The position numbers and the translations under genes are program-made. Below, piece after piece: positions 1-64,000 of a stretch of DNA of 64,000 nt (its first letter is position 1; each line of letters opens with the position of its first letter). Below the pieces are notes generated by a model that was not told the origin of the DNA, searched no databases, and saw only the letters and a program-made list of their open reading frames with translations. Origin of the DNA: Buttiauxella selenatireducens (GTDB lineage Bacteria; Pseudomonadota; Gammaproteobacteria; Enterobacterales; Enterobacteriaceae). The stretch spans positions 5,084,001-5,148,000 of the forward strand of contig NZ_CP133838.1 of the NCBI RefSeq assembly GCF_031432975.1, in the 5' to 3' direction.

Positions 1-857
1 AGATTGTGATTGGCGAAGGGGAGATCGACGAAGCGCCTATGCTCTACATTGGCGAAAAAGTCGGTACTGGCCAGGGCGATGCGGTAGATATTGCCGTTGA
101 CCCGATTGAAGGCACCCGTATGACTGCCATGGGCCAGGCAAACGCGCTGGCAGTCTTAGCCGTGGGTGATAAGGGCAGCTTCCTGAACGCTCCCGACATG
201 TATATGGAAAAGCTGATTGTGGGTCCGGGTGCTAAAGGCATCATCGACCTGAATCTTCCGCTGGCTGAAAACCTGGTTAACGTCGCCGTAGCACTCAATA
301 AACCGCTCAGCGAACTCACCGTCACTATTCTTGCTAAACCTCGCCACGATGAAGTCATTGCTGAAATGCAAAAACTCGGGGTGCGCGTATTTGCGATTCC
401 TGATGGTGACGTTGCGGCATCTATTTTGACCTGCATGCCTGATAGTGAAGTCGATGTGATGTACGGTATTGGCGGCGCACCTGAAGGCGTTATTTCCGCA
501 GCGGTTATCCGCGCTCTGGACGGTGATATGCACGGCCGCCTGTTGGCTCGCCACCACGTGAAAGGTGACAACGAAGAAAACCGTCGTATCGGTGAGCAAG
601 AGATAGCTCGTTGTACAGCCATGGGCATTGAAGCCGGTCTGGTGTTGAAGCTTGATGATATGGCGCGTAATGACAACGTTATTTTCTCGGCCACCGGTAT
701 AACCAAAGGCGATTTGCTGGAAGGGATCACGCGTAAAGGGAATATGGCGACCACTGAAACGCTGTTGATTCGTGGGAAATCACGCACCATACGCCGCATC
801 AAATCCATTCACTACCTCGACCGTAAAGACCAGGACGTACAGACCCATATTCTGTAA
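1..857 (+). CDS. glpX: Fructose-1,6-bisphosphatase class II (5' truncated)
   Basis: Cytosolic class II fructose-1,6-bisphosphatase, which hydrolyses fructose-1,6-bisphosphate to fructose-6-phosphate in gluconeogenesis and glycerol use. The window opens inside the gene: the first whole codon is at 3, and about 53 N-terminal residues of a 336-residue family are missing. Visible motifs are the metal-binding DPIEGT of the lithium-sensitive phosphatase superfamily near the start, then GDVAASI and YGIGGAPEG in the sugar-phosphate fold. The C-terminus HIL matches E. coli GlpX. In E. coli it closes the glpFKX operon; glpFK would lie to the left of this window. fpr follows after 101 bp. Confidence 0.97.
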   Translation, partial: IVIGEGEIDEAPMLYIGEKVGTGQGDAVDIAVDPIEGTRMTAMGQANALAVLAVGDKGSFLNAPDMYMEKLIVGPGAKGIIDLNLPLAENLVNVAVALNKPLSELTVTILAKPRHDEVIAEMQKLGVRVFAIPDGDVAASILTCMPDSEVDVMYGIGGAPEGVISAAVIRALDGDMHGRLLARHHVKGDNEENRRIGEQEIARCTAMGIEAGLVLKLDDMARNDNVIFSATGITKGDLLEGITRKGNMATTETLLIRGKSRTIRRIKSIHYLDRKDQDVQTHIL

Positions 858-880
858 GCCCGTCGTTTGTCTGATTGAGC

Positions 881-904
881 TTTCCAGCTTTAACCGGCTG
901 GAAA
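881..904 (+). terminator. Hairpin between glpX and fpr
   Basis: Perfect 8-bp stem TTTCCAGC/GCTGGAAA (881-888 with 897-904) and an 8-nt loop, 23 bp after the glpX stop. It is followed by the pyrimidine-rich TCTCTCACTTTTC and not by a clean T run, so it is a plausible but weak intrinsic terminator for the glp operon ahead of fpr. Confidence 0.4.
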
Positions 905-958
905 TCTCTCACTTTTCTGGTGAAGATAGGAAAAACACAACAAAGGGGAGCGTGCATC

Positions 959-1705
959 ATGGCGGAATGGGTTAAAGGTAAAGTTGTTCAGGTTCAAAAC
1001 TGGACTGACGCTCTTTTTAGTCTCACAGTTCATGCGCCTGTCGCCCCTTTCACTGCGGGTCAATTTACCAAACTTGGGTTGGAAATTGATGGCGAACGCG
1101 TTCAGCGCGCCTATTCCTACGTCAATTCGCCGAGTGATCCCAACCTTGAGTTCTATCTGGTTACGGTACCTGAAGGCAAACTCAGCCCTCGCCTACACGC
1201 ACTGCAACCTGGCGATGAGCTTATGCTGGTGAGCGAAGCGGCTGGATTCTTCGTGCTAGATGAAATCCCGGATTGTCAGACATTATGGATGCTGGCAACG
1301 GGAACAGCACTCGGCCCGTATCTTTCTATTTTACAGGAAGGAAAAGGCCTCGAGCGCTTCGAAAATATCGTTTTGCTGCATGCTGTGCGCTATGCGCAGG
1401 ACTTGAGTTATCTACCGTTGATGCAGAAACTTCAGCAGCAATATGAAGGGAAATTACGCATTCAGACGGTTGTTAGCCGGGAATCCATTGCAGGGTCATT
1501 AACCGGGCGTGTGCCTGCACTTATAGAAAGCGGTGAGCTTGAAGCAGCGGTTGGCCTGCCGATGAATATCGAAACCAGCCATGTGATGTTGTGCGGGAAT
1601 CCGCAAATGGTACGAGATACGCAGCAGTTGCTCAAAGAGACCCGGCAGATGACCAAACATCTTCGCCGCCGGCCGGGGCATATGACTGCTGAACACTATT
1701 GGTAA
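959..1705 (+). CDS. fpr: Flavodoxin/ferredoxin-NADP+ reductase
   Basis: FAD enzyme that passes electrons from NADPH to flavodoxin or ferredoxin, serving radical enzymes, Fe-S repair and the oxidative stress response. The start is the ATG at 959 (MAEWVKG), 8 nt after the strong Shine-Dalgarno AAGGGGAG at 943-950, giving 248 residues, the E. coli length. An in-frame extension upstream has no ribosome site. The FAD-binding RAYSYVNSP begins at R50, the NADP-binding GTALGPY lies near residue 117, and the C-terminal HYW carries the aromatic residue that stacks on the flavin. It is in SoxRS control in E. coli; I did not identify a soxbox here. Convergent with yiiR, 16 bp away. Confidence 0.97.
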   Translation: MAEWVKGKVVQVQNWTDALFSLTVHAPVAPFTAGQFTKLGLEIDGERVQRAYSYVNSPSDPNLEFYLVTVPEGKLSPRLHALQPGDELMLVSEAAGFFVLDEIPDCQTLWMLATGTALGPYLSILQEGKGLERFENIVLLHAVRYAQDLSYLPLMQKLQQQYEGKLRIQTVVSRESIAGSLTGRVPALIESGELEAAVGLPMNIETSHVMLCGNPQMVRDTQQLLKETRQMTKHLRRRPGHMTAEHYW

Positions 1706-1721
1706 GATCAAAAGCGGTGAG

Positions 1722-2153
1722 TTAGCGGAATTTCACTTCGCTGGTGTCTTTACCAAATCGGTTTTCACCCTGGGTGCCAACAAATGCGCCCAGGTCCATA
1801 ATAATCATCACAAAAATAAGCGTTGGGATAAAACGACCAAGTCCCCACTGCGCTAACGTACCGAAAGTTTCCCAATTACCTGCAAGCAGCAGCCACGCAG
1901 GAATAAACAGCAGCGCCCACCAGCCTTTCTTATTTCGGTCATGCAGACGTTTCACAATCACGGCGGCAGTCGGTATCAACGAACCCGATAAAAAGAAACC
2001 GGCGGTAGAATATGGCATGATTTCAGCACCCGCGAGGGTGAAGAGAATGATCAGCGCGATTAACCAAACGCCAATCCAAATCCAGAAATCACGGCGCCCT
2101 ATACGTCCGTTAAAAGAGAACAGCCATTGCTGTATGGTCATGGTAAGGTCCAT
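1722..2153 (-). CDS. yiiR: DUF805 inner-membrane protein YiiR
   Basis: Small integral membrane protein of the DUF805 family, function unknown. 143 residues, near the 146 of E. coli YiiR. It shows the family's N-terminal WLFSFNGRIGRRDFW signature, then three or four hydrophobic segments (about 25-45, 50-68, 80-95, 100-118), with KRLHDRNKKGWWALL between the second and third, which is the usual DUF805 cytoplasmic loop. The start may be M1 or M5 (MTIQQW). Divergent from yiiQ across about 100 bp, convergent with fpr. Confidence 0.9.
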   Translation of the reverse strand: MDLTMTIQQWLFSFNGRIGRRDFWIWIGVWLIALIILFTLAGAEIMPYSTAGFFLSGSLIPTAAVIVKRLHDRNKKGWWALLFIPAWLLLAGNWETFGTLAQWGLGRFIPTLIFVMIIMDLGAFVGTQGENRFGKDTSEVKFR

Positions 2154-2255
2154 TTTATTGTTTAGCGCCGTAGTGTACCCTGGCTATGCTGGGTTTTGAC
2201 AAGCCAACGGAATGCCGATTTAATCGGAAAGCAGAATTCACAGGAGAATTTGTCG

Positions 2256-2855
2256 ATGAGACATCTGGTTGCAGCTCTGGCTTTACTGACACTACCCGTC
2301 TCGGTGGTTTGGGCTGATCCGCCTTCAGATTCCACCTCAACGCTACAAGTCGCTCCCTATTTATTAGCAGGCGCCCCAACATTCGACATGAACATCACGC
2401 AGTTTCGGGAAAAATTCAACGCTGAAAACCCGACATTGCTCATCAATGAGTTCCGTGCCATTGACGCCAATGCTGATGAAGTAAATTTGATACGTGCTGC
2501 CAGTAAAATTAACGAAAATCTCTACACATCTTCTGCGCTAGAGCGCGGCACGTTGAAAATAAAGTCTATCCAGATAACGTGGTTGCCGATTCAAGGACCT
2601 GAGCAAAAAGCAGCGCGGGCAAAAGCGACAGAGTATATGGCAGCGCTGATCCGCACATTTACGCCCTCGCTTTCAAAGCCGCAAAGCGTGGCAAAACTCA
2701 CTAAACTCCTCAGCAATGGCAAGAACAAACGTTATTACGCGCAAACCGATGGCGCTATCCGCTATGTTGTCGCAGACAACGGTGAAAAGGGGCTTACCTT
2801 CGCTGTTGAACCGATTAAGCTGACGCTATCTGAAACACTTAACAACGGCGAATAA
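2256..2855 (+). CDS. yiiQ: DUF1454 periplasmic protein YiiQ
   Basis: Exported protein of unknown function, DUF1454 family, 199 residues as in E. coli YiiQ. The start is the ATG at 2256 ([11 protein letters not shown]), behind CAGGAG at 2241-2246. Earlier in-frame codons lack a ribosome site. Residues 1-20 form a Sec signal peptide ending VVWA before DPPSD, so the mature protein should be periplasmic. No catalytic motif is apparent. It precedes tpiA by 110 bp; the leftward YiiQ-tpiA spacing suggests tpiA has its own promoter. Confidence 0.9.
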
Positions 2856-2965
2856 ATGACAAAAAGCAAAGCCTTTCGCCTGTTGAGTCTCTATACTGTT
2901 TCACAGACCATGCTGCCCTGAATGGCAGCGATTCTTTTATTAGTTTGACCTTGTGGAGAATGAAG

Positions 2966-3733
2966 ATGCGACATCCTTTGGTGATGGGTAACTGGAAACT
3001 GAACGGCAGCAAGCACATGGTACACGAGCTGATTGCTGGCTTACGCAAAGAACTGGCTGGCGTTGCTGGCTGTGGCGTTGCTATCGCTCCTCCTACTATG
3101 TATCTGGATCTGGCTAAACACGCCGCATCTGGCAGCCACATCATTCTTGGTGCTCAGAACGTAGACCTGAACCTGTCTGGCGCATTCACTGGTGAAGTTT
3201 CTGCAGAAATGCTGAAAGATGTAGGTGCTAAATACATCATCATCGGTCACTCCGAGCGTCGTACTTACCACGCAGAGTCTGATGAACTGATCGCTAAAAA
3301 ATTCGCAATTCTGAAAGAAGTTGGCCTGATCCCCGTTCTTTGCATCGGTGAAACCGAAGCAGAAAACGAAGCAGGCAAAACTGAAGAAGTTTGCGCACGT
3401 CAAATCGACGCCGTTCTGAAAACTCAGGGCGCTGCGGCATTCGAAGGCGTTGTTATCGCTTACGAACCAGTATGGGCAATCGGTACTGGCAAATCAGCAA
3501 CTCCAGCTCAAGCTCAGGCTGTTCACAAATTCATTCGTGACCACATTGCTAAAGCTGATGCGAAAGTGGCTGAGCAAGTCATCATCCAGTACGGCGGTTC
3601 CGTAAACGACAAAAACGCAGCAGAGCTGTTTGCTCAGCCGGATATCGACGGCGCGCTGGTTGGCGGTGCTTCCCTGAAAGCAGACGCATTCGCCGTTATC
3701 GTTAAAGCTGCGGCTGAAGCGAAAAAAGCGTAA
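2966..3733 (+). CDS. tpiA: Triosephosphate isomerase
   Basis: Glycolytic and gluconeogenic enzyme that interconverts dihydroxyacetone phosphate and glyceraldehyde-3-phosphate. The start is the ATG at 2966 ([11 protein letters not shown]); the frame is open a few codons further upstream but those lack homology. 255 residues, as in E. coli. Catalytic residues are visible: K11 in GNWKLNG, the histidine of IIGHSERR near 96, and the glutamate of [11 protein letters not shown] near 168, whose GTG is the start of the mobile loop 6. Codon use is strongly biased, as for a highly expressed gene. A double hairpin follows. Confidence 0.99.
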
Positions 3734-3750
3734 GTTTCTGCTTAGCTAGA

Positions 3751-3806
3751 TACCCCTTTGATTACTCAAAGGGGTATAAAGGCTCTGCTCTGGCAGGGCC
3801 TTTATT
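3751..3806 (+). terminator. Tandem hairpin terminator, tpiA / cdh convergence
   Basis: Two adjacent stems. TACCCCTTTG/CAAAGGGGTA (3751-3760 with 3767-3776) is a perfect 10-bp hairpin. AAAGGCTCTGC/GCAGGGCCTTT (3778-3788 with 3793-3803, one T-G pair) ends in TTTATTTATT, the rightward terminator for tpiA. Its 3' arm covers the cdh stop codon, so one element probably ends both convergent transcripts. Confidence 0.8.
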
Positions 3807-4563
3807 TATTCAACAATCTACAGTCGTGATCTTGCAGTTGCTCAGCAGATGCCAGGTTGAAGCGCAGTAAATTCCGCTCCGTCGCCAACACTATCCACTC
3901 CCCATCCTTCAGTTGTGCCATCGCCAGGCTGTATCGCCCCATATTTTCCCTTGCCTGCGGAACCTGAGAGGCCAACATCATAAATGGGCTATGTTGTGAA
4001 AACTCCGTCGTAGTGACCTTTCTGGCAATGTACTGATTTCCAGCCAGAGATACCGGGAAAGTCTGCCAGTCGGCGTGTATTGCATTCGCATACTGATATA
4101 ACTGGTCACGTACTTCCGCCCGCAAACAAGAAATATGGATATGAAGCTGATTCTGCGAGCGCCCTGTCGCGGAGTTAATGGTCAGTGAAATGACGTCGTC
4201 AGAAACATGAGCCCCCCGCCGCACACTCATAACGTTACGCTGTTGCCACGCCAGCCATAAGAAATTAGCGGTTTTAGACTGCAATAATTCCGGGCTTTCC
4301 ATGCCGTTCATTTTCGCAGTCGGTAGCAGCAGGTATTGCAGCGGGCCATTGATATCTTTTAGCAGCACATATCCCGTCTGCAAATCCACTTTGGCGCAAG
4401 GCTCAGGGTTCTGATTATCACGCTGATGAGGGATGCACTGTTCGCTAACGATACGCCACAAGGCGTCTGGATGATGCAGGTATTGCCGCAGGGTTAACCC
4501 ACCAACAACAACCACGATTAATAAGAGGATCAAGAGAACAATTGTGCGTCGGTGGCGCAGCAT
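3802..4563 (-). CDS. cdh: CDP-diacylglycerol pyrophosphatase
   Basis: Inner-membrane hydrolase that splits CDP-diacylglycerol to phosphatidate and CMP in phospholipid turnover. 253 residues (E. coli about 251). Residues 8-24 form one N-terminal hydrophobic anchor (VLLILLLIVVVVGGL), with the rest outside the membrane. The HIHIS stretch near residue 140 is the histidine-rich active-site motif shared with the HIT-like fold. Downstream of sbp on the same strand, with a terminator between them, so probably independent of sbp. Convergent with tpiA. Confidence 0.93.
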   Translation of the reverse strand: MLRHRRTIVLLILLLIVVVVGGLTLRQYLHHPDALWRIVSEQCIPHQRDNQNPEPCAKVDLQTGYVLLKDINGPLQYLLLPTAKMNGMESPELLQSKTANFLWLAWQQRNVMSVRRGAHVSDDVISLTINSATGRSQNQLHIHISCLRAEVRDQLYQYANAIHADWQTFPVSLAGNQYIARKVTTTEFSQHSPFMMLASQVPQARENMGRYSLAMAQLKDGEWIVLATERNLLRFNLASAEQLQDHDCRLLNK

Positions 4564-4628
4564 TGAAACCTCAGGAACAATGAAGAGGGCTGCTCAGCGT
4601 AACGCAATCGTGGGGGCCACAAAAGCAA

Positions 4629-4650
4629 AACGGCCCTTTTCAGGGCCGTT
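4629..4650 (-). terminator. sbp intrinsic terminator
   Basis: Nine-bp stem AACGGCCCT/AGGGCCGTT with a 4-nt loop. Read on the minus strand it is followed by TTTTGCTTTTG, 7 bp after the sbp stop. It separates sbp from cdh. Confidence 0.85.
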
Positions 4651-4657
4651 ACTACGC

Positions 4658-5647
4658 TTAACGCTGACTAATTTGGTCGAAGGTACCCCCATTCGAGAAG
4701 TGTTCTTTCTGCGCTTTCGTCCAACCGCCAAACTCGTCATCAATCGTGAACAATTTAAGTTTTGGGAAGACGTTTTCATATTTCTTCGCCACTTCGGCAT
4801 TACGTGGACGATAGTAATTTTTCGCCACAATTTCCTGCCCTTCCGGTGAATAGAGGTATTTCAGGTACTCTTCAGCAACTTTCTGAGTGCCTTTCTTCTC
4901 TGCTACTTTATCTACGACTGAAACAGTAGGTTCAGCAAGAATTGACTCACTTGGCGTTACGATTTCAAACTTGTCTTTGCCTAACTCGTTGGTTGCCAGA
5001 AACGCTTCGTTTTCCCAGGCAATCAACACGTCACCGATTCCACGCTCAACAAAAGTACTGGTTGAACCACGAGCCCCAGAATCCAGCACTTCAACGTTTT
5101 TATACAACGCTTTCACAAAATCCTGCGCTTTTGCCTGGTCGTTATTGTTGTGATGCAGAGCGTAGCCCCAGGCTGCCAGATAGTTCCAGCGCGCGCCACC
5201 TGAGCTTTTTGGGTTCGGGGTGATAACAGAAACGCCCGGTTTAATCAGATCGTTCCAGTCATGAATTTGTTTTGGGTTGCCTTTGCGTACCAGGAACACG
5301 ATGGTCGATGTGTAAGGTGCGGAGTTATCAGGCAGGCGTTTGATCCAGTTTTTATCGATACGGCCACGCTCAGCAATAGCATCCACATCGTATGCCAGTG
5401 CCAGAGTCACCACATCAGCTTCAATACCGTTGATAACAGAGGTCGCTTGCTTACCGGAACCACCGTGAGACTGACGAACCACAACGTCATCGCCGGTTTG
5501 CTGTTTCCAGTGAGCACTGAACGCCTTGTTGTACTCGTCATAAAGTTCGCGAGTGGGATCGTAAGAGACGTTAAGTAACTGAATATCTTTAGCCAACACG
5601 CTGGTTGATGCCAACAGTAATGTAAGTCCAACTCCCCACTTATTCAT
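4658..5647 (-). CDS. sbp: Periplasmic sulfate-binding protein
   Basis: Soluble periplasmic receptor that delivers sulfate to the CysAWU ABC importer. 329 residues, identical in length to E. coli Sbp. Residues 1-19 are a signal peptide ending SVLA before KDIQLLN. The solute-binding type 1 fold is clear: [31 protein letters not shown] and [13 protein letters not shown] are the sulfate-cradling loops. The rest of the importer is not in this window, as in E. coli where sbp is a lone gene. CysB control is expected, but I did not find a definite CysB site. Confidence 0.97.
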
Positions 5648-5756
5648 CGTTCGCTCTCTTTAATCGGATTTGATGAAAGCAGCGTGCCAGAAAGTTAACC
5701 ATTCATTAAAGAATAAAAAAAGATTGGCTATAACTATAGAGCATATAACAAACAGC

Positions 5757-5778
5757 AAAAAGCCGGGTTTCCCGGCTT
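5757..5778 (-). terminator. pfkA intrinsic terminator
   Basis: Perfect 8-bp stem AAGCCGGG/CCCGGCTT around a 3-nt loop. On the minus strand it runs into a short T tract, 20 bp after the pfkA stop. Confidence 0.85.
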
Positions 5779-5798
5779 CAATTTTCACAATCCGCGAA

Positions 5799-6761
5799 TT
5801 AGTACAGTTTCTTCGCGCAATCCAACCAGTCACCTTTGAACGGACGCTTCATGTTTTCGATAGCGTCGATAATGTCATGGTGAACCAGTTTTTCGTTCTG
5901 AATACCGACGCAACGACCGCCATAGCCCTGCAACAGCAGTTCAATGGAGTACGCGCCCATACGGGAAGCGAGAATGCGGTCATAAGCAACCGGAGCCCCA
6001 CCGCGCTGGATGTGGCCCAGTACGGTTGCACGCGTTTCACGTTTGGTTTCAGTCTCGATGAACTGCGCAAGTTCGTGAATATCACAGATGTGTTCTGTAA
6101 TCGCGACAATGGCGTGTTTTTTTCCTTTCGCAATACCAGCTTTGATTTCTTCAACCAGCTCTTCGCGCTTGAACTCGACTTCCGGCAATACGACAAACTC
6201 ACAACCACCTGCGATTGACGCAGCCAGGGTCAGATCGCCACAGTAACGCCCCATCACTTCAACGATAGAAATACGCTGGTGAGAAGAAGAAGTGTCGCGT
6301 AGACGGTCGATAGCTTCAACGACTGTTTCCAGTGCCGTGAAGAAACCGATAGTGTAATCGGTACCTTTGATGTCGTTATCAATCGTGCCTGGCAGGCCGA
6401 TGCATGGGAAACCCATTTCGGTCAGACGTTTTGCACCCATGTAGGAACCGTCACCACCGATAACCACCAGCGCATCAATGCCACGTTTTTTTAAATTCTC
6501 GATAGCTACTTCGCGAATTTTCTCATCACGGAATTCCGGGAAGCGGGCTGAACCCAGGAAAGTACCGCCACGGTTGATCATATCGGATACGCTATAGCGG
6601 TCCAGATTTACCATGCGGTCTTCGTACAAACCGAGATAGCCGTCATATACGCCCGCAACTTCAAGACCTTCGCTCAATGCTGCACGGACAACACCACGAA
6701 TTGCAGCGTTCATGCCTGGAGCATCACCACCACTCGTCAACACACCAATTTTTTTGATCAT
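5799..6761 (-). CDS. pfkA: 6-phosphofructokinase I
   Basis: ATP-dependent phosphofructokinase, the committed and allosterically controlled step of glycolysis. 320 residues, E. coli length. ATP-binding [15 protein letters not shown] lies at 9-23 and GGDGSYMGA near 101-109. The catalytic aspartate is in PGTIDNDI (about 124-131), and MGRYCGDL near 169 binds substrate. The effector-site arginines are in the R-rich stretches SARF and KRPFKGDW. Leftward, followed by its own terminator; the 183-bp gap upstream to fieF would hold the promoter. Confidence 0.98.
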
Positions 6762-6944
6762 GACTACCTCTGAACTTTTGAATGCAAATTAATCCTGTTG
6801 CCGGAAACGGCCTGCGGCATGCCGTGGCTCGACTCTGCTACAAATAGTATAACAGCCGCTTCTTGCTGAATTGATTCAGGTCAGGCCATATGTCGGTATT
6901 TTATTCACAAAGCATCGACTCTGTCTGACTTTTACAACGAAAAA

Positions 6945-7847
6945 TTAAAGCTCAAAATGCCCTTGCTGCTGCGTCGGCACAACCGAGCAGGGGTCCTGGT
7001 GAATAATCACATCTGATCCAGGGAAACGACGCAAGAGAGCTTGCTCCACTTGTTCAGCAATAACATGTGCTTGAACCAGTGGTAGGTTGTCTTCCATTTC
7101 GATATGAACTTGAATAAAGCGGGTCGGCCCTGACTGCCGCGTTCGTAGATCATGCGCCCCTTTAACACCCGGCCATGAATTGATGATATCAATAATTACT
7201 TGTCGCTCGTCATCGGGTAAAGCGCGATCTAAAAGAGACTGCACGGCTTCATAACCCATACGCAGCGCGCTATACAAAATATAGACACCAATACCTAAAG
7301 CAAATATCGAATCTGCGCGGTGCCAGCCATGCCAGGACAACGCTAGCGCAACCAGAATGGCTCCATTCATCATAACATCAGACTGATAATGAAGCATATC
7401 TGCTCGAACCGCCTGGCTTTGTGTTTTCCGCACGACCCAGCGTTGGAATGTCACCAGAATTAACGTGCTGACTAATGCAATGACCGTGACCACAACACCC
7501 ACTACTGGCTGTTTCATTGGCGACGGTTCAGCTAAATGCTGAATGCCAGTCAAAAACAGGAACAGCGCAGAACCGGAAATAAACATACTTTGCGCCAGTG
7601 CTGCCAGCGATTCAGCTTTGCCGTGGCCAAAAGTATGTTCTTCATCTGCAGGTTGCAGCGAGTAACGCACGACAAGTAGGTTAGTCAGCGACGCAGCAAT
7701 GTCCACCAGCGAATCGACCAATGCGGCCAGAATACTGACCGAACCGGTGTTCCACCAGGCGAAAATCTTTATCAAAAGTAACAGTGAGGCCATTACCGTC
7801 GCGGCAATTGCTGCACGGCTAACCAGCATCCCATATTGTTGATTCAT
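6945..7847 (-). CDS. fieF: Ferrous iron/zinc efflux pump (CDF family)
   Basis: Cation diffusion facilitator that exports Fe(II) and Zn(II) from the cytosol in exchange for protons. 300 residues, E. coli length. Six transmembrane helices are seen in the first 210 residues. The transport-site metal ligands are DSLVD in helix 2 (about 45-49) and HYQSD in helix 5 (about 153-157). The C-terminal cytoplasmic domain from about 210 carries HDLRTRQSG and a terminal histidine-rich stretch, typical of the dimerising metal-sensing domain. Lies downstream of cpxP/cpxQ on the same strand, which could let Cpx stress read-through reach it. Confidence 0.95.
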
Positions 7848-7904
7848 AGGGGCTCCAGCAAATCATTGCTGGCTAGTATAGCGGATTCATGTGAACCATC
7901 AGGC

Positions 7905-7962
7905 AAAAAAAACCCGCCTTGGTAGGCGGGGAAGACAGGGATGGTGTCTATGGCAAGGAAAA
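7905..7962 (-). ncRNA. cpxQ: CpxQ small RNA from the cpxP 3' UTR
   Basis: 58-nt segment just after the cpxP stop, the length of E. coli CpxQ. In E. coli, RNase E cuts CpxQ from the cpxP mRNA, and with Hfq it represses envelope-protein mRNAs during Cpx stress. Read on the minus strand, the 5' end TTTTCCTTGCCATAGACACC and the bases up to TCTTCCCC appear identical to E. coli CpxQ as I recall it, which includes its pairing regions. The 3' end is a 7-bp stem CCCGCCT/AGGCGGG with loop ACCA and a run of eight T, serving as terminator and Hfq tail. The stem bases differ from E. coli. The alignment is from memory. Confidence 0.88.
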
Positions 7963-7971
7963 CAGGGTTTG

Positions 7972-8469
7972 TTACTGGTTACTACGCTTACTGCTACTAC
8001 TCAGTTCCTGCAACGAAGACATCTGTTGCAGATCCGCTAGTTCACGAAATTGATCCATGCGCTGTTGGTGTTTGTCGTTTAAAACGGCCTGCTGCTCAGG
8101 CGTTAACAAGCGGTACATTTGATTGCGTACTTTCGCCATTTCAACCTGGCGAGCCACTTGTTCTTGTGCCATTTTTTCAGCCTGGACACGCACTGCCGTT
8201 TCATCAAAATTTTCAGCGATGACCAGATTATGCATGGTCTCCATTTCGCTTACATTCACGGGTGGGCTATCATGCCGTGCCCGTTGCATTAGATCGCGCA
8301 TTTGTTGGCGCTGTTGTTCGGTCAGGTTTATCCCTTCGAACATATGGCTCTGAAGGTTATTACGCTTAACTAAGCCTTCACCGCCTTGATACCAGTTGTC
8401 GCTTGCCTGACTGGACAGGGTTATCAGAGTCAATGTAGAGGCCATGACGGCAGCGGTAACATTGCGCAT
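7972..8469 (-). CDS. cpxP: Periplasmic Cpx inhibitor and adaptor CpxP
   Basis: Periplasmic protein that dampens CpxA signalling and helps deliver misfolded proteins to DegP. 165 residues from the ATG at 8469, 6 nt after AGGAG; a GTG one codon earlier is too close to that site. Signal peptide of about 23 residues ending SSQA. Two LTxxQ motifs, LTEQQRQQM and LTPEQQAVL, define the Spy/CpxP family, whose long helices form a cradle dimer. Transcribed away from cpxR behind a CpxR box; the mRNA tail carries CpxQ. Confidence 0.96.
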
Positions 8470-8549
8470 CACTTGCTCCTGAAATCATCTGTGCTGCGAT
8501 TCAACGAGAGTCAGTCTACGATTCCCGCTGCAAACTAGCGTCAGGGGGT

Positions 8550-8564
8550 GTAAAACAACGTAAA
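8550..8564. promoter_or_regulatory. CpxR box in the cpxP-cpxR intergenic region
   Basis: GTAAA-N5-GTAAA (GTAAA at 8550-8554 and at 8560-8564), an exact match to the CpxR consensus. It lies 81 bp upstream of the cpxP start and 56 bp upstream of cpxR, between the divergent genes. It is expected to activate cpxP strongly and autoregulate cpxRA. Confidence 0.85.
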
Positions 8565-8619
8565 GTCATAGATTAGCGCGCCTTGATGACGTAATTTCTG
8601 CCTCGGAGGTAATTTAACA

Positions 8620-9318
8620 ATGAATAAAATTCTGCTAGTTGATGATGACCGAGAGCTTACTTCCCTGTTAAAGGAACTGCTCGACATGGAAGGTTTTAAC
8701 GTAATTGTTGCCCACGACGGCGAGCAAGCGTTGGAGCTTCTTGATGACACCATTGACCTTTTATTGCTCGACGTGATGATGCCAAAGAAAAACGGCATTG
8801 ATACGTTAAAAGAGTTGCGCCAGTCACACCAGACTCCTGTCATTATGCTTACAGCTCGAGGAAGTGAACTAGATCGCGTTCTCGGCCTTGAACTGGGTGC
8901 AGATGACTATCTGCCTAAACCATTCAACGATCGTGAACTGGTGGCCCGTATACGCGCTATTTTGCGTCGTTCACACTGGAGTGAGCAGCAGCAAAACAGC
9001 GACAGCGGTTCTCCGACGGTCGAAGTTGACGGTTTAAGCCTGAATCCTGGTCGTCAGGAAGCGAGCTTTGATGGACAAGCGCTTGATTTAACCGGCACCG
9101 AATTCACCCTGCTCTATTTGCTTGCACAGCATCTGGGCCAGGTCGTTTCACGCGAACACTTAAGCCAGGAAGTTCTGGGCAAACGTCTGACACCTTTCGA
9201 CCGCGCTATCGACATGCATATTTCCAACTTGCGTCGTAAGTTACCGGATCGCAAAGATGGGCATCCGTGGTTTAAAACATTACGTGGCCGCGGCTACCTG
9301 ATGGTGTCTGCTTCATGA
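8620..9318 (+). CDS. cpxR: Envelope-stress response regulator CpxR
   Basis: OmpR-family response regulator, phosphorylated by CpxA, controlling envelope folding and proteolysis genes. 232 residues, E. coli length. Receiver domain 1-120: acidic pocket DDD at 8-10, phospho-acceptor D51 in LLLDVMMP, conserved T/K in MLTARG and LPKPFND. C-terminal winged helix from about 130, with the recognition region near RAIDMHISNLRRKL. A clear ribosome site (CGGAGGTAA) precedes the ATG. Overlaps cpxA by 4 nt, so the pair is translationally coupled. Confidence 0.98.
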   Translation: MNKILLVDDDRELTSLLKELLDMEGFNVIVAHDGEQALELLDDTIDLLLLDVMMPKKNGIDTLKELRQSHQTPVIMLTARGSELDRVLGLELGADDYLPKPFNDRELVARIRAILRRSHWSEQQQNSDSGSPTVEVDGLSLNPGRQEASFDGQALDLTGTEFTLLYLLAQHLGQVVSREHLSQEVLGKRLTPFDRAIDMHISNLRRKLPDRKDGHPWFKTLRGRGYLMVSAS

Positions 9319-10685
9319 TAAGTAGCCTTACCGCGCGTATTTTTGCCATCTTCTGGTTGACGCTGGCGTTAGTGCTGATGCTTGTACTGATGCTGCCGAA
9401 ACTGGATTCGCGTCAAATGACCGAGCTGATGGAGAATGAGCAACGTCAAGGCATCATGATTGAACAGCATGTCGAAGCGGAACTTGAAAACGATCCACCG
9501 AACGACCTGATGTGGTGGCGTCGCTTGTTCCGGGCCATTGATAAATGGGCACCACCCGGACAACGTTTGTTACTCGTGACCAGCGAAGGGCGAGTTATTG
9601 GCGCCCAGCGCAATGAAATGCAGATTATTCGTAACTTTATCGGCCAGTCTGATAACGCCGATCATCCGCAAAAGAAAAAGTATGGCCGCGTGGAATTAGT
9701 CGGGCCATTTTCGGTACGTGATGGTGAAGATAACTACCAACTCTACCTAATTCGCCCAGCAAGTAACTCCCAATCTGATTTTATTAACCTGCTGTTTGAT
9801 AGACCTTTATTGCTGCTTATTGTCACGATGCTGGTCAGTTCACCGCTGCTGCTGTGGCTGGCATGGAGTCTGGCAAAACCTGCACGTAAGTTGAAAAATG
9901 CCGCCGATGAAGTGGCTCAGGGTAATTTACGTCAACATCCTGAACTCGAATCCGGGCCCCAGGAGTTTCTGGCAGCCGGTGCCAGTTTTAACCAGATGGT
10001 TACCGCGCTGGAAAGGATGATGACAACTCAACAAAGACTGTTGTCCGATATCTCTCACGAATTGCGGACCCCACTGACCCGCTTGCAATTAGGCACCGCT
10101 TTATTGCGACGCAAAACCGGTGAAAGCAAAGAACTGGAGCGTATCGAAACGGAAGCTCAGCGTCTGGATGGGATGATCAACGACCTGCTGGTGATGTCCC
10201 GTAATCAGCAAAAAAATGCGCTGGCGAGCGAGACCATGAAAGCCAATCAAATCTGGTCCGAAGTGCTGGATAACGCAGCCTTTGAAGCAGAACAGATGGG
10301 TAAATCGCTGGAGGTGACCTACCCGCCAGGCCCATGGTTGATGTACGGCAATCCCAACTCGCTGGAAAGTGCGCTGGAAAATATTGTTCGCAACGCATTA
10401 CGCTATTCACACACGAAAATTGCGGTTAACTTCTCCGTTGATAATCAAGGTATTACTATCACCGTAGATGATGATGGCCCAGGCGTTAGCCCGTCCGATC
10501 GTGAACAAATATTCCGTCCTTTCTACCGTACAGACGAAGCGCGCGATCGTGAGTCAGGCGGTACGGGTTTGGGATTAGCGATTGTAGAAACTGCCGTTCA
10601 GCAACATCGTGGTTGGGTGAAAGCCGACGACAGTCCTCTGGGTGGATTGCGCCTGATACTGTGGTTACCGCTCTACCATCGTTAA
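9315..10685 (+). CDS. cpxA: Envelope-stress sensor histidine kinase CpxA
   Basis: Inner-membrane sensor kinase and phosphatase for CpxR. 456 residues. Transmembrane helix 1 at about 8-29, periplasmic sensor domain to about 163, helix 2 at about 164-186, then HAMP. The dimerisation H-box has H248 in DISHELRTPLTRL. ATP-binding boxes are N (ENIVRNALRYS), G1 (DDDGPGVS), F (FRPFYR) and G2 (GGTGLGLAIV). ATGA overlap with cpxR. It is followed by a terminator and then trmL, a join not found in E. coli K-12. Confidence 0.98.
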   Translation: MISSLTARIFAIFWLTLALVLMLVLMLPKLDSRQMTELMENEQRQGIMIEQHVEAELENDPPNDLMWWRRLFRAIDKWAPPGQRLLLVTSEGRVIGAQRNEMQIIRNFIGQSDNADHPQKKKYGRVELVGPFSVRDGEDNYQLYLIRPASNSQSDFINLLFDRPLLLLIVTMLVSSPLLLWLAWSLAKPARKLKNAADEVAQGNLRQHPELESGPQEFLAAGASFNQMVTALERMMTTQQRLLSDISHELRTPLTRLQLGTALLRRKTGESKELERIETEAQRLDGMINDLLVMSRNQQKNALASETMKANQIWSEVLDNAAFEAEQMGKSLEVTYPPGPWLMYGNPNSLESALENIVRNALRYSHTKIAVNFSVDNQGITITVDDDGPGVSPSDREQIFRPFYRTDEARDRESGGTGLGLAIVETAVQQHRGWVKADDSPLGGLRLILWLPLYHR

Positions 10686-10700
10686 TTCTTCATCGTAAAG

Positions 10701-10728
10701 AACAGGTCCTTCGGGGCCTGTTTTCCTT
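10701..10728 (+). terminator. cpxRA intrinsic terminator
   Basis: Nine-bp stem AACAGGTCC/GGGCCTGTT (one T-G pair) with a TTCG tetraloop and the tail TTTTCCTT, 16 bp after the cpxA stop. It separates cpxA from trmL. Confidence 0.85.
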
Positions 10729-10774
10729 CTGGTAATAAATTGATATTCTGCGCGCCAAGTCTTATGGGGGCAGT

Positions 10775-11248
10775 ATGCTAAATATCGTTTTGTTTGAACC
10801 TGAAATCCCACCGAATACCGGGAATATCATCCGTCTGTGCGCCAACACTGGCTTCCGGTTACACATCATTGAACCAACAGGCTTTGGCTGGGATGATAAG
10901 CGTCTGCGCCGCGCCGGGCTGGATTATCACGAGTTTGCTGCTGTGAATCGCCATAAAGACTATGACGCCTTTCTGGAAGCAGAAAATCCGCAGCGTCTGT
11001 TTGCATTAACGACCAAAGGCACCCCAGCCCACAGCGCAGTGAGTTATCAGGATGGTGATTATCTGGTGTTTGGCCCGGAAACACGTGGCCTGCCTGCAAC
11101 TATTCTTGATGCATTGCCCGCTGAGCAAAAAATCCGCATCCCAATGATGCCGGACAGCCGCAGCATGAATTTATCAAACGCAGTATCGGTAGTGGTGTAT
11201 GAAGCCTGGCGTCAGCTTGGTTATCCTGGCGCCGTTTTGAGAAGTTAG
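10775..11248 (+). CDS. trmL: tRNA (cytidine/uridine-2'-O-)-methyltransferase TrmL
   Basis: SPOUT-fold methyltransferase that 2'-O-methylates the wobble base 34 of two tRNA-Leu isoacceptors using S-adenosylmethionine. 157 residues, the E. coli (YibK) length. Knot motifs are visible: N-terminal [20 protein letters not shown], then FGPETRGLP near 97-105 and the C-terminal [17 protein letters not shown] that forms the cofactor knot. Its stop overlaps the stop of convergent cysE by 4 nt, with no terminator between. Confidence 0.96.
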
Positions 11249-12066
11249 ATTCCGTCGCCGTACTCGAAGCCATTGCTGGCTCCGTTAAAGTGCTGATCCA
11301 TATCGATGGCAGGCTTATCGCTTTCAGGCTTGCCAACAATTCGAGCAGGAACGCCTGCTGCCGTGGTATGTGGTGGCACAGGTTGTAACACCACGGAACC
11401 TGCGCCAATTTTCGCCCCGCGCCCTACTTCAATATTGCCCAGGATTTTAGCCCCGGCACCAATCATCACGCCTTCACGAATTTTTGGATGGCGATCGCCG
11501 CTGGTTTTACCTGTACCGCCCAACGTGACCGACTGCAAAATTGACACATCGTTTTCGACAATGGCCGTTTCACCGATCACAATGCCGGTCGCGTGGTCGA
11601 GCATGATCCCGCAACCAATTTGGGCTGCCGGATGAATATCCACCTGGAATGATACGGAAACCTGGTTTTGCAGGAAAATCGCTAACGCCCGACGCCCCTC
11701 TTTCCACAACCAATGACCGATACGGTAGGACTGCAAGGCATGAAAGCCTTTCAGGTATAACAGCGGAGTGGAATATTTATCAACAGCCGGGTCACGGGTA
11801 CGCACAGCCTGAATATCACACGCGGCTGAGGCAATCATTTGTGGTTCTGCCGCGTATGCTTCTTCGACAACCTCACGAATTGCGATAGCGGGCATAATCG
11901 GGGAAGCTAACTTATTGGCGAGCATATAGCTCAATGCACTACCGAGATTTTCGTGCTTGAGGAGAGTTGCATGATAAAAACTGGCCAACATCGGTTCACA
12001 ATCGGCAAGCGCTCGTGCTTCAGCTTTAATATTGTTCCACACCAGATCCAGTTCTTCAGACGACAT
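11245..12066 (-). CDS. cysE: Serine O-acetyltransferase
   Basis: Makes O-acetylserine from serine and acetyl-CoA, the first step of cysteine synthesis and the source of the CysB inducer. 273 residues, E. coli length. An N-terminal helical domain (1-140) mediates hexamer formation. The left-handed beta-helix of hexapeptide repeats starts near HPAAQIGCG, with the catalytic histidine in MLDHATG and the acetyl-CoA loop in [12 protein letters not shown]. The C-terminal tail ends in isoleucine, as required for feedback control and binding to CysK. Last gene of the leftward secB-gpsA-cysE group, 76 bp after gpsA. Confidence 0.97.
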
Positions 12067-12142
12067 TGCTCTCTCCAGACAGAAAAACAGCGCCCGGTAC
12101 TTAGTACCGGAACGCTTCAGTTATCGCGGTTGTGTTGTTCCA

Positions 12143-13162
12143 TCAGTTGCTGTTTCGTTCATCCTTGCGCGTTCGACCCAGCAACGTTAATGCTGCCTCG
12201 CGAGCGTTTTTTCCGCAATACAATACCTGATAAATTTCCTCGGTTATTGGCATTTCGACGCCAAAACGCGCCGCCAACTCCCGCACTTCTTTGGTATTGC
12301 GGTAACCTTCAACGACCTGGCCGATTTTCTGCTGTGCCGAATCAACATCCGCACCCTGCCCCAGCGCCATGCCGAAGCGACGGTTACGTGATTGGTTATC
12401 CGTACATGTCAGAACCAGATCGCCCAAGCCCGCCATTCCCATGAAGGTTTCAGGATCAGCACCCAAGGCACAACCAAGACGAGTCATCTCAGCAAGACCA
12501 CGGGTAATCAACGCTGTACGTGCGTTCGCCCCGAAGCCAATGCCATCAGACATCCCCGCACCAATTGCAATCACATTCTTCACCGCGCCACCTAGCTGCA
12601 CGCCAATGAAGTCAGGGTTGCTGTAAACACGGAAGCTTTTGCCGCAGTGCAGCAATTGCTGGAGGTCTTGAGCGAAGGTTTCATCCGTTGCCGCCAGCGC
12701 GATTGCCGTCGGCAATCCTGCAGCCAGCTCTTTGGCAAACGTCGGGCCGGAGATCACCGCTAACGGGATTTCATCGCCAAGAGCTTCACGCGCAACGTCT
12801 TGCAACAAGCGTCCGGTGTCCGCTTCCAAACCTTTTGTCGCCCAGACGATACGAGCATCGTTACGCATTAACGGTTTGATTTGACGCAGCACCTCCCCAA
12901 AAACGTGACTCGGCACGACAACCAGAATATTACGGCTGGCAGACAGTGCTTTCGCTAAATCGCTTTCGAGGTGGAGAGTGTCAGGGAAAGGGACATCAGG
13001 AAGAAACGCCGCATTACAGCGATCGGCCTGCAATGTAGCAAGGTGTTTAGGGTCATGGCCCCACAGTACAACGTGGTGACCATTACGCGCCAGGGTGATG
13101 GCAAGAGCGGTGCCGTACGAACCGGCACCGATCACAGTCATTGAGGCATTAAGGCTATTCAT
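12143..13162 (-). CDS. gpsA: Glycerol-3-phosphate dehydrogenase [NAD(P)+]
   Basis: Biosynthetic cytosolic enzyme that reduces dihydroxyacetone phosphate to sn-glycerol-3-phosphate for phospholipids. 339 residues, E. coli length. N-terminal Rossmann motif [10 protein letters not shown] at 12-21, catalytic lysine in [14 protein letters not shown], and the C-terminal helical domain with GLGDLVLTC and NRRFG. The start codon shares one base with the secB stop (TGATG), so translation is coupled. Confidence 0.97.
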
Positions 13163-13629
13163 CAGGCATCCTGATGGTTTTCAGCACCTTCGCCGTTTTG
13201 CTGCTGCAGGTAACTCATGAACAGCGCATCGAAGTTAACCGGTGCAAGGTTCAGCTGCGGGAAGGTACCACGAGAAACCAGGCTAGTGATTGCTTCACGT
13301 GCATAAGGGAACAGAATGTTCGGGCAGTACGCACCCAGGCAATGTGCCATCTGCGGACCTTCGATCCCACCGATGGAGAAGATACCTGCCTGCTGAACTT
13401 CACACAGGAATGCAGTGTCTTCGCCCAGTGTTGCGGTCACAGTTACACGCAACACAACTTCATAGACGTCGTCTGCCAGTTGGCTGGAAGCGGTATCAAG
13501 ATCCAGCTTCACTTCTGGCTGCCAATCTTTCTGGAAAACGTGCGGCGCATTAGGTGCTTCAAAAGAAATGTCTTTGGTGTAGACGCGCTGAATCTGGAAA
13601 GCCATTTCTGTGTTGTTTTGTTCTGACAT
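13162..13629 (-). CDS. secB: Protein-export chaperone SecB
   Basis: Cytosolic tetrameric chaperone that keeps presecretory proteins unfolded and hands them to SecA. 155 residues, E. coli length. The conserved [20 protein letters not shown] opening, the acidic SecA-binding region and [17 protein letters not shown] near the C-terminus identify it. It lies 59 bp downstream of grxC and overlaps gpsA by one base. Confidence 0.98.
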
Positions 13630-13688
13630 TGTTAACCCTTAAAAAATTAATACGTCCTTAAACGGCAGTAAGCGACAAAGGAGTTGCA

Positions 13689-13940
13689 CTAGCGAAGTAG
13701 GGGATCGAGTCCACCACGAGCATCAAGTGCATACAAGTCATCGCATCCGCCAATGTGCTGTGCGTCAATAAATATCTGCGGCACTGTGGTTCGCCCACTG
13801 CGTTTAATCATCTCTTCACGCTTAACGGCATCACCGTCAATCGCTAACTCCTGAAACGTGACCCCTTTGCTTTGCAGCAGGTCTTTTGCACGGTGGCAAA
13901 ACGGACAGGTTGCTTTAGTGTAGATTTCAATATTCGCCAT
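13689..13940 (-). CDS. grxC: Glutaredoxin 3
   Basis: Glutathione-dependent dithiol oxidoreductase. The start is the ATG at 13940 (MANIEIY), 6 nt after GGAG/GAAG; this gives 83 residues, matching E. coli, where an extension four codons upstream would not. The active site is CPFC at 12-15 (E. coli has CPYC, a Y-to-F change at the variable position). The cis-proline TVPQIF and the glutathione-binding GGCDDLYAL are present. Between yibN and secB on the same strand. Confidence 0.97.
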   Translation of the reverse strand: MANIEIYTKATCPFCHRAKDLLQSKGVTFQELAIDGDAVKREEMIKRSGRTTVPQIFIDAQHIGGCDDLYALDARGGLDPLLR

Positions 13941-13965
13941 GGTCTTCTCCAATGTGCGTCTCGAT

Positions 13966-14397
13966 TTATTTACCGCGAACTAATGGCAGGTTATCCCCGC
14001 TCCAGCCAGCAATACCTTCTTTGAGCAAGGTGACTTTCTCGAAACCGGCTTTTGTCAGTAATCCGGCTGAATCTTGAGAAGTTACGCCATTGCCACAAAC
14101 CACGATAACAGGCTGCGCTTTATGTTTTTCCAGCTCACCGAAGTTACCACTTTTAATATCAGCTGGCAGGACATTCAATGAGTTAGCAATATGGCCTTTG
14201 CGATAATCATCACGTGAACGCACGTCGACTACAATGGCATCTTCTTTATTGATGAGGCGTGTTGCTTCGCCACGGGTGATGACCTTCACCTTGGAGGTTA
14301 AACCTTTAAAGGTCATGAAAAGTACGGCGGCAAACAAGCCAACCCACGCCAGACTAAGTATGGGATGACGACCAATGAATTGCATAATTTCTTGCAT
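13966..14397 (-). CDS. yibN: Membrane-anchored rhodanese-like protein YibN
   Basis: Single rhodanese domain tethered to the inner membrane. Sulfurtransferase activity is likely from the family; the physiological role is uncertain, though YibN has been linked to membrane protein insertion through YidC. 143 residues, E. coli length. N-terminal membrane helix at about 12-31, then the domain with [13 protein letters not shown] and catalytic C101 in [10 protein letters not shown]. No Shine-Dalgarno is seen: seven C residues directly precede the ATG. First gene of the leftward yibN-grxC-secB-gpsA-cysE group. Confidence 0.93.
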
Positions 14398-14404
14398 GGG
14401 GGGG
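14398..14404 (-). other. C7 homopolymer directly before the yibN start
   Basis: A run of seven C (minus strand) sits directly against the yibN ATG, where a ribosome site would normally be. It could vary in length by slippage; see findings. Confidence 0.7.
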
Positions 14405-14642
14405 TGTAGCTCCCGACTAAGTAATATGAAAAAACCAAGTGAGGAGTATACATTTGCATTGTGCCAAATACAGCCAGTCTGCGTTAGGTTATGTTGATTC
14501 TGCGGACTGTTACGAAAAAAATTACCTTAACGACGTAAAACCGATCACAATCCAACCCGTTTCTTTGATCTTCTGCGGCTATTTACCCCGTGGCCTGTAG
14601 TAAAATTACGCAAATTTTGTCTTTGACTTAGAGGTTATCGCA

Positions 14643-16190
14643 ATGTCAGTTACTAAAAAACCTATGGTTCTGGTGATTCTGGATGGCTATGGTCACCGTG
14701 AAGAGCAGCAGGATAACGCTATTCTGAATGCTAAAACCCCGGTTATGGATAACCTGTGGGCACAGCGTCCACATACCTTGATTAACGCTTCTGGTATGGA
14801 AGTCGGTTTGCCAGACGGCCAAATGGGTAACTCCGAAGTGGGTCACGTAAACCTTGGCGCTGGCCGCATTGTTTACCAGGATCTGACTCGTCTGGACGTG
14901 GAAATTAAAGAACGTACTTTCTTCTCCAACCCAACGCTTACCGCCGCAGTAGACAAAGCTGTTGCCGCAGGTAAAGCAGTACACATCATGGGTCTGGCGT
15001 CAGCTGGCGGCGTTCACAGCCACGAAGAACACATTCTGGCAATGATTGAACTGGCTGCTGAGCGCGGTGCTGAAGCAATCTACCTGCACGCTTTCCTGGA
15101 TGGTCGTGATACTCCACCTCGCAGTGCAGAGTCTTCACTGAAGAAATTTGCTGATAAATTTGCATCCCTGGGTAAAGGCCGTGTTGCCTCGCTGATTGGC
15201 CGTTACTACGCAATGGACCGCGATAATCGCTGGGACCGCGTTGAACTGGCTTATGACCTGCTGACTCAAGCAAAAGGTGAATTCCAGGCAGAAACTGCCA
15301 TTGCAGGTCTGGAAGCAGCATACGCTCGTGATGAAAATGACGAATTCGTTAAACCAACCGTGATCCGCGCAGAAGGCGAAGCTGATGCAGCCATGAACGA
15401 CGGCGATGCGCTGATTTTCATGAACTTCCGCGCAGACCGTGCTCGTCAAATTACTCGTACATTTGTTAACGCTGACTTCGACGGGTTTGCTCGTAAGAAA
15501 GTGGTTAACTTCGGTGATTTCGTGATGCTGACTGAATACGCAGCAGACATCAAAGCCGCATGTGCCTACCCACCAGCATCTCTGACCAATACATTTGGTG
15601 AGTGGATGGCGAAGCACAATAAAACTCAGTTGCGTATCTCCGAAACTGAAAAATATGCGCACGTTACTTTCTTCTACAACGGTGGCGTTGAAGAGCCGTT
15701 TGCTGGCGAAGACCGTATTCTGATCAACTCCCCGAAAGTTGCCACCTACGATCTCCAACCAGAAATGAGTTCTGTAGAACTGACCGAAAAACTGCTGGCA
15801 GCAATCAACAGCGGCAAATATGACACCATCATTTGTAACTATCCAAATGGTGACATGGTTGGGCATACCGGTGTTTACGAGGCGGCTGTGGCAGCAATCG
15901 AGGCGCTTGATAACTGTATTGCTCAGGTTGTTTCTGCCGTTGAAAACGTGGGTGGGCAGTTGCTCATTACCGCTGACCACGGTAACGCAGAGCAGATGGC
16001 TGATCCGGCAACAGGTCAGGCTCATACTGCGCACACCAGCCTGCCAGTTCCGTTGATTTATGTGGGTTCCCGCAGCGTGAAAGCTGTAGAAGGCGGCAAG
16101 CTTTCTGACATCGCTCCGACTATGTTGAACCTGATGGGTATGGAGATCCCGCAAGAGATGACTGGCAAGCCGCTGTTCATCGTGGAATAA
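14643..16190 (+). CDS. gpmI: Phosphoglycerate mutase, 2,3-BPG-independent
   Basis: Manganese enzyme that interconverts 3- and 2-phosphoglycerate in glycolysis. 515 residues, as in E. coli GpmM. Alkaline-phosphatase-superfamily core: metal-binding ILDGYG near 12-17, catalytic S64 in MGNSEVGH, then HEEHI and DGRDTPP of the inserted phosphotransferase domain, and the second metal set GDMVGHTG and [11 protein letters not shown] towards the C-terminus. GAGG precedes the ATG. The 245 bp upstream, shared with divergent yibN, would hold both promoters. Heads gpmI-envC-yibQ. Confidence 0.98.
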
Positions 16191-16199
16191 TCCCTCCCC

Positions 16200-17483
16200 A
16201 TGAGGGGAAAGGCGATTTATTCAATAACATGGGCCGTGAAATCGAAAATGTTTTCAGTCAGGCCTATTTTATACGCCAGCGTTCTAAGCGCTGGCGTATT
16301 GTTATGCCCTTTTACCAGCCACGCCGACGATCGCGACCAGTTGAAATCTATCCAGCAGGATATTGCGACTAAAGAGCGCGCGGTACGTCAGCAACAGCAA
16401 CAACGATCAACATTACTTGCCCAACTTCAGGCGCAAGAAAAAGCGATTGCCGAAGCCAGCCGCAAGCTGCGCGACACGCAAAATACGCTTGCCGATCTCA
16501 ATCGCCAAATTGCCACCATGAATGCTTCCCTCGCGAAACTGCAAAAACAGCAGGCATCGCAGGAGCGTAATCTGGCCGCTCAACTCGATGCTTCATTCCG
16601 CCAGGGTCAACATACTGGTATTCAGCTGATTTTAAGCGGTGAAGAAAGCCAGCGTGGGCAACGCTTGCAGGCTTACTTCGGCTACCTGAACGCCGCACGT
16701 CAAGAAACCATTGAACAGCTTAGGCAAACTAAAGCAGAAGCGGCGGAGCAAAAAGCGAGTCTGGAATCGAAGCAAACCGAGCAACAGACGTTGCTCTACG
16801 AACAACAAGCTCAGCAAGCTAAGCTTGAAAGTGCGCGCAACGAGCGTAAAAAAACACTCTCTACTCTCGAATCCTCTTTGCAGCAAGATCAGCAAAAGCT
16901 GAGTGAAATGCGCCAGAACGAATCGCGTCTGCGTGATCAACTCGCCCGCGCAGAAGCCGCAGCCCGAGCTCGTGCCGAGAAAGAAGCACGTGAAGCTGAA
17001 CAGGTTCGAAACCGTCAAAAAGAAGCGACCAGCAAAGGCAGTACCTACAAACCCACAGAGAACGAACGTTCGCTGATGTCACGCACCGGCGGTCTCGGGT
17101 CACCTCGTGGGCAAGCATTCTGGCCAGTTCGCGGCTCAATCTTGCATCGCTTTGGCGAACAGCTTCAGGGTGAGCTACGTTGGAAAGGGATTGTTATCGC
17201 CTCAGGTGAAGGCACTGAAGTTAAAGCCATTGCTGATGGACGCGTGATCCTTGCTGATTGGCTACAGGGTTATGGCCTGGTCGTTGTCGTTGAGCACGGA
17301 AAAGGCGATATGAGTTTGTACGGTTATAACCAGAGCGCACTGGTTAATGTTGGAACACAAGTTCGCGCCGGCCAGGCTATTGCTCTGGTAGGCAACAGTG
17401 GCGGTCAGGGCCGCCCGTCACTTTATTTCGAAATTCGTCGCCAGGGCCAGGCCGTCAATCCACAACCGTGGTTGGGAAGATAA
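16200..17483 (+). CDS. envC: Murein hydrolase activator EnvC
   Basis: Periplasmic activator of the amidases AmiA and AmiB at the division septum, recruited by FtsEX. N-terminal hydrophobic export segment (RPILYASVLSAGVLLC, then SHA), a long coiled coil rich in Q, K, E and A (about 45-290), and a C-terminal LytM/M23 domain from about 305. That domain lacks the usual zinc ligands, so it is non-catalytic. The start is unsure: the ATG at 16200 gives 427 residues but has no Shine-Dalgarno, while the E. coli start (419 residues) aligns with an ATA at 16224. GTG 16236 and ATG 16248 are others. Confidence 0.93.
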   Translation: MRGKAIYSITWAVKSKMFSVRPILYASVLSAGVLLCPFTSHADDRDQLKSIQQDIATKERAVRQQQQQRSTLLAQLQAQEKAIAEASRKLRDTQNTLADLNRQIATMNASLAKLQKQQASQERNLAAQLDASFRQGQHTGIQLILSGEESQRGQRLQAYFGYLNAARQETIEQLRQTKAEAAEQKASLESKQTEQQTLLYEQQAQQAKLESARNERKKTLSTLESSLQQDQQKLSEMRQNESRLRDQLARAEAAARARAEKEAREAEQVRNRQKEATSKGSTYKPTENERSLMSRTGGLGSPRGQAFWPVRGSILHRFGEQLQGELRWKGIVIASGEGTEVKAIADGRVILADWLQGYGLVVVVEHGKGDMSLYGYNQSALVNVGTQVRAGQAIALVGNSGGQGRPSLYFEIRRQGQAVNPQPWLGR

Positions 17484-17486
17484 GTT

Positions 17487-18443
17487 TTGCTTCAAATCCG
17501 TCGTGTGTTTTTCTCTCTCGTCAGCACACTGGTGCTGACAACCCCCGTTTACGCCGGAAAACTGGCAATTGTGATAGATGATTTCGGTTATCGTCCCGCA
17601 CAAGAAAATCAAGTTATCGCACTGCCTTCTAACATTTCTGTTGCCGTTCTGCCCAATGCTCCTCACGCCCGCGAAATGGCCACCAAGGCGCATAATGCCG
17701 GGCACGAAGTGCTGATTCACTTGCCAATGGCCCCTCTTAGCAAACAGCCTTTGGAAAAAGACACCCTGCGCCCGGATATGAGCAGCGGTGAGATCGAAAG
17801 AATCATCCGTGACGCGGTCAATAAAGTGCCCTTCGCTGTGGGTTTAAACAACCACATGGGTAGCGCCATGACCTCCAGCCTGTTCGGTATGCAGAAAGTG
17901 ATGCAGTCACTTGGGCAATACAATCTTTATTTTCTCGACAGTATGACGATAGGAAATAGCCAGTCGATGCGGGCTGCTGCAGGTACTAACGTCAAAGTTA
18001 TCAAGCGTAAAGTCTTCCTGGACGATACACAAAACGAAGCCGATATTCGCTTCCAGTTTAATCGGGCAGTAGAGTTAGCTCGCCGAAATGGTTCCGCGAT
18101 TGCCATAGGCCATCCGCATCCGTCGACCGTACGCGTGCTGCAACAAATGGTCTACAACCTGCCTTCGGATATTACGTTGGTGCGCCCAAGCAGCTTGCTC
18201 AACGAACCTCAGATTGATACTTCCAGGCCAAATAATACGCGCCCTGTACAGCCTGTTAAACCGACTGAACAACCCAGAAATCCTTTCAGTGGCGTGAAGC
18301 TTTGCAAGCCTAAGAAACCGCTGGAACCCGTGTATGTCACCACATACTTTACTGTTTTGAGCGACAGTATCAGTCAAAGCACGCTGGTGAAATATATGCA
18401 GTATCAATGGCAGGGATGGGACACAAGCAAACCTCAGTCCTGA
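17487..18443 (+). CDS. yibQ: Divergent polysaccharide deacetylase family protein YibQ
   Basis: Exported protein of the divergent polysaccharide deacetylase 2 family (DUF610). Substrate unknown, presumably an envelope glycan. 318 residues from a TTG start 3 nt after the envC stop; the short spacing suggests coupling. Signal peptide of about 23 residues ending PVYA before GKLAIVIDDFG. The deacetylase-fold motifs IDDFGYRP, HLPMAP, NNHMGS and GHPHPST are present. The tail past 230 is proline-rich, then has VKLCKPKKP. Its 3' end overlaps the convergent glycosyltransferase gene by 10 nt. Confidence 0.93.
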   Translation: MLQIRRVFFSLVSTLVLTTPVYAGKLAIVIDDFGYRPAQENQVIALPSNISVAVLPNAPHAREMATKAHNAGHEVLIHLPMAPLSKQPLEKDTLRPDMSSGEIERIIRDAVNKVPFAVGLNNHMGSAMTSSLFGMQKVMQSLGQYNLYFLDSMTIGNSQSMRAAAGTNVKVIKRKVFLDDTQNEADIRFQFNRAVELARRNGSAIAIGHPHPSTVRVLQQMVYNLPSDITLVRPSSLLNEPQIDTSRPNNTRPVQPVKPTEQPRNPFSGVKLCKPKKPLEPVYVTTYFTVLSDSISQSTLVKYMQYQWQGWDTSKPQS

Positions 18444-19252
18444 CGCGATACACGCGCAGAGGAAGTCGTGGCTGAACTTTCTTTGCGCGCGTTCTTGTGT
18501 TCCTGCCCTTTTTTATACCAGGCTTTAAAATATTTCAGGAAACTATAGAGAGTGGCATAAATACCCGTAACGACTCCTACTCGTCCGGTTCGCCATGCGC
18601 CGCTAAATAAATACCATTTAAAAAAAGCCCCTATAGCGCTAAATATCCCTCTGGTAAGTGAAGGAGTGATATCTTTGTTGACAACAAGTCTTGTGGTGTA
18701 ACTATTTAATTTATTAAAAACTTCATGAAGATTATAAAAAGTATCATGACGAACAAAACCAGGTATTACTGATGAGTGAGAATACCCGGTAACCTGATCG
18801 TCCACAGGGCGATCGTTAAATTTTGCTTGCTGGCGATTAAACAGTCGGACGGGAAAATCAGGTGAGGAAACAGGATAAATTGTTCTGACTTGTTCACCCA
18901 ACACGAACCAGTAGCGCGAAATTCGCCATGACTGCCCTGCCTCTGGGCTTTCACCGGATTTCAATGCCAACAGATAACTCACCGTCCTATCATCAAGTAT
19001 CTCATCGCTATCCATACAGAATACCCAATCGTGGCTGGCAAGAGTGATGGCATAATTCATTTGCTGACCATGTGTCTGGAATTTATTGTAGACAGGTTCA
19101 ATACCAAACCGACGAGATATATTAATCGTTTCATCAGTACTTCCGGAGTCTGCAATAATAACTTCATCGGCAACTTTCATTAATGGCGTCAATACATCAC
19201 TCAGCAAACGAGATGAATTAAAGGTCAGGAGACAAACAGTTAATTTAAACAT
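18434..19252 (-). CDS. WaaE/LgtF-like family 2 glycosyltransferase
   Basis: Inverting GT2 sugar transferase, probably acting on LPS core at the inner membrane. Start chosen at 19252 (MFKLTVC), where homology to the family begins; a frame extension of 16 codons upstream is hydrophobic but unlike the family. 272 residues. Nucleotide-binding VIIADSGSTDET at about 31-42 and metal-binding DSDE at 81-84 align with DSGSTD and DTDE of WaaE at 37227, so the two are distant paralogues. The C-terminal third is amphipathic (FFKWYLFSG, YSFLKYFKAWYKK), likely membrane-bound. AT-rich compared with yibQ. Donor and acceptor cannot be told from sequence. Confidence 0.8.
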   Translation of the reverse strand: MFKLTVCLLTFNSSRLLSDVLTPLMKVADEVIIADSGSTDETINISRRFGIEPVYNKFQTHGQQMNYAITLASHDWVFCMDSDEILDDRTVSYLLALKSGESPEAGQSWRISRYWFVLGEQVRTIYPVSSPDFPVRLFNRQQAKFNDRPVDDQVTGYSHSSVIPGFVRHDTFYNLHEVFNKLNSYTTRLVVNKDITPSLTRGIFSAIGAFFKWYLFSGAWRTGRVGVVTGIYATLYSFLKYFKAWYKKGQEHKNARKESSATTSSARVSRQD

Positions 19253-19445
19253 AGCCACACATCGAAAAAAGGAAAAACTATATAATGAAAAAACCACCAA
19301 CTTTAAAATAAATGATGTCCGGTTTCATATTATATATAATCATAAAACTGGAAGCAGCGCCGCATGAACAGCTAAAAGCATTAGTTATCACACTTATCAG
19401 CCTTTATAATGCGGGCTGATTATTGCTACAAAGGCCTGGGCTTCA

Positions 19446-20678
19446 ATGACGCAACAACGGCGTAAAATTCTCCTGCTGGATAACGGTAAAGAGTGGGGTG
19501 GCGGTACCAACAGCATGTTGGAACTGCTCAAACGTATTGACCGTCAGCGGTTTGATATCACGTGCTGCTTTTACTACAACTACGCACGCGGAGAAGGTGA
19601 AACCATTGAGAAGGTGCTAAATAGCATTGATATCCCTGTTATTTTCATCCCGCAGCGCAAACAGCCGGGTTGGGCAAAAGTCAGCAAAGAAGTGGCACGC
19701 GCATTTTTGTTTTTCAGCAAGGCTGGGCGCAAAAAAGTGACCGCGTATATTGATGCTCAATGGCGAATCCAACCGAACGCAAAACGTATTCGCGAGATAA
19801 TCCAGCGCGATAATTACGAAATTCTGTACATGAATAACCAACCAGGATCCAATTTGGAAGGTTATCTGGCGGCAGAGCCACTTGATGTTGCTGTCGTTCA
19901 ACACTGCCGTATTGAGCCAGTGATGAGTCAGTCGATTTCCAGAATAGTGAACCGTGTCGGCGATGCCGTTATTGCCGTCTCCCATGGTGTAGAGCGGGTA
20001 TTGCTCAATCATGGAGTGAAGAAATCACTCTGTGTTACGGTTCCTAACGCCATTGACATACACCAACCTCTGCCCTCCGGTATGGCGATACGCCGGTCGT
20101 TAGGCATTGAAGACGGCACATTTCTGTTTGGCAGTATTGGGTCATTGATCCCGCGAAAATCCTGCCACCACACGCTCGAAGCTTTGCATCGTTTTCAACT
20201 GCAGCACCCCGAAGCAAAATGGAAGTTTGTCCTGGTGGGAGAAGGCGCAGATCGCGAAAAGTTAAAGCGCCAGGCAGCTGATTACGGATTCGCCGATCGC
20301 GTGATTTTTACTGGCTTCCGTAATAACCCACTGGATTATTTGGCCGCGTTTGATGCCTTCATACTTGCTTCTAAAAGTGAGGGATTGCCGCGAGTTGTCC
20401 TCGAATCCATGTTGCTCAAAACTGTAGTTATCGGTTCAAATGTGACAGGTACTGCTGAGTTAATCGACTCAGGTCGCACCGGTCTGCTCTACCCATATGG
20501 TGATACCGTTAAACTCGCTTCGCAACTTCAGCAAGTGTGGCAAGATAGCGAATTACGTGATGCTTTAATTGAGCAAGCTTACGTGCGTGTGATTGATAAT
20601 TATGCGATCGAGCACTATGTTGCCGGTGTCGAAGCCGTTCTTGGCGCAGCAAAACCAACCCGGAATGAAAATGTTTAA
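19446..20678 (+). CDS. Family 4 glycosyltransferase (unassigned)
   Basis: Retaining GT-B glycosyltransferase of family GT4, most likely a cytosolic LPS-core or surface-glycan enzyme. 410 residues. N-terminal acceptor domain starts LLLDNGKEWGGGTN, a glycine-rich loop typical of GT4. The C-terminal donor domain has FGSIGSLIPRKSCHH near 225, VGEGADREKLK near 260 and the E-x7-E type motif SEGLPRVVLES near 310. Divergent from the GT2 at 18434 across a 193-bp AT-rich gap, and overlaps the next gene, so it forms a two-gene operon. No counterpart at this position in E. coli K-12, where waaH (yibD) sits here. Confidence 0.82.
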   Translation: MTQQRRKILLLDNGKEWGGGTNSMLELLKRIDRQRFDITCCFYYNYARGEGETIEKVLNSIDIPVIFIPQRKQPGWAKVSKEVARAFLFFSKAGRKKVTAYIDAQWRIQPNAKRIREIIQRDNYEILYMNNQPGSNLEGYLAAEPLDVAVVQHCRIEPVMSQSISRIVNRVGDAVIAVSHGVERVLLNHGVKKSLCVTVPNAIDIHQPLPSGMAIRRSLGIEDGTFLFGSIGSLIPRKSCHHTLEALHRFQLQHPEAKWKFVLVGEGADREKLKRQAADYGFADRVIFTGFRNNPLDYLAAFDAFILASKSEGLPRVVLESMLLKTVVIGSNVTGTAELIDSGRTGLLYPYGDTVKLASQLQQVWQDSELRDALIEQAYVRVIDNYAIEHYVAGVEAVLGAAKPTRNENV

Positions 20679-21591
20679 ATTTCTGAATGCAAAATATCGC
20701 CATATTACGGCGCGACATAACATCCCTTATCAGGAGCCAGCAGTTGGAAGTGCTGCTGTGCCGGTAACGTCAATTGTTATTCCTTGCGCTGGCGCGGATT
20801 ACATCGAAGAAGGTTTGCTTTCAGCAACGTTCGCGGCACGTTTCGCTCCTGATGTTGAGGAGATCGTAATTGTTTCCGATCGCCCTGCTATAGAGTTTGG
20901 CGAACTGCCACCTAAAACCCGAGTCGCAACGCTTGAGCTCACACAGCGTGAAGAAGGCTATCGTTACAAGCAAATTTACCTAAGTCGCTTAATCAAGCTG
21001 AATGCGCCTTTGCAAGCTCGTACCGACGGTATTTTGATGATCGACTCCGATCTCAACTTGCTGCAAATGCCACGTTTTAAAATCGAAGAACATCATATTT
21101 ATTCCAGTTTCCGTCAGGGGAAAATGATCGCCAAACTGGATAAAGCACCGGCCGAAAAAGTGCCTGCGTATTACAAAGATACCGTTCGTCCATACATTGT
21201 CGATCACGTTAACGGGGCTTTCCTGGCCGCATCACGAAAAACCTGGCGTCGAATCTGCCCGTTATGGCTCACGTTATTCAAGGACACATGGGAGCTGATG
21301 GACGATAGCCAACCGCCAACAGACCAGCTACCTTTGGCTGCATTACTGGATATGCTCGATATCAAAACAGTGAATTTGGGTGACTGGATGAACTGGCCGG
21401 TATCCAAGAAAATTGGGGGCGTAGCCTCAGTTATCCCAAAACCGGTTGTTGGTGCACATGGCGGCTTCCCACTTTCAGAATGGCAAAAATATCTTGTCTC
21501 GCCGGAGAGCGAATTGCTGTTTAAAGGACAAGATTACACCCGTAAAGTGCGTTACCTGACGGATGCTGAAAAGCTTACTGCAAGCGAATAA
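20671..21591 (+). CDS. Putative DxD glycosyltransferase (unassigned)
   Basis: Probable GT-A-fold nucleotide-sugar transferase. Opening VTSIVIPCAGADYIEEGLL and the metal site MIDSDLNLLQ (DSD near residue 127) fit a GT2-like catalytic core, but the sequence is not one I recognise. The middle region (YIVDHVNGAFLAASRK) could be the acceptor side. Starts at ATG 20671 (MFKFLNAKYR), 6 nt after GGA; ATG 20665 is two codons earlier. 306 residues, overlapping the GT4 stop by 8 nt, so coupled to it. A terminator follows, ending the operon before convergent tdh. Confidence 0.7.
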   Translation: MFKFLNAKYRHITARHNIPYQEPAVGSAAVPVTSIVIPCAGADYIEEGLLSATFAARFAPDVEEIVIVSDRPAIEFGELPPKTRVATLELTQREEGYRYKQIYLSRLIKLNAPLQARTDGILMIDSDLNLLQMPRFKIEEHHIYSSFRQGKMIAKLDKAPAEKVPAYYKDTVRPYIVDHVNGAFLAASRKTWRRICPLWLTLFKDTWELMDDSQPPTDQLPLAALLDMLDIKTVNLGDWMNWPVSKKIGGVASVIPKPVVGAHGGFPLSEWQKYLVSPESELLFKGQDYTRKVRYLTDAEKLTASE

Positions 21592-21598
21592 AGATGTT

Positions 21599-21625
21599 AA
21601 AAAGGCCGGTTTCCCGGCCTTTTTT
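21599..21625. terminator. Bidirectional terminator, GT operon / tdh
   Basis: Nine-bp perfect stem AAAGGCCGG/CCGGCCTTT (21601-21609 with 21614-21622) with loop TTTC, A-tract before and T-tract after. Stops the rightward glycosyltransferase operon and the leftward kbl-tdh operon. Confidence 0.9.
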
Positions 21626-21641
21626 AATCATCACGGCGTGA

Positions 21642-22667
21642 TTAATCCCAGCTAAGAATCACTTTGCCTGACTGCCCGGAACGCATTGCATCAAACCCTT
21701 TCTGGAAATCATCGATACCAAAACGGTGAGTGATAATTGGTGATAGATCCAGACCAGACTGAATCAATGCCGCCATTTTGTACCAGGTTTCGAACATCTC
21801 ACGTCCGTAAATCCCTTTGATGAACAGGCCCTTGAAGATAACTTTCGTCCAATCGATAGACATATCTGATGGCGGGATCCCCAGCATCGCAATACGGCCA
21901 CCGTGGTTCATAGTATCGAGCATGGTACGGAATGCTGGTGGTGCACCTGACATTTCCAGGCCCACATCAAAGCCTTCAGTCATACCCAACTCTTTCATCA
22001 CATCTGTCAGGTTTTCTTTGCTGACGTTTACCGCACGGGTGATACCCATTTCACGCGCCAGTTCAAGACGATACTCGTTCACATCAGTGATGACGACGTT
22101 ACGTGCGCCGACGTGCTTAGCTACGGCCGCAGCCATAATACCAATCGGGCCTGCACCAGATACCAGTACATCTTCGCCGACCAAATCGAATGACAGCGCG
22201 GTGTGAACAGCGTTGCCAAACGGGTCAAAGATAGAAGCTAAATCGTCGGAGATGTTGTCAGGGATTTTGAAAGCATTAAAAGCAGGCAGGACCAAATATT
22301 CTGCAAAACAGCCAGGACGGTTCACACCGACGCCTGTCGTATTACGACACAGGTGAGTACGGCCCGCACGGCAGTTACGGCAGTGACCACAGGTAATATG
22401 GCCTTCGCCGGAAACACGATCGCCGATTTTAAATCCTTTCACTTCCTGGCCGATTCCGACCACTTCACCTACATACTCGTGGCCTACAACCATCGGAACC
22501 GGAATGGTCTTCTGGGACCATTCATCCCAGTTATAGATATGCACATCGGTGCCGCAAATCGCGGTTTTACGGATTTTGATCAGCAGATCGTTATGACCCA
22601 TTTCTGGCTTGGGCGCATCCGTCATCCAGATGCCTTCTTCTGCTTTCAGTTTCGCTAATGCTTTCAT
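21642..22667 (-). CDS. tdh: L-threonine 3-dehydrogenase
   Basis: Zinc enzyme that oxidises threonine to 2-amino-3-ketobutyrate, the first step of threonine breakdown to glycine and acetyl-CoA. The start is the ATG at 22667 ([12 protein letters not shown]), giving 341 residues as in E. coli; the open frame extends upstream into kbl but is not homologous. Catalytic zinc ligands are C38 in TAICGTD and the H of VVGHEYVG; four cysteines of CGHCRNC...HLC form the structural site. NAD-binding GAGPIG lies near 176. 10 bp after kbl. Confidence 0.98.
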
Positions 22668-22677
22668 GACCGCTCCC

Positions 22678-23874
22678 TCAGGCGATAACGCCCAACTTTT
22701 TACCGATACACGTAAATGCGTCAACCGCACGTTCAATTTGCTCTGTGGTATGTGCCGCAGACATTTGAGTACGGATACGCGCCTGACCTTTTGGTACCAC
22801 CGGGAAGAAGAACCCAGTGACATAAATGCCTTCTTTTTGCAGTTCACGAGCAAAGTTCTGCGCCACAACAGCCTCACCTAACATCACAGGAATGATGGCA
22901 TGATCAGCACCGGCTAAAGTAAAACCAGCCGCGGTCATTTTCTCGCGGAACAAGCTTGCATTAGCCCACAGGCGATTACGCGTTTCGGCGCCCGTTTCCA
23001 GCATTTCCAACACTTTAATCGAGGCAGAAACAATAGCGGGAGCCAAAGAGTTGGAGAAAAGATAAGGGCGAGAACGCTGACGCAACCACTCGATAACTTC
23101 TTTACGACCCGCGGTGTAACCACCGGAAGCGCCACCCAGAGCTTTACCCAACGTGCCGGTGATGATATCTACACGATCCATTACATCGCAGTATTCATGG
23201 GTACCGCGTCCGTTCTCACCCACGAAACCTACCGCGTGAGAATCATCAACCATGACCAGTGCGTCATATTGATCGGCCAGGTCGCAAACCCCATTCAGGT
23301 TGGCAATAACCCCATCCATAGAGAACACACCATCGGTGGCGATCATGATGTGGCGAGCACCTGCCGCTCGCGCTTCTTTCAGGCGAGCTTCAAGTTCTTG
23401 CATGTCGTTGTTGGCATAACGATAACGCTGAGCCTTACACAGGCGCACACCATCAATAATAGAAGCATGGTTCAGCGCATCAGAAATAATCGCATCTTCT
23501 GGTCCGAGCAACGTTTCAAACAAACCACCGTTGGCGTCAAAGCATGAAGAGTAAAGAATCGCATCTTCCATTCCCAGGAATCGAGCAAGTTTGCCTTCTA
23601 GCTCTTTATGGCTGTCTTGTGTGCCACAAATGAAACGAACAGAAGCCATCCCAAAACCATGTTTCTCCATACCCTGCTTAGCGGCATCGATCAGTTGTGG
23701 GTGGTTAGCAAGCCCAAGGTAGTTATTGGCGCAGAAGTTAATAACATGGCTGCCGTCAGCAACAGTAATGTCAGCCTGTTGGGCTGAAGTAATAATACGT
23801 TCTTCTTTGAACAACCCTTCCGCGCGTGCGGTTTCAAGTTGGGATGTTAACTGTTGGTAAAAATCTCCGCGCAT
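22678..23874 (-). CDS. kbl: 2-amino-3-ketobutyrate CoA ligase
   Basis: PLP enzyme of the alpha-oxoamine synthase family that cleaves 2-amino-3-ketobutyrate with CoA to glycine and acetyl-CoA, completing the pathway begun by Tdh. 398 residues, E. coli length. PLP lysine in [13 protein letters not shown] near 244, DDSHAVGF near 207, [15 protein letters not shown] near 72. First gene of the leftward kbl-tdh operon. In E. coli this operon is under Lrp control. Divergent from hldD across 218 bp. Confidence 0.98.
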
Positions 23875-24092
23875 TGCGATTCTCCAGGCATGGCTAATTT
23901 CAGAACATATTACCCAAACCTATACCAGGAGACGAGATGACGCTTCAATGAAATTGGAATTTTCAGCATAAATCACGAGGTGCTTTCCAGAATCGGGTTA
24001 TTAGGAAAGACAATTCGGGTGGTGGTATGATAGGAGTCATATACGCGTGAGGTATTGGGCCTCATTGCCCCTAATTTTTTAAGGTTACGCTT

Positions 24093-25025
24093 ATGATCAT
24101 TGTCACCGGTGGTGCCGGATTTATCGGCAGCAACATCATTAAATCACTGAATGATATCGGTCTTACGGATATCCTGGTTGTAGACAACCTGAAGGATGGC
24201 ACTAAATTCGCCAACCTCGTAGATTTAAATATTGCTGATTACATGGATAAAGAAGACTTCTTAATCCAGATTATGGCCGGCGAAGAGTTTGGCGATATTG
24301 GAGCAATCTTCCATGAAGGTGCATGTTCTTCCACCACTGAGTGGGACGGTAAGTACATGATGGATAATAACTATCAGTACTCTAAAGAAGTTCTGCATTA
24401 CTGTATGGAACGGGAAATTCCGTTCCTGTATGCCTCTTCAGCTGCAACCTATGGTGGCCGTAACAGCGACTTTATTGAATCTCGTGAATACGAGCAACCA
24501 CTGAACGTCTACGGCTATTCAAAATTCTTGTTTGACGAATACGTTCGTCAAATCTTACCTGAAGCTAACTCTCAGATTACGGGTTTCCGTTATTTCAACG
24601 TTTATGGGCCACGTGAAGGCCACAAAGGCAGTATGGCAAGCGTTGCATTCCATCTGAATACCCAACTGAATAACGGCGAGAATCCGAAACTCTTTGAAGG
24701 TAGCGACAGTTTTAAACGCGACTTCATCTATGTCGGTGATGTAGCAGCAGTGAATCTGTGGTTCTGGCAAAACGGCGTATCCGGTATTTATAACTGTGGC
24801 ACAGGTCGAGCAGAATCCTTCCAGGCCATTGCTGATGCAGCACTCGCATTCCATAAAAAAGGCAGCATTGAGTACATTCCATTCCCGGAAAAACTCAAAG
24901 GTCGCTATCAGGCATTTACTCAGGCCGATTTAACCAATCTGCGTGCCGCAGGTTACGACAAGCCATTTAAAACTGTTGCCGAAGGCGTAACAGAATACAT
25001 GTCCTGGCTTAACCGTGACGCATAA
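24093..25025 (+). CDS. hldD: ADP-L-glycero-D-manno-heptose 6-epimerase
   Basis: Last enzyme of ADP-heptose synthesis: converts the D,D form to ADP-L-glycero-D-manno-heptose used by WaaC, WaaF and WaaQ. 310 residues, E. coli length. Short-chain dehydrogenase fold: NADP site [10 protein letters not shown] at 5-14, catalytic tyrosine and lysine in [11 protein letters not shown] near 138-148, ASSAATYGG near 113. First gene of the hldD-waaF-waaC run, 16 bp before waaF. The 218-bp upstream gap shows no motif I can call with confidence; in E. coli the gene has a heat-shock promoter there. Confidence 0.98.
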
Positions 25026-25041
25026 GCAGGTAGCCTGACGC

Positions 25042-26091
25042 ATGAAAATACTGGTGATTGGCCCGTCATGGGTGGGCGACATGATGATGTCGCAAAGTCT
25101 CTATCGCACGCTCAAAGCGCGCTATCCCCAGGCAATCATTGATGTGATGGCACCGACATGGTGCCGTCCATTACTGTCACGTATGCCGGAAGTTAACGAA
25201 GCACTGTCGATGCCACTCGGGCATGGTGCTTTGGAAATTGGAGAGCGTCGTCGCCTTGGACACGCCTTGCGTGCCAAACGTTACGATCAGGCCTATGTGC
25301 TGCCCAACTCATTTAAGTCAGCGCTTGTTCCGTTCTTTGCCAATATCCCGCAACGCACGGGTTGGCGTGGTGAAATGCGCTACGGGTTACTCAATGACGC
25401 GCGTGTTCTGGACAAGCAGGCCTGGCCATTAATGGTCGAGCGCTACATTGCTTTGGCTTATGACAAAGGCAAAATGCAGTCCGCTAAAGATCTTCCCCAA
25501 CCGTTGCTGTGGCCACAGTTGCAGGTTAACGACGGGGAAAAAATGCAAACTTGTCAGGCTTTTAGTCTTGATGCACAACGGCCGATAATTGGTTTTTGTC
25601 CAGGAGCTGAATTCGGCCCGGCTAAACGTTGGCCGCATTATCACTATGCTACGCTTGCGGGCAAACTCATTGATGATGGCTATCAGGTCGTGTTGTTTGG
25701 TTCGGCAAAAGATAAAGAAGCGGGTAACGATATCGTCGCCGCTTTGACCACGCAACAACAGGCTCATTGCCGCAATCTGGCAGGTGACACCGCACTTGAG
25801 CAAGCAGTTATTTTAATTGCGGCTTGCCAGGCTGTTGTGTCCAATGATTCAGGCTTGATGCATGTTGCCGCCGCGCTGAATCGTCCGCTTGTAGCATTAT
25901 ACGGTCCGAGTAGCCCTGACTTTACTCCACCGCTTTCACATAAGGCGCGAGTTATTCGCCTTATTAGTGGTTATCACAAAGTCCGTAAAGGCGATGCTGC
26001 AGAAGGCTATCATCAAAGCTTGATTGATATTACGCCTGAGCGCGTTATGGATGAGCTAACCGCCCTGATTTTGGCGGAGAAGGAAGCGTAA
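25042..26091 (+). CDS. waaF: ADP-heptose:LPS heptosyltransferase II
   Basis: GT9 enzyme that adds the second heptose to Hep I of the LPS inner core. 349 residues, near the E. coli length. N-terminal family motif LVIGPSWVGDMMMSQSLY with the catalytic-type Asp13, then FCPGAEFGPAKRWP near 178 and the ADP-heptose loop SNDSGLMHVAAALNRP near 260. TAATG overlap couples it to waaC. Confidence 0.97.
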   Translation: MKILVIGPSWVGDMMMSQSLYRTLKARYPQAIIDVMAPTWCRPLLSRMPEVNEALSMPLGHGALEIGERRRLGHALRAKRYDQAYVLPNSFKSALVPFFANIPQRTGWRGEMRYGLLNDARVLDKQAWPLMVERYIALAYDKGKMQSAKDLPQPLLWPQLQVNDGEKMQTCQAFSLDAQRPIIGFCPGAEFGPAKRWPHYHYATLAGKLIDDGYQVVLFGSAKDKEAGNDIVAALTTQQQAHCRNLAGDTALEQAVILIAACQAVVSNDSGLMHVAAALNRPLVALYGPSSPDFTPPLSHKARVIRLISGYHKVRKGDAAEGYHQSLIDITPERVMDELTALILAEKEA

Positions 26092-27068
26092 TGCGGGTAT
26101 TGATCGTCAAAACATCGTCAATGGGTGATGTCTTGCATACGTTGCCAGCCCTTACTGATGCGATGCAAGCTATTCCCGGCATCCGTTTCGACTGGGTTGT
26201 TGAAGAAGGTTTTGCTCAAATCCCAGGCTGGCACCCTGCCGTCGATAACGTTTTTCCAGTCGCAATTCGCCGTTGGCGTAAAAGTTGGTTTTCAGCCCCC
26301 GTAAAGGCCGAGCGTGCCGCTTTCTACAAAATACTACGTGCTGAAAATTACGACGCCGTCATTGATGCCCAAGGACTGATAAAAAGTGCCGCTCTGGTTA
26401 CAAGAAAAGCCAGAGGGATAAAACACGGCATGGACTGGAACAGCGCCCGCGAACCATTGTCGAGCCTGTTCTACAACCGTCGCCACGCCATTGCAAAGCA
26501 ACAACATGCGGTTGAACGCACGCGTGAGTTGTTCGCCAAAAGTCTGGGTTACCAAAAGCCAGCAGCTCAGGGCGATTACGCTATCGCGCAGCACTTCCTG
26601 ACTACAGCCTCCTCCGATACGGGGAATTATTTCATTTTCCTGCATGCAACAACTCGCGACGAAAAGCACTGGCCGGAATCACACTGGCGAAATCTTATTC
26701 AATTAATGCATGATGCGGGATTACATATTAAACTCCCGTGGGGTGCGGAACACGAGCACAAACGAGCAATCCGTTTGGCTTCCGGATTTGATAATGTTGA
26801 GGTGTTGCCGCGCTTGTCGCTTGAACAAGTAGCCAAACAGCTTGCAGGAGCCAGGGCCGTAGTTTCAGTCGATACCGGACTGAGCCACCTGACTGCTGCA
26901 CTTAATCGGCCGAACATAACATTATATGGCCCTACCGATCCGGGTTTGATTGGTGGTTACGGCGAAAATCAGCACGAACTACGAGGCGCAGAGAAAAGCA
27001 TGGCTAACATTACCGCTGCAGATACGTTTACCGCACTCCAGAAAATTAGTCACATAGCAGCAGAATAA
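26091..27068 (+). CDS. waaC: ADP-heptose:LPS heptosyltransferase I
   Basis: GT9 enzyme that puts the first heptose on Kdo. 325 residues. Begins LIVKTSSMGDVLHTLPAL with catalytic-type Asp13, then HATTRDEKHWPE near 187 for ADP-heptose contacts and SVDTGLSHLTAALNRP near 260. The start overlaps the waaF stop by one base. The next gene starts 6 bp later, so the LPS operon continues into the AT-rich block. Confidence 0.97.
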   Translation: MRVLIVKTSSMGDVLHTLPALTDAMQAIPGIRFDWVVEEGFAQIPGWHPAVDNVFPVAIRRWRKSWFSAPVKAERAAFYKILRAENYDAVIDAQGLIKSAALVTRKARGIKHGMDWNSAREPLSSLFYNRRHAIAKQQHAVERTRELFAKSLGYQKPAAQGDYAIAQHFLTTASSDTGNYFIFLHATTRDEKHWPESHWRNLIQLMHDAGLHIKLPWGAEHEHKRAIRLASGFDNVEVLPRLSLEQVAKQLAGARAVVSVDTGLSHLTAALNRPNITLYGPTDPGLIGGYGENQHELRGAEKSMANITAADTFTALQKISHIAAE

Positions 27069-27074
27069 CGATTA

Positions 27075-28166
27075 ATGAGCTATCTATTCCTCTTTGTCAT
27101 CTTTCTCCCGTTCAAGTTAGTCGGAAAACTGTTTTATAAAAAAACAGGCCGAAACTTGATGATTCAAACGGCAAAAATAGGTGATTTCGTCAATGTCACG
27201 CCTTTGCTCAGCCATCTGAAGAACAGTGATGTGTTAATCAGCAAAACAGTTCTTCCGTTGGCTAAATATGATGAAACCATCGACACTATTTTTCTTATCG
27301 AAGAACATAAAAAGAGCCTGTGGCGTAAGTTCCGTCTGGCATTCACTCTGTTGAATCGCTACGAAAACGTCTATTTGTTACAACCTAACAGCACTAATCT
27401 GTTCTTTGCTGCGGTTTGCAATGCAGCAAACAAGCAATTCCTCTCGACTTACACTCGCCGTTGGTATCACACTTTTTTTTACCTGACAGCGAACGGCATT
27501 GTTGAACATCGCAAAGAACAGCTAACTGTAGACGATTACCTTAAGCTTGCAGATCGCAGCCTAACCTGGCGTGATGTTCCTAAGCATGCCACCCTCCCGT
27601 TAAGAAAACCTACGACCTATCCACTATCACTGGATAAACAAAACGTAACCAAAATAGGTCTGAGTATTTCTGCAGGAAACAAATCAAAAACCATTCCTTC
27701 AGCAATCTGGAAGAAAATTTTTAATGCGTTAGAGGGATTAAATTGTACTTATTTTGTTTTTGGCCCTAAAAGTGAACAAGTATGGTTAGATGATCTACAC
27801 CGCGAAGTCGGAATGCGGGAAGATATTGTGAGTCTGGTTGGTGAACTTCCTTTAGAAGATGTGCCTTTTGCCATCAGCAAAATGGATTTCTATATTGCAT
27901 CAGACTCTGGAAATGTCTACATAGCTGATGCAGTAGGCGTCCCAATTGTTCTCATTTACGGTCCATGCTGCATTGCAGAACAAAGGCCTTTGGGGAATGT
28001 GTTGCTGATTGGAAGCAAAGAATATGAAAAATCATATATCTTTGAAGCACCTTATTATTTTGACCGAACAAGAGAAGAGATGTTTGCATTGAGTGATAAC
28101 GATCTTAATGCTATCCGTGATTTCATCCACCAAAATCTACAACACAATGACATCATCAAAAATTAA
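27075..28166 (+). CDS. Additional GT9 heptosyltransferase-like protein
   Basis: Fourth GT9 enzyme of the locus, candidate outer-core heptosyltransferase (the role of WabM or WabJ type genes in Klebsiella, or WaaU in E. coli). 363 residues. It has an extra hydrophobic N-terminus (LFLFVIFLPFKLVGKLF, residues 4-20) before the family opening MIQTAKIGDFVNVTPLL, and a late SDSGNVYIADAVGVPIVLIYG that matches the donor loop. AT-rich, unlike waaF and waaC just upstream. A run of eight T at 27473-27480 lies in codons for HTFFYL. Its exact acceptor is not determinable here. Confidence 0.8.
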   Translation: MSYLFLFVIFLPFKLVGKLFYKKTGRNLMIQTAKIGDFVNVTPLLSHLKNSDVLISKTVLPLAKYDETIDTIFLIEEHKKSLWRKFRLAFTLLNRYENVYLLQPNSTNLFFAAVCNAANKQFLSTYTRRWYHTFFYLTANGIVEHRKEQLTVDDYLKLADRSLTWRDVPKHATLPLRKPTTYPLSLDKQNVTKIGLSISAGNKSKTIPSAIWKKIFNALEGLNCTYFVFGPKSEQVWLDDLHREVGMREDIVSLVGELPLEDVPFAISKMDFYIASDSGNVYIADAVGVPIVLIYGPCCIAEQRPLGNVLLIGSKEYEKSYIFEAPYYFDRTREEMFALSDNDLNAIRDFIHQNLQHNDIIKN

Positions 28167-28200
28167 ATCAATTCTGTGTTGTGCTTTTAAAGAGTAAGTT

Positions 28201-29121
28201 ATGGCAGATAAACCACTTCTAAGCATCATCATTGCTGCACATAATTGTGAAGAAACGATTAATGCCACGTTTCAAAGCTTGCTCGATGCTCTAGGTTCGG
28301 AGATTAATGAGTCTGAAATCATCATTATTAATGACAGCTCTGTAGATTCTACACACGAAAAAATAAAAAGCATTGCCCAACAATGTGCGCAAGTGGTTAT
28401 TTCTACAGTAAATTATAAAAATGTAGGGTTAGTTCGTCAGCATGGAATTTCCTTGTCTCATGGGGAATACATCACAATGCTGGACAGTGATGACATAGTA
28501 AAATCAGGAAGTTTTCCTTCGATTCTTTCTTTTCTTCGAAAAATCCAGCCTGACATGTTGCTAACACGACTGCATGAAATTCGTGATCTCACAAAAATAG
28601 ATCATCAATGGTCAGGTCTTAACCCTGAAAAAATATCTCAGGATGAAGCAATTACCCGCTTCTTAATCCATAAAGATCTACAAGCCCATCTGATTGGTCA
28701 GTTTATTAAGCGTTCAATTTATCTCAACAATGAAATTCCTGCCATGACGTGTTATGAGGATTTCTATGTATTTCCTCGAATGTTAATGAATGCAGTTAAT
28801 ATCTATTTTCAGTTTGACAGCCATTATTACTACATTAAAAGACAAGGCAGTCTATCTTCAGCACTAGATCCAATTAAAATAAATAATCTGCTAACCTGCA
28901 CAGTGAAAATGGAAAATGATCTACCCGATAGATTCCACCACCTAATATTATGTCACTGGCTAGACATTTACCTTAAGTATAATAATTTATTGCAGGATGC
29001 AGAGCATAAAAATATCGTTAAAAAACATGTATTGCAGTCACATTCTTTAGGATTTTTTATTAACCGCCATGTTCGATTAAGTTATAAGAGAAAAGCTTTG
29101 AGTACATTATGGAAAAATTAA
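28201..29121 (+). CDS. Family 2 glycosyltransferase, outer core (unassigned)
   Basis: Inverting GT-A transferase. 306 residues. LLSIIIAAHNCEETINATF opening and IIIINDSSVDST near 40 bind the nucleotide; the metal motif is MLDSDDIV near 96-103. The C-terminal 100 residues (FDSHYYYIKRQGSLSSA and beyond) resemble the acceptor side of WcaA-like enzymes. AT-rich, 34 bp after the GT9, behind AAAGAG. Overlaps waaL by 13 nt, so expression is coupled. Probably adds an outer-core sugar to which O antigen is joined; which sugar is unknown. Confidence 0.8.
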   Translation: MADKPLLSIIIAAHNCEETINATFQSLLDALGSEINESEIIIINDSSVDSTHEKIKSIAQQCAQVVISTVNYKNVGLVRQHGISLSHGEYITMLDSDDIVKSGSFPSILSFLRKIQPDMLLTRLHEIRDLTKIDHQWSGLNPEKISQDEAITRFLIHKDLQAHLIGQFIKRSIYLNNEIPAMTCYEDFYVFPRMLMNAVNIYFQFDSHYYYIKRQGSLSSALDPIKINNLLTCTVKMENDLPDRFHHLILCHWLDIYLKYNNLLQDAEHKNIVKKHVLQSHSLGFFINRHVRLSYKRKALSTLWKN

Positions 29122-30323
29122 AATCTCGTCTCTATGTTACGGCATTTATTTTTGCAGCTCTTTCAATCGCATTCACTTTACTGAGCAATGGAAGGCAAAA
29201 AGATTTTTATTATATTGCTGTATATTTAAGCATTGTGGGTATGATTATTGAACGGAAGAACCTTTCGTTTAAGAAATTCAATATCGCATATCCGATAATA
29301 TTACTCGGTGTCATAAAATTGATATGGTTTCTATGGCTAGGCCGCGATTCAACTGGCTATAATACCTATAGTGATCAATTTGGAGCTGGGAAAAAACTGT
29401 TACTGGGTGGGTTTCTGGTCTTTTACATAACACATTTCAAACACTATCTCAGAGCATTAAACTATAAGAATGTCATGCTTGCCATAATCGGCATTGCGTT
29501 TATATTAGCCTCATCTTATGCCTTTTGGCAGTCTTTCCATGGAATGGTACGTGTTGAAATGGCAATTAATCGAGCAACAATTTCAGCATATATTTACTCG
29601 ACGTTGAGCATGATTTTTATTTATTTCTTGTACCTTCAAAAAAAACCAACATGCTATGTTATCGCGGCATTATCTATTTTAATCTCGTTTGTGGTAATTA
29701 TTTTAACCGGCACTCGAGCCGCAATCATTTTTCATTTACTCATTATCGCAGTGATGACAACGTATTACTTCAAAAAAATCCATCTTAAATCAATGCTGGT
29801 TGTTTTGATTGTTGCGATATTTGCTATTTTCTTTTTGTATAAAAATTATATTTATCCAAAAATTGAGCAAACCTATGATGAAGTGAGTCTCTATCAGGAG
29901 GGGAAAGACAACACCTCACTAGGTGCTCGCTTCTCTATGTGGACCGTGGGAATAAATAACTTTGTCAATGCCCCTCTTGGGCAATCGATGCAATCTCGAT
30001 TTAATTACTCAGATCAATTCACCACGCAAAATCCACAATATAAAAGTGCAATGGATTTTATCTCTGTCCATCTACATGATGAGATGATTGAAACATTGTC
30101 ATTACAAGGGATATTTGGTGGTCTGGCATTATTATGGTTATACGTGAGTCTATGCTGGGTGGCTTTACGTGAGCGGAATACTCCATTATTGTTTGCAATG
30201 AATGGGTTGATTGTCTATGGCTTAAGTGATGTATTACTTTTAAGTTCAGAGGCGATATTGTTTTACGTTGCTGTAATTGGGGTATGTGGGATTAGTTTCC
30301 CACCCAAACAAAAAGAAGTGTAG
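29109..30323 (+). CDS. waaL: O-antigen ligase WaaL
   Basis: Polytopic inner-membrane ligase that transfers undecaprenyl-linked O antigen to the completed lipid A-core on the periplasmic face. 404 residues with roughly ten to twelve hydrophobic segments. The Wzy_C domain (about 180-340) holds LTGTRAAIIFH, the periplasmic arginine, and the histidine of SVHLHDEMIETLSLQGIFGG that matches the conserved H-x-N/D region. AT-rich. A run of eight A at 29638-29645 lies in the codons for QKK. WaaL is highly divergent between strains, so identity to relatives may be low. Confidence 0.88.
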   Translation: MEKLKSRLYVTAFIFAALSIAFTLLSNGRQKDFYYIAVYLSIVGMIIERKNLSFKKFNIAYPIILLGVIKLIWFLWLGRDSTGYNTYSDQFGAGKKLLLGGFLVFYITHFKHYLRALNYKNVMLAIIGIAFILASSYAFWQSFHGMVRVEMAINRATISAYIYSTLSMIFIYFLYLQKKPTCYVIAALSILISFVVIILTGTRAAIIFHLLIIAVMTTYYFKKIHLKSMLVVLIVAIFAIFFLYKNYIYPKIEQTYDEVSLYQEGKDNTSLGARFSMWTVGINNFVNAPLGQSMQSRFNYSDQFTTQNPQYKSAMDFISVHLHDEMIETLSLQGIFGGLALLWLYVSLCWVALRERNTPLLFAMNGLIVYGLSDVLLLSSEAILFYVAVIGVCGISFPPKQKEV

Positions 30324-30328
30324 TAAGA

Positions 30329-30355
30329 AAAGCCGGGCTCTTACCCGGCTTTTTT
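30329..30355. terminator. Bidirectional terminator, waaL / wabN
   Basis: Stem AAAGCCGGG/CCCGGCTTT (30329-30337 with 30344-30352), 6-nt loop, T-run after it. The wabN stop codon is in the loop and the right arm is the last codons of wabN, so coding sequence and terminator share bases. Confidence 0.85.
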
Positions 30356-31300
30356 ATAATCATAATACTCCGCCAGCGTCATTCCTCTGGTTCGCTCTGC
30401 GAGCCAGGAGAATAATGTCTCAAGGTCCTGATAAAGCCTCTCAATATCCGCTTCATCTTTGAACGTAGGACTACCACCCGGCATAAACTCTGATGAATGA
30501 AGCATAAACTCAACGTAATCATTACCTTGAGATAATGTTTTTTCGGCTACCGCTATCATTTGCGCAGCATTACCGCCTGACGGACGCAACCAATTAACCG
30601 AAGGGCTACGATATTTACCTCTCAGCCGATCATAACTTTGTTTAAAGCTATTCATCAAAGCACTGTGCTTATACTGAATACTCATCGGAACCTCGAGAAA
30701 TGCTGAATTTCCTGTCTGATGAATATTCTCCAGATCCATAAAATAAGCCTGACCTGGAAAATGTTGATAATCCGTTCCGCCAGAGCCTGAAGGGGATCCT
30801 TTCGCATTTCGCCAGTTAACCCTCGGCGTCACAGAGCAATCGACTTTATAACCCAACTCCACCAGTAACCTGGCGTAGCGGCTATCAAATGCCCAACGTC
30901 CTGCACGGTGGCTGATCATTTTTGTGCAGAATGTTTCTTCCAGCAATGTGGTCATATAAACCACTTTCTCTCGCATGATCTCATCACTGTACTCAATGAG
31001 ATAGGGCTGCCAACGCCAGTCATCGCCGGTTAAATCGTGTTCTGGTGGGCTATTCCAGGCGTGCAAGTGCATGCCTACTTCACCCTGGCCACGCGCAATC
31101 ACATCTTTTGCAAACTCGATAAAAACCGGATCTACAGCCATCTCATAATTCGTTAGCCAAACCGGTTTGAACCCGTACTTTTCACATAAAGACTGGAAAC
31201 GAGGTAAAAAACGCGCATTTTCAGTTTTGATTTGTCGGTGGTTTTGCCAGAGATTATCGCCTTCGGTATCAATGGTGATGATAAATGCAGGTTTGGTCAT
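30341..31300 (-). CDS. wabN: LPS core hexosamine deacetylase WabN
   Basis: Polysaccharide-deacetylase-fold enzyme. In Klebsiella, WabN deacetylates the core GlcNAc added by WabH to GlcN, a step needed before the outer core is completed. 319 residues from the ATG at 31300 (MTKPAFIIT); nine more codons upstream lack homology. The ITIDTEGD near 8-15 gives the metal-binding aspartates, GMHLHAWNSP near 86 and SHRAGRW near 133 the histidine and arginine motifs. No signal peptide, consistent with a cytosolic action. Convergent with waaL, sharing a terminator; divergent from waaQ. Confidence 0.85.
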   Translation of the reverse strand: MTKPAFIITIDTEGDNLWQNHRQIKTENARFLPRFQSLCEKYGFKPVWLTNYEMAVDPVFIEFAKDVIARGQGEVGMHLHAWNSPPEHDLTGDDWRWQPYLIEYSDEIMREKVVYMTTLLEETFCTKMISHRAGRWAFDSRYARLLVELGYKVDCSVTPRVNWRNAKGSPSGSGGTDYQHFPGQAYFMDLENIHQTGNSAFLEVPMSIQYKHSALMNSFKQSYDRLRGKYRSPSVNWLRPSGGNAAQMIAVAEKTLSQGNDYVEFMLHSSEFMPGGSPTFKDEADIERLYQDLETLFSWLAERTRGMTLAEYYDYKKAG

Positions 31301-31457
31301 TTCCGTCTCTGAGATAAAGATGTTCACATCATGTTACGCAGCCTGCCAGATAAGGGCAAACCGCATACGTTCAAATTTCTAACTCCTGAGCACAAATGTA
31401 GCAACCACACTCAAGGTCTATTAGAATCACTCTTTGGTTAATCACCTAAAGATGATA

Positions 31458-32534
31458 ATGAATAACGCTTTGAATGCTCTCGCGGCCGTGCCACCAGCCC
31501 GTATTTTACTGATAAAGTTGCGCCATCATGGTGACATGTTGCTCACTACTCCGGTGATCAACGCATTACATCAAGCCTGGCCACAAGCAGAAATTGATGT
31601 TCTGCTCTATGAAGAAACGCGAGACATGCTAGCGGCACATCCATTCATTCATCGTATTTATGGAATTGACCGTAAATGGCGAAAACTCGGTACTCGCCAG
31701 CATTTACGCAAAGAATGGCAATTACTGAAAACTTTGCGCGATCAAAAATACAGCCTGGTTATCAATCTTGCAGATCAATGGCGTAGCGCCATTGTTACCC
31801 GCTTCACTGGAGCTCCTTCGCGTATCGGTTTCGATTTCAATAAGCGCCGTGGTTGGTTTTGGCAATATTGCCACACTCAACTCGCTTCAGTGTCCGGTCA
31901 TCAGACCCTGCACACTGTGGAACAAAATTTATCCATTGTTGCCCCATTGAATATTGCGCCTGTCAGGGATGTTACGATGAGCTATCAGCCTGACGACTGG
32001 CAGTCCGTTCAAAGGAAGCTGCAAAGCAATGGGGTTGAAGGTTCTTACATTGTTGTACAGCCCACCTCCCGCTGGTTCTTCAAATGCTGGGATGAGAGCA
32101 AAATGGCTGAAACAATCACAGCGCTGCAAAAAGACGGGCATACCCTGGTGTTAACCTCAGGGCCCGATAAATACGAAAAAGCGATGATTGAAAAAATTCG
32201 TGCGTTATGTCCTTCAGAGCGTGTTTATTCCCTCGCTGGTGAGTTAACCCTGCGTCAATTAGCGGCTCTGATCGACCATGCCAAACTGTTCATTGGTGTT
32301 GATTCAGTACCAATGCATATGGCTGCCGCATTAAAAACGCCATGTGTCGCCCTATTTGGCCCTTCGAAACTGGTGTTCTGGAGCCCGTGGGACGTCGTCG
32401 GTGAAGTTATTTGGGCAGGGAATTATGGTGAGCTGCCAGACCCTGACAAAATTGATACCAATACGAAAGAACGTTTTCTCGATGCCATCCCGGTTGATGT
32501 TGTTGTCGCTGCTGCAAGGAAACAATTGTTATGA
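31458..32534 (+). CDS. waaQ: LPS heptosyltransferase III
   Basis: GT9 enzyme that adds Hep III as a branch on Hep II. The start is placed at ATG 31458 (MNNALNAL) because AAAGA is about 5 nt before it; ATG 31452 and a TTG at 31434 are alternatives. 358 residues. Catalytic-type Asp in ILLIKLRHHGDMLLTTPVI, VVQPTSRWFFKCWDE near 205, and donor loop GVDSVPMHMAAALKTP near 277. First gene of the waaQ-wabG-wabH run; ATGA overlap with wabG. No ops/JUMPstart element is seen upstream. Confidence 0.93.
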   Translation: MNNALNALAAVPPARILLIKLRHHGDMLLTTPVINALHQAWPQAEIDVLLYEETRDMLAAHPFIHRIYGIDRKWRKLGTRQHLRKEWQLLKTLRDQKYSLVINLADQWRSAIVTRFTGAPSRIGFDFNKRRGWFWQYCHTQLASVSGHQTLHTVEQNLSIVAPLNIAPVRDVTMSYQPDDWQSVQRKLQSNGVEGSYIVVQPTSRWFFKCWDESKMAETITALQKDGHTLVLTSGPDKYEKAMIEKIRALCPSERVYSLAGELTLRQLAALIDHAKLFIGVDSVPMHMAAALKTPCVALFGPSKLVFWSPWDVVGEVIWAGNYGELPDPDKIDTNTKERFLDAIPVDVVVAAARKQLL

Positions 32535-33658
32535 AGCGCTGCCGTCTGGCTATCGTCCGCCAAAAATATCGCCCCGATGGAGGGGCTGAGCGTTTCGTTT
32601 CACGCGCACTTGAGGCGTTAAGCGCCCATGACATGGAACTCAACGTTATCACGCGGCAATGGCAAGGTGCGCGCCAGGACAATTGGCATATTCATATTTG
32701 TGATCCGATGAAGCTAGGTCGAATCAGCCGTGAAAAAGGTTTTGCGGATGCGGCAAGAGCGATATGGCAACGCGAGAATTTCGATATTGTCCAAAGTCAT
32801 GAACGCATAGCGGGCTGTGATATTTATCGTGCGGGTGATGGTGTTCACCGCAGATGGTTAATGCAAAGAGCGAGAATTTTACCTGCATGGCGTGGAAAGT
32901 GGCTGTTCCTCGATAGGTATCATCGTTACGTAATGCAGGCCGAAAAGGCGATGTACCAGGCTCCCGAGCTCAAAGCCGTCATCTGTAATGCAGAAATGGT
33001 TAAAAGGGAAATTATTGAAGATTTCTCTATTCCTGCTAATAAGATACATGTCATCTATAATGCAATTGACTCCTCCCGCTTCGTTCCGGCAAATGAAGAA
33101 CTGCGTGTGAAACTGCGTGAGGAGATGTCTATCCCGCAAAACGCAGTGACATTGGTTTTTGTCGGCTCAGGATTTGAGCGTAAAGGACTGGCCAATGCAA
33201 TCAAAGCCATTGCACCTACCGATCGCTATTTGATTGTGGTCGGGCAAGATAAAGCCGAGAAAAACTATCGCGAACTGGCACAATCTCTGGGGTGCCTGAA
33301 TCGGATACGGTTTATGGGAATGCAGAAGAATACGCTGCCTTTCTATCAGGCCGCTGATGGACTATTACTGCCAACACTATATGATCCATTTCCAAATGTG
33401 ATTCTTGAAGCAATGGCATGTGGTTTACCGGTTATTACTTCAGCCACTTGTGGTGGGGCTGAATTTATAACAACCGGACAAAACGGATACGTTTGTGATG
33501 CACTCACTATCCCCCAACTTTCAGAAGCGGTAATGGCAATATCTTCACGCTTTGTGGATGAGAAAATGGGGAGTTATGCTCGCGAACGCGTCAGGGATGC
33601 GACACCGGAAAAACTTTCACAGCAACTTATTTCGCTGTATCAAAATATACTGGATTAG
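32531..33658 (+). CDS. wabG: LPS core galacturonosyltransferase WabG
   Basis: GT4 enzyme. In Klebsiella, WabG transfers galacturonic acid to Hep II of the inner core, and it is related to the E. coli glucosyltransferase WaaG. 375 residues. The N-terminus LAIVRQKYRPDGGAERFVSR is the WaaG/WabG signature. The donor domain has FVGSGFERKGL near 213 and the E-x7-E motif PFPNVILEAMACGLP near 292-306. Substrate (GalA, not Glc) is inferred from the company of wabH, wabN and waaE, and cannot be proved from sequence. 4-nt overlap with waaQ. Confidence 0.85.
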   Translation: MKRCRLAIVRQKYRPDGGAERFVSRALEALSAHDMELNVITRQWQGARQDNWHIHICDPMKLGRISREKGFADAARAIWQRENFDIVQSHERIAGCDIYRAGDGVHRRWLMQRARILPAWRGKWLFLDRYHRYVMQAEKAMYQAPELKAVICNAEMVKREIIEDFSIPANKIHVIYNAIDSSRFVPANEELRVKLREEMSIPQNAVTLVFVGSGFERKGLANAIKAIAPTDRYLIVVGQDKAEKNYRELAQSLGCLNRIRFMGMQKNTLPFYQAADGLLLPTLYDPFPNVILEAMACGLPVITSATCGGAEFITTGQNGYVCDALTIPQLSEAVMAISSRFVDEKMGSYARERVRDATPEKLSQQLISLYQNILD

Positions 33659-33661
33659 ACG

Positions 33662-34762
33662 ATGCGTATCCTAATGATTATTGATGGTTTACCTGGCGGT
33701 GGTGCTGAGAAGACCGTACTTACCTTATCGAAAGGTTTGGTAGGAATGGGCCATCAGGTATCCGTTTTTTCGCTGCGCCGCGTCTGTGATTATGAGATCC
33801 CGGAAGACGTTGATTATCAGGTCATACTGGATACCTGTAAAAAACCCTGGCGCAAGCTGACAGAATTGTCTCGCCGTGCTGCCTTGCTTGATAGCGCAGT
33901 TGAACAAGCGCAGAAAAAAGGGAATTTCGACCTCGTCTTTTCTCACCTGCATAAAACCGACCGCATTGTTGCTCATACCAAATCAATTGCGCGTGAGAAG
34001 CTCTGGTACTGTGTCCATGGCATGTTTTCTTACTCCTATCTTCAGCATCGACAGGGGTTGTCTCGTTGGATAAAACGTAAAAAAATTCAAAGCGTTTACC
34101 AAAATAGCAATGTCGTTGCCGTGTCTCAGGCGGTACTACAAGACATTACTACGGCTTTCGATATTACGTTGTCCAGGGGCACCGTTATCCATAACCCTTT
34201 CGATATCGACGGAATATATTTAAAAGCGAAAGAACCGTGCGAAATGGCGGGGCAGGAGTATTTAATCCACGTTGGTCGTTTCCATGAACATAAACGCCAT
34301 GACCGGTTGATCAAAGCTTATGCACTCAGTGGAATTCAGGCGCCGCTAATCCTGATGGGTAACGGCAGTGCCGAGCGTATTGCCGAAATAAAAGCGATGG
34401 CCACAAATGCGGGTGTTGCCGACCGCGTGATTCTGAAACCATTCGCATCAAACCCTTATCCGTGGATTGCCAATGCGCGTATGCTGCTGCTGAGCTCCGA
34501 TTGCGAGGGATTTGGCAATGTGCTGGTCGAAGCGCTAATTTGCCAGACCCCCACAGTGAGTACACATTGCCCTGGTGGACCAGCAGAGATTCTTACCGGA
34601 GAACTGGCTCGCGGCCTTTCAGGTATGAGTGATCAGGACTTTGCAGACACTATGCTGGATATTTATAACAACCCACCCGTTATTGATACCACGACTATTG
34701 AGTCATATAGCATTGGTGCCATCTGCCAGCAGTATCTGTCACTGGCAACGGAAGAAAGATAA
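33662..34762 (+). CDS. wabH: LPS core GlcNAc transferase WabH
   Basis: GT4 enzyme. In Klebsiella, WabH adds GlcNAc to the GalA placed by WabG, after which WabN deacetylates it. 366 residues. N-terminus MIIDGLPGGGAEKTVLTL is the family signature; the donor domain has HVGRFHEHKRHDRL near 201 and SSDCEGFGNVLVEAL near 280. Starts 3 bp after the wabG stop. A run of seven A at 34079-34085 is in the KRKKI codons. Confidence 0.85.
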   Translation: MRILMIIDGLPGGGAEKTVLTLSKGLVGMGHQVSVFSLRRVCDYEIPEDVDYQVILDTCKKPWRKLTELSRRAALLDSAVEQAQKKGNFDLVFSHLHKTDRIVAHTKSIAREKLWYCVHGMFSYSYLQHRQGLSRWIKRKKIQSVYQNSNVVAVSQAVLQDITTAFDITLSRGTVIHNPFDIDGIYLKAKEPCEMAGQEYLIHVGRFHEHKRHDRLIKAYALSGIQAPLILMGNGSAERIAEIKAMATNAGVADRVILKPFASNPYPWIANARMLLLSSDCEGFGNVLVEALICQTPTVSTHCPGGPAEILTGELARGLSGMSDQDFADTMLDIYNNPPVIDTTTIESYSIGAICQQYLSLATEER

Positions 34763-34782
34763 CAATATTTCCAGGTAATTTT

Positions 34783-35784
34783 ATGCAACAGAACCTACGT
34801 CCACTCCTCAGCGTTGTCGTTGCTGTTTATAACGGCGAGTCTTTTTTGGCTAAATTCTTTGCCTGTCTAGACGCTCAGAATATCGACGGCATGGAAGTCA
34901 TTATGGTGAACGATGGTTCAACCGATGGCTCCATGGCGATTATTGAAGCCTGGAGTAGCAAGTTCCCTGGCATGAAAATCATTGAGCAGGAAAATCAGGG
35001 CGTTTCGATTGCGCGTAATACTGGGCTCGCTGTAGCCACAGGCCAGTACCTTTCCTTCCCGGATATCGATGATGACTTCAAACCCGGCATGTACCGTCAT
35101 TTGCTGGATCTGGCATTAAAAAATGACCTGGATGTCGTGACGTGTAATGGAAATTACGTTTACGAAAACAACAAGAAGCCTTCACGACCGATCTTTCCGC
35201 GAGACAAACTTCAGTCGACCGACGTACTGAGTGGCCCCCAGTGGCTTAAACGTGCGCTGGATTCGCGCAAGTTTCTGCACGTAACCTGGCTGAACCTTTA
35301 TCGACATGATTTCATTCGCGAACATGGTTTTACTTTTGAACCCGGTTTACGCCATCAGGACATTCCGTGGACAACAGAGGTGTTACTTGCTGCGGAGCGC
35401 GTCCAATATACTGACGAGCAATACTACGATTACTACATCCATTCAGCCTCGGTTTCCCATAAACCAGATACTGATGACACCCTTATCCGCTCAGCTCGCC
35501 ATTATATGAAAATACTGGAAATGTTGGATGCTATTAACCAGCGTTATCCGGAAGCGGTAAAGAATATCCCTGCCTGTAACTGGCAAATCGCTAAAGAGGG
35601 TCTTGGGATATTACACACTTTCAATAATATGAAAGATCCGCACAAGAAGAAGATGATCGTTCAGGAGTTTTTTGATCGCGGTATCTGGCGTCTGATTTGG
35701 AAAAATGCTCGCGGATTCCGACTACGCTGGCGCCTGGGTCGTCGCTACCTAAAACTGAAGAAAGCGACCCGCGTACCGGGTTGA
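34783..35784 (+). CDS. WaaH/YibD-like family 2 glycosyltransferase
   Basis: GT2 enzyme resembling E. coli WaaH (YibD), the PhoB-induced transferase that adds glucuronic acid to Hep III. 333 residues. Shared features as I recall them: VMVNDGSTDGSM near 39-50, the metal region PDIDDDF, LQSTDVLSGPQWLKRAL, and GLRHQDIPWTTEVLLAAERVQYT followed by YYDYYIHSASVSH. In E. coli waaH lies by yibQ; here it is the last gene of the waaQ-wabG-wabH operon, 20 bp after wabH. A role as a Hep III uronosyltransferase (the activity of Klebsiella WabO) is my inference. Confidence 0.78.
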   Translation: MQQNLRPLLSVVVAVYNGESFLAKFFACLDAQNIDGMEVIMVNDGSTDGSMAIIEAWSSKFPGMKIIEQENQGVSIARNTGLAVATGQYLSFPDIDDDFKPGMYRHLLDLALKNDLDVVTCNGNYVYENNKKPSRPIFPRDKLQSTDVLSGPQWLKRALDSRKFLHVTWLNLYRHDFIREHGFTFEPGLRHQDIPWTTEVLLAAERVQYTDEQYYDYYIHSASVSHKPDTDDTLIRSARHYMKILEMLDAINQRYPEAVKNIPACNWQIAKEGLGILHTFNNMKDPHKKKMIVQEFFDRGIWRLIWKNARGFRLRWRLGRRYLKLKKATRVPG

Positions 35785-35931
35785 AAAACCGCTCACAAGC
35801 GGGTGGCCGCATGCCGCCCGCAGCTTCTGCAACTCAAGCACTAACGCATCTGAATACTAAGCAATGCCTTCGTGATATTACCAAAACAATAGCTTTAAGC
35901 TTCCCGAATGCTTAGAATTTGCCCGCCGATA

Positions 35932-37226
35932 ATGAAAATACGGAAAATTCGCTTGGAATCGTTGTATACCGCTCTGTTCTATCTTATTCAGCCGCTTGTT
36001 TGGCTGCGACTGTTACTCCGTAGCCGTAAAGCTCCCGCGTACCGTAAACGCTGGGCGGAACGTTACGGCTATTGCCGTGGAAAAGTGGAGCCCGATGGTA
36101 TTCTTCTGCATTCAGTATCCGTTGGCGAGACACTGGCGGCAATTCCGTTAGTTCGCGCCCTGCGCCATCGCTACCCAACGATTCCAATTACCGTCACCAC
36201 AATGACCCCAACGGGTTCGGAACGTGCGCTGTCGGCCTTTGGGAAAAATGTGCACCATGTTTATTTGCCATATGATCTCCCTTGCGCCATGAAGCGCTTT
36301 TTCAATACCGTGCGCCCTAAATTAGTTATCGTGATGGAAACAGAATTGTGGCCCAACATGATCAACGAATTACACCGACGTAAAATCCCACTGGTCATTG
36401 CCAATGCTCGTCTCTCTGCACGCTCGGCAAAGGGATATAAAAAACTGGGTAATTTCACGCGTCGTCTGATGAGCAAAATTACACTCATCGCTGCGCAAAA
36501 TGAAGAAGATGGGGCTCGGTTCATCGAGCTTGGTCTTAAACGCACTCAGTTAACCGTCACCGGCAGCCTGAAATTTGATATTTCTGTGACCCCAGAACTC
36601 GCCGCACGTGCGATTACGCTACGCCGCCAATGGGCCCCGCATCGTAAAGTATGGATTGCCACCAGCACCCATGATGGTGAAGAGAGCATTATTCTGGATG
36701 CGCACCGTCAGTTGCTGGCCAAGTTCCCAGATTTACTGCTAATTCTTGTTCCACGCCACCCTGAGCGGTTCAAAGATGCTCGGGATATGACTCAGAAGGC
36801 TGGTTTCAGCTATATCATGCGCAGCAGTGGCGAAAAACCGTCCAGCAGCACGCAAGTCGTTATCGGTGACACGATGGGCGAACTGATGATGCTGTATGGA
36901 ATTGCCGATCTCGCCTTTGTGGGCGGAAGCCTGGTTGAACGCGGAGGCCATAATCCGCTGGAACCTTCGGCACACGCGATTCCAGTATTAATGGGCCCAC
37001 ATACCTTCAATTTCAAAGATATCTGCGCCCGATTGCAGCGTGCGGATGGGTTGATTACCGTCACGGATGCCTCATCGCTAGTGAGTGAAATTACGACTCT
37101 GTTAACCGATGAAGATTATCGTCTTTACTATGGCCGTCATGCCGTGGAAGTCCTTCACCAGAATCAGGGTGCTCTACAACGGTTACTGCAATTGTTGCAA
37201 CCGTATCTGCCGCAACGGAGCCACTA

Positions 37227-37227
<1 letters not shown>
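35932..37227 (+). CDS. waaA: Kdo transferase
   Basis: Bifunctional inner-membrane GT30 enzyme that adds two Kdo residues to lipid IVA. About 431 residues from the ATG at 35932. E. coli WaaA (425) would begin at what is here CGC, so the start is unclear: ATG 35932 has no good ribosome site, while TTG 35953 lies about 9 nt after ACGGA. N-terminal membrane anchor [20 protein letters not shown], then [22 protein letters not shown] with the key glutamate, and [13 protein letters not shown] near the C-terminus. TAATG joins it to waaE. Confidence 0.95.
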
Positions 37228-38494
<1,267 letters not shown>

Positions 38495-38498
38495 AGAT

Positions 38499-39308
38499 TT
38501 AGTGCTGGCAATGGCGGCAATAAAACGTGCTGCGTTGCCCGTGCTTACTGGTAACTATTGGCGCACCACAAGCCTTACATGGCTCTCCTGCTCGCCCATA
38601 AACCTGCAACTCCTGAGCGAAATAGCCAGGTTTTCCATCCGACTGCAAAAAATCTTTTAGCGTAGTTCCGCCCTGCTCAATCGACCGTAGCAATACCGCT
38701 TTAATAGTTTTGACCAGTATTTCGCATTCAGCGTATGAAAGTGACTGGGCAGTGCGATCAGGATGGATTCCTGCAGCAAACAGCGATTCACTGGCATAAA
38801 TATTACCCACCCCCACCACCAGTTTGTTATCCATAATCCACTGCTTTATCGCCATTTTCTTTTTCGCAGATTTTTCGCGTAGATAATCTGCAGAAAACGC
38901 ATCACTTAGAGGTTCCGGCCCAAGATGTGCCAGAACATTACTGCCTTCTAACTCTTTCGCCCATAACCAGGCACCGAAGCGGCGCGGATCGGTATAGCGC
39001 AGGACTTTGCCATTGCTCATCACCAAATCGACATGGTCATGTTTTTGGGCAGGATAATCTTCAGGAAGAATACGCAGGCTACCCGACATGCCAAGATGGA
39101 TAATAATCCAGCCATCCGGGAGTTCGAGAAGCAGATATTTAGCGCGGCGCTGCACACTTAAGACGGGTTTATCACTTAGAGCATGGATTTCATCGGAGAC
39201 TGGCCAACGTAAGCGACCGTTACGCACAACGGCATGCAGGATAGTTTCCCCCACCAAATGGGGTTCAATGCCACGTCGACTGGTTTCTACTTCAGGTAAT
39301 TCGGGCAT
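38499..39308 (-). CDS. mutM: Formamidopyrimidine-DNA glycosylase (Fpg)
   Basis: Bifunctional glycosylase/AP lyase that removes 8-oxoguanine and formamidopyrimidines. 269 residues, E. coli length. N-terminal catalytic [12 protein letters not shown] (P2 nucleophile, E3), helix-two-turn-helix near [17 protein letters not shown], and the zinc finger CKACG...YCRHC at the C-terminus, all intact. Convergent with coaD; the rpmBG operon lies downstream on the same strand, ahead of it by transcription. Confidence 0.98.
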
Positions 39309-39336
39309 CTCTCCTCCAGACTAAAAGCCTAAAACG

Positions 39337-39362
39337 AAAAAACCCCGCCGAAGCGAGGTTTT
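39337..39362 (-). terminator. rpmBG intrinsic terminator
   Basis: Stem AAAACCCCGC/GCGAGGTTTT with loop CGAA and one mismatch. On the minus strand the T-run (39337-39342 in A) follows. It lies 18 bp after the rpmG stop, between rpmG and mutM. Confidence 0.75.
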
Positions 39363-39379
39363 CATCAAAGACACTAAAA

Positions 39380-39550
<171 letters not shown>

Positions 39551-39560
39551 TTAGTTCCTC

Positions 39561-39818
<258 letters not shown>

Positions 39819-40013
39819 TTAGCTCGAGCTTCGTATAGGGTTATGGCGCCTCGTCAGGCCGCAAGCCTGGTCCCTGGCGGTTCAATGTGAACCACAGTGC
39901 CAGGCGCATAATGCCAAAACCCGAGATTCTCAAAGGTGGCGTAGTATACGCTGCCTAACGCATGTGCTCAAGTCCCGAACAGACAAAGATCCCCAAGGAT
40001 CGCGCAATTCGGC

Positions 40014-40691
40014 CTAAATCCACCCACGTTCTGCAAAAGAAACGTACTCTCCACGGCCAATAACAAGATGGTCGAGCACTCGAATGTCCATAAACAGGCA
40101 AGCTTTTACGATGCGTTCGGTGATAACACGATCAGCTTTACTCGGTTCTGCTCGACCAGACGGGTGATTATGCGCGAGTATTAGCGCCGCTGCATTTGAT
40201 TTCATCGCTTCGCGCACAATTTCTCTCGGATGAACCTCTACATGGTTCAAAGTTCCAGCAAACATTGGACTATGTTTAATCACTCGGTTCTGGTTATCCA
40301 GGAAAATAACCATGAAGATCTCGCGTTCTGCTGTTGTCAGTTGACTTTGGATATACTCCCTGACTGAATCCGGTCCTTTTAAGGATAGCTCATCAACGCC
40401 ACGTGAATAGTAGTAACGCCTTGCCAGCTCAGCAATAGCGTTAAGCTGGGTGTATTTCGCATCACCAATGCCCTTCACATCTTTAAATTCCGAATGGTCC
40501 GCAGACAACAGCCTGCTTAATGAGCCGAATTGATGCAATAAGCTCTGTGCAAACGCGAGTACATTCATATTTTGGCAACCCGTACGTAAAAATAACGCCA
40601 CTAACTCGACATCCGTTAATGAGGCTGCACCAAATTTCAGCAGTTTTTCTCGCGGCATGCATGCTCCAGCCTGCTCTATTATCTCACTCAT
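40014..40691 (-). CDS. radC: RadC/YicR family protein (MPN+/JAMM)
   Basis: JAMM/MPN+ domain protein. Once linked to DNA repair, but function is not established in bacteria. The start is ATG 40691 (MSEIIEQAG), 6 nt after AAGGAGG; a longer frame upstream is not homologous. 225 residues. Helix-hairpin-helix motif near [12 protein letters not shown]. The metal motif [14 protein letters not shown] (H-x-H-x7-D) is complete, with SERDIFM-like E in [11 protein letters not shown]. Confidence 0.95.
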
Positions 40692-40853
40692 CAGAACCTC
40701 CTTGCCCTTAATGCTGCTCATTGTGCACAACTTGAGAAGCACACACGATATGCAGATATTCCCCATGCGGGATGTCTCGCAAACTGCAAAAAAGTCGTTA
40801 CCGAATGAGTGTGGTAAAATAGCCAGATGACTGTGACTTCTGGTGGAAAAATC

Positions 40854-42068
40854 ATGATGGGGCTTTCTGGCAAAAAAATTGTTCTGGGTGTCAGCGGCGG
40901 TATTGCTGCTTATAAAACACCTGAACTGGTACGCCGCCTGCGTGAACGCGGGGCTGAGGTAAGAGTGGTAATGACAGAGGCGGCAAAAGCCTTTATTACG
41001 CCACTGAGTTTACAAGCCGTGTCAGGTTACCCGGTGTCAGACAGCTTGTTAGATCCCGCCGCAGAAGCAGCAATGGGTCATATTGAATTAGGTAAATGGG
41101 CTGATTTAGTTATTCTTGCACCTGCCACGGCCGATTTAATTGCCCGCATTACTGTAGGTATGGCAAATGACCTGGTGAGTACGATTTGTCTTGCAACCCC
41201 TGCGCCTGTTGCCGTTGTCCCTGCTATGAATCAACAGATGTACCGAGCCGCAGCGACTCAACATAACCTTGAGGTACTCTCTGCACGCGGCTTATTGATG
41301 TGGGGGCCGGATAGCGGTAGCCAGGCCTGTGGCGATGTTGGCCCCGGTCGTATGCTTGACCCATTAACGATTGTAGACATGACCGCTCAACATTTTGCTG
41401 TCATCAAAGATCTGCAACATCTCAATGTCATGATTACCGCCGGCCCGACTCGCGAACGCCTGGATCCTGTACGCTATATCACCAACGATAGTTCCGGGAA
41501 GATGGGTTATGCCATCGCAGCGGCAGCGGCAGCACGCGGCGCAAATGTGACATTAATTTCAGGCCCTGTTTCTTTACCAACGCCACCATGGGTAAAGCGT
41601 ATTGACGTCACCACGGCGTTGGAAATGGAAGCTGCAGTCCAACAGCATGTGCAGGAGCAACAAATTTTCGTTGGTTGTGCCGCCGTTGCAGACTATCGTG
41701 CCGCAGCCGTTGCTGATGAAAAAATCAAAAAGCAAGGCGATGAAATTACAATAAAAATGATTAAAAACCCGGATATTGTTGCCGGTGTCGCAGCACTTTT
41801 AACTCACCGTCCATATGTTGTTGGGTTTGCCGCCGAAACAAATAATGTGGAAGAATACGCCCAGCAAAAACGCGTGAGTAAAAACCTTGATCTGATTTGT
41901 GCGAACGATGTATCACAGGCAGGCCAAGGATTTAACAGCGAAAACAATGCATTGCACCTTTTCTGGCAGGATGGAGATAAAGTCTTACCTCTTGAACGTA
42001 AAGAGCTCCTTGGCCATCTTTTACTGAACGAGATAGTTACCCGTTATGATGAAAAAAATCGACGTTAA
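40854..42068 (+). CDS. coaBC: Phosphopantothenoylcysteine decarboxylase/synthetase
   Basis: Bifunctional CoA enzyme: CTP-dependent synthesis of phosphopantothenoylcysteine (C-terminal CoaB) and FMN-dependent decarboxylation (N-terminal CoaC). 404 residues from ATG 40854, 6 nt after GGTGGA; ATG 40857 is equally possible. FMN site [11 protein letters not shown] near 10, catalytic PAMNQQMY near 128, Coa[16 protein letters not shown] near 196 and NDSSGKMG near 212. Overlaps dut by 23 nt. Confidence 0.97.
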
Positions 42069-42504
42069 GATTCTGGACCCACGCGTTGGCCAACAATTCC
42101 CACTGCCGACTTATGCAACTTCCGGTTCTGCGGGACTTGACCTACGTGCCTGTCTGGATGACGCCGTAGAGCTTGCTCCTGGTGTAACCAAACTGATTCC
42201 AACCGGGCTGGCTATCCATATCGCCGATCCAACTCTTGCGGCCGTCATTCTGCCTCGTTCAGGTCTTGGTCATAAGCATGGTGTTGTTTTAGGCAACCTT
42301 GTTGGGCTGATAGACTCAGATTATCAAGGGCAGTTAATGGTTTCCGTCTGGAACCGCGGTCAAGATCACTTCACTATCGAACCCGGTGAACGCATTGCTC
42401 AAATGGTGTTTGTGCCCGTCGTCCAGGCAGAATTCAACCTGGTTGAAGATTTCGATTCTAGCGATCGTGGCGAAGGTGGCTTTGGCCATTCAGGACGTCA
42501 GTAA
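42046..42504 (+). CDS. dut: dUTP diphosphatase
   Basis: Hydrolyses dUTP to dUMP, limiting uracil in DNA. Trimeric, 152 residues from ATG 42046 or 151 from the adjacent 42049. The five family motifs are present: [36 protein letters not shown], and the C-terminal [10 protein letters not shown] that caps the active site. Starts inside the end of coaBC, so coupled to it. Confidence 0.98.
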
Positions 42505-42550
42505 CTTCATTTAAAAACGTAACCCCACAGCGTAAAAAATGTGAAAAAAC

Positions 42551-42569
42551 CGCAAACTTTAAGTTTGCG
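42551..42569. other. 19-bp palindrome between dut and slmA
   Basis: CGCAAACTT-T-AAGTTTGCG, two perfect 9-bp half-sites around a central T, preceded by AAAAAAC. It could be a symmetric protein-binding site for slmA, or on the minus strand a terminator, since it reads into GTTTTTTC. Confidence 0.6.
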
Positions 42570-42624
42570 AGCGCTGTGTGGCTACCTGCCTGACAAGTGC
42601 GTTATTTCAGGGGTATTTTAGAAC

Positions 42625-43221
42625 ATGGCAGAAAAGCAAATTGCGAAACGGAATCGTCGCGAAGAAATACTTCAGTCTCTGGCCCAAATGCTTGAATCCA
42701 GCGATGGCAGTCAACGAATTACGACGGCTAAGCTCGCAGCGACTGTTGGTGTTTCCGAAGCTGCACTTTATCGACATTTTCCCAGCAAAACGAAAATGTT
42801 CGATAGCCTTATCGAATTTATTGAAGACAGTCTGATTACCCGTATCAACCTCATCCTGAAAGATGAGAAAGATACCCACGCACGTCTGCGATTAATCGTT
42901 CTCTTGATCCTGGGGTTTGGCGAACGTAATCCGGGGCTGACGCGTATTCTGACCGGGCATGCGCTAATGTTTGAACAAGACCGCCTGCAAGGCCGTATCA
43001 ATCAGCTTTTTGAACGTATCGAAGTTCAATTGCGTCAGGTCATGCGTGAAAAGAAGATGCGCGAAGGTGAAGGCTACTACACTGATGAATCGCTACTCGC
43101 AAGCCTGCTTCTGGCATTTTGTGAAGGGACGTTATCGCGTTTTGTACGCAGCGAGTTCCGTTATTTACCTACAAGTGATTTTGATACCCGCTGGCCGCTG
43201 ATTGCTGCACAACTTCGTTAA
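42625..43221 (+). CDS. slmA: Nucleoid occlusion factor SlmA
   Basis: TetR-family DNA-binding protein that blocks FtsZ assembly over the nucleoid. 198 residues, E. coli length. The helix-turn-helix lies near 30-55 ([20 protein letters not shown]), followed by the dimerising C-terminal domain. It lies 120 bp after dut. Confidence 0.96.
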
Positions 43222-43226
43222 ATATT

Positions 43227-43250
43227 AAGGGCCTTTGAAAGGCCCTTTTA
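43227..43250. terminator. Bidirectional terminator, slmA / pyrE
   Basis: Perfect 9-bp stem AAGGGCCTT/AAGGCCCTT with loop TGA and a T-tail after the rightward arm, ending slmA. The leftward side, for pyrE, has only a weak T-run. Confidence 0.85.
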
Positions 43251-43251
43251 C

Positions 43252-43893
43252 TTACACTCCGTACTGGGTACGGTACTCACGCACCGCGGCTAAATGCCCG
43301 GCCATTTCAGGTTTTTCTTCCAGATAATCAATCAGGTCTTTCAGAGTAATGATAGAGATGACCTGGCACTGATAATCACGTTCCACTTCCTGAATCGCAG
43401 AAATTTCGCCACGACCTCGCTCCTGACGATCCAGAGAAATAAGGACACCCGCTAGCGATGCGTTATTTGCAGCAATAATCTCCATTGATTCACGAATTGC
43501 AGTACCGGCGGTAATAACGTCATCCACCAGCATCACGCGCCCTTGCAGAGCACTGCCGACCAGGTTCCCACCTTCCCCGTGATCCTTTGCTTCTTTACGG
43601 TTGAAGCAATAAGGCACATCACGTTCATGATGCTCTGCCAACGCAACCGCTGTAGTCGTAGCGATAGGAATGCCTTTGTAAGCCGGCCCAAACAGCAAAT
43701 CAAACTCAATACCAGAATCCACTAACGCGGCGGCATAAAAACGGCCCAACAGTGCCAGATCACGCCCGGTATTAAATAGCCCAGCGTTGAAGAAATAAGG
43801 GCTGGTGCGCCCAGATTTCAACGTAAACTCGCCAAACTTCAGTACCTGCTTGTTAAGCGCAAATTCAATAAACTGGCGCTGATACGGTTTCAT
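43252..43893 (-). CDS. pyrE: Orotate phosphoribosyltransferase
   Basis: Joins orotate and PRPP to OMP in pyrimidine synthesis. 213 residues, start ATG 43893 (MKPYQRQF); upstream codons are in frame by chance. PRPP motif [13 protein letters not shown] near 120-132, FGPAYKGIP near 69. In E. coli, translation-coupled attenuation behind rph sets expression; here the attenuator is at 44050-44075, but an ERIC element (43925-44049) separates it from pyrE, so the leader is about 125 bp longer. Confidence 0.98.
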
Positions 43894-43924
43894 GGATTTG
43901 CTCCTTTGCATTTCATTTTGGTAG

Positions 43925-44049
43925 ATGCACAAAATAATTCGAGTTGCGTCGCGGCGACAAGAGAACGCATCCCGATGAGCTTACGTAAGTAAGTGTCTCG
44001 GGTAAGTTCGTGCAGCCAACAAAGATGCAGCTTGAAGTATGACGTGCAT
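43925..44049. repeat. ERIC element in the pyrE leader (diverged)
   Basis: 125-bp enterobacterial repetitive intergenic consensus element. Inverted ends ATGCAC (43925-43930) and GTGCAT (44044-44049); ATTCGAGTTGC near the left end pairs with GCAGCTTGAAGTAT on the right. AAGTAAGTGTCTCGGG at about 43987-44002 resembles the ERIC2 primer region with changes, and GTGCAGCCAAC follows. Same orientation as the ERIC at 44853. It starts directly against the attenuator T-run. Confidence 0.88.
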
Positions 44050-44075
44050 AAAAAAGGCGACTCTCAGAGTCGCCT
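44050..44075 (-). promoter_or_regulatory. rph-pyrE transcription attenuator
   Basis: Perfect 10-bp palindromic stem AGGCGACTCT/AGAGTCGCCT centred on C44065, starting 4 bp after the rph stop. On the minus strand it is followed by a short T-run. This matches the UTP-sensitive terminator of E. coli: when UTP is low, ribosomes translating the rph end follow polymerase closely and block the hairpin. Confidence 0.85.
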
Positions 44076-44079
44076 AATA

Positions 44080-44796
44080 TTAATTTTCTAACGCCGCCTT
44101 CTGCGCCGTTACGATAGATTCAATTCCCCCTCGCGCCAGCGCCAGTAGCGCCAACAGCTCTTCATGGGTGAACGGCTCGCCTTCTGCGGTGCCCTGAACC
44201 TCAATCATGCGACCATCTTCCATCATCACGACGTTCATGTCGGTTTCTGCCGCGGAATCTTCAACATATTCCAAATCGCACAGAGCTTCGCCTTTAACGA
44301 TTCCGACTGATACCGCTGCAACCATCCCTTTCATTGGGTTAGTTTTCAGCTTACCTGCAGCGACCAGTTTATTAAGAGCATCAGCCAGTGCTACACATGC
44401 ACCGGTAATAGATGCGGTACGAGTACCGCCGTCTGCCTGCAGTACATCGCAGTCCAGCGTAATGGTATATTCGCCAAGGACTTTCAAATCGACTGCTGCA
44501 CGCAGAGAACGCGCAATCAGGCGCTGAATCTCAAGGGTACGGCCGCCCTGTTTGCCTTTTGCAGCTTCACGGGCATTACGGCTATGGGTTGCACGTGGCA
44601 GCATCCCGTATTCAGCAGTGATCCAACCTTGGCCCTGGCCTTTCAGAAAGCGCGGAACACCTTCTTCAACGGTGGCGGTACAGAGTACTTTAGTATCGCC
44701 GAACTCGACCAGCACGGAGCCTTCTGCGTGTTTGGTGTAATTACGGGTCAGGGTGACTGGGCGCACTTGTTCGGCGCTACGACCTGATGGACGCAT
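44080..44796 (-). CDS. rph: Ribonuclease PH
   Basis: Phosphorolytic 3' exoribonuclease that trims tRNA 3' ends. 238 residues, intact to the end (E. coli K-12 carries a frameshifted rph-1). [22 protein letters not shown] start, phosphate site [20 protein letters not shown], and [19 protein letters not shown] near 114-132. As the leader of pyrE, the intact reading frame keeps translation running up to the attenuator. Confidence 0.97.
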
Positions 44797-44852
44797 GGGG
44801 TTATCTCCGGCTAAAACGAATGTGGCTGCGCATTATACGGACTTCGTTCGCT

Positions 44853-44979
44853 TATACCCAATGAATTTCGAGTTGCAGAAAGGCGGCAAGTTCGTAAATA
44901 CCCAGGAGTTTACTAAAGTAAGTGACTGGGGTGAGCGAATGCAGCCAACGCATCTGCAACTTGAAATACGACGGGTATA
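44853..44979. repeat. ERIC element between rph and yicC
   Basis: 127 bp, the canonical ERIC length. Inverted ends TATACCC (44853-44859) and GGGTATA (44973-44979), inner arms ATTTCGAGTTGCAG and CTGCAACTTGAAAT. The segment at 44916-44937 matches the ERIC2 primer sequence over all 22 bases. It fills the gap between divergent rph (57 bp away) and yicC (66 bp away). Confidence 0.97.
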
Positions 44980-45045
44980 TTCCTATCCTGCAAGTCCTGG
45001 CATGGCTATAATCCCCACATCTATTACAGAATACGGTTACGAAAT

Positions 45046-45909
45046 ATGATCCGCAGTATGACCGCCTATGCCCGACGTGAAGTAAAAGGCGAATGGGGCA
45101 GCGCCTCCTGGGAGTTACGTTCGGTAAACCAGCGTTATCTCGAAACTTACATCCGTATGCCGGAACAGTTCCGTAGCCTCGAACCTGTGGCTCGCGAGCG
45201 TATTCGTACACGCTTAACTCGCGGAAAAATCGAATGTAACTTACGTTTCGAACCTGACGCCCGTTCCCAGAGCTCTTTGCTGCTTAATGAAAAACTGGCT
45301 AAGCAGCTGGTTGAAGCGGCGAATTGGGTAAAAATGCAAAGCGACGAAGGCGAAATTAATCCGGTTGATATTTTGCGTTGGCCGGGTGTGATGGTAGCGA
45401 AAGAACAAGATCTTGATGCCATTACCGCCGAAATTCTTGCAGCACTTGATGGCGCTCTTGATGACTTCATCATTGCCCGAGAAACAGAAGGTCAGGCCCT
45501 GAAACAGCTTATCGAGCAGCGTCTTGAAGGCGTCAGTGGCGAAGTCGTTAAAGTTCGAGCTCAAATGCCAGAAGTCCTGAAATGGCAACGTGATCGTCTG
45601 GTTGCGAAGTTGGAAGATGCGCAAGTTCAGCTTGAAAACAACCGTCTGGAGCAAGAGCTGGTATTAATGGCTCAGCGTGTCGACGTTGCCGAAGAGTTGG
45701 ACAGGCTGGAAGCTCATGTCAAAGAAACCTACAACATTCTGAAGAAAAAAGAGGCTGTTGGTCGCCGTCTCGACTTTATGATGCAGGAGTTTAATCGCGA
45801 GTCGAACACCCTGGCATCAAAATCAATCAATTCTGATGTCACCAATTCAGCCATCGAACTGAAAGTGCTGATTGAACAGATGCGTGAACAGATTCAGAAC
45901 ATCGAATAA
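45046..45909 (+). CDS. yicC: YicC family endoribonuclease
   Basis: YicC/YloC family protein. Members have been shown to be ribonucleases; E. coli YicC affects decay of the sRNA RyhB. 287 residues, E. coli length. N-terminal domain starts IRSMTAYARREVKGEWGS, then SVNQRYLETYIRMPEQF; the C-terminal DUF1732 part has GRRLDFMMQEFNRESNTLASKS and helical segments. Divergent from rph, with an ERIC in the promoter gap. Confidence 0.93.
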   Translation: MIRSMTAYARREVKGEWGSASWELRSVNQRYLETYIRMPEQFRSLEPVARERIRTRLTRGKIECNLRFEPDARSQSSLLLNEKLAKQLVEAANWVKMQSDEGEINPVDILRWPGVMVAKEQDLDAITAEILAALDGALDDFIIARETEGQALKQLIEQRLEGVSGEVVKVRAQMPEVLKWQRDRLVAKLEDAQVQLENNRLEQELVLMAQRVDVAEELDRLEAHVKETYNILKKKEAVGRRLDFMMQEFNRESNTLASKSINSDVTNSAIELKVLIEQMREQIQNIE

Positions 45910-45929
45910 TTTTCAGCTTTGACCTTCTT

Positions 45930-45955
45930 AGCCCGCTACTATGCGGGCTTTTTGT
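45930..45955 (+). terminator. yicC intrinsic terminator
   Basis: Seven-bp stem AGCCCGC/GCGGGCT (45930-45936 with 45943-45949) and a T-run (TTTTTG), 20 bp after the yicC stop. The rest of the 249-bp gap to yicG is AT-rich and I see no gene in it; E. coli dinD is absent. Confidence 0.85.
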
Positions 45956-46158
45956 TATGGGTGAACATTCATCATCGAATCAACCGCAATAAAACTAATC
46001 CATTTTAAATTTTAAAATCAGCACTAAACCCTACTAATCTAGCTAAAACCAAATAAAGCCATTAGAAAATCTAATTAAAAAACCATCGCTTTAGAAAAAC
46101 TCAATCGTGATTTTGCTCACAAAACGCTACCCTCTTAGCGTTTCCTCTGGGGGTACTA

Positions 46159-48524
<2,366 letters not shown>

Positions 48525-48560
48525 TTAAAAATGATACGAGGAGCTTTCAGAGGTATTTAA

Positions 48561-48590
48561 CTCGTTGCAGCAACACGAGGTGTTTTTTGG
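48561..48590 (+). terminator. Terminator-like hairpin upstream of gmk
   Basis: CTCGTTG paired with CAACACGAG (bulged CA), then GTGTTTTTTGG. It would stop a rightward transcript, yet the only rightward gene nearby is gmk, whose likely -10 is downstream at 48663. It could end an antisense or leader transcript from the ligB 5' region. Otherwise the 256-bp gap 48462-48717 shows only the promoter below. Confidence 0.4.
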
Positions 48591-48612
48591 AAAACATTAC
48601 GCAAATTGGTAG

Positions 48613-49341
<729 letters not shown>

Positions 49342-49395
49342 GCCCAGTTTCAGTATCATGCCCAGTCATTTCTTCATCTGTGGAGCATTTTAATT

Positions 49396-49671
49396 ATGGC
49401 ACGCGTAACTGTTCAGGACGCTGTTGAGAAAATTGGTAACCGTTTTGACCTGGTTCTGGTCGCCGCACGTCGCGCTCGTCAGATGCAAACTGGTGGTAAA
49501 GATCCACTGGTGCCTGAAGAAAACGATAAAACGACTGTAATCGCACTGCGCGAAATCGAAGAAGGGTTGATCACCAACCAGATTCTTGATGTTCGTGATC
49601 GCCAGGAGCAGCAAGAGCAGGAAGCCGCAGAACTGCAGGCTGTTACCGCTATTGCTGAAGGTCGTCGTTAA
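49396..49671 (+). CDS. rpoZ: RNA polymerase omega subunit
   Basis: Smallest core RNA polymerase subunit, aids beta' folding and forms part of the ppGpp site 1. 91 residues, E. coli length, starting [20 protein letters not shown], ending GRR. It lies 54 bp after gmk and 18 bp before spoT. Confidence 0.98.
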
Positions 49672-49689
49672 TTAACCTGCGGGTAGCCC

Positions 49690-51801
49690 TTGTATCTGTT
49701 TGAAAGCCTGAATCAACTGATTCAACAATACTTGCCCGAGGAGCAAATAAAGCGACTTCGGCAAGCATACCTTGTTGCGCGTGATGCTCACGAGGGACAA
49801 GCACGTTCAAGTGGTGAACCCTATATCACCCATCCCGTAGCTGTTGCCTGCATTCTGGCCGAGATGAAACTCGACTTTGAAACGCTGATGGCCGCACTAC
49901 TGCATGATGTGATCGAAGACACCCCTGCCACCTACCAGGATATGGAACAACTGTTTGGCAAAAGCGTTGCCGAACTGGTGGAAGGGGTATCTAAGTTAGA
50001 CAAACTGAAATTCCGCGATAAGAAAGAAGCTCAGGCTGAAAACTTCCGCAAAATGATCATGGCGATGGTGCAAGACATCCGCGTCATTCTGATCAAACTC
50101 GCCGACCGTACGCACAATATGCGGACACTCGGGGCATTGCGCCCTGATAAGCGTCGCCGTATCGCTCGCGAAACCCTCGAAATCTATAGCCCCCTTGCGC
50201 ACCGACTTGGTATTCATCACCTGAAGACTGAGCTGGAGGAATTGGGCTTTGAAGCGCTTTACCCGAACCGCTACCGCGTGATTAAAGAAGTGGTCAAAGC
50301 GGCACGGGGTAACCGCAAAGAGATGATTCAAAAAATCCTCTCTGAGATTGACGGACGTTTGCAAGAAGCGGGCATTCCGTGTCGCGTTAGCGGCCGCGAA
50401 AAACACCTCTACTCCATCTACTGCAAAATGACGCTCAAAGAACAGCGTTTCCACTCGATTATGGATATCTACGCCTTCCGCGTGATCGTTCATGACATGG
50501 ATACCTGTTATCGCGTCCTTGGGCAGATGCATAGCCTCTACAAGCCACGCCCTGGACGGGTGAAAGACTATATTGCCATTCCGAAAGCGAACGGATATCA
50601 GTCTTTGCACACCTCAATGATTGGTCCACATGGTGTGCCGGTAGAAGTGCAAATCCGTACCGAAGATATGGATCAGATGGCAGAGATGGGGGTTGCCGCT
50701 CACTGGGCTTATAAAGAGCAAGGTGAAAGTGGTACAACGGCACAAATCCGCGCCCAGCGCTGGATGCAAAGCCTGCTGGAATTACAGCAAAGTGCGGGTA
50801 GTTCATTTGAATTTATCGAGAGCGTAAAATCCGATCTGTTCCCGGATGAGATTTACGTTTTCACACCGGAAGGGCGCATTGTCGAATTACCGGCAGGTGC
50901 GACACCTGTTGACTTCGCGTACGCGGTGCATACAGACATCGGCCACGCCTGTGTCGGTGCCAGAGTCGACAGACAACCCTATCCCCTGTCTCAGTCGCTC
51001 AGCAGCGGCCAGACAATCGAAATCATTACCGCCCCAGGCGCACGCCCGAATGCCGCCTGGCTGAATTTCGTTGTGAGTTCTAAAGCGCGCGCCAAAATCC
51101 GCCAGATGCTGAAGAATCTCAAGCGTGACGACTCCGTTAGTCTCGGACGCCGTCTGCTAAACCACGCTTTAGGTGGCAGCCGCAAATTAGCTGAGGTCCC
51201 GCCAGAAAATATTCAACGTGAGTTGGAGCGCATGAAGCTCGCCACGCTTGATGATTTGCTGGCTGAAATTGGCCTCGGTAATGCCATGAGTGTGGTTGTC
51301 GCGAAAAACCTGCAAGGTGAGTCGTCCGCGATTCAGCAAGGCCATTCACCGACTCACAGTCATCTGCCGATTAAAGGTGCTGATGGTGTATTGATCACCT
51401 TTGCCAAGTGTTGCCGACCAATTCCTGGCGACCCGATTATTGCGCACGTAAGCCCAGGCAAAGGGCTGGTTATCCATCATGAATCTTGCCGTAACATCCG
51501 TGGCTACCAAAAAGAGCCAGAGAAGTTTATGGCGGTGGAATGGGATAAAGAGACAGAACAAGAGTTCACCACCGAGATAAAGGTGGATATGTTTAACCAT
51601 CAGGGTGCGTTGGCAAACCTGACGGCTGCGCTCAATAATGCAGGTTCCAATATTCAAAGCCTGAATACTGAAGAGAAAGATGGCCGTGTTTACAGTGCGT
51701 TCATTCGACTGACTGCACGCGACCGTGTCCATTTGGCGAACCTCATGCGTAAAATCCGTGTGATGCCGGATGTGATTAAAGTTACCCGCAACCGAAACTA
51801 G
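49690..51801 (+). CDS. spoT: Bifunctional (p)ppGpp synthetase/hydrolase SpoT
   Basis: Controls ppGpp: strong hydrolase, weak synthetase. 703 residues from a TTG start, also the start type in E. coli, which keeps translation low. HD hydrolase domain in the first 200 residues with LLHDVIEDT near 73-81, synthetase domain near RFHSIMDIYAFRV, TGS domain near VFTPEGRIVELPAGATPVDFAY, zinc-finger/CC region near FAKCCRPIPGD, and the C-terminal ACT domain with VDMFNHQGALANL. Confidence 0.98.
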   Translation: MYLFESLNQLIQQYLPEEQIKRLRQAYLVARDAHEGQARSSGEPYITHPVAVACILAEMKLDFETLMAALLHDVIEDTPATYQDMEQLFGKSVAELVEGVSKLDKLKFRDKKEAQAENFRKMIMAMVQDIRVILIKLADRTHNMRTLGALRPDKRRRIARETLEIYSPLAHRLGIHHLKTELEELGFEALYPNRYRVIKEVVKAARGNRKEMIQKILSEIDGRLQEAGIPCRVSGREKHLYSIYCKMTLKEQRFHSIMDIYAFRVIVHDMDTCYRVLGQMHSLYKPRPGRVKDYIAIPKANGYQSLHTSMIGPHGVPVEVQIRTEDMDQMAEMGVAAHWAYKEQGESGTTAQIRAQRWMQSLLELQQSAGSSFEFIESVKSDLFPDEIYVFTPEGRIVELPAGATPVDFAYAVHTDIGHACVGARVDRQPYPLSQSLSSGQTIEIITAPGARPNAAWLNFVVSSKARAKIRQMLKNLKRDDSVSLGRRLLNHALGGSRKLAEVPPENIQRELERMKLATLDDLLAEIGLGNAMSVVVAKNLQGESSAIQQGHSPTHSHLPIKGADGVLITFAKCCRPIPGDPIIAHVSPGKGLVIHHESCRNIRGYQKEPEKFMAVEWDKETEQEFTTEIKVDMFNHQGALANLTAALNNAGSNIQSLNTEEKDGRVYSAFIRLTARDRVHLANLMRKIRVMPDVIKVTRNRN

Positions 51802-51805
51802 TGTT

Positions 51806-52495
51806 ATGAATCCTCAACGTTATGCGCGTATTTGCGAGATGCTCGCCAGGCGTCAGCCTGACCTGACCGTCTGTATGGAGCAGGTCCATAAACCTCATAA
51901 CGTGTCAGCGATTATTCGTACTGCTGATGCTGTTGGTGTACATGAAGTTCACGCGGTCTGGCCGGGTAACCGAATGCGCACCATGGCCTCCTCTGCAGCA
52001 GGCAGCAATTCGTGGGTTGAAGTCAAAACCCATCGCCATATCGGTGATGCCGTTGCTCACCTCAAAAACAGCGGAATGCAAATCCTCGCGACCAACCTTT
52101 CTGATAAAGCTGTCGATTTCCGCGAAATTGATTACACGCGCCCAACCTGCATTTTGATGGGACAGGAAAAAACGGGCATTACTCAGGAAGCATTAGCACT
52201 GGCAGACCAGGACATCATTATTCCGATGATCGGGATGGTGCAATCGCTCAATGTTTCCGTGGCCTCAGCACTCATTCTTTATGAAGCGCAGCGTCAACGT
52301 CAGAACGCCGGTATGTATCAGCGTGAAAACAGCACTCTGCCAGAGTCCGAACAACAGCGTCTGCTGTTTGAAGGCGGTTATCCTGTACTGGCGCGAGTTT
52401 CCCGCCGGAAAGGTTTGCCCTACCCGCATGTGAATCAGCAAGGTGAAATAGAAGCTGATGCCGCATGGTGGGCCACAATGCAATCTGCGGAGTAG
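51806..52495 (+). CDS. trmH: tRNA (guanosine-18-2'-O-)-methyltransferase TrmH
   Basis: SPOUT-fold enzyme that 2'-O-methylates G18 in the D-loop of tRNA. 229 residues, E. coli SpoU length. Motifs: KPHNVSAIIRTADAVG near 28, LMGQEKTGITQEAL near 118, IPMIGMVQSLNVSVASA near 142, all present, including the knot asparagine and serine. It lies 4 bp after spoT and directly before recG. Confidence 0.97.
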   Translation: MNPQRYARICEMLARRQPDLTVCMEQVHKPHNVSAIIRTADAVGVHEVHAVWPGNRMRTMASSAAGSNSWVEVKTHRHIGDAVAHLKNSGMQILATNLSDKAVDFREIDYTRPTCILMGQEKTGITQEALALADQDIIIPMIGMVQSLNVSVASALILYEAQRQRQNAGMYQRENSTLPESEQQRLLFEGGYPVLARVSRRKGLPYPHVNQQGEIEADAAWWATMQSAE

Positions 52496-52499
52496 TCAG

Positions 52500-54581
52500 A
52501 TGAAAGGCCGTTTGCTGGACGCCATACCGTTAAGTACGCTTGCCGGAGTGGGGGCCAGCCAGAGCGGTAAATTGGCCAAGATTGGCCTGCATACCATTCA
52601 GGATCTCCTGCTTCATCTCCCACTGCGCTACGAAGACCGGACTCAACTCTATCCAATAAACGACCTCATGCCTGGTACTCACGCCACGGTTGAAGGGGAA
52701 GTGCTGAACTGTAATATCAGTTTTGGTCGTCGTCGCATGATGACTTGCCAAATTTCTGACGGCACCGGCATCCTGACCATGCGTTTTTTCAACTTCAATG
52801 CGGCGATGAAAAACAGTCTCGCAGCCGGTAAGCGTGTACTTGCTTATGGGGAAGCAAAGCGAGGGACGCACGGCGCGGAGATGATTCATCCGGAATACCG
52901 CATTCAGGGCGATCTGAGTACCCCGGAATTACAGGAAACTCTGACCCCGGTTTATCCCACCACTGAAGGTATTCGCCAGGCCACTTTGCGCAAACTGACC
53001 GATCAGGCGCTGGAGTTGCTGGATACCTGCGCTATCACTGAATTACTCCCTGCTGATTTGCGTCAGGGAATGATGAGTCTGCCGGAAGCGTTGAGGACGT
53101 TACATCGTCCACCACCAACAATGCAGTTAGCCGATCTCGAAACGGGGAAACATCCGGCTCAGCAACGCTTAATCCTTGAGGAGTTACTGGCGCATAACCT
53201 AAGTATGCTCGCACTTCGTGCGGGCGCTCAGCGTTATCACGCTTTGCCTTTACATAATCATGACGAATTAAAAAACCAACTGTTGGCAGCACTCCCGTTC
53301 AAACCAACAGGTGCTCAAGAACGTGTCGTGGCAGAAATTGAACATGATATGGCGCTGGATGTACCGATGATGCGTCTGGTGCAAGGCGATGTGGGATCGG
53401 GTAAAACATTGGTTGCGGCACTTGCCGCATTGCGTGCCATTGCGCATGGCAAACAGGTCGGTTTGATGGCTCCGACGGAGTTGCTCGCCGAACAACACGC
53501 CAATAATTTCCGTCAGTGGTTTGCACCATTGGGCATTGAGGTTGGCTGGCTTGCAGGTAAACAAAAAGGCAAAGCGCGCATCGCCCAACAAGACGCTATC
53601 GCCAGCGGTCAGGTATCGATGGTGGTGGGAACACACGCGATCTTCCAGGAACAGGTGCAGTTCTCTCAACTCGCACTGGTTATCATTGATGAACAACATC
53701 GCTTTGGCGTCCATCAGCGCCTGGCGCTATGGGAGAAAGGTCAGATTCAGGGATTCCATCCCCATCAACTCATCATGACCGCAACGCCCATTCCACGAAC
53801 CCTGGCGATGACGGCCTATGCTGATTTGGATACGTCGACGATCGACGAACTGCCGCCTGGCCGTACACCGGTCACGACTGTTGCCATCCCTGACACGCGC
53901 CGCAACGATATTATCGACCGCGTGCGTGGCGCATGCAGCGATGAAGGCCGCCAGGCATACTGGGTTTGTACGCTGATTGAAGAGTCGGAGCTACTGGAAG
54001 CACAGGCCGCAGAAGTTACGTGGGATGAGCTAAAAGCCGCTCTGCCGAATCTGAATGTTGGGCTGGTACATGGCCGGATGAAACCACAAGAAAAGCAATC
54101 AGTGATGCAGGCTTTCAAGGAAGGGTCGATTCATCTTCTGGTCGCCACAACGGTCATTGAAGTGGGCGTTGATGTCCCAAATGCCAGCCTGATGATTATC
54201 GAAAACCCAGAGCGTCTGGGGCTTGCACAGCTCCACCAGCTCCGTGGGCGTGTAGGGCGTGGTGCCGTCGCCTCCCATTGTGTGTTGCTGTATAAGTCGC
54301 CACTATCGAAAACAGCGCAGCTGCGTTTGCAGGTGTTACGTGATAGCAACGATGGCTTTGTGATTGCGCAAAAGGATTTGGAAATTCGTGGGCCGGGGGA
54401 ATTGCTTGGCACGCGTCAGACAGGGAACGCCGAGTTTAAAGTAGCAGATTTACTGCGCGATCAGGCGATGATCCCAGAAGTACAGCGCCTTGCACGCCAT
54501 ATTCATGAACGCTATCCAGAACAGGCAACCGCGCTCATTGAGCGCTGGATGCCTGAAACGGAACGCTATTCAAACGCCTGA
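52500..54581 (+). CDS. recG: ATP-dependent DNA helicase RecG
   Basis: Branch-migration helicase that acts on stalled forks and recombination intermediates. 693 residues from ATG 52500 (MKGRLLDAI), the E. coli length; an upstream frame inside trmH is not homologous. N-terminal wedge domain with the OB fold (ATVEGEVLNCNISFGRRR), helicase motif I GDVGSGKTLVA near 297, DEQH near 397, motif III TATPIPRTLA, motif VI QLRGRVGRGA. Last gene of the gmk operon. Confidence 0.98.
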   Translation: MKGRLLDAIPLSTLAGVGASQSGKLAKIGLHTIQDLLLHLPLRYEDRTQLYPINDLMPGTHATVEGEVLNCNISFGRRRMMTCQISDGTGILTMRFFNFNAAMKNSLAAGKRVLAYGEAKRGTHGAEMIHPEYRIQGDLSTPELQETLTPVYPTTEGIRQATLRKLTDQALELLDTCAITELLPADLRQGMMSLPEALRTLHRPPPTMQLADLETGKHPAQQRLILEELLAHNLSMLALRAGAQRYHALPLHNHDELKNQLLAALPFKPTGAQERVVAEIEHDMALDVPMMRLVQGDVGSGKTLVAALAALRAIAHGKQVGLMAPTELLAEQHANNFRQWFAPLGIEVGWLAGKQKGKARIAQQDAIASGQVSMVVGTHAIFQEQVQFSQLALVIIDEQHRFGVHQRLALWEKGQIQGFHPHQLIMTATPIPRTLAMTAYADLDTSTIDELPPGRTPVTTVAIPDTRRNDIIDRVRGACSDEGRQAYWVCTLIEESELLEAQAAEVTWDELKAALPNLNVGLVHGRMKPQEKQSVMQAFKEGSIHLLVATTVIEVGVDVPNASLMIIENPERLGLAQLHQLRGRVGRGAVASHCVLLYKSPLSKTAQLRLQVLRDSNDGFVIAQKDLEIRGPGELLGTRQTGNAEFKVADLLRDQAMIPEVQRLARHIHERYPEQATALIERWMPETERYSNA

Positions 54582-54600
54582 TTTTCCGCCCTCATCCCAA

Positions 54601-54620
54601 CCTTCTCCCCCAGGAGAAGG
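54601..54620. repeat. Palindromic intergenic repeat, recG / gltS
   Basis: CCTTCTCC/GGAGAAGG with loop CCCA, in the context CCCTCATCCCAA before it. This resembles a short repeat seen at many intergenic ends in enterobacteria. It lies between two convergent genes and may act as a terminator on either strand. Confidence 0.7.
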
Positions 54621-54632
54621 AGGGAAAATAAC

Positions 54633-55835
54633 TTAGCCAAAGATTGGCAGCATCAGGTACATCTTGATGACCAGTGCGTTGACGATATCAATAAAGAACG
54701 CGCCAACCATCGGAACCACCAGAAACGCCATATGCGACGGGCCAAAACGCTCTGTAATCGCCTGCATATTGGCGATAGCCGTTGGTGTTGCCCCCAGGCC
54801 AAAACCACAATGACCCGCAGCCAGTACCGCTGCATCGTAGTTTTTGCCCATAAAGCGATAGGTCACATAAACTGCATACAACGCCATAAAGATGGTTTGC
54901 ACGGTCAGAATCGCCAGCATTGGCAATGCCAGAGAAGCCAATTCCCACAACTTCAGGCTCATCAGCGCCATGGCGAGGAACAGAGACAAACAGACGTTCC
55001 CCAACACCGAAACCGCACGTTCAAACACCCGATAGAAGCCGAGCAGAGAGAGCGTATTGCTGAGGATTACCCCAACAAACAACACGCAAACGAACGTCGG
55101 TAGTTCAAAACTGGTGCCTTGAATGAGATGCGCCACAAACTGTCCAACAGTAAGGCAAATGGCAATCATCGCGATGGTTTCTATCAACACCATCGAGGTG
55201 ATCATGCGCCCTATCGCAGGTTTTTCGAAGGCTGTGGGATCGATGCTATCGTCCGGCGTGCCATCAGGTGTGGATGAGTGTTTAACCAGATAACGCGCAA
55301 CTGGCCCACCAATCAAACCGCCCAGAACCAAACCAAACGTTGCGCAAGCCATCGCAACTTCGGTGGCATTCTGGAAGCCATAGCGCTCACTAAATAACTT
55401 ACTCCAGGCCGCACCTGTACCATGGCCGCCAGACAGTGTAATGGACCCCGCCAGTAACCCCATCAACGGATCAAGGCCTAGCAGGCTCGCCATACCAATA
55501 CCGATGGCGTTTTGCATCACCAGCAAACCCACCACCACAATCAGGAAAATACCGACCACTTTGCCACCTGCACGCAAGCTGGCCAGGTTGGCATTCAGGC
55601 CTATTGTGGCAAAGAAAGCGAGCATCAATGGGTCTTTGAGACTCATATCAAATTCAAATTCCCAACCGACACTTTTTTTAAGCACTAACAAGGCAAGGGC
55701 GATTAGAAGCCCACCCGCGACAGGTTCAGGGATAGTGTATTTTTTTAGAAACGGTATGGTGTGGACCATTTTTCGGCCCAGCAACAACACGAGCGTCGCA
55801 GCAACAAGGGTAGAAAGGGTGTCGAGATAAAACAT
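54633..55835 (-). CDS. gltS: Sodium/glutamate symporter GltS
   Basis: Inner-membrane Na+-coupled glutamate importer. 400 residues (E. coli 401), about ten hydrophobic helices in two inverted halves, with the pore loops GSITLSGGHGTGAAW near 131 and GHCGFGLGATPTAIANMQ near 342. Convergent with recG, divergent from xanP across 230 bp that hold the promoters of both. Confidence 0.97.
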   Translation of the reverse strand: MFYLDTLSTLVAATLVLLLGRKMVHTIPFLKKYTIPEPVAGGLLIALALLVLKKSVGWEFEFDMSLKDPLMLAFFATIGLNANLASLRAGGKVVGIFLIVVVGLLVMQNAIGIGMASLLGLDPLMGLLAGSITLSGGHGTGAAWSKLFSERYGFQNATEVAMACATFGLVLGGLIGGPVARYLVKHSSTPDGTPDDSIDPTAFEKPAIGRMITSMVLIETIAMIAICLTVGQFVAHLIQGTSFELPTFVCVLFVGVILSNTLSLLGFYRVFERAVSVLGNVCLSLFLAMALMSLKLWELASLALPMLAILTVQTIFMALYAVYVTYRFMGKNYDAAVLAAGHCGFGLGATPTAIANMQAITERFGPSHMAFLVVPMVGAFFIDIVNALVIKMYLMLPIFG

Positions 55836-56065
55836 AGAATTGCTCCTGTTTGCGCATATTTATCACAGACGCTTTTAATTTATCCTTCACTGGAATTTCA
55901 GATTTTAGAAAATCTAGCAGCCGGATTTTAACCAAAAACAGGTCAAAAGTTATATAAAAAGCTATGTATATATGCTTTTTATCTTAAGAAAGTTTGTTAG
56001 CAAACGTTTGCTTTTACACTTCAGTCCGCTAAAATCACCGTTTTTTCTCCAAGGGATAATTTCCG

Positions 56066-57457
56066 ATGTCTGTTAATGCTGTTGAGTCTGATGATGCGCA
56101 ACCGATTGCTCAGGCTCGTTCCAGTGAATTGATCTACCGCCTCGAGGACAGACCCCCTCTCCCACAAACTCTTTTTGCTGCCGGCCAGCACTTGTTAGCG
56201 ATGTTTGTTGCGGTAATCACGCCTGCGATGTTGATTTGCCAGGCTCTGGGACTTCCGGCCGAAGATACCCAACACATTATCAGTATGTCGTTGTTTGCCT
56301 CAGGCGTAGCATCAATTATCCAGATTAAAGCCTGGGGCCCAGTAGGTTCTGGGCTTCTGTCTATTCAGGGCACCAGTTTTAACTTTGTTTCGCCATTGAT
56401 CATGGGCGGTATGGCATTGAAAAATGGCGGGGCTGACGTTCCGACTATGATGGCTGCCTTATTTGGCACATTGATGCTCGCAAGCTGCACCGAAATGCTG
56501 TTATCTCGTTTCTTGCACCTGGCTCGCCGTATCATCACCCCGCTGGTTTCAGGGGTTGTTGTAATGATTATCGGTCTTTCTCTGATTCAGGTTGGCCTGA
56601 CGTCTATCGGTGGTGGTTATGCCGCGATGAGCGACCATACCTTTGGTGCACCGAAAAACCTGCTACTGGCGGGTGCCGTATTACTGGTTATCATTCTGCT
56701 TAACCGCCAGCGCAACGCTTACTTGCGCGTAGCTTCTCTGGTTATCGCTATGGCGGTAGGTTATGCGCTCGCCTGGGCGATGGGCATGCTGCCAAACGTC
56801 GCGCCATCAACAAATACAGACCTGATTATGGTGCCAACGCCGCTGTATTACGGTTTGGGCATTGACTGGAATCTGCTTATCCCACTGATGCTGGTCTTTA
56901 TGGTGACGTCACTGGAAACGATCGGTGATATTACTGCAACGTCTGACGTTTCTGAGCAGCCCGTATCTGGGCCGCTGTATATGAAACGCCTGAAAGGTGG
57001 CGTGCTTGCTAACGGCCTGAACTCGTGCGTTTCAGCTGTATTCAATACCTTCCCGAATTCCTGCTTTGGCCAAAACAACGGTGTGATTCAGCTTACCGGT
57101 GTTGCCAGCCGTTATGTTGGTTTTGTCGTGGCACTGATGCTGATCGTTCTCGGCTTGTTCCCGGCAGTGAGCGGATTTGTACAACACATTCCTGAGCCTG
57201 TTTTAGGCGGCGCGACTATCGTGATGTTTGGCACCATTGCCGCATCGGGTGTGCGCATTGTCTCCCGCGAACCACTGAACCGCCGCGCGATTATGATTAT
57301 CGCCTTGTCGCTGGCAGTCGGTATGGGCGTATCTCAACAGCCATTGATTTTGCAGTTCGCTCCTGACTGGCTGAAAACCTTGCTCTCATCCGGTATTGCT
57401 GCCGGGGGTATCACCGCTATCGTGTTAAACCTGATTTTCCCGCCTGAGAAAAATTGA
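56066..57457 (+). CDS. xanP: Xanthine:proton symporter XanP
   Basis: NCS2-family (NAT) xanthine importer of the inner membrane. 463 residues, E. coli length. About 14 hydrophobic segments. The NAT signature is in [18 protein letters not shown] near 327-344. The conserved glutamine in GQH near 48 sits in the first helix. GGGATAATT upstream is a good ribosome site. Confidence 0.97.
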
Positions 57458-57464
57458 TGTACTT

Positions 57465-57497
57465 CACGCGCTGGTGATTTGTTCGCGCCAGCGCGTG
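57465..57497 (+). terminator. Hairpin after xanP
   Basis: Perfect 10-bp stem CACGCGCTGG/CCAGCGCGTG with a 13-nt loop, 8 bp after the xanP stop; the tail TTCCCCC is not a strong T-run. It may slow or end transcription of xanP. Confidence 0.55.
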
Positions 57498-57582
57498 TTC
57501 CCCCTCCTGACAATCCGATCCTTGAGCTATAACGGTAAATGGGGCATAACTCCCTTACCGAAACTTCATGGGATGGAAGACA

Positions 57583-59265
57583 ATGAAATTTCTCGGAAAG
57601 CTATTTATTGCGTTATTGGTTGTCGTACTGGTTGCGTTAATAGCCTCGTACCTTTTGCTACAAACTCGCTGGGGAGCGTCCCAGGTCAGCCGTTGGATCA
57701 ATGAGAAAAGTGATTATGTCTTCTCTTTCGAAGAGATGGATCACCGCTGGGCATCGCCCACGCATCTCACTCTGACGAATGTCACTTTTGGGCGTAAAGG
57801 CCAGCCGGCAACTCTGGTTGCGCAAAATATTGATATCGGCCTGAGTTCTCGGCAGTTTTCAGAGCCTATGCATTTCGACAAGATTCTGTTGCAAAACGGA
57901 ACGCTAAATATCAGCCCCAATGCTGCACCGCTGCCATTTCAGGCGGACATGTTGCAATTAAGCGATATGGCGCTTAACAGTCCAAATACTGAATGGAATT
58001 TACACGCACAGCGCGTCAATGGTGGCGTAATGCCCTGGCAGCCACAGCAAGGCAGAGTTCTGGGAAATACCGCGGATATTCAGTTTAGCGCGGGTTCCAT
58101 GACGCTCAACGGTGTTCCTGCCACCAACGTACTGTTACAGGGTGCGATTAATAACGAGCAGGTAACGCTTTCGACCATTGGTGCGGATATGGCTCGCGGC
58201 TCGCTCACTGGCAACGCAAATCGTCTTGCGGACGGCTCCTGGCAGATTGGTAGCCTGCGTTTGAACGACATCCGACTGCAAACGGAAAAATCGATTGCCG
58301 ATTTCCTGGCACCGCTTTCCACCGTCCCTTCTCTTAAAATTGGTAGTCTGGAAGTGACTGATGCGCGGCTGGAAGGTAAAGACTGGGCGGTCACTGATCT
58401 CGACCTGAGTTTGCGCAACCTGACGTTGGTAGATGGCGGTTGGCAGAGCGATGACGGGCGACTCTCGATGAATGCCAGCGACTTTATCAATGGCGATCTG
58501 CATCTTAATGATCCGATTGTGAATATCGATTTTAACGGTCAAACCGCCACGCTACGCCAGTTCACCTCGCGCTGGGAAAGAGGCATGGTTCGCGCCTCAG
58601 GCGTTTGGCTACGTAATGATAAAAAACTGGCACTCGATGAGCTGGTTTTTGCCGGGATTGAATATACGCTGCCGGAAGACTGGAAGGCTCGTTGGATGAA
58701 GCCGTTACCGGAATGGTTGCATTCAATGACCATTAAAAAGATTTCGGCGAACCGAAATCTGGTTATCGATATCAATCCGGCCTTCCCGTTCCAGTTCACC
58801 GCATTAGACGGTACGGCGAATAATCTTGAAGCTGTGCGCAACGGTCAATGGGGGATCTGGAGCGGCAACGCTACGCTGAACGCCTCTTCAGCTACCTTCA
58901 ATCGTGTTGATGTGCGCCGCCCATCCATTTCGTTGACTGCCACAGACAGCCAGATTTCAATTACTGAGCTAAGTGCTTTCGCAGGTGAAGGAATGCTGGA
59001 AGCGACGGGAGCTATTTCGCAGGCTCCGCAGCGTAACGCCGCAGTCAATCTACGAGGGCGTTCGGTGCCAGTAAACGTGTTGCAACAATGGGGATGGCCC
59101 GCGCTACCGATAGAAGGTAATGGCAATTTACAGCTTTCCGTGACCGGAAACCTTGCAGCGCAAACGCCATTGAAACCGACGGTGAATGGGACTTTGCAAG
59201 CCACCGGAAGCGATGGCAAACAAGTGCAGCAAACCATGCAGAATGGTGAAGTACCCGGCGCATAA
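57583..59265 (+). CDS. yicH: AsmA-family protein YicH
   Basis: Inner-membrane protein with a single N-terminal helix (LGKLFIALLVVVLVALIASYLLL, about 4-26) and a long beta-rich periplasmic AsmA domain, likely part of the bridge family that moves lipids to the outer membrane (TamB, YhdP, AsmA). 560 residues, E. coli 569. Start ATG 57583, behind GGAAGAC; ATG 57568 is upstream in frame. The stop codon lies in the loop of a hairpin. Confidence 0.9.
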   Translation: MKFLGKLFIALLVVVLVALIASYLLLQTRWGASQVSRWINEKSDYVFSFEEMDHRWASPTHLTLTNVTFGRKGQPATLVAQNIDIGLSSRQFSEPMHFDKILLQNGTLNISPNAAPLPFQADMLQLSDMALNSPNTEWNLHAQRVNGGVMPWQPQQGRVLGNTADIQFSAGSMTLNGVPATNVLLQGAINNEQVTLSTIGADMARGSLTGNANRLADGSWQIGSLRLNDIRLQTEKSIADFLAPLSTVPSLKIGSLEVTDARLEGKDWAVTDLDLSLRNLTLVDGGWQSDDGRLSMNASDFINGDLHLNDPIVNIDFNGQTATLRQFTSRWERGMVRASGVWLRNDKKLALDELVFAGIEYTLPEDWKARWMKPLPEWLHSMTIKKISANRNLVIDINPAFPFQFTALDGTANNLEAVRNGQWGIWSGNATLNASSATFNRVDVRRPSISLTATDSQISITELSAFAGEGMLEATGAISQAPQRNAAVNLRGRSVPVNVLQQWGWPALPIEGNGNLQLSVTGNLAAQTPLKPTVNGTLQATGSDGKQVQQTMQNGEVPGA

Positions 59266-59273
59266 GCGCCGGG
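59254..59273. terminator. Hairpin at the yicH / fabY convergence
   Basis: Eight-bp perfect stem CCCGGCGC/GCGCCGGG, loop ATAA containing the yicH stop. It sits between the two convergent genes yicH and fabY. No strong T-run on either side. Confidence 0.6.
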
Positions 59274-59276
59274 CGG

Positions 59277-60218
59277 TTACTCTTCTTCGTTCCCACCCTC
59301 TTCGAGTGGCCCAAAAGGTTTGGCTGGCAATACCAGGTAAACACCTTCAAAAACAGCACCCTGTTCATCATCACCAAAAAGCTCAACTTGCAATGCAACG
59401 CGAGCTTTGCGGCCTCGTGCCAGGCGATCCAGATCACCGCTTAAAGAGCCCAGGTCGGCAATCGCCCCTGGCCTTCCGGTGATCGGACTGCTATATCGGA
59501 TGTGCGCATCAGCAAGAATAATCGTGCCACCCAAATGGCGCTCGCGCAGCATTAGCCAAATCAGTCCCCACCCCGTCAGCGTAGCAAGAGAAAACAAGCT
59601 GCCTGCGAATAACGTCTGATGGGGGTTTTGATTGCCTGCTTCTGGCATGGTGGTAATGAATTTCTGCCCGGTGTATTGCAGGATCCGCACACCCATTTTT
59701 TCACTTAATGGAATATGCTGATACCAGGCTTGCTGTAGCTGCCCACACCAGTCAGCCCGATGGAGAATATCATCCAGCGAGGCAACGGGTTTTATCATCA
59801 GATAATGGCGAATAGGGGTGGTTGAAGGCGTGGTGATTTCGCCCTGATTCTCAAAACCCAGCTTGGCAAAAAACTCAACGGCATCTTCGCGTGCGCTACA
59901 CACCACACGTTTGACCCCTTCCTGGCGCGCGACAGATTCCAGCGTCATCGCCACTAGCGTTCCGAGCCCTTTATCTTGTACCGATGGATGAACCGCCATG
60001 AAGCGGATAGCGGCTTCGTTATCGGCATTGATGTACAAGCGGCCAATAGCAACAATATTCCCTTCTTCATCCACCACCATTTGGTGATGCGCCATGGCAT
60101 CCCAGGCGTCACGTTCGGAGCCTTTGGGTTGATGCAGAGGCTTGCGCAACATCTCCCAACGAAACTGGTAATAGAGCTCAAGCTCTTCTTCGGTTTGCGG
60201 TACGCGAAGGTGATACAT
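59277..60218 (-). CDS. fabY: FabY/MadA (YiiD), malonyl-ACP decarboxylase-type protein
   Basis: Two-domain protein: N-terminal GNAT-like part ([21 protein letters not shown] near 71) and a C-terminal thioesterase-like YiiD_C domain ([22 protein letters not shown] near 193). In E. coli it starts fatty-acid synthesis independently of FabH, acting as malonyl-ACP decarboxylase (MadA). 313 residues from ATG 60218 (MYHLRVPQ), behind GAGAGAG; E. coli YiiD has 16 more residues, here from a CTG or TTG at 60264-60278. Confidence 0.9.
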
Positions 60219-60262
60219 ACATGTACTCTCTCTTGTTACGCGGGACCGTAAATGCTGCGAAC

Positions 60263-60700
60263 TCAGACCTGTAACCAAAACGTCACCGGACCATCGTTGG
60301 TCAGGCTCACCTGCATATCCGCGGCGAAGCGCCCCGTTTCAGCCACGATGCCCTGTTGTCTACAGCGTTCAACAAAGTATTCATACAACTCTTCAGCAAG
60401 TTGTGGTGCAGCCCCACCCGAAAAGCTCGGACGCATACCGCGTTCGGTATCGGCTGCGAGGGTGAACTGCGATACCACCAGCACACTGCCACCCGCTTGC
60501 TGAACATTCAGGTTCATTTTGTCGTTTTCATCGCCAAAAATGCGGTAACCCAAAACCCGTTCGCAAAGACGATTCGCTTTCTGTTCGTTATCTTCTTTTT
60601 CGACACCCAATAACACTAAAAGTCCTGGGCCAATTTTACCCGTCACTTCACCCGCCACGGTGACGCTGGCGTGGGTGACGCGCTGAATTAATGCAATCAT
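60263..60700 (-). CDS. dtd: D-aminoacyl-tRNA deacylase
   Basis: Removes D-amino acids wrongly attached to tRNA. 145 residues, E. coli length; start ATG 60700 ([13 protein letters not shown]), with a long upstream frame lying in yihY. Active-site threonine in SQFTLAADT near 77-85 and the cis-Gly-Pro in TNDGPVTF near 132-139. ATGA overlap with yihY. Confidence 0.98.
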
Positions 60701-61569
60701 GGTTCTTCCAATTCTTCCTGCTGTGATTCGATGCGAAGTTTTCGGTAATCGCCGAGAGTGACAGTAATTTCGGCGCCGAGCAATACGATACACCACGTCC
60801 AATAGACCCAGACGAATAAAATGGGGATCACGGCTATTACGCCGTAAATCAATTGGTAAGAGGGAAACATGGTGATGTAGAGGGCGAAGCCTTTTTTCCC
60901 CAGCTCAAATAAAAGAGCGGCGACCAACGAGCCAATCAGTGCATCACGCACGGGAACGCGAGTCGTTGGGACAATGCTGTAGAGCATCCAGAAAGACAGC
61001 CAGGAAAGGATTAATGGCAAGATGCGTAACATATCATCAATCACGGTATTAAAGCCCGTGACCCACCGTAGAGACAGCAAATACGAACTGATCGCCAGAC
61101 TCGCCCCAGCCAACAGCGGCCCAAGCGTTAAAATCATCCAGTAAACCGCAAACGAGTAGATTTTTGGTCGTGTACGAGTACTACGCCAGATGGTGTTTAG
61201 CGCGCTATCCACGGCATACATCAGTAATAACGCGGTGACGATAAGCCCGCAGGCCCCCACCGCCGTCATTTTGGTAGAGTTAGCGACGAACTGTTCGATA
61301 TAGCGCTGAATAATGTCGCCGGTAGCGGGCAGAAAATTTGAGAACACGAAGTGGCGCAGTTGGATACTGATATCGGCAAACATGGGAAATGCCGCAAATA
61401 ACGCAAACACCACCGCAACCAAAGGCACCAGCGAGAGCAATGACACGTAGGCAAGGTTCCCTGCAAGCGTGGTCATATTGTCCTGGTCGATGCGGTGCCA
61501 GAGCAACTTTCCCCAGGCGATACACGGACTGAGGTGTTGGCTCGTTTTGCGATGAACGTCTTTTATCAT
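60697..61569 (-). CDS. yihY: UPF0761 inner-membrane protein YihY
   Basis: Polytopic inner-membrane protein once annotated RNase BN by mistake; function unknown. 290 residues, E. coli length, with about six hydrophobic helices; the family block [20 protein letters not shown] is near 42. Overlaps dtd and yihX by 4 nt each, so it is tightly coupled. Confidence 0.93.
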
Positions 61570-62162
61570 AGGCCTTTTGCGAAATAGCCAGGCACCGTGT
61601 CTTTTCCGGTCACCAAAATGCTGGTGATACCCAACTGTTGAGCTCCTTTAATATTATCGGCGTTGTCATCAAAAAAGACCGCCTGATCTGCAGAAAAACC
61701 TTCTGTTTCGAGGAGCTTTTGATAAATCTCTGCGTCGGGTTTACGCATACCCATTTCCTGAGACAGGTAGATTTTATCTGCCGCCTGTCCAATTTGCGGA
61801 TATTCGCCAGGCCAGAAATACGTATGTAAGCGGTTAGTGTTAGAGAGCACAACAACGCGATGCCCTTGTTCGCGAAGCTTGTTCATAATAGCGATAACGT
61901 CAGGACGTAGTCCGACAAAGATAGCCTGCCAGCCTGCGGAAAATTGGTCGAAGCTCAATGCCATGCCCATCTCGTCACAGACCGCTTGAGCGAATTCTTC
62001 ATCGCTAATTTGCCCACGTTCGTGGCGCTTGAAAGCATCTCCCATCACAAAGCTTTTTTGCAAATTCGCTAGCGGGACGCGACTGTAATCGCTCCATACC
62101 CCCATCACGCGGTTGAAGTCGATATCAACAATGACGTTGCCTAAATCAAAGATATACAGCAT
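61566..62162 (-). CDS. yihX: HAD phosphatase YihX (alpha-D-glucose-1-phosphatase)
   Basis: HAD-superfamily phosphatase; the E. coli enzyme dephosphorylates alpha-D-glucose-1-phosphate. 198 residues (E. coli 199). Catalytic [11 protein letters not shown] has D6 (nucleophile) and the following D near 14; motif [10 protein letters not shown], motif [18 protein letters not shown]. First gene of the leftward yihX-yihY-dtd-fabY run, 111 bp downstream of the typA terminator. Confidence 0.95.
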
Positions 62163-62272
62163 AAGCCTCTCCTTTGCGCATGGACAAATAACTGTAGCGG
62201 TAAAGGGGGGCTTTGACTATCGCTGGCAGAAAAGCGATCCGAGTTCTGCGAACAGTTAGGCAAAAAAGAAGC

Positions 62273-62304
62273 AAAAAAAAGCCCCGCCTAAACAGGCAGG
62301 GCTT
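62273..62304 (-). terminator. typA intrinsic terminator
   Basis: AAGCCC-GCCT / AGGC-GGGCTT hairpin with loop AAAC and one mismatch, then eight T on the minus strand (A at 62273-62280), 35 bp after the typA stop. Confidence 0.85.
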
Positions 62305-62338
62305 CAATGCTTTATAGACAGCTTTGCAGGAAAGAAAC

Positions 62339-64000
62339 TTACGCTTCTTTGCCGCCACGACCAGCGCGTTTGCGGTCGTTTTCAGTCAGGTGACGTTTAC
62401 GAATACGTACGGACAGCGGGGTAACTTCTACCAGTTCGTCATCATCGATGAACTCCAGTGCCTGCTCAAGAGTCATTTTCTGAGCTGGAACCAGTGTAGT
62501 CGCTTCGTCAGTACCGGACGCACGCATGTTGGTCAGTTTCTTACCGGTCAGGCAGTTAACAGTCAGGTCGTTAGAACGACTGTGAATACCGATGATCTGG
62601 CCTTCATAAACTTCAGCACCGTGCCCCAGGAACAGCTTACCGCGATCCTGCAGACCGTACAGAGCAAACGCAACCGCTTTACCCTGGCCGTTAGAGATCA
62701 GAACGCCGTTCTGACGCTGGCCCACTTCGCCCTGACGCACATCGTCATAATGGCTGAAGGTGGAGTACAGCAGACCTGTACCAGAAGTCATGGTCATGAA
62801 TTCGTTACGGAAACCGATCAGACCACGGCTTGGGATCACGTAGTCAAGACGTACGCGGCCTTTGCCGTCTGGATTCATGTTTTTCAGGTCGCCTTTACGC
62901 TCACCAAGAGCCTGCATCACAGAACCCTGGTGTTGCTCTTCGATATCAAGAGTCACGTTTTCAAACGGTTCCTGCTTACGGCCATCGATTTCACGGAAGA
63001 TAACTTTCGGACGGGACACAGCCAGTTCGAAGCCTTCACGACGCATGTTTTCGATAAGAACAGACAGGTGCAGTTCGCCACGACCGGATACACGGAATGC
63101 ATCCGCATCTTCGGTTTCTTCAACGCGCAGCGCAACGTTGTGCACCAGCTCTTTGTTCAGGCGGTCAAGGATCTGACGAGAGGTAACGAATTTACCTTCT
63201 TTGCCACAGAACGGAGAGGTGTTGACGTTGAAGAACATAGAAACGGTTGGTTCATCGACAGACAGTGCTGGCAACGCTTCAACATTTTGCGTATCGCAAA
63301 GGGTGTCGGAGATATTCAGTTCGCCAAGACCGGTAATCGCGATGATATCGCCTGCTTCGGCTTCGGTGGATTCAATACGCTCCAGACCGAGGTGGGTCAG
63401 CACTTTGCCAACTTTACCGTTACGAGTTTTACCTTCGCTATCGATGATAGTGATCTGCTGGTTAGGCTTCACTTTACCGCGTTTGATGCGACCGATGCCG
63501 ATTACGCCAACATAGTTGTTGTAGTCGAGCTGGGAAATTTGCATCTGGAACGGACCATCAAGGTCAACGCTTGGTGCTTTAACGTGGTCAACAATCGCCT
63601 GGTACAGCGGGGTCATATCTTCCGCCATATCACCGTGATCGTTGCCCGCGATCCCCATCAATGCAGATGCATAGATGATTGGGAAATCGAGTTGCTCGTC
63701 GGTTGCTTCAAGGTTAACGAACAGGTCGAATACCTGATCAACAACCCAGTCAGGACGCGCACCAGGACGGTCAACTTTGTTGATTACAACAATTGGCTTC
63801 AAACCATGGGCAAATGCCTTTTTGGTTACGAAGCGCGTCTGCGGCATTGGGCCATCCATTGCATCAACGACCAGCAGAACGGAGTCTACCATGGACATTA
63901 CACGTTCAACTTCACCACCGAAGTCGGCGTGCCCAGGGGTATCAACGATGTTGATACGGTAGTCATTCCATTTGATAGCGGTGTTTTTAGCGAGGATGGT
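62339..64000 (-). CDS. typA: Ribosome-associated GTPase TypA/BipA (5' end outside window)
   Basis: Translational GTPase that acts in ribosome assembly and stress. The gene continues past the right edge: the first visible residues ([11 protein letters not shown]) correspond to about T55 of the 607-residue E. coli protein, so the P-loop is not in view. Visible are [10 protein letters not shown] (G3), NKVDRPGAR (G4) and ASAL (G5), then the beta-barrel domain 2, the EF-G III/V-like domains, and the BipA-specific C-terminal domain from about 480. Reading leftward, upstream of yihX. Confidence 0.98.

What the first reader, a model, noticed from the sequence alone, without database searches (positions are those of the whole stretch)
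18434..21591. Three unassigned glycosyltransferases between yibQ and tdh
A WaaE-like GT2 (leftward), a GT4 and a DxD-type transferase (rightward, overlapping) occupy the spot where E. coli has waaH. The set could make a second core modification or an extra surface glycan. The DxD protein at 20671 does not resemble a family I recognise. The divergent pair shares a 193-bp AT-rich gap, which suggests joint control.
Basis: partly seen in the sequence, partly recalled or inferred. Interest (0 to 1): 0.6.

Follow-up and report, generated by a model that had tools for sequence, protein, structure and literature searches.

The report
A split sugar-transferase module for LPS
Two of the three genes are a tightly linked pair of sugar-adding enzymes, one from an undescribed family, that come and go together with a third gene in the nearby endotoxin-core cluster, so they probably build a side branch on the bacterial surface lipopolysaccharide; the remaining gene is an exchangeable neighbour.

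Summary
The three genes are real and correctly placed, but they are not one set. P2 (GT4, 19446-20678) and P3 (DxD protein, 20671-21591) are a pair: each is found in 31 of 295 family genomes, 30 of them shared. All 31 P2 genomes also carry a GT9 gene that lies in this window's waa cluster (27075-28166). In 70 of 78 named loci P2 and P3 are adjacent, usually between yibQ and tdh or hldD (Buttiauxella, Enterobacter, Pantoea, Erwinia, Rahnella and others). P3 matches no Pfam or NCBIfam family. Its model (pLDDT 91.7) is a GT-A fold nearest to GT6/GT8 retaining transferases, with an invariant DxD and C-terminal His. P1 (GT2, WaaE-like) is largely independent: 42 of 295 genomes, 8 with P2. The yibQ-tdh gap is a variable slot that holds waaH, P1, another GT9, P2-P3 or nothing. 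A waaH-family gene exists elsewhere in the window (34783-35784). Best explanation: the GT9 starts a core side branch that P2 and then P3 extend; sugars, order and acceptor are inferred. P3 relatives also ride on phage-plasmids. Joint control of P1 and P2 is not supported.

The parts
19446..20678 (+). P2: GT4-type glycosyltransferase, 410 aa, GT-B fold
   Evidence: Pfam Glycos_transf_1 114.6 bits; AF2 model pLDDT 91.1, HepE Z 38.7, BshA Z 36.7-37.7; E312 and E320 invariant in 33 sequences
20671..21591 (+). P3: DxD glycosyltransferase of an undescribed family (alternative start 20665)
   Evidence: no family hit; AF2 pLDDT 91.7; GT6 Z 15.4, LgtC (GT8) Z 14.4; D127, D129, N183, D220, Q221, H265 identical in 47 of 47 rows
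27075..28166 (+). GT9 (heptosyltransferase-like) gene of the waa cluster, third member of the module by co-occurrence
   Evidence: Glyco_transf_9 54.5 bits; in 31 of 31 P2 genomes and 4 of the other 264
18434..19252 (-). P1: WaaE-like GT2 glycosyltransferase, largely independent occupant of the same slot
   Evidence: 29% over 252 aa to the window's WaaE-like protein; 42 of 295 genomes, 8 with P2
19404..19412 (+). TTATAATGC, candidate -10 element of the P2-P3 pair
   Evidence: identical in 12 of 12 aligned loci, once on the plus strand of the window, 33 bp before the P2 ATG; not listed by the consensus scan, which also wants a -35
34783..35784 (+). waaH-family GT2 located in the waa cluster instead of the yibQ-tdh slot
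   Evidence: NF007482 520.9 bits, cut-off 423; 37% over 306 aa to E. coli WaaH
17487..18443 (+). yibQ, left border of the variable slot
21642..22667 (-). tdh, right border of the slot (absent in some relatives, where hldD follows)

Best explanation
P2 and P3 are two overlapping genes for glycosyltransferases that act one after the other to extend a side branch of the LPS core. SHOWN: they are co-inherited with each other and with the GT9 gene at 27075-28166; P2 has a GT-B (GT4) fold and P3 a GT-A fold of the GT6/GT8 kind (predicted models); the slot that holds them is a place where LPS glycosyltransferase genes are exchanged. INFERRED: the GT9 protein adds a sugar, probably heptose, to the core; P2 adds an alpha-linked sugar to it; P3 adds a further alpha-linked sugar in a metal-dependent reaction (D127, D129, H265). 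A different GT9 gene in the same slot is the alternative decoration in some strains. P1 acts separately, as a one-sugar WaaE-like transferase. Phage-plasmids carry P3 relatives, perhaps to alter the host surface.
For: P2/P3: 31 and 31 of 295 genomes, 30 shared. GT9: 35 of 295, including all 31 P2 genomes. Nine genera mixed for P2: 13 P2+GT9+, 0 P2+GT9-, 3 P2-GT9+, 9 P2-GT9-. Ten genomes of the window's genus: 6 with P2, P3 and GT9; 3 with none; 1 (G005) with GT9, P2 remnants and a different GT9 gene in the slot. That slot GT9 was found in 2 of 207 genomes, both GT9+/P2-; G005 was found separately (56% identity). In two genomes of genus g97 (G106, G297) P2 is in the slot and followed by tdh while P3 lies elsewhere, yet both genes are kept. 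P2-P3 adjacent in 70 of 78 loci, followed by tdh (56) or hldD (12). The solo P3 of Trabulsiella L100 lies about 0.5 kb from a lipid A acyltransferase gene. Fold and motifs. That LgtC binds its metal with a C-terminal His is from PMC7185993 (passages).
Against: No chemistry: sugar, linkage and acceptor are untested. Co-occurrence counts are inflated by shared ancestry; the Fisher values ignore it. GT9 occurs without P2 in 4 of 35 genomes (G023, G097, G100, G169). G120 has P2 and GT9 but no P3. In G076 P2, P3 and GT9 are broken, but so are yibQ and hldD, so this is general decay and weak evidence. P3 shows no sequence-level homology to GT8 (hhalign 4.8%, small profiles), and Foldseek TM-scores to its best PDB matches are only 0.42-0.51, so catalysis rests on fold and motifs. 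Solo P3 copies on phage-plasmids and in L099 and L102 have no P2 or GT9 beside them, so P3 may use another acceptor there.
Confidence: 0.6

Rival explanations
1. P2 and P3 make or finish a glycan other than LPS (an exopolysaccharide, ECA variant or protein glycan) and sit beside the waa genes by history only.
For: Distant relatives in Verrucomicrobia lie among mixed glycan genes; a second P3 copy in Enterobacter quasihormaechei lies in an unrelated chromosomal place (L102).
Against: Co-occurrence with a GT9 of the waa cluster; the pair stays beside hldD where tdh-kbl is missing (12 loci); other slot occupants include waaH.
Confidence: 0.15
2. The pair decorates the LPS core at a site independent of the GT9 product, and the co-occurrence only marks one inherited core type.
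For: All genes belong to one core gene pool; four GT9 genomes lack P2.
Against: Joint presence and absence inside genera; another GT9 gene in the slot in three GT9+ genomes without intact P2.
Confidence: 0.2
3. P1, P2 and P3 form one pathway, under joint control from the 193-bp gap.
For: P1 and P2 are divergent and 183-203 bp apart in the six P1-bearing loci aligned. The two share 8 genomes where chance would give about 4.4 (Fisher p 0.06).
Against: 34 of 42 P1 genomes lack P2 and 23 of 31 P2 genomes lack P1; in L051 P1 lies between P3 and tdh; the P2 -10-like element is unchanged where P1 is missing.
Confidence: 0.05

Closest known systems
GT8 retaining transferases: LgtC and the E. coli core GT8-type proteins (waaO and neighbours)
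   Same: GT-A fold (LgtC Z 14.4, rmsd 3.8, 217 aligned); DxD, N, DQ and His at nearly the same positions as in three E. coli proteins; LPS-core context
   Different: No sequence homology detected (hhalign 4.8%; no Glyco_transf_8 hit among 47 members); TDQ and HGGFP in place of DQD and HYxGxTKPW
GT6: blood-group A/B and alpha-1,3-galactosyltransferases
   Same: Top fold match: Z 15.4, rmsd 4.1, 229 aligned, 10% identity, practically tied with LgtC
   Different: GT6 lacks the C-terminal His (PMC7185993, passages); P3 has it in 47 of 47; no sequence match
E. coli WaaH (YibD)
   Same: Same genomic slot; P1 has the same orientation
   Different: P1 is not WaaH (22% over 90 aa); P2 and P3 are other families; a waaH-family gene is elsewhere in the window
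WaaE (GT2; glucose on HepI, function recalled)
   Same: P1 is 29% identical over 252 aa to the window's WaaE-like protein
   Different: That WaaE-like gene is separate, beside coaD; P1 is a second gene
HepE and BshA (GT4)
   Same: P2 fold, Z 38.7 and 36.7-37.7
   Different: 17-24% identity; different substrates; no close named relative found

Membership tests
GT8 (P3) | GT-A fold of the LgtC kind | tested here: met
   predicted model, Z 14.4, rmsd 3.8, 217 aligned
GT8 (P3) | DxD and C-terminal metal-binding His | tested here: met
   D127, D129, H265 in 47 of 47 rows; geometry in the model not measured
GT8 (P3) | Sequence-profile similarity to GT8 | tested here: not met
   hhalign 4.8% against three E. 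coli GT8-type proteins, aligned part without the motifs; small profiles, low power; no Pfam GT8 hit among 47 members
GT6 (P3) | Fold of GTA/GTB and alpha3GT | tested here: met
   predicted model, Z 15.4, 229 aligned
GT6 (P3) | Sequence similarity to GT6 | tested here: not met
   profile search of PDB sequences at E<=10 listed 4 others (GalNAc-transferase 1 and RBBP6, E 1.2-1.7) and no GT6
GT6/GT8 (P3) | Retaining transfer from a UDP-sugar | not testable with these tools
   needs an enzyme assay
GT4 (P2) | Glycos_transf_1 domain and GT-B fold | tested here: met
   114.6 bits, cut-off 26.4; HepE Z 38.7
GT4 (P2) | E-x7-E motif (name recalled) | tested here: met
   E312 and E320 invariant in 33 sequences
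WaaE (P1) | GT2 domain and WaaE similarity | tested here: met
   47.8 bits, cut-off 23.3; 29% over 252 aa
WaaE (P1) | waaE locus beside waaA and coaD | tested here: not met
   that place holds 37227-38003
WaaH (P1) | NF007482 above cut-off | tested here: not met
   13.9 bits, cut-off 423
WaaH (window 34783-35784) | NF007482 above cut-off | tested here: met
   520.9 bits, cut-off 423

The most novel reading that the evidence does not exclude
P3 founds a new family of retaining, metal-dependent GT-A glycosyltransferases near GT6 and GT8. It is the last enzyme of a split three-gene LPS-core module (GT9, GT4, P3) that is exchanged as a functional unit although its genes lie 5.5 kb apart. Phage-plasmids have captured P3 to remodel the host core, for example to exclude rival phages.
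Probability: 0.4. Interest if true: 0.65.

Novelty: new variant of a known kind. Interest (0 to 1): 0.5.

Why it matters
P3 is named 'hypothetical protein' in the Enterobacter hormaechei record and on pEuc3, so surface-glycan predictions for such bacteria miss an enzyme. If the module acts as proposed, it defines a core type that can be read from sequence, gives a substrate path for a new glycosyltransferase family, and points to a surface change carried by phage-plasmids. It also shows that the yibQ-tdh gap is a place where core-modifying genes are swapped.

Tried and rejected
Family look-ups of P3 gave nothing firm. Pfam and NCBIfam: 0 at E<=1. PHROGs: one match at E 0.25. PADLOC: 0 at E<=0.01. 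PDB sequences: 0 at E<=10 for P3 alone; with the 47-row profile 4, GalNAc-transferase 1 twice and RBBP6 twice, E 1.2-1.7. Pfam on each of 47 members: 9 families, best SAC9_GBDL_2nd (8 members, E 0.033); glycosyltransferase-type models only in single members (Mannosyl_trans3 0.061, Glyco_tranf_2_3 0.077, Glycos_transf_2 0.17; DUF6492 0.14); all taken as chance or as very distant. Profile comparison with GT8 gave no homology over the motifs. Viral structure library: glycosyltransferases, GT8-labelled among them, E from 4.9e-10; no further use.

E. coli genomes: no similar DNA to the three-gene stretch (blastn only, which misses distant relatives). Phage records: no match to P3. Plasmids: 3 records: two Pantoea records of 94-95 kb, of which only pEuc3 was read, and an Enterobacter hormaechei record that holds this chromosomal locus. 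The wider order: 5 of 247 genomes, all in the window's own family. Promoter and terminator scan: no more sites than shuffles.

Papers. Searches. No listed paper was recognised as describing the pair; the terms yibQ and glycosyltransferase together gave 0 papers. Subscription journals are mostly not held, so this is no proof of absence from print. PMC5372575 (E. amylovora core) was read in parts 1 and 2 of 4; whether E. amylovora carries the module was not established. PMC13101476 was read in passages: its gene Eamy_RS26425 is discussed there as a possible UDP-glucuronate 4-epimerase, not one of ours. PMC7185993: passages. All others: search listing only.

Considered and rejected: the three genes as one set; loss of the waaH family; the viral contigs as proof of virulent phages.

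Changed on re-check: joint decay in G076 is now called weak, because yibQ and hldD are broken there too; the confidence went from 0.62 to 0.6.
Full report
OBSERVATION. P1 runs leftward from ATG 19252 to 18434. P2 runs rightward from 19446 to 20678. P3 starts at 20671 (or 20665) and ends at 21591, overlapping the end of P2. The gap between P1 and P2 is 193 bp at 35.8% GC. Neighbours are yibQ on the left and tdh-kbl-hldD-waaF-waaC and the rest of a waa cluster on the right (names from similarity to E. coli, or recalled). That its genus is Buttiauxella is inferred: the contig of G009, a genome of the same genus, has the same length as that of B. agrestis ATCC 33320.

WHAT EACH PROTEIN IS. P1 is a GT2 protein, 29% identical over 252 aa to the WaaE-like protein at 37227-38003, and not WaaH (22% over 90 aa). 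P2 is a GT4 protein. Its AlphaFold2 model (33 sequences, pLDDT 91.1) is a GT-B fold closest to HepE (Z 38.7, rmsd 2.9, 348 aligned), a Rickettsia glycosyltransferase (Z 38.4) and BshA (Z 36.7-37.7). P3 matches nothing firm by sequence: 0 Pfam and NCBIfam families at E<=1, 0 PDB sequences at E<=10; with a 47-row profile, 4 PDB sequences at E 1.2-1.7, two of them GalNAc-transferase 1; among 47 members only weak, scattered Pfam hits. Its model (47 sequences, pLDDT 91.7) is a GT-A fold closest to GT6 (Z 15.4, rmsd 4.1, 229 aligned) and GT8 LgtC (Z 14.4, rmsd 3.8, 217 aligned), practically a tie. Foldseek ranks the same GT6 structures first, with TM-scores of 0.42-0.51 by query length. D127, D129, N183, D220, Q221 and H265 are identical in 47 of 47 rows, Verrucomicrobia and phage-plasmid-clade copies included. 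Three E. coli GT8-type core proteins have DAD, FNxG, DQD and LIHYxG at nearly the same positions. A profile comparison with those three shows no homology over the motifs (4.8%; both profiles are small, so the test is weak). P3 is therefore not filed as GT8. That LgtC uses a C-terminal His for its metal, and that GT6 lacks it, is from PMC7185993 (passages).

THE PAIR. A scan of one genome per species gave 78 loci with P3 relatives (the scan needs one of two short peptide patterns, so it misses some). In 70 of 78 P2 lies directly before P3 (L104, a Sodalis, counted although its frames are broken); in 68 of these 70 yibQ lies before P2, and in the other two (L095, L111) P2 is at a contig end. The next gene is tdh in 56, hldD in 12, P1 in 1 and none in 1. 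The eight exceptions are five solo P3 copies (L099-L102, L106), one decayed locus (L107) and two Verrucomicrobia loci (L108, L109). Where tdh-kbl is missing, for example in several Erwinia, the pair sits directly before hldD-waaF-waaC.

CO-OCCURRENCE. In the same 295 genomes of the family, P3 is in 31, P2 in 31 at E<=1e-70, and the GT9 gene of 27075-28166 in 35 at E<=1e-60. Some hits are fragments or contain stops (for example G051, G076, G079, G129 and G132 for P3; G079, G129, G132, G166 and G263 for P2). P2 and P3 share 30 genomes; G120 (1.2 Mb) has P2 only and G076 a broken P3 only. All 31 P2 genomes have the GT9; the other four GT9 genomes are G023 (1.1 Mb), G097, G100 and G169. The Fisher values ignore ancestry, so within-genus changes are the better test: in nine genera with mixed P2 status I counted 13 P2+GT9+, 0 P2+GT9-, 3 P2-GT9+ and 9 P2-GT9- (genomes taken by hand from the rows listed, so unlisted ones are missed). 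Among ten genomes of the window's genus, its own not counted, six have P2, P3 and GT9, three have none, and G005 has GT9 but only P2 remnants. P1 is in 42 of 295 at E<=1e-40; 8 of these have P2, against about 4.4 by chance (p 0.06), so P1 is not tied to the pair, though a weak trend cannot be excluded.

REPLACEMENT AND DECAY. In G005 the slot reads yibQ, P1, P2 remnants, a different GT9 gene, tdh. Relatives of that slot GT9 sit in the slots of G169 (the protein searched with; 56% identical to the G005 copy) and G100 (56%, opposite orientation); a search of 207 genomes found it only in those two, and both carry the waa GT9 and lack P2. In G097 about 7 kb of other DNA lies between yibQ and tdh. 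In G076, a 2.2-Mb genome, P2, P3 and the GT9 are broken, but yibQ and hldD are too, so this says little. In genus g97 (G106, G223, G297) P3 and P2 lie apart; in G106 and G297, the two whose slot was read, P2 is followed directly by tdh. The named Trabulsiella loci L100, L101 and L106 also show a solo P3 of about 61% identity, so g97 is probably Trabulsiella. The association thus does not depend on adjacency alone.

THE SLOT. In 60 genomes, one per genus, chosen by hand from those with listed yibQ coordinates and, G106 aside, without P2, the gap after yibQ has no recognised gene in 27 (23 before tdh, 4 before hldD), holds waaH at 60% identity or more in 15, P1 alone in 7, a weaker waaH-like GT2 in 2, such a GT2 plus a waaL-like gene in 3, P1 with P2 in 1, slot GT9 in 1, P1 with slot GT9 in 1, and something else in 3 (regions). 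The E. coli record looked at has waaH there. This window's waaH-family gene is at 34783-35784.

CONTROL. In 12 loci aligned upstream of P2 (6 with P1, 6 without; the window and its near-identical L035 both counted) the longest invariant stretch is TTATAATGC; in the window it lies 33 bp before the P2 start. It looks like a -10 element; the consensus scan, which also wants a -35, did not list it. Since it is the same without P1, joint control is not supported; it is not excluded either.

MOBILE COPIES. Solo P3 copies from Trabulsiella, Enterobacter quasihormaechei, Pantoea, a plasmid and viral contigs form one clade (10 rows, 100/100). E. quasihormaechei also has the pair in its slot (L041 and L102). 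Pantoea plasmid pEuc3 is annotated with capsid, portal, terminase, tail and baseplate genes and a plasmid replication gene, so it is a phage-plasmid; 'P1-like' rests on recalled gene names. Beside its P3 are a gene annotated as serine acetyltransferase and a bacteriocin gene; the counterpart of the former in L113 has a hexapeptide repeat match just under the cut-off. In Trabulsiella L100 the solo P3 lies about 0.5 kb from a lipid A acyltransferase gene.

DISTANT COPIES. Two Verrucomicrobia loci (44-45% identity) also have GT9 and GT4 genes near P3. In L109 a GT4 lies directly before P3 and a GT9 34% identical to the window's GT9 lies 2.7 kb away; in L108 a GT9 gene is the direct neighbour. The tree branches to these two are very long, so their place is unsure.

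READING. The GT9 gene and the P2-P3 pair behave as one functional unit split over about 5.5 kb, and the unit belongs to the LPS core by position and by the kind of genes it is exchanged with. The likely order is GT9, P2, P3, because among the 295 genomes GT9 occurs without the pair but P2 was not found without GT9. Donors, linkages and acceptors are inferred from fold only. The E. amylovora core (PMC5372575, parts 1-2) shows that outer-core heptoses on GalA exist in a related genus, which fits a GT9-started branch but does not test it.

Noticed in passing
34783-35784: A waaH-family GT2 (NF007482 above cut-off) lies inside the waa cluster, not in the yibQ-tdh slot.
   Followed up: yes
30341-31327: A protein whose syntenic counterpart in Enterobacter hormaechei is annotated as polysaccharide deacetylase family protein (L125) has no Pfam or NCBIfam match at E<=1.
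   Followed up: no
L124:2999-5541: Phage-plasmid pEuc3 has P3, an acetyltransferase-like gene and a lipid II-degrading bacteriocin gene side by side.
   Followed up: partly
L102:3996-4910: Enterobacter quasihormaechei has a second P3 copy of the phage-plasmid clade, outside the yibQ-tdh slot (neighbour looks like lysC, recalled).
   Followed up: partly
L037, the 482 bp between yibQ and P2: This gap of Buttiauxella sp. B2 aligns with the 5' end of P1 in other loci, so P1 may have been lost there.
   Followed up: partly
L146, L165, L175: In three genera the yibQ-tdh slot holds a set with a waaL-like gene and a GT2.
   Followed up: no
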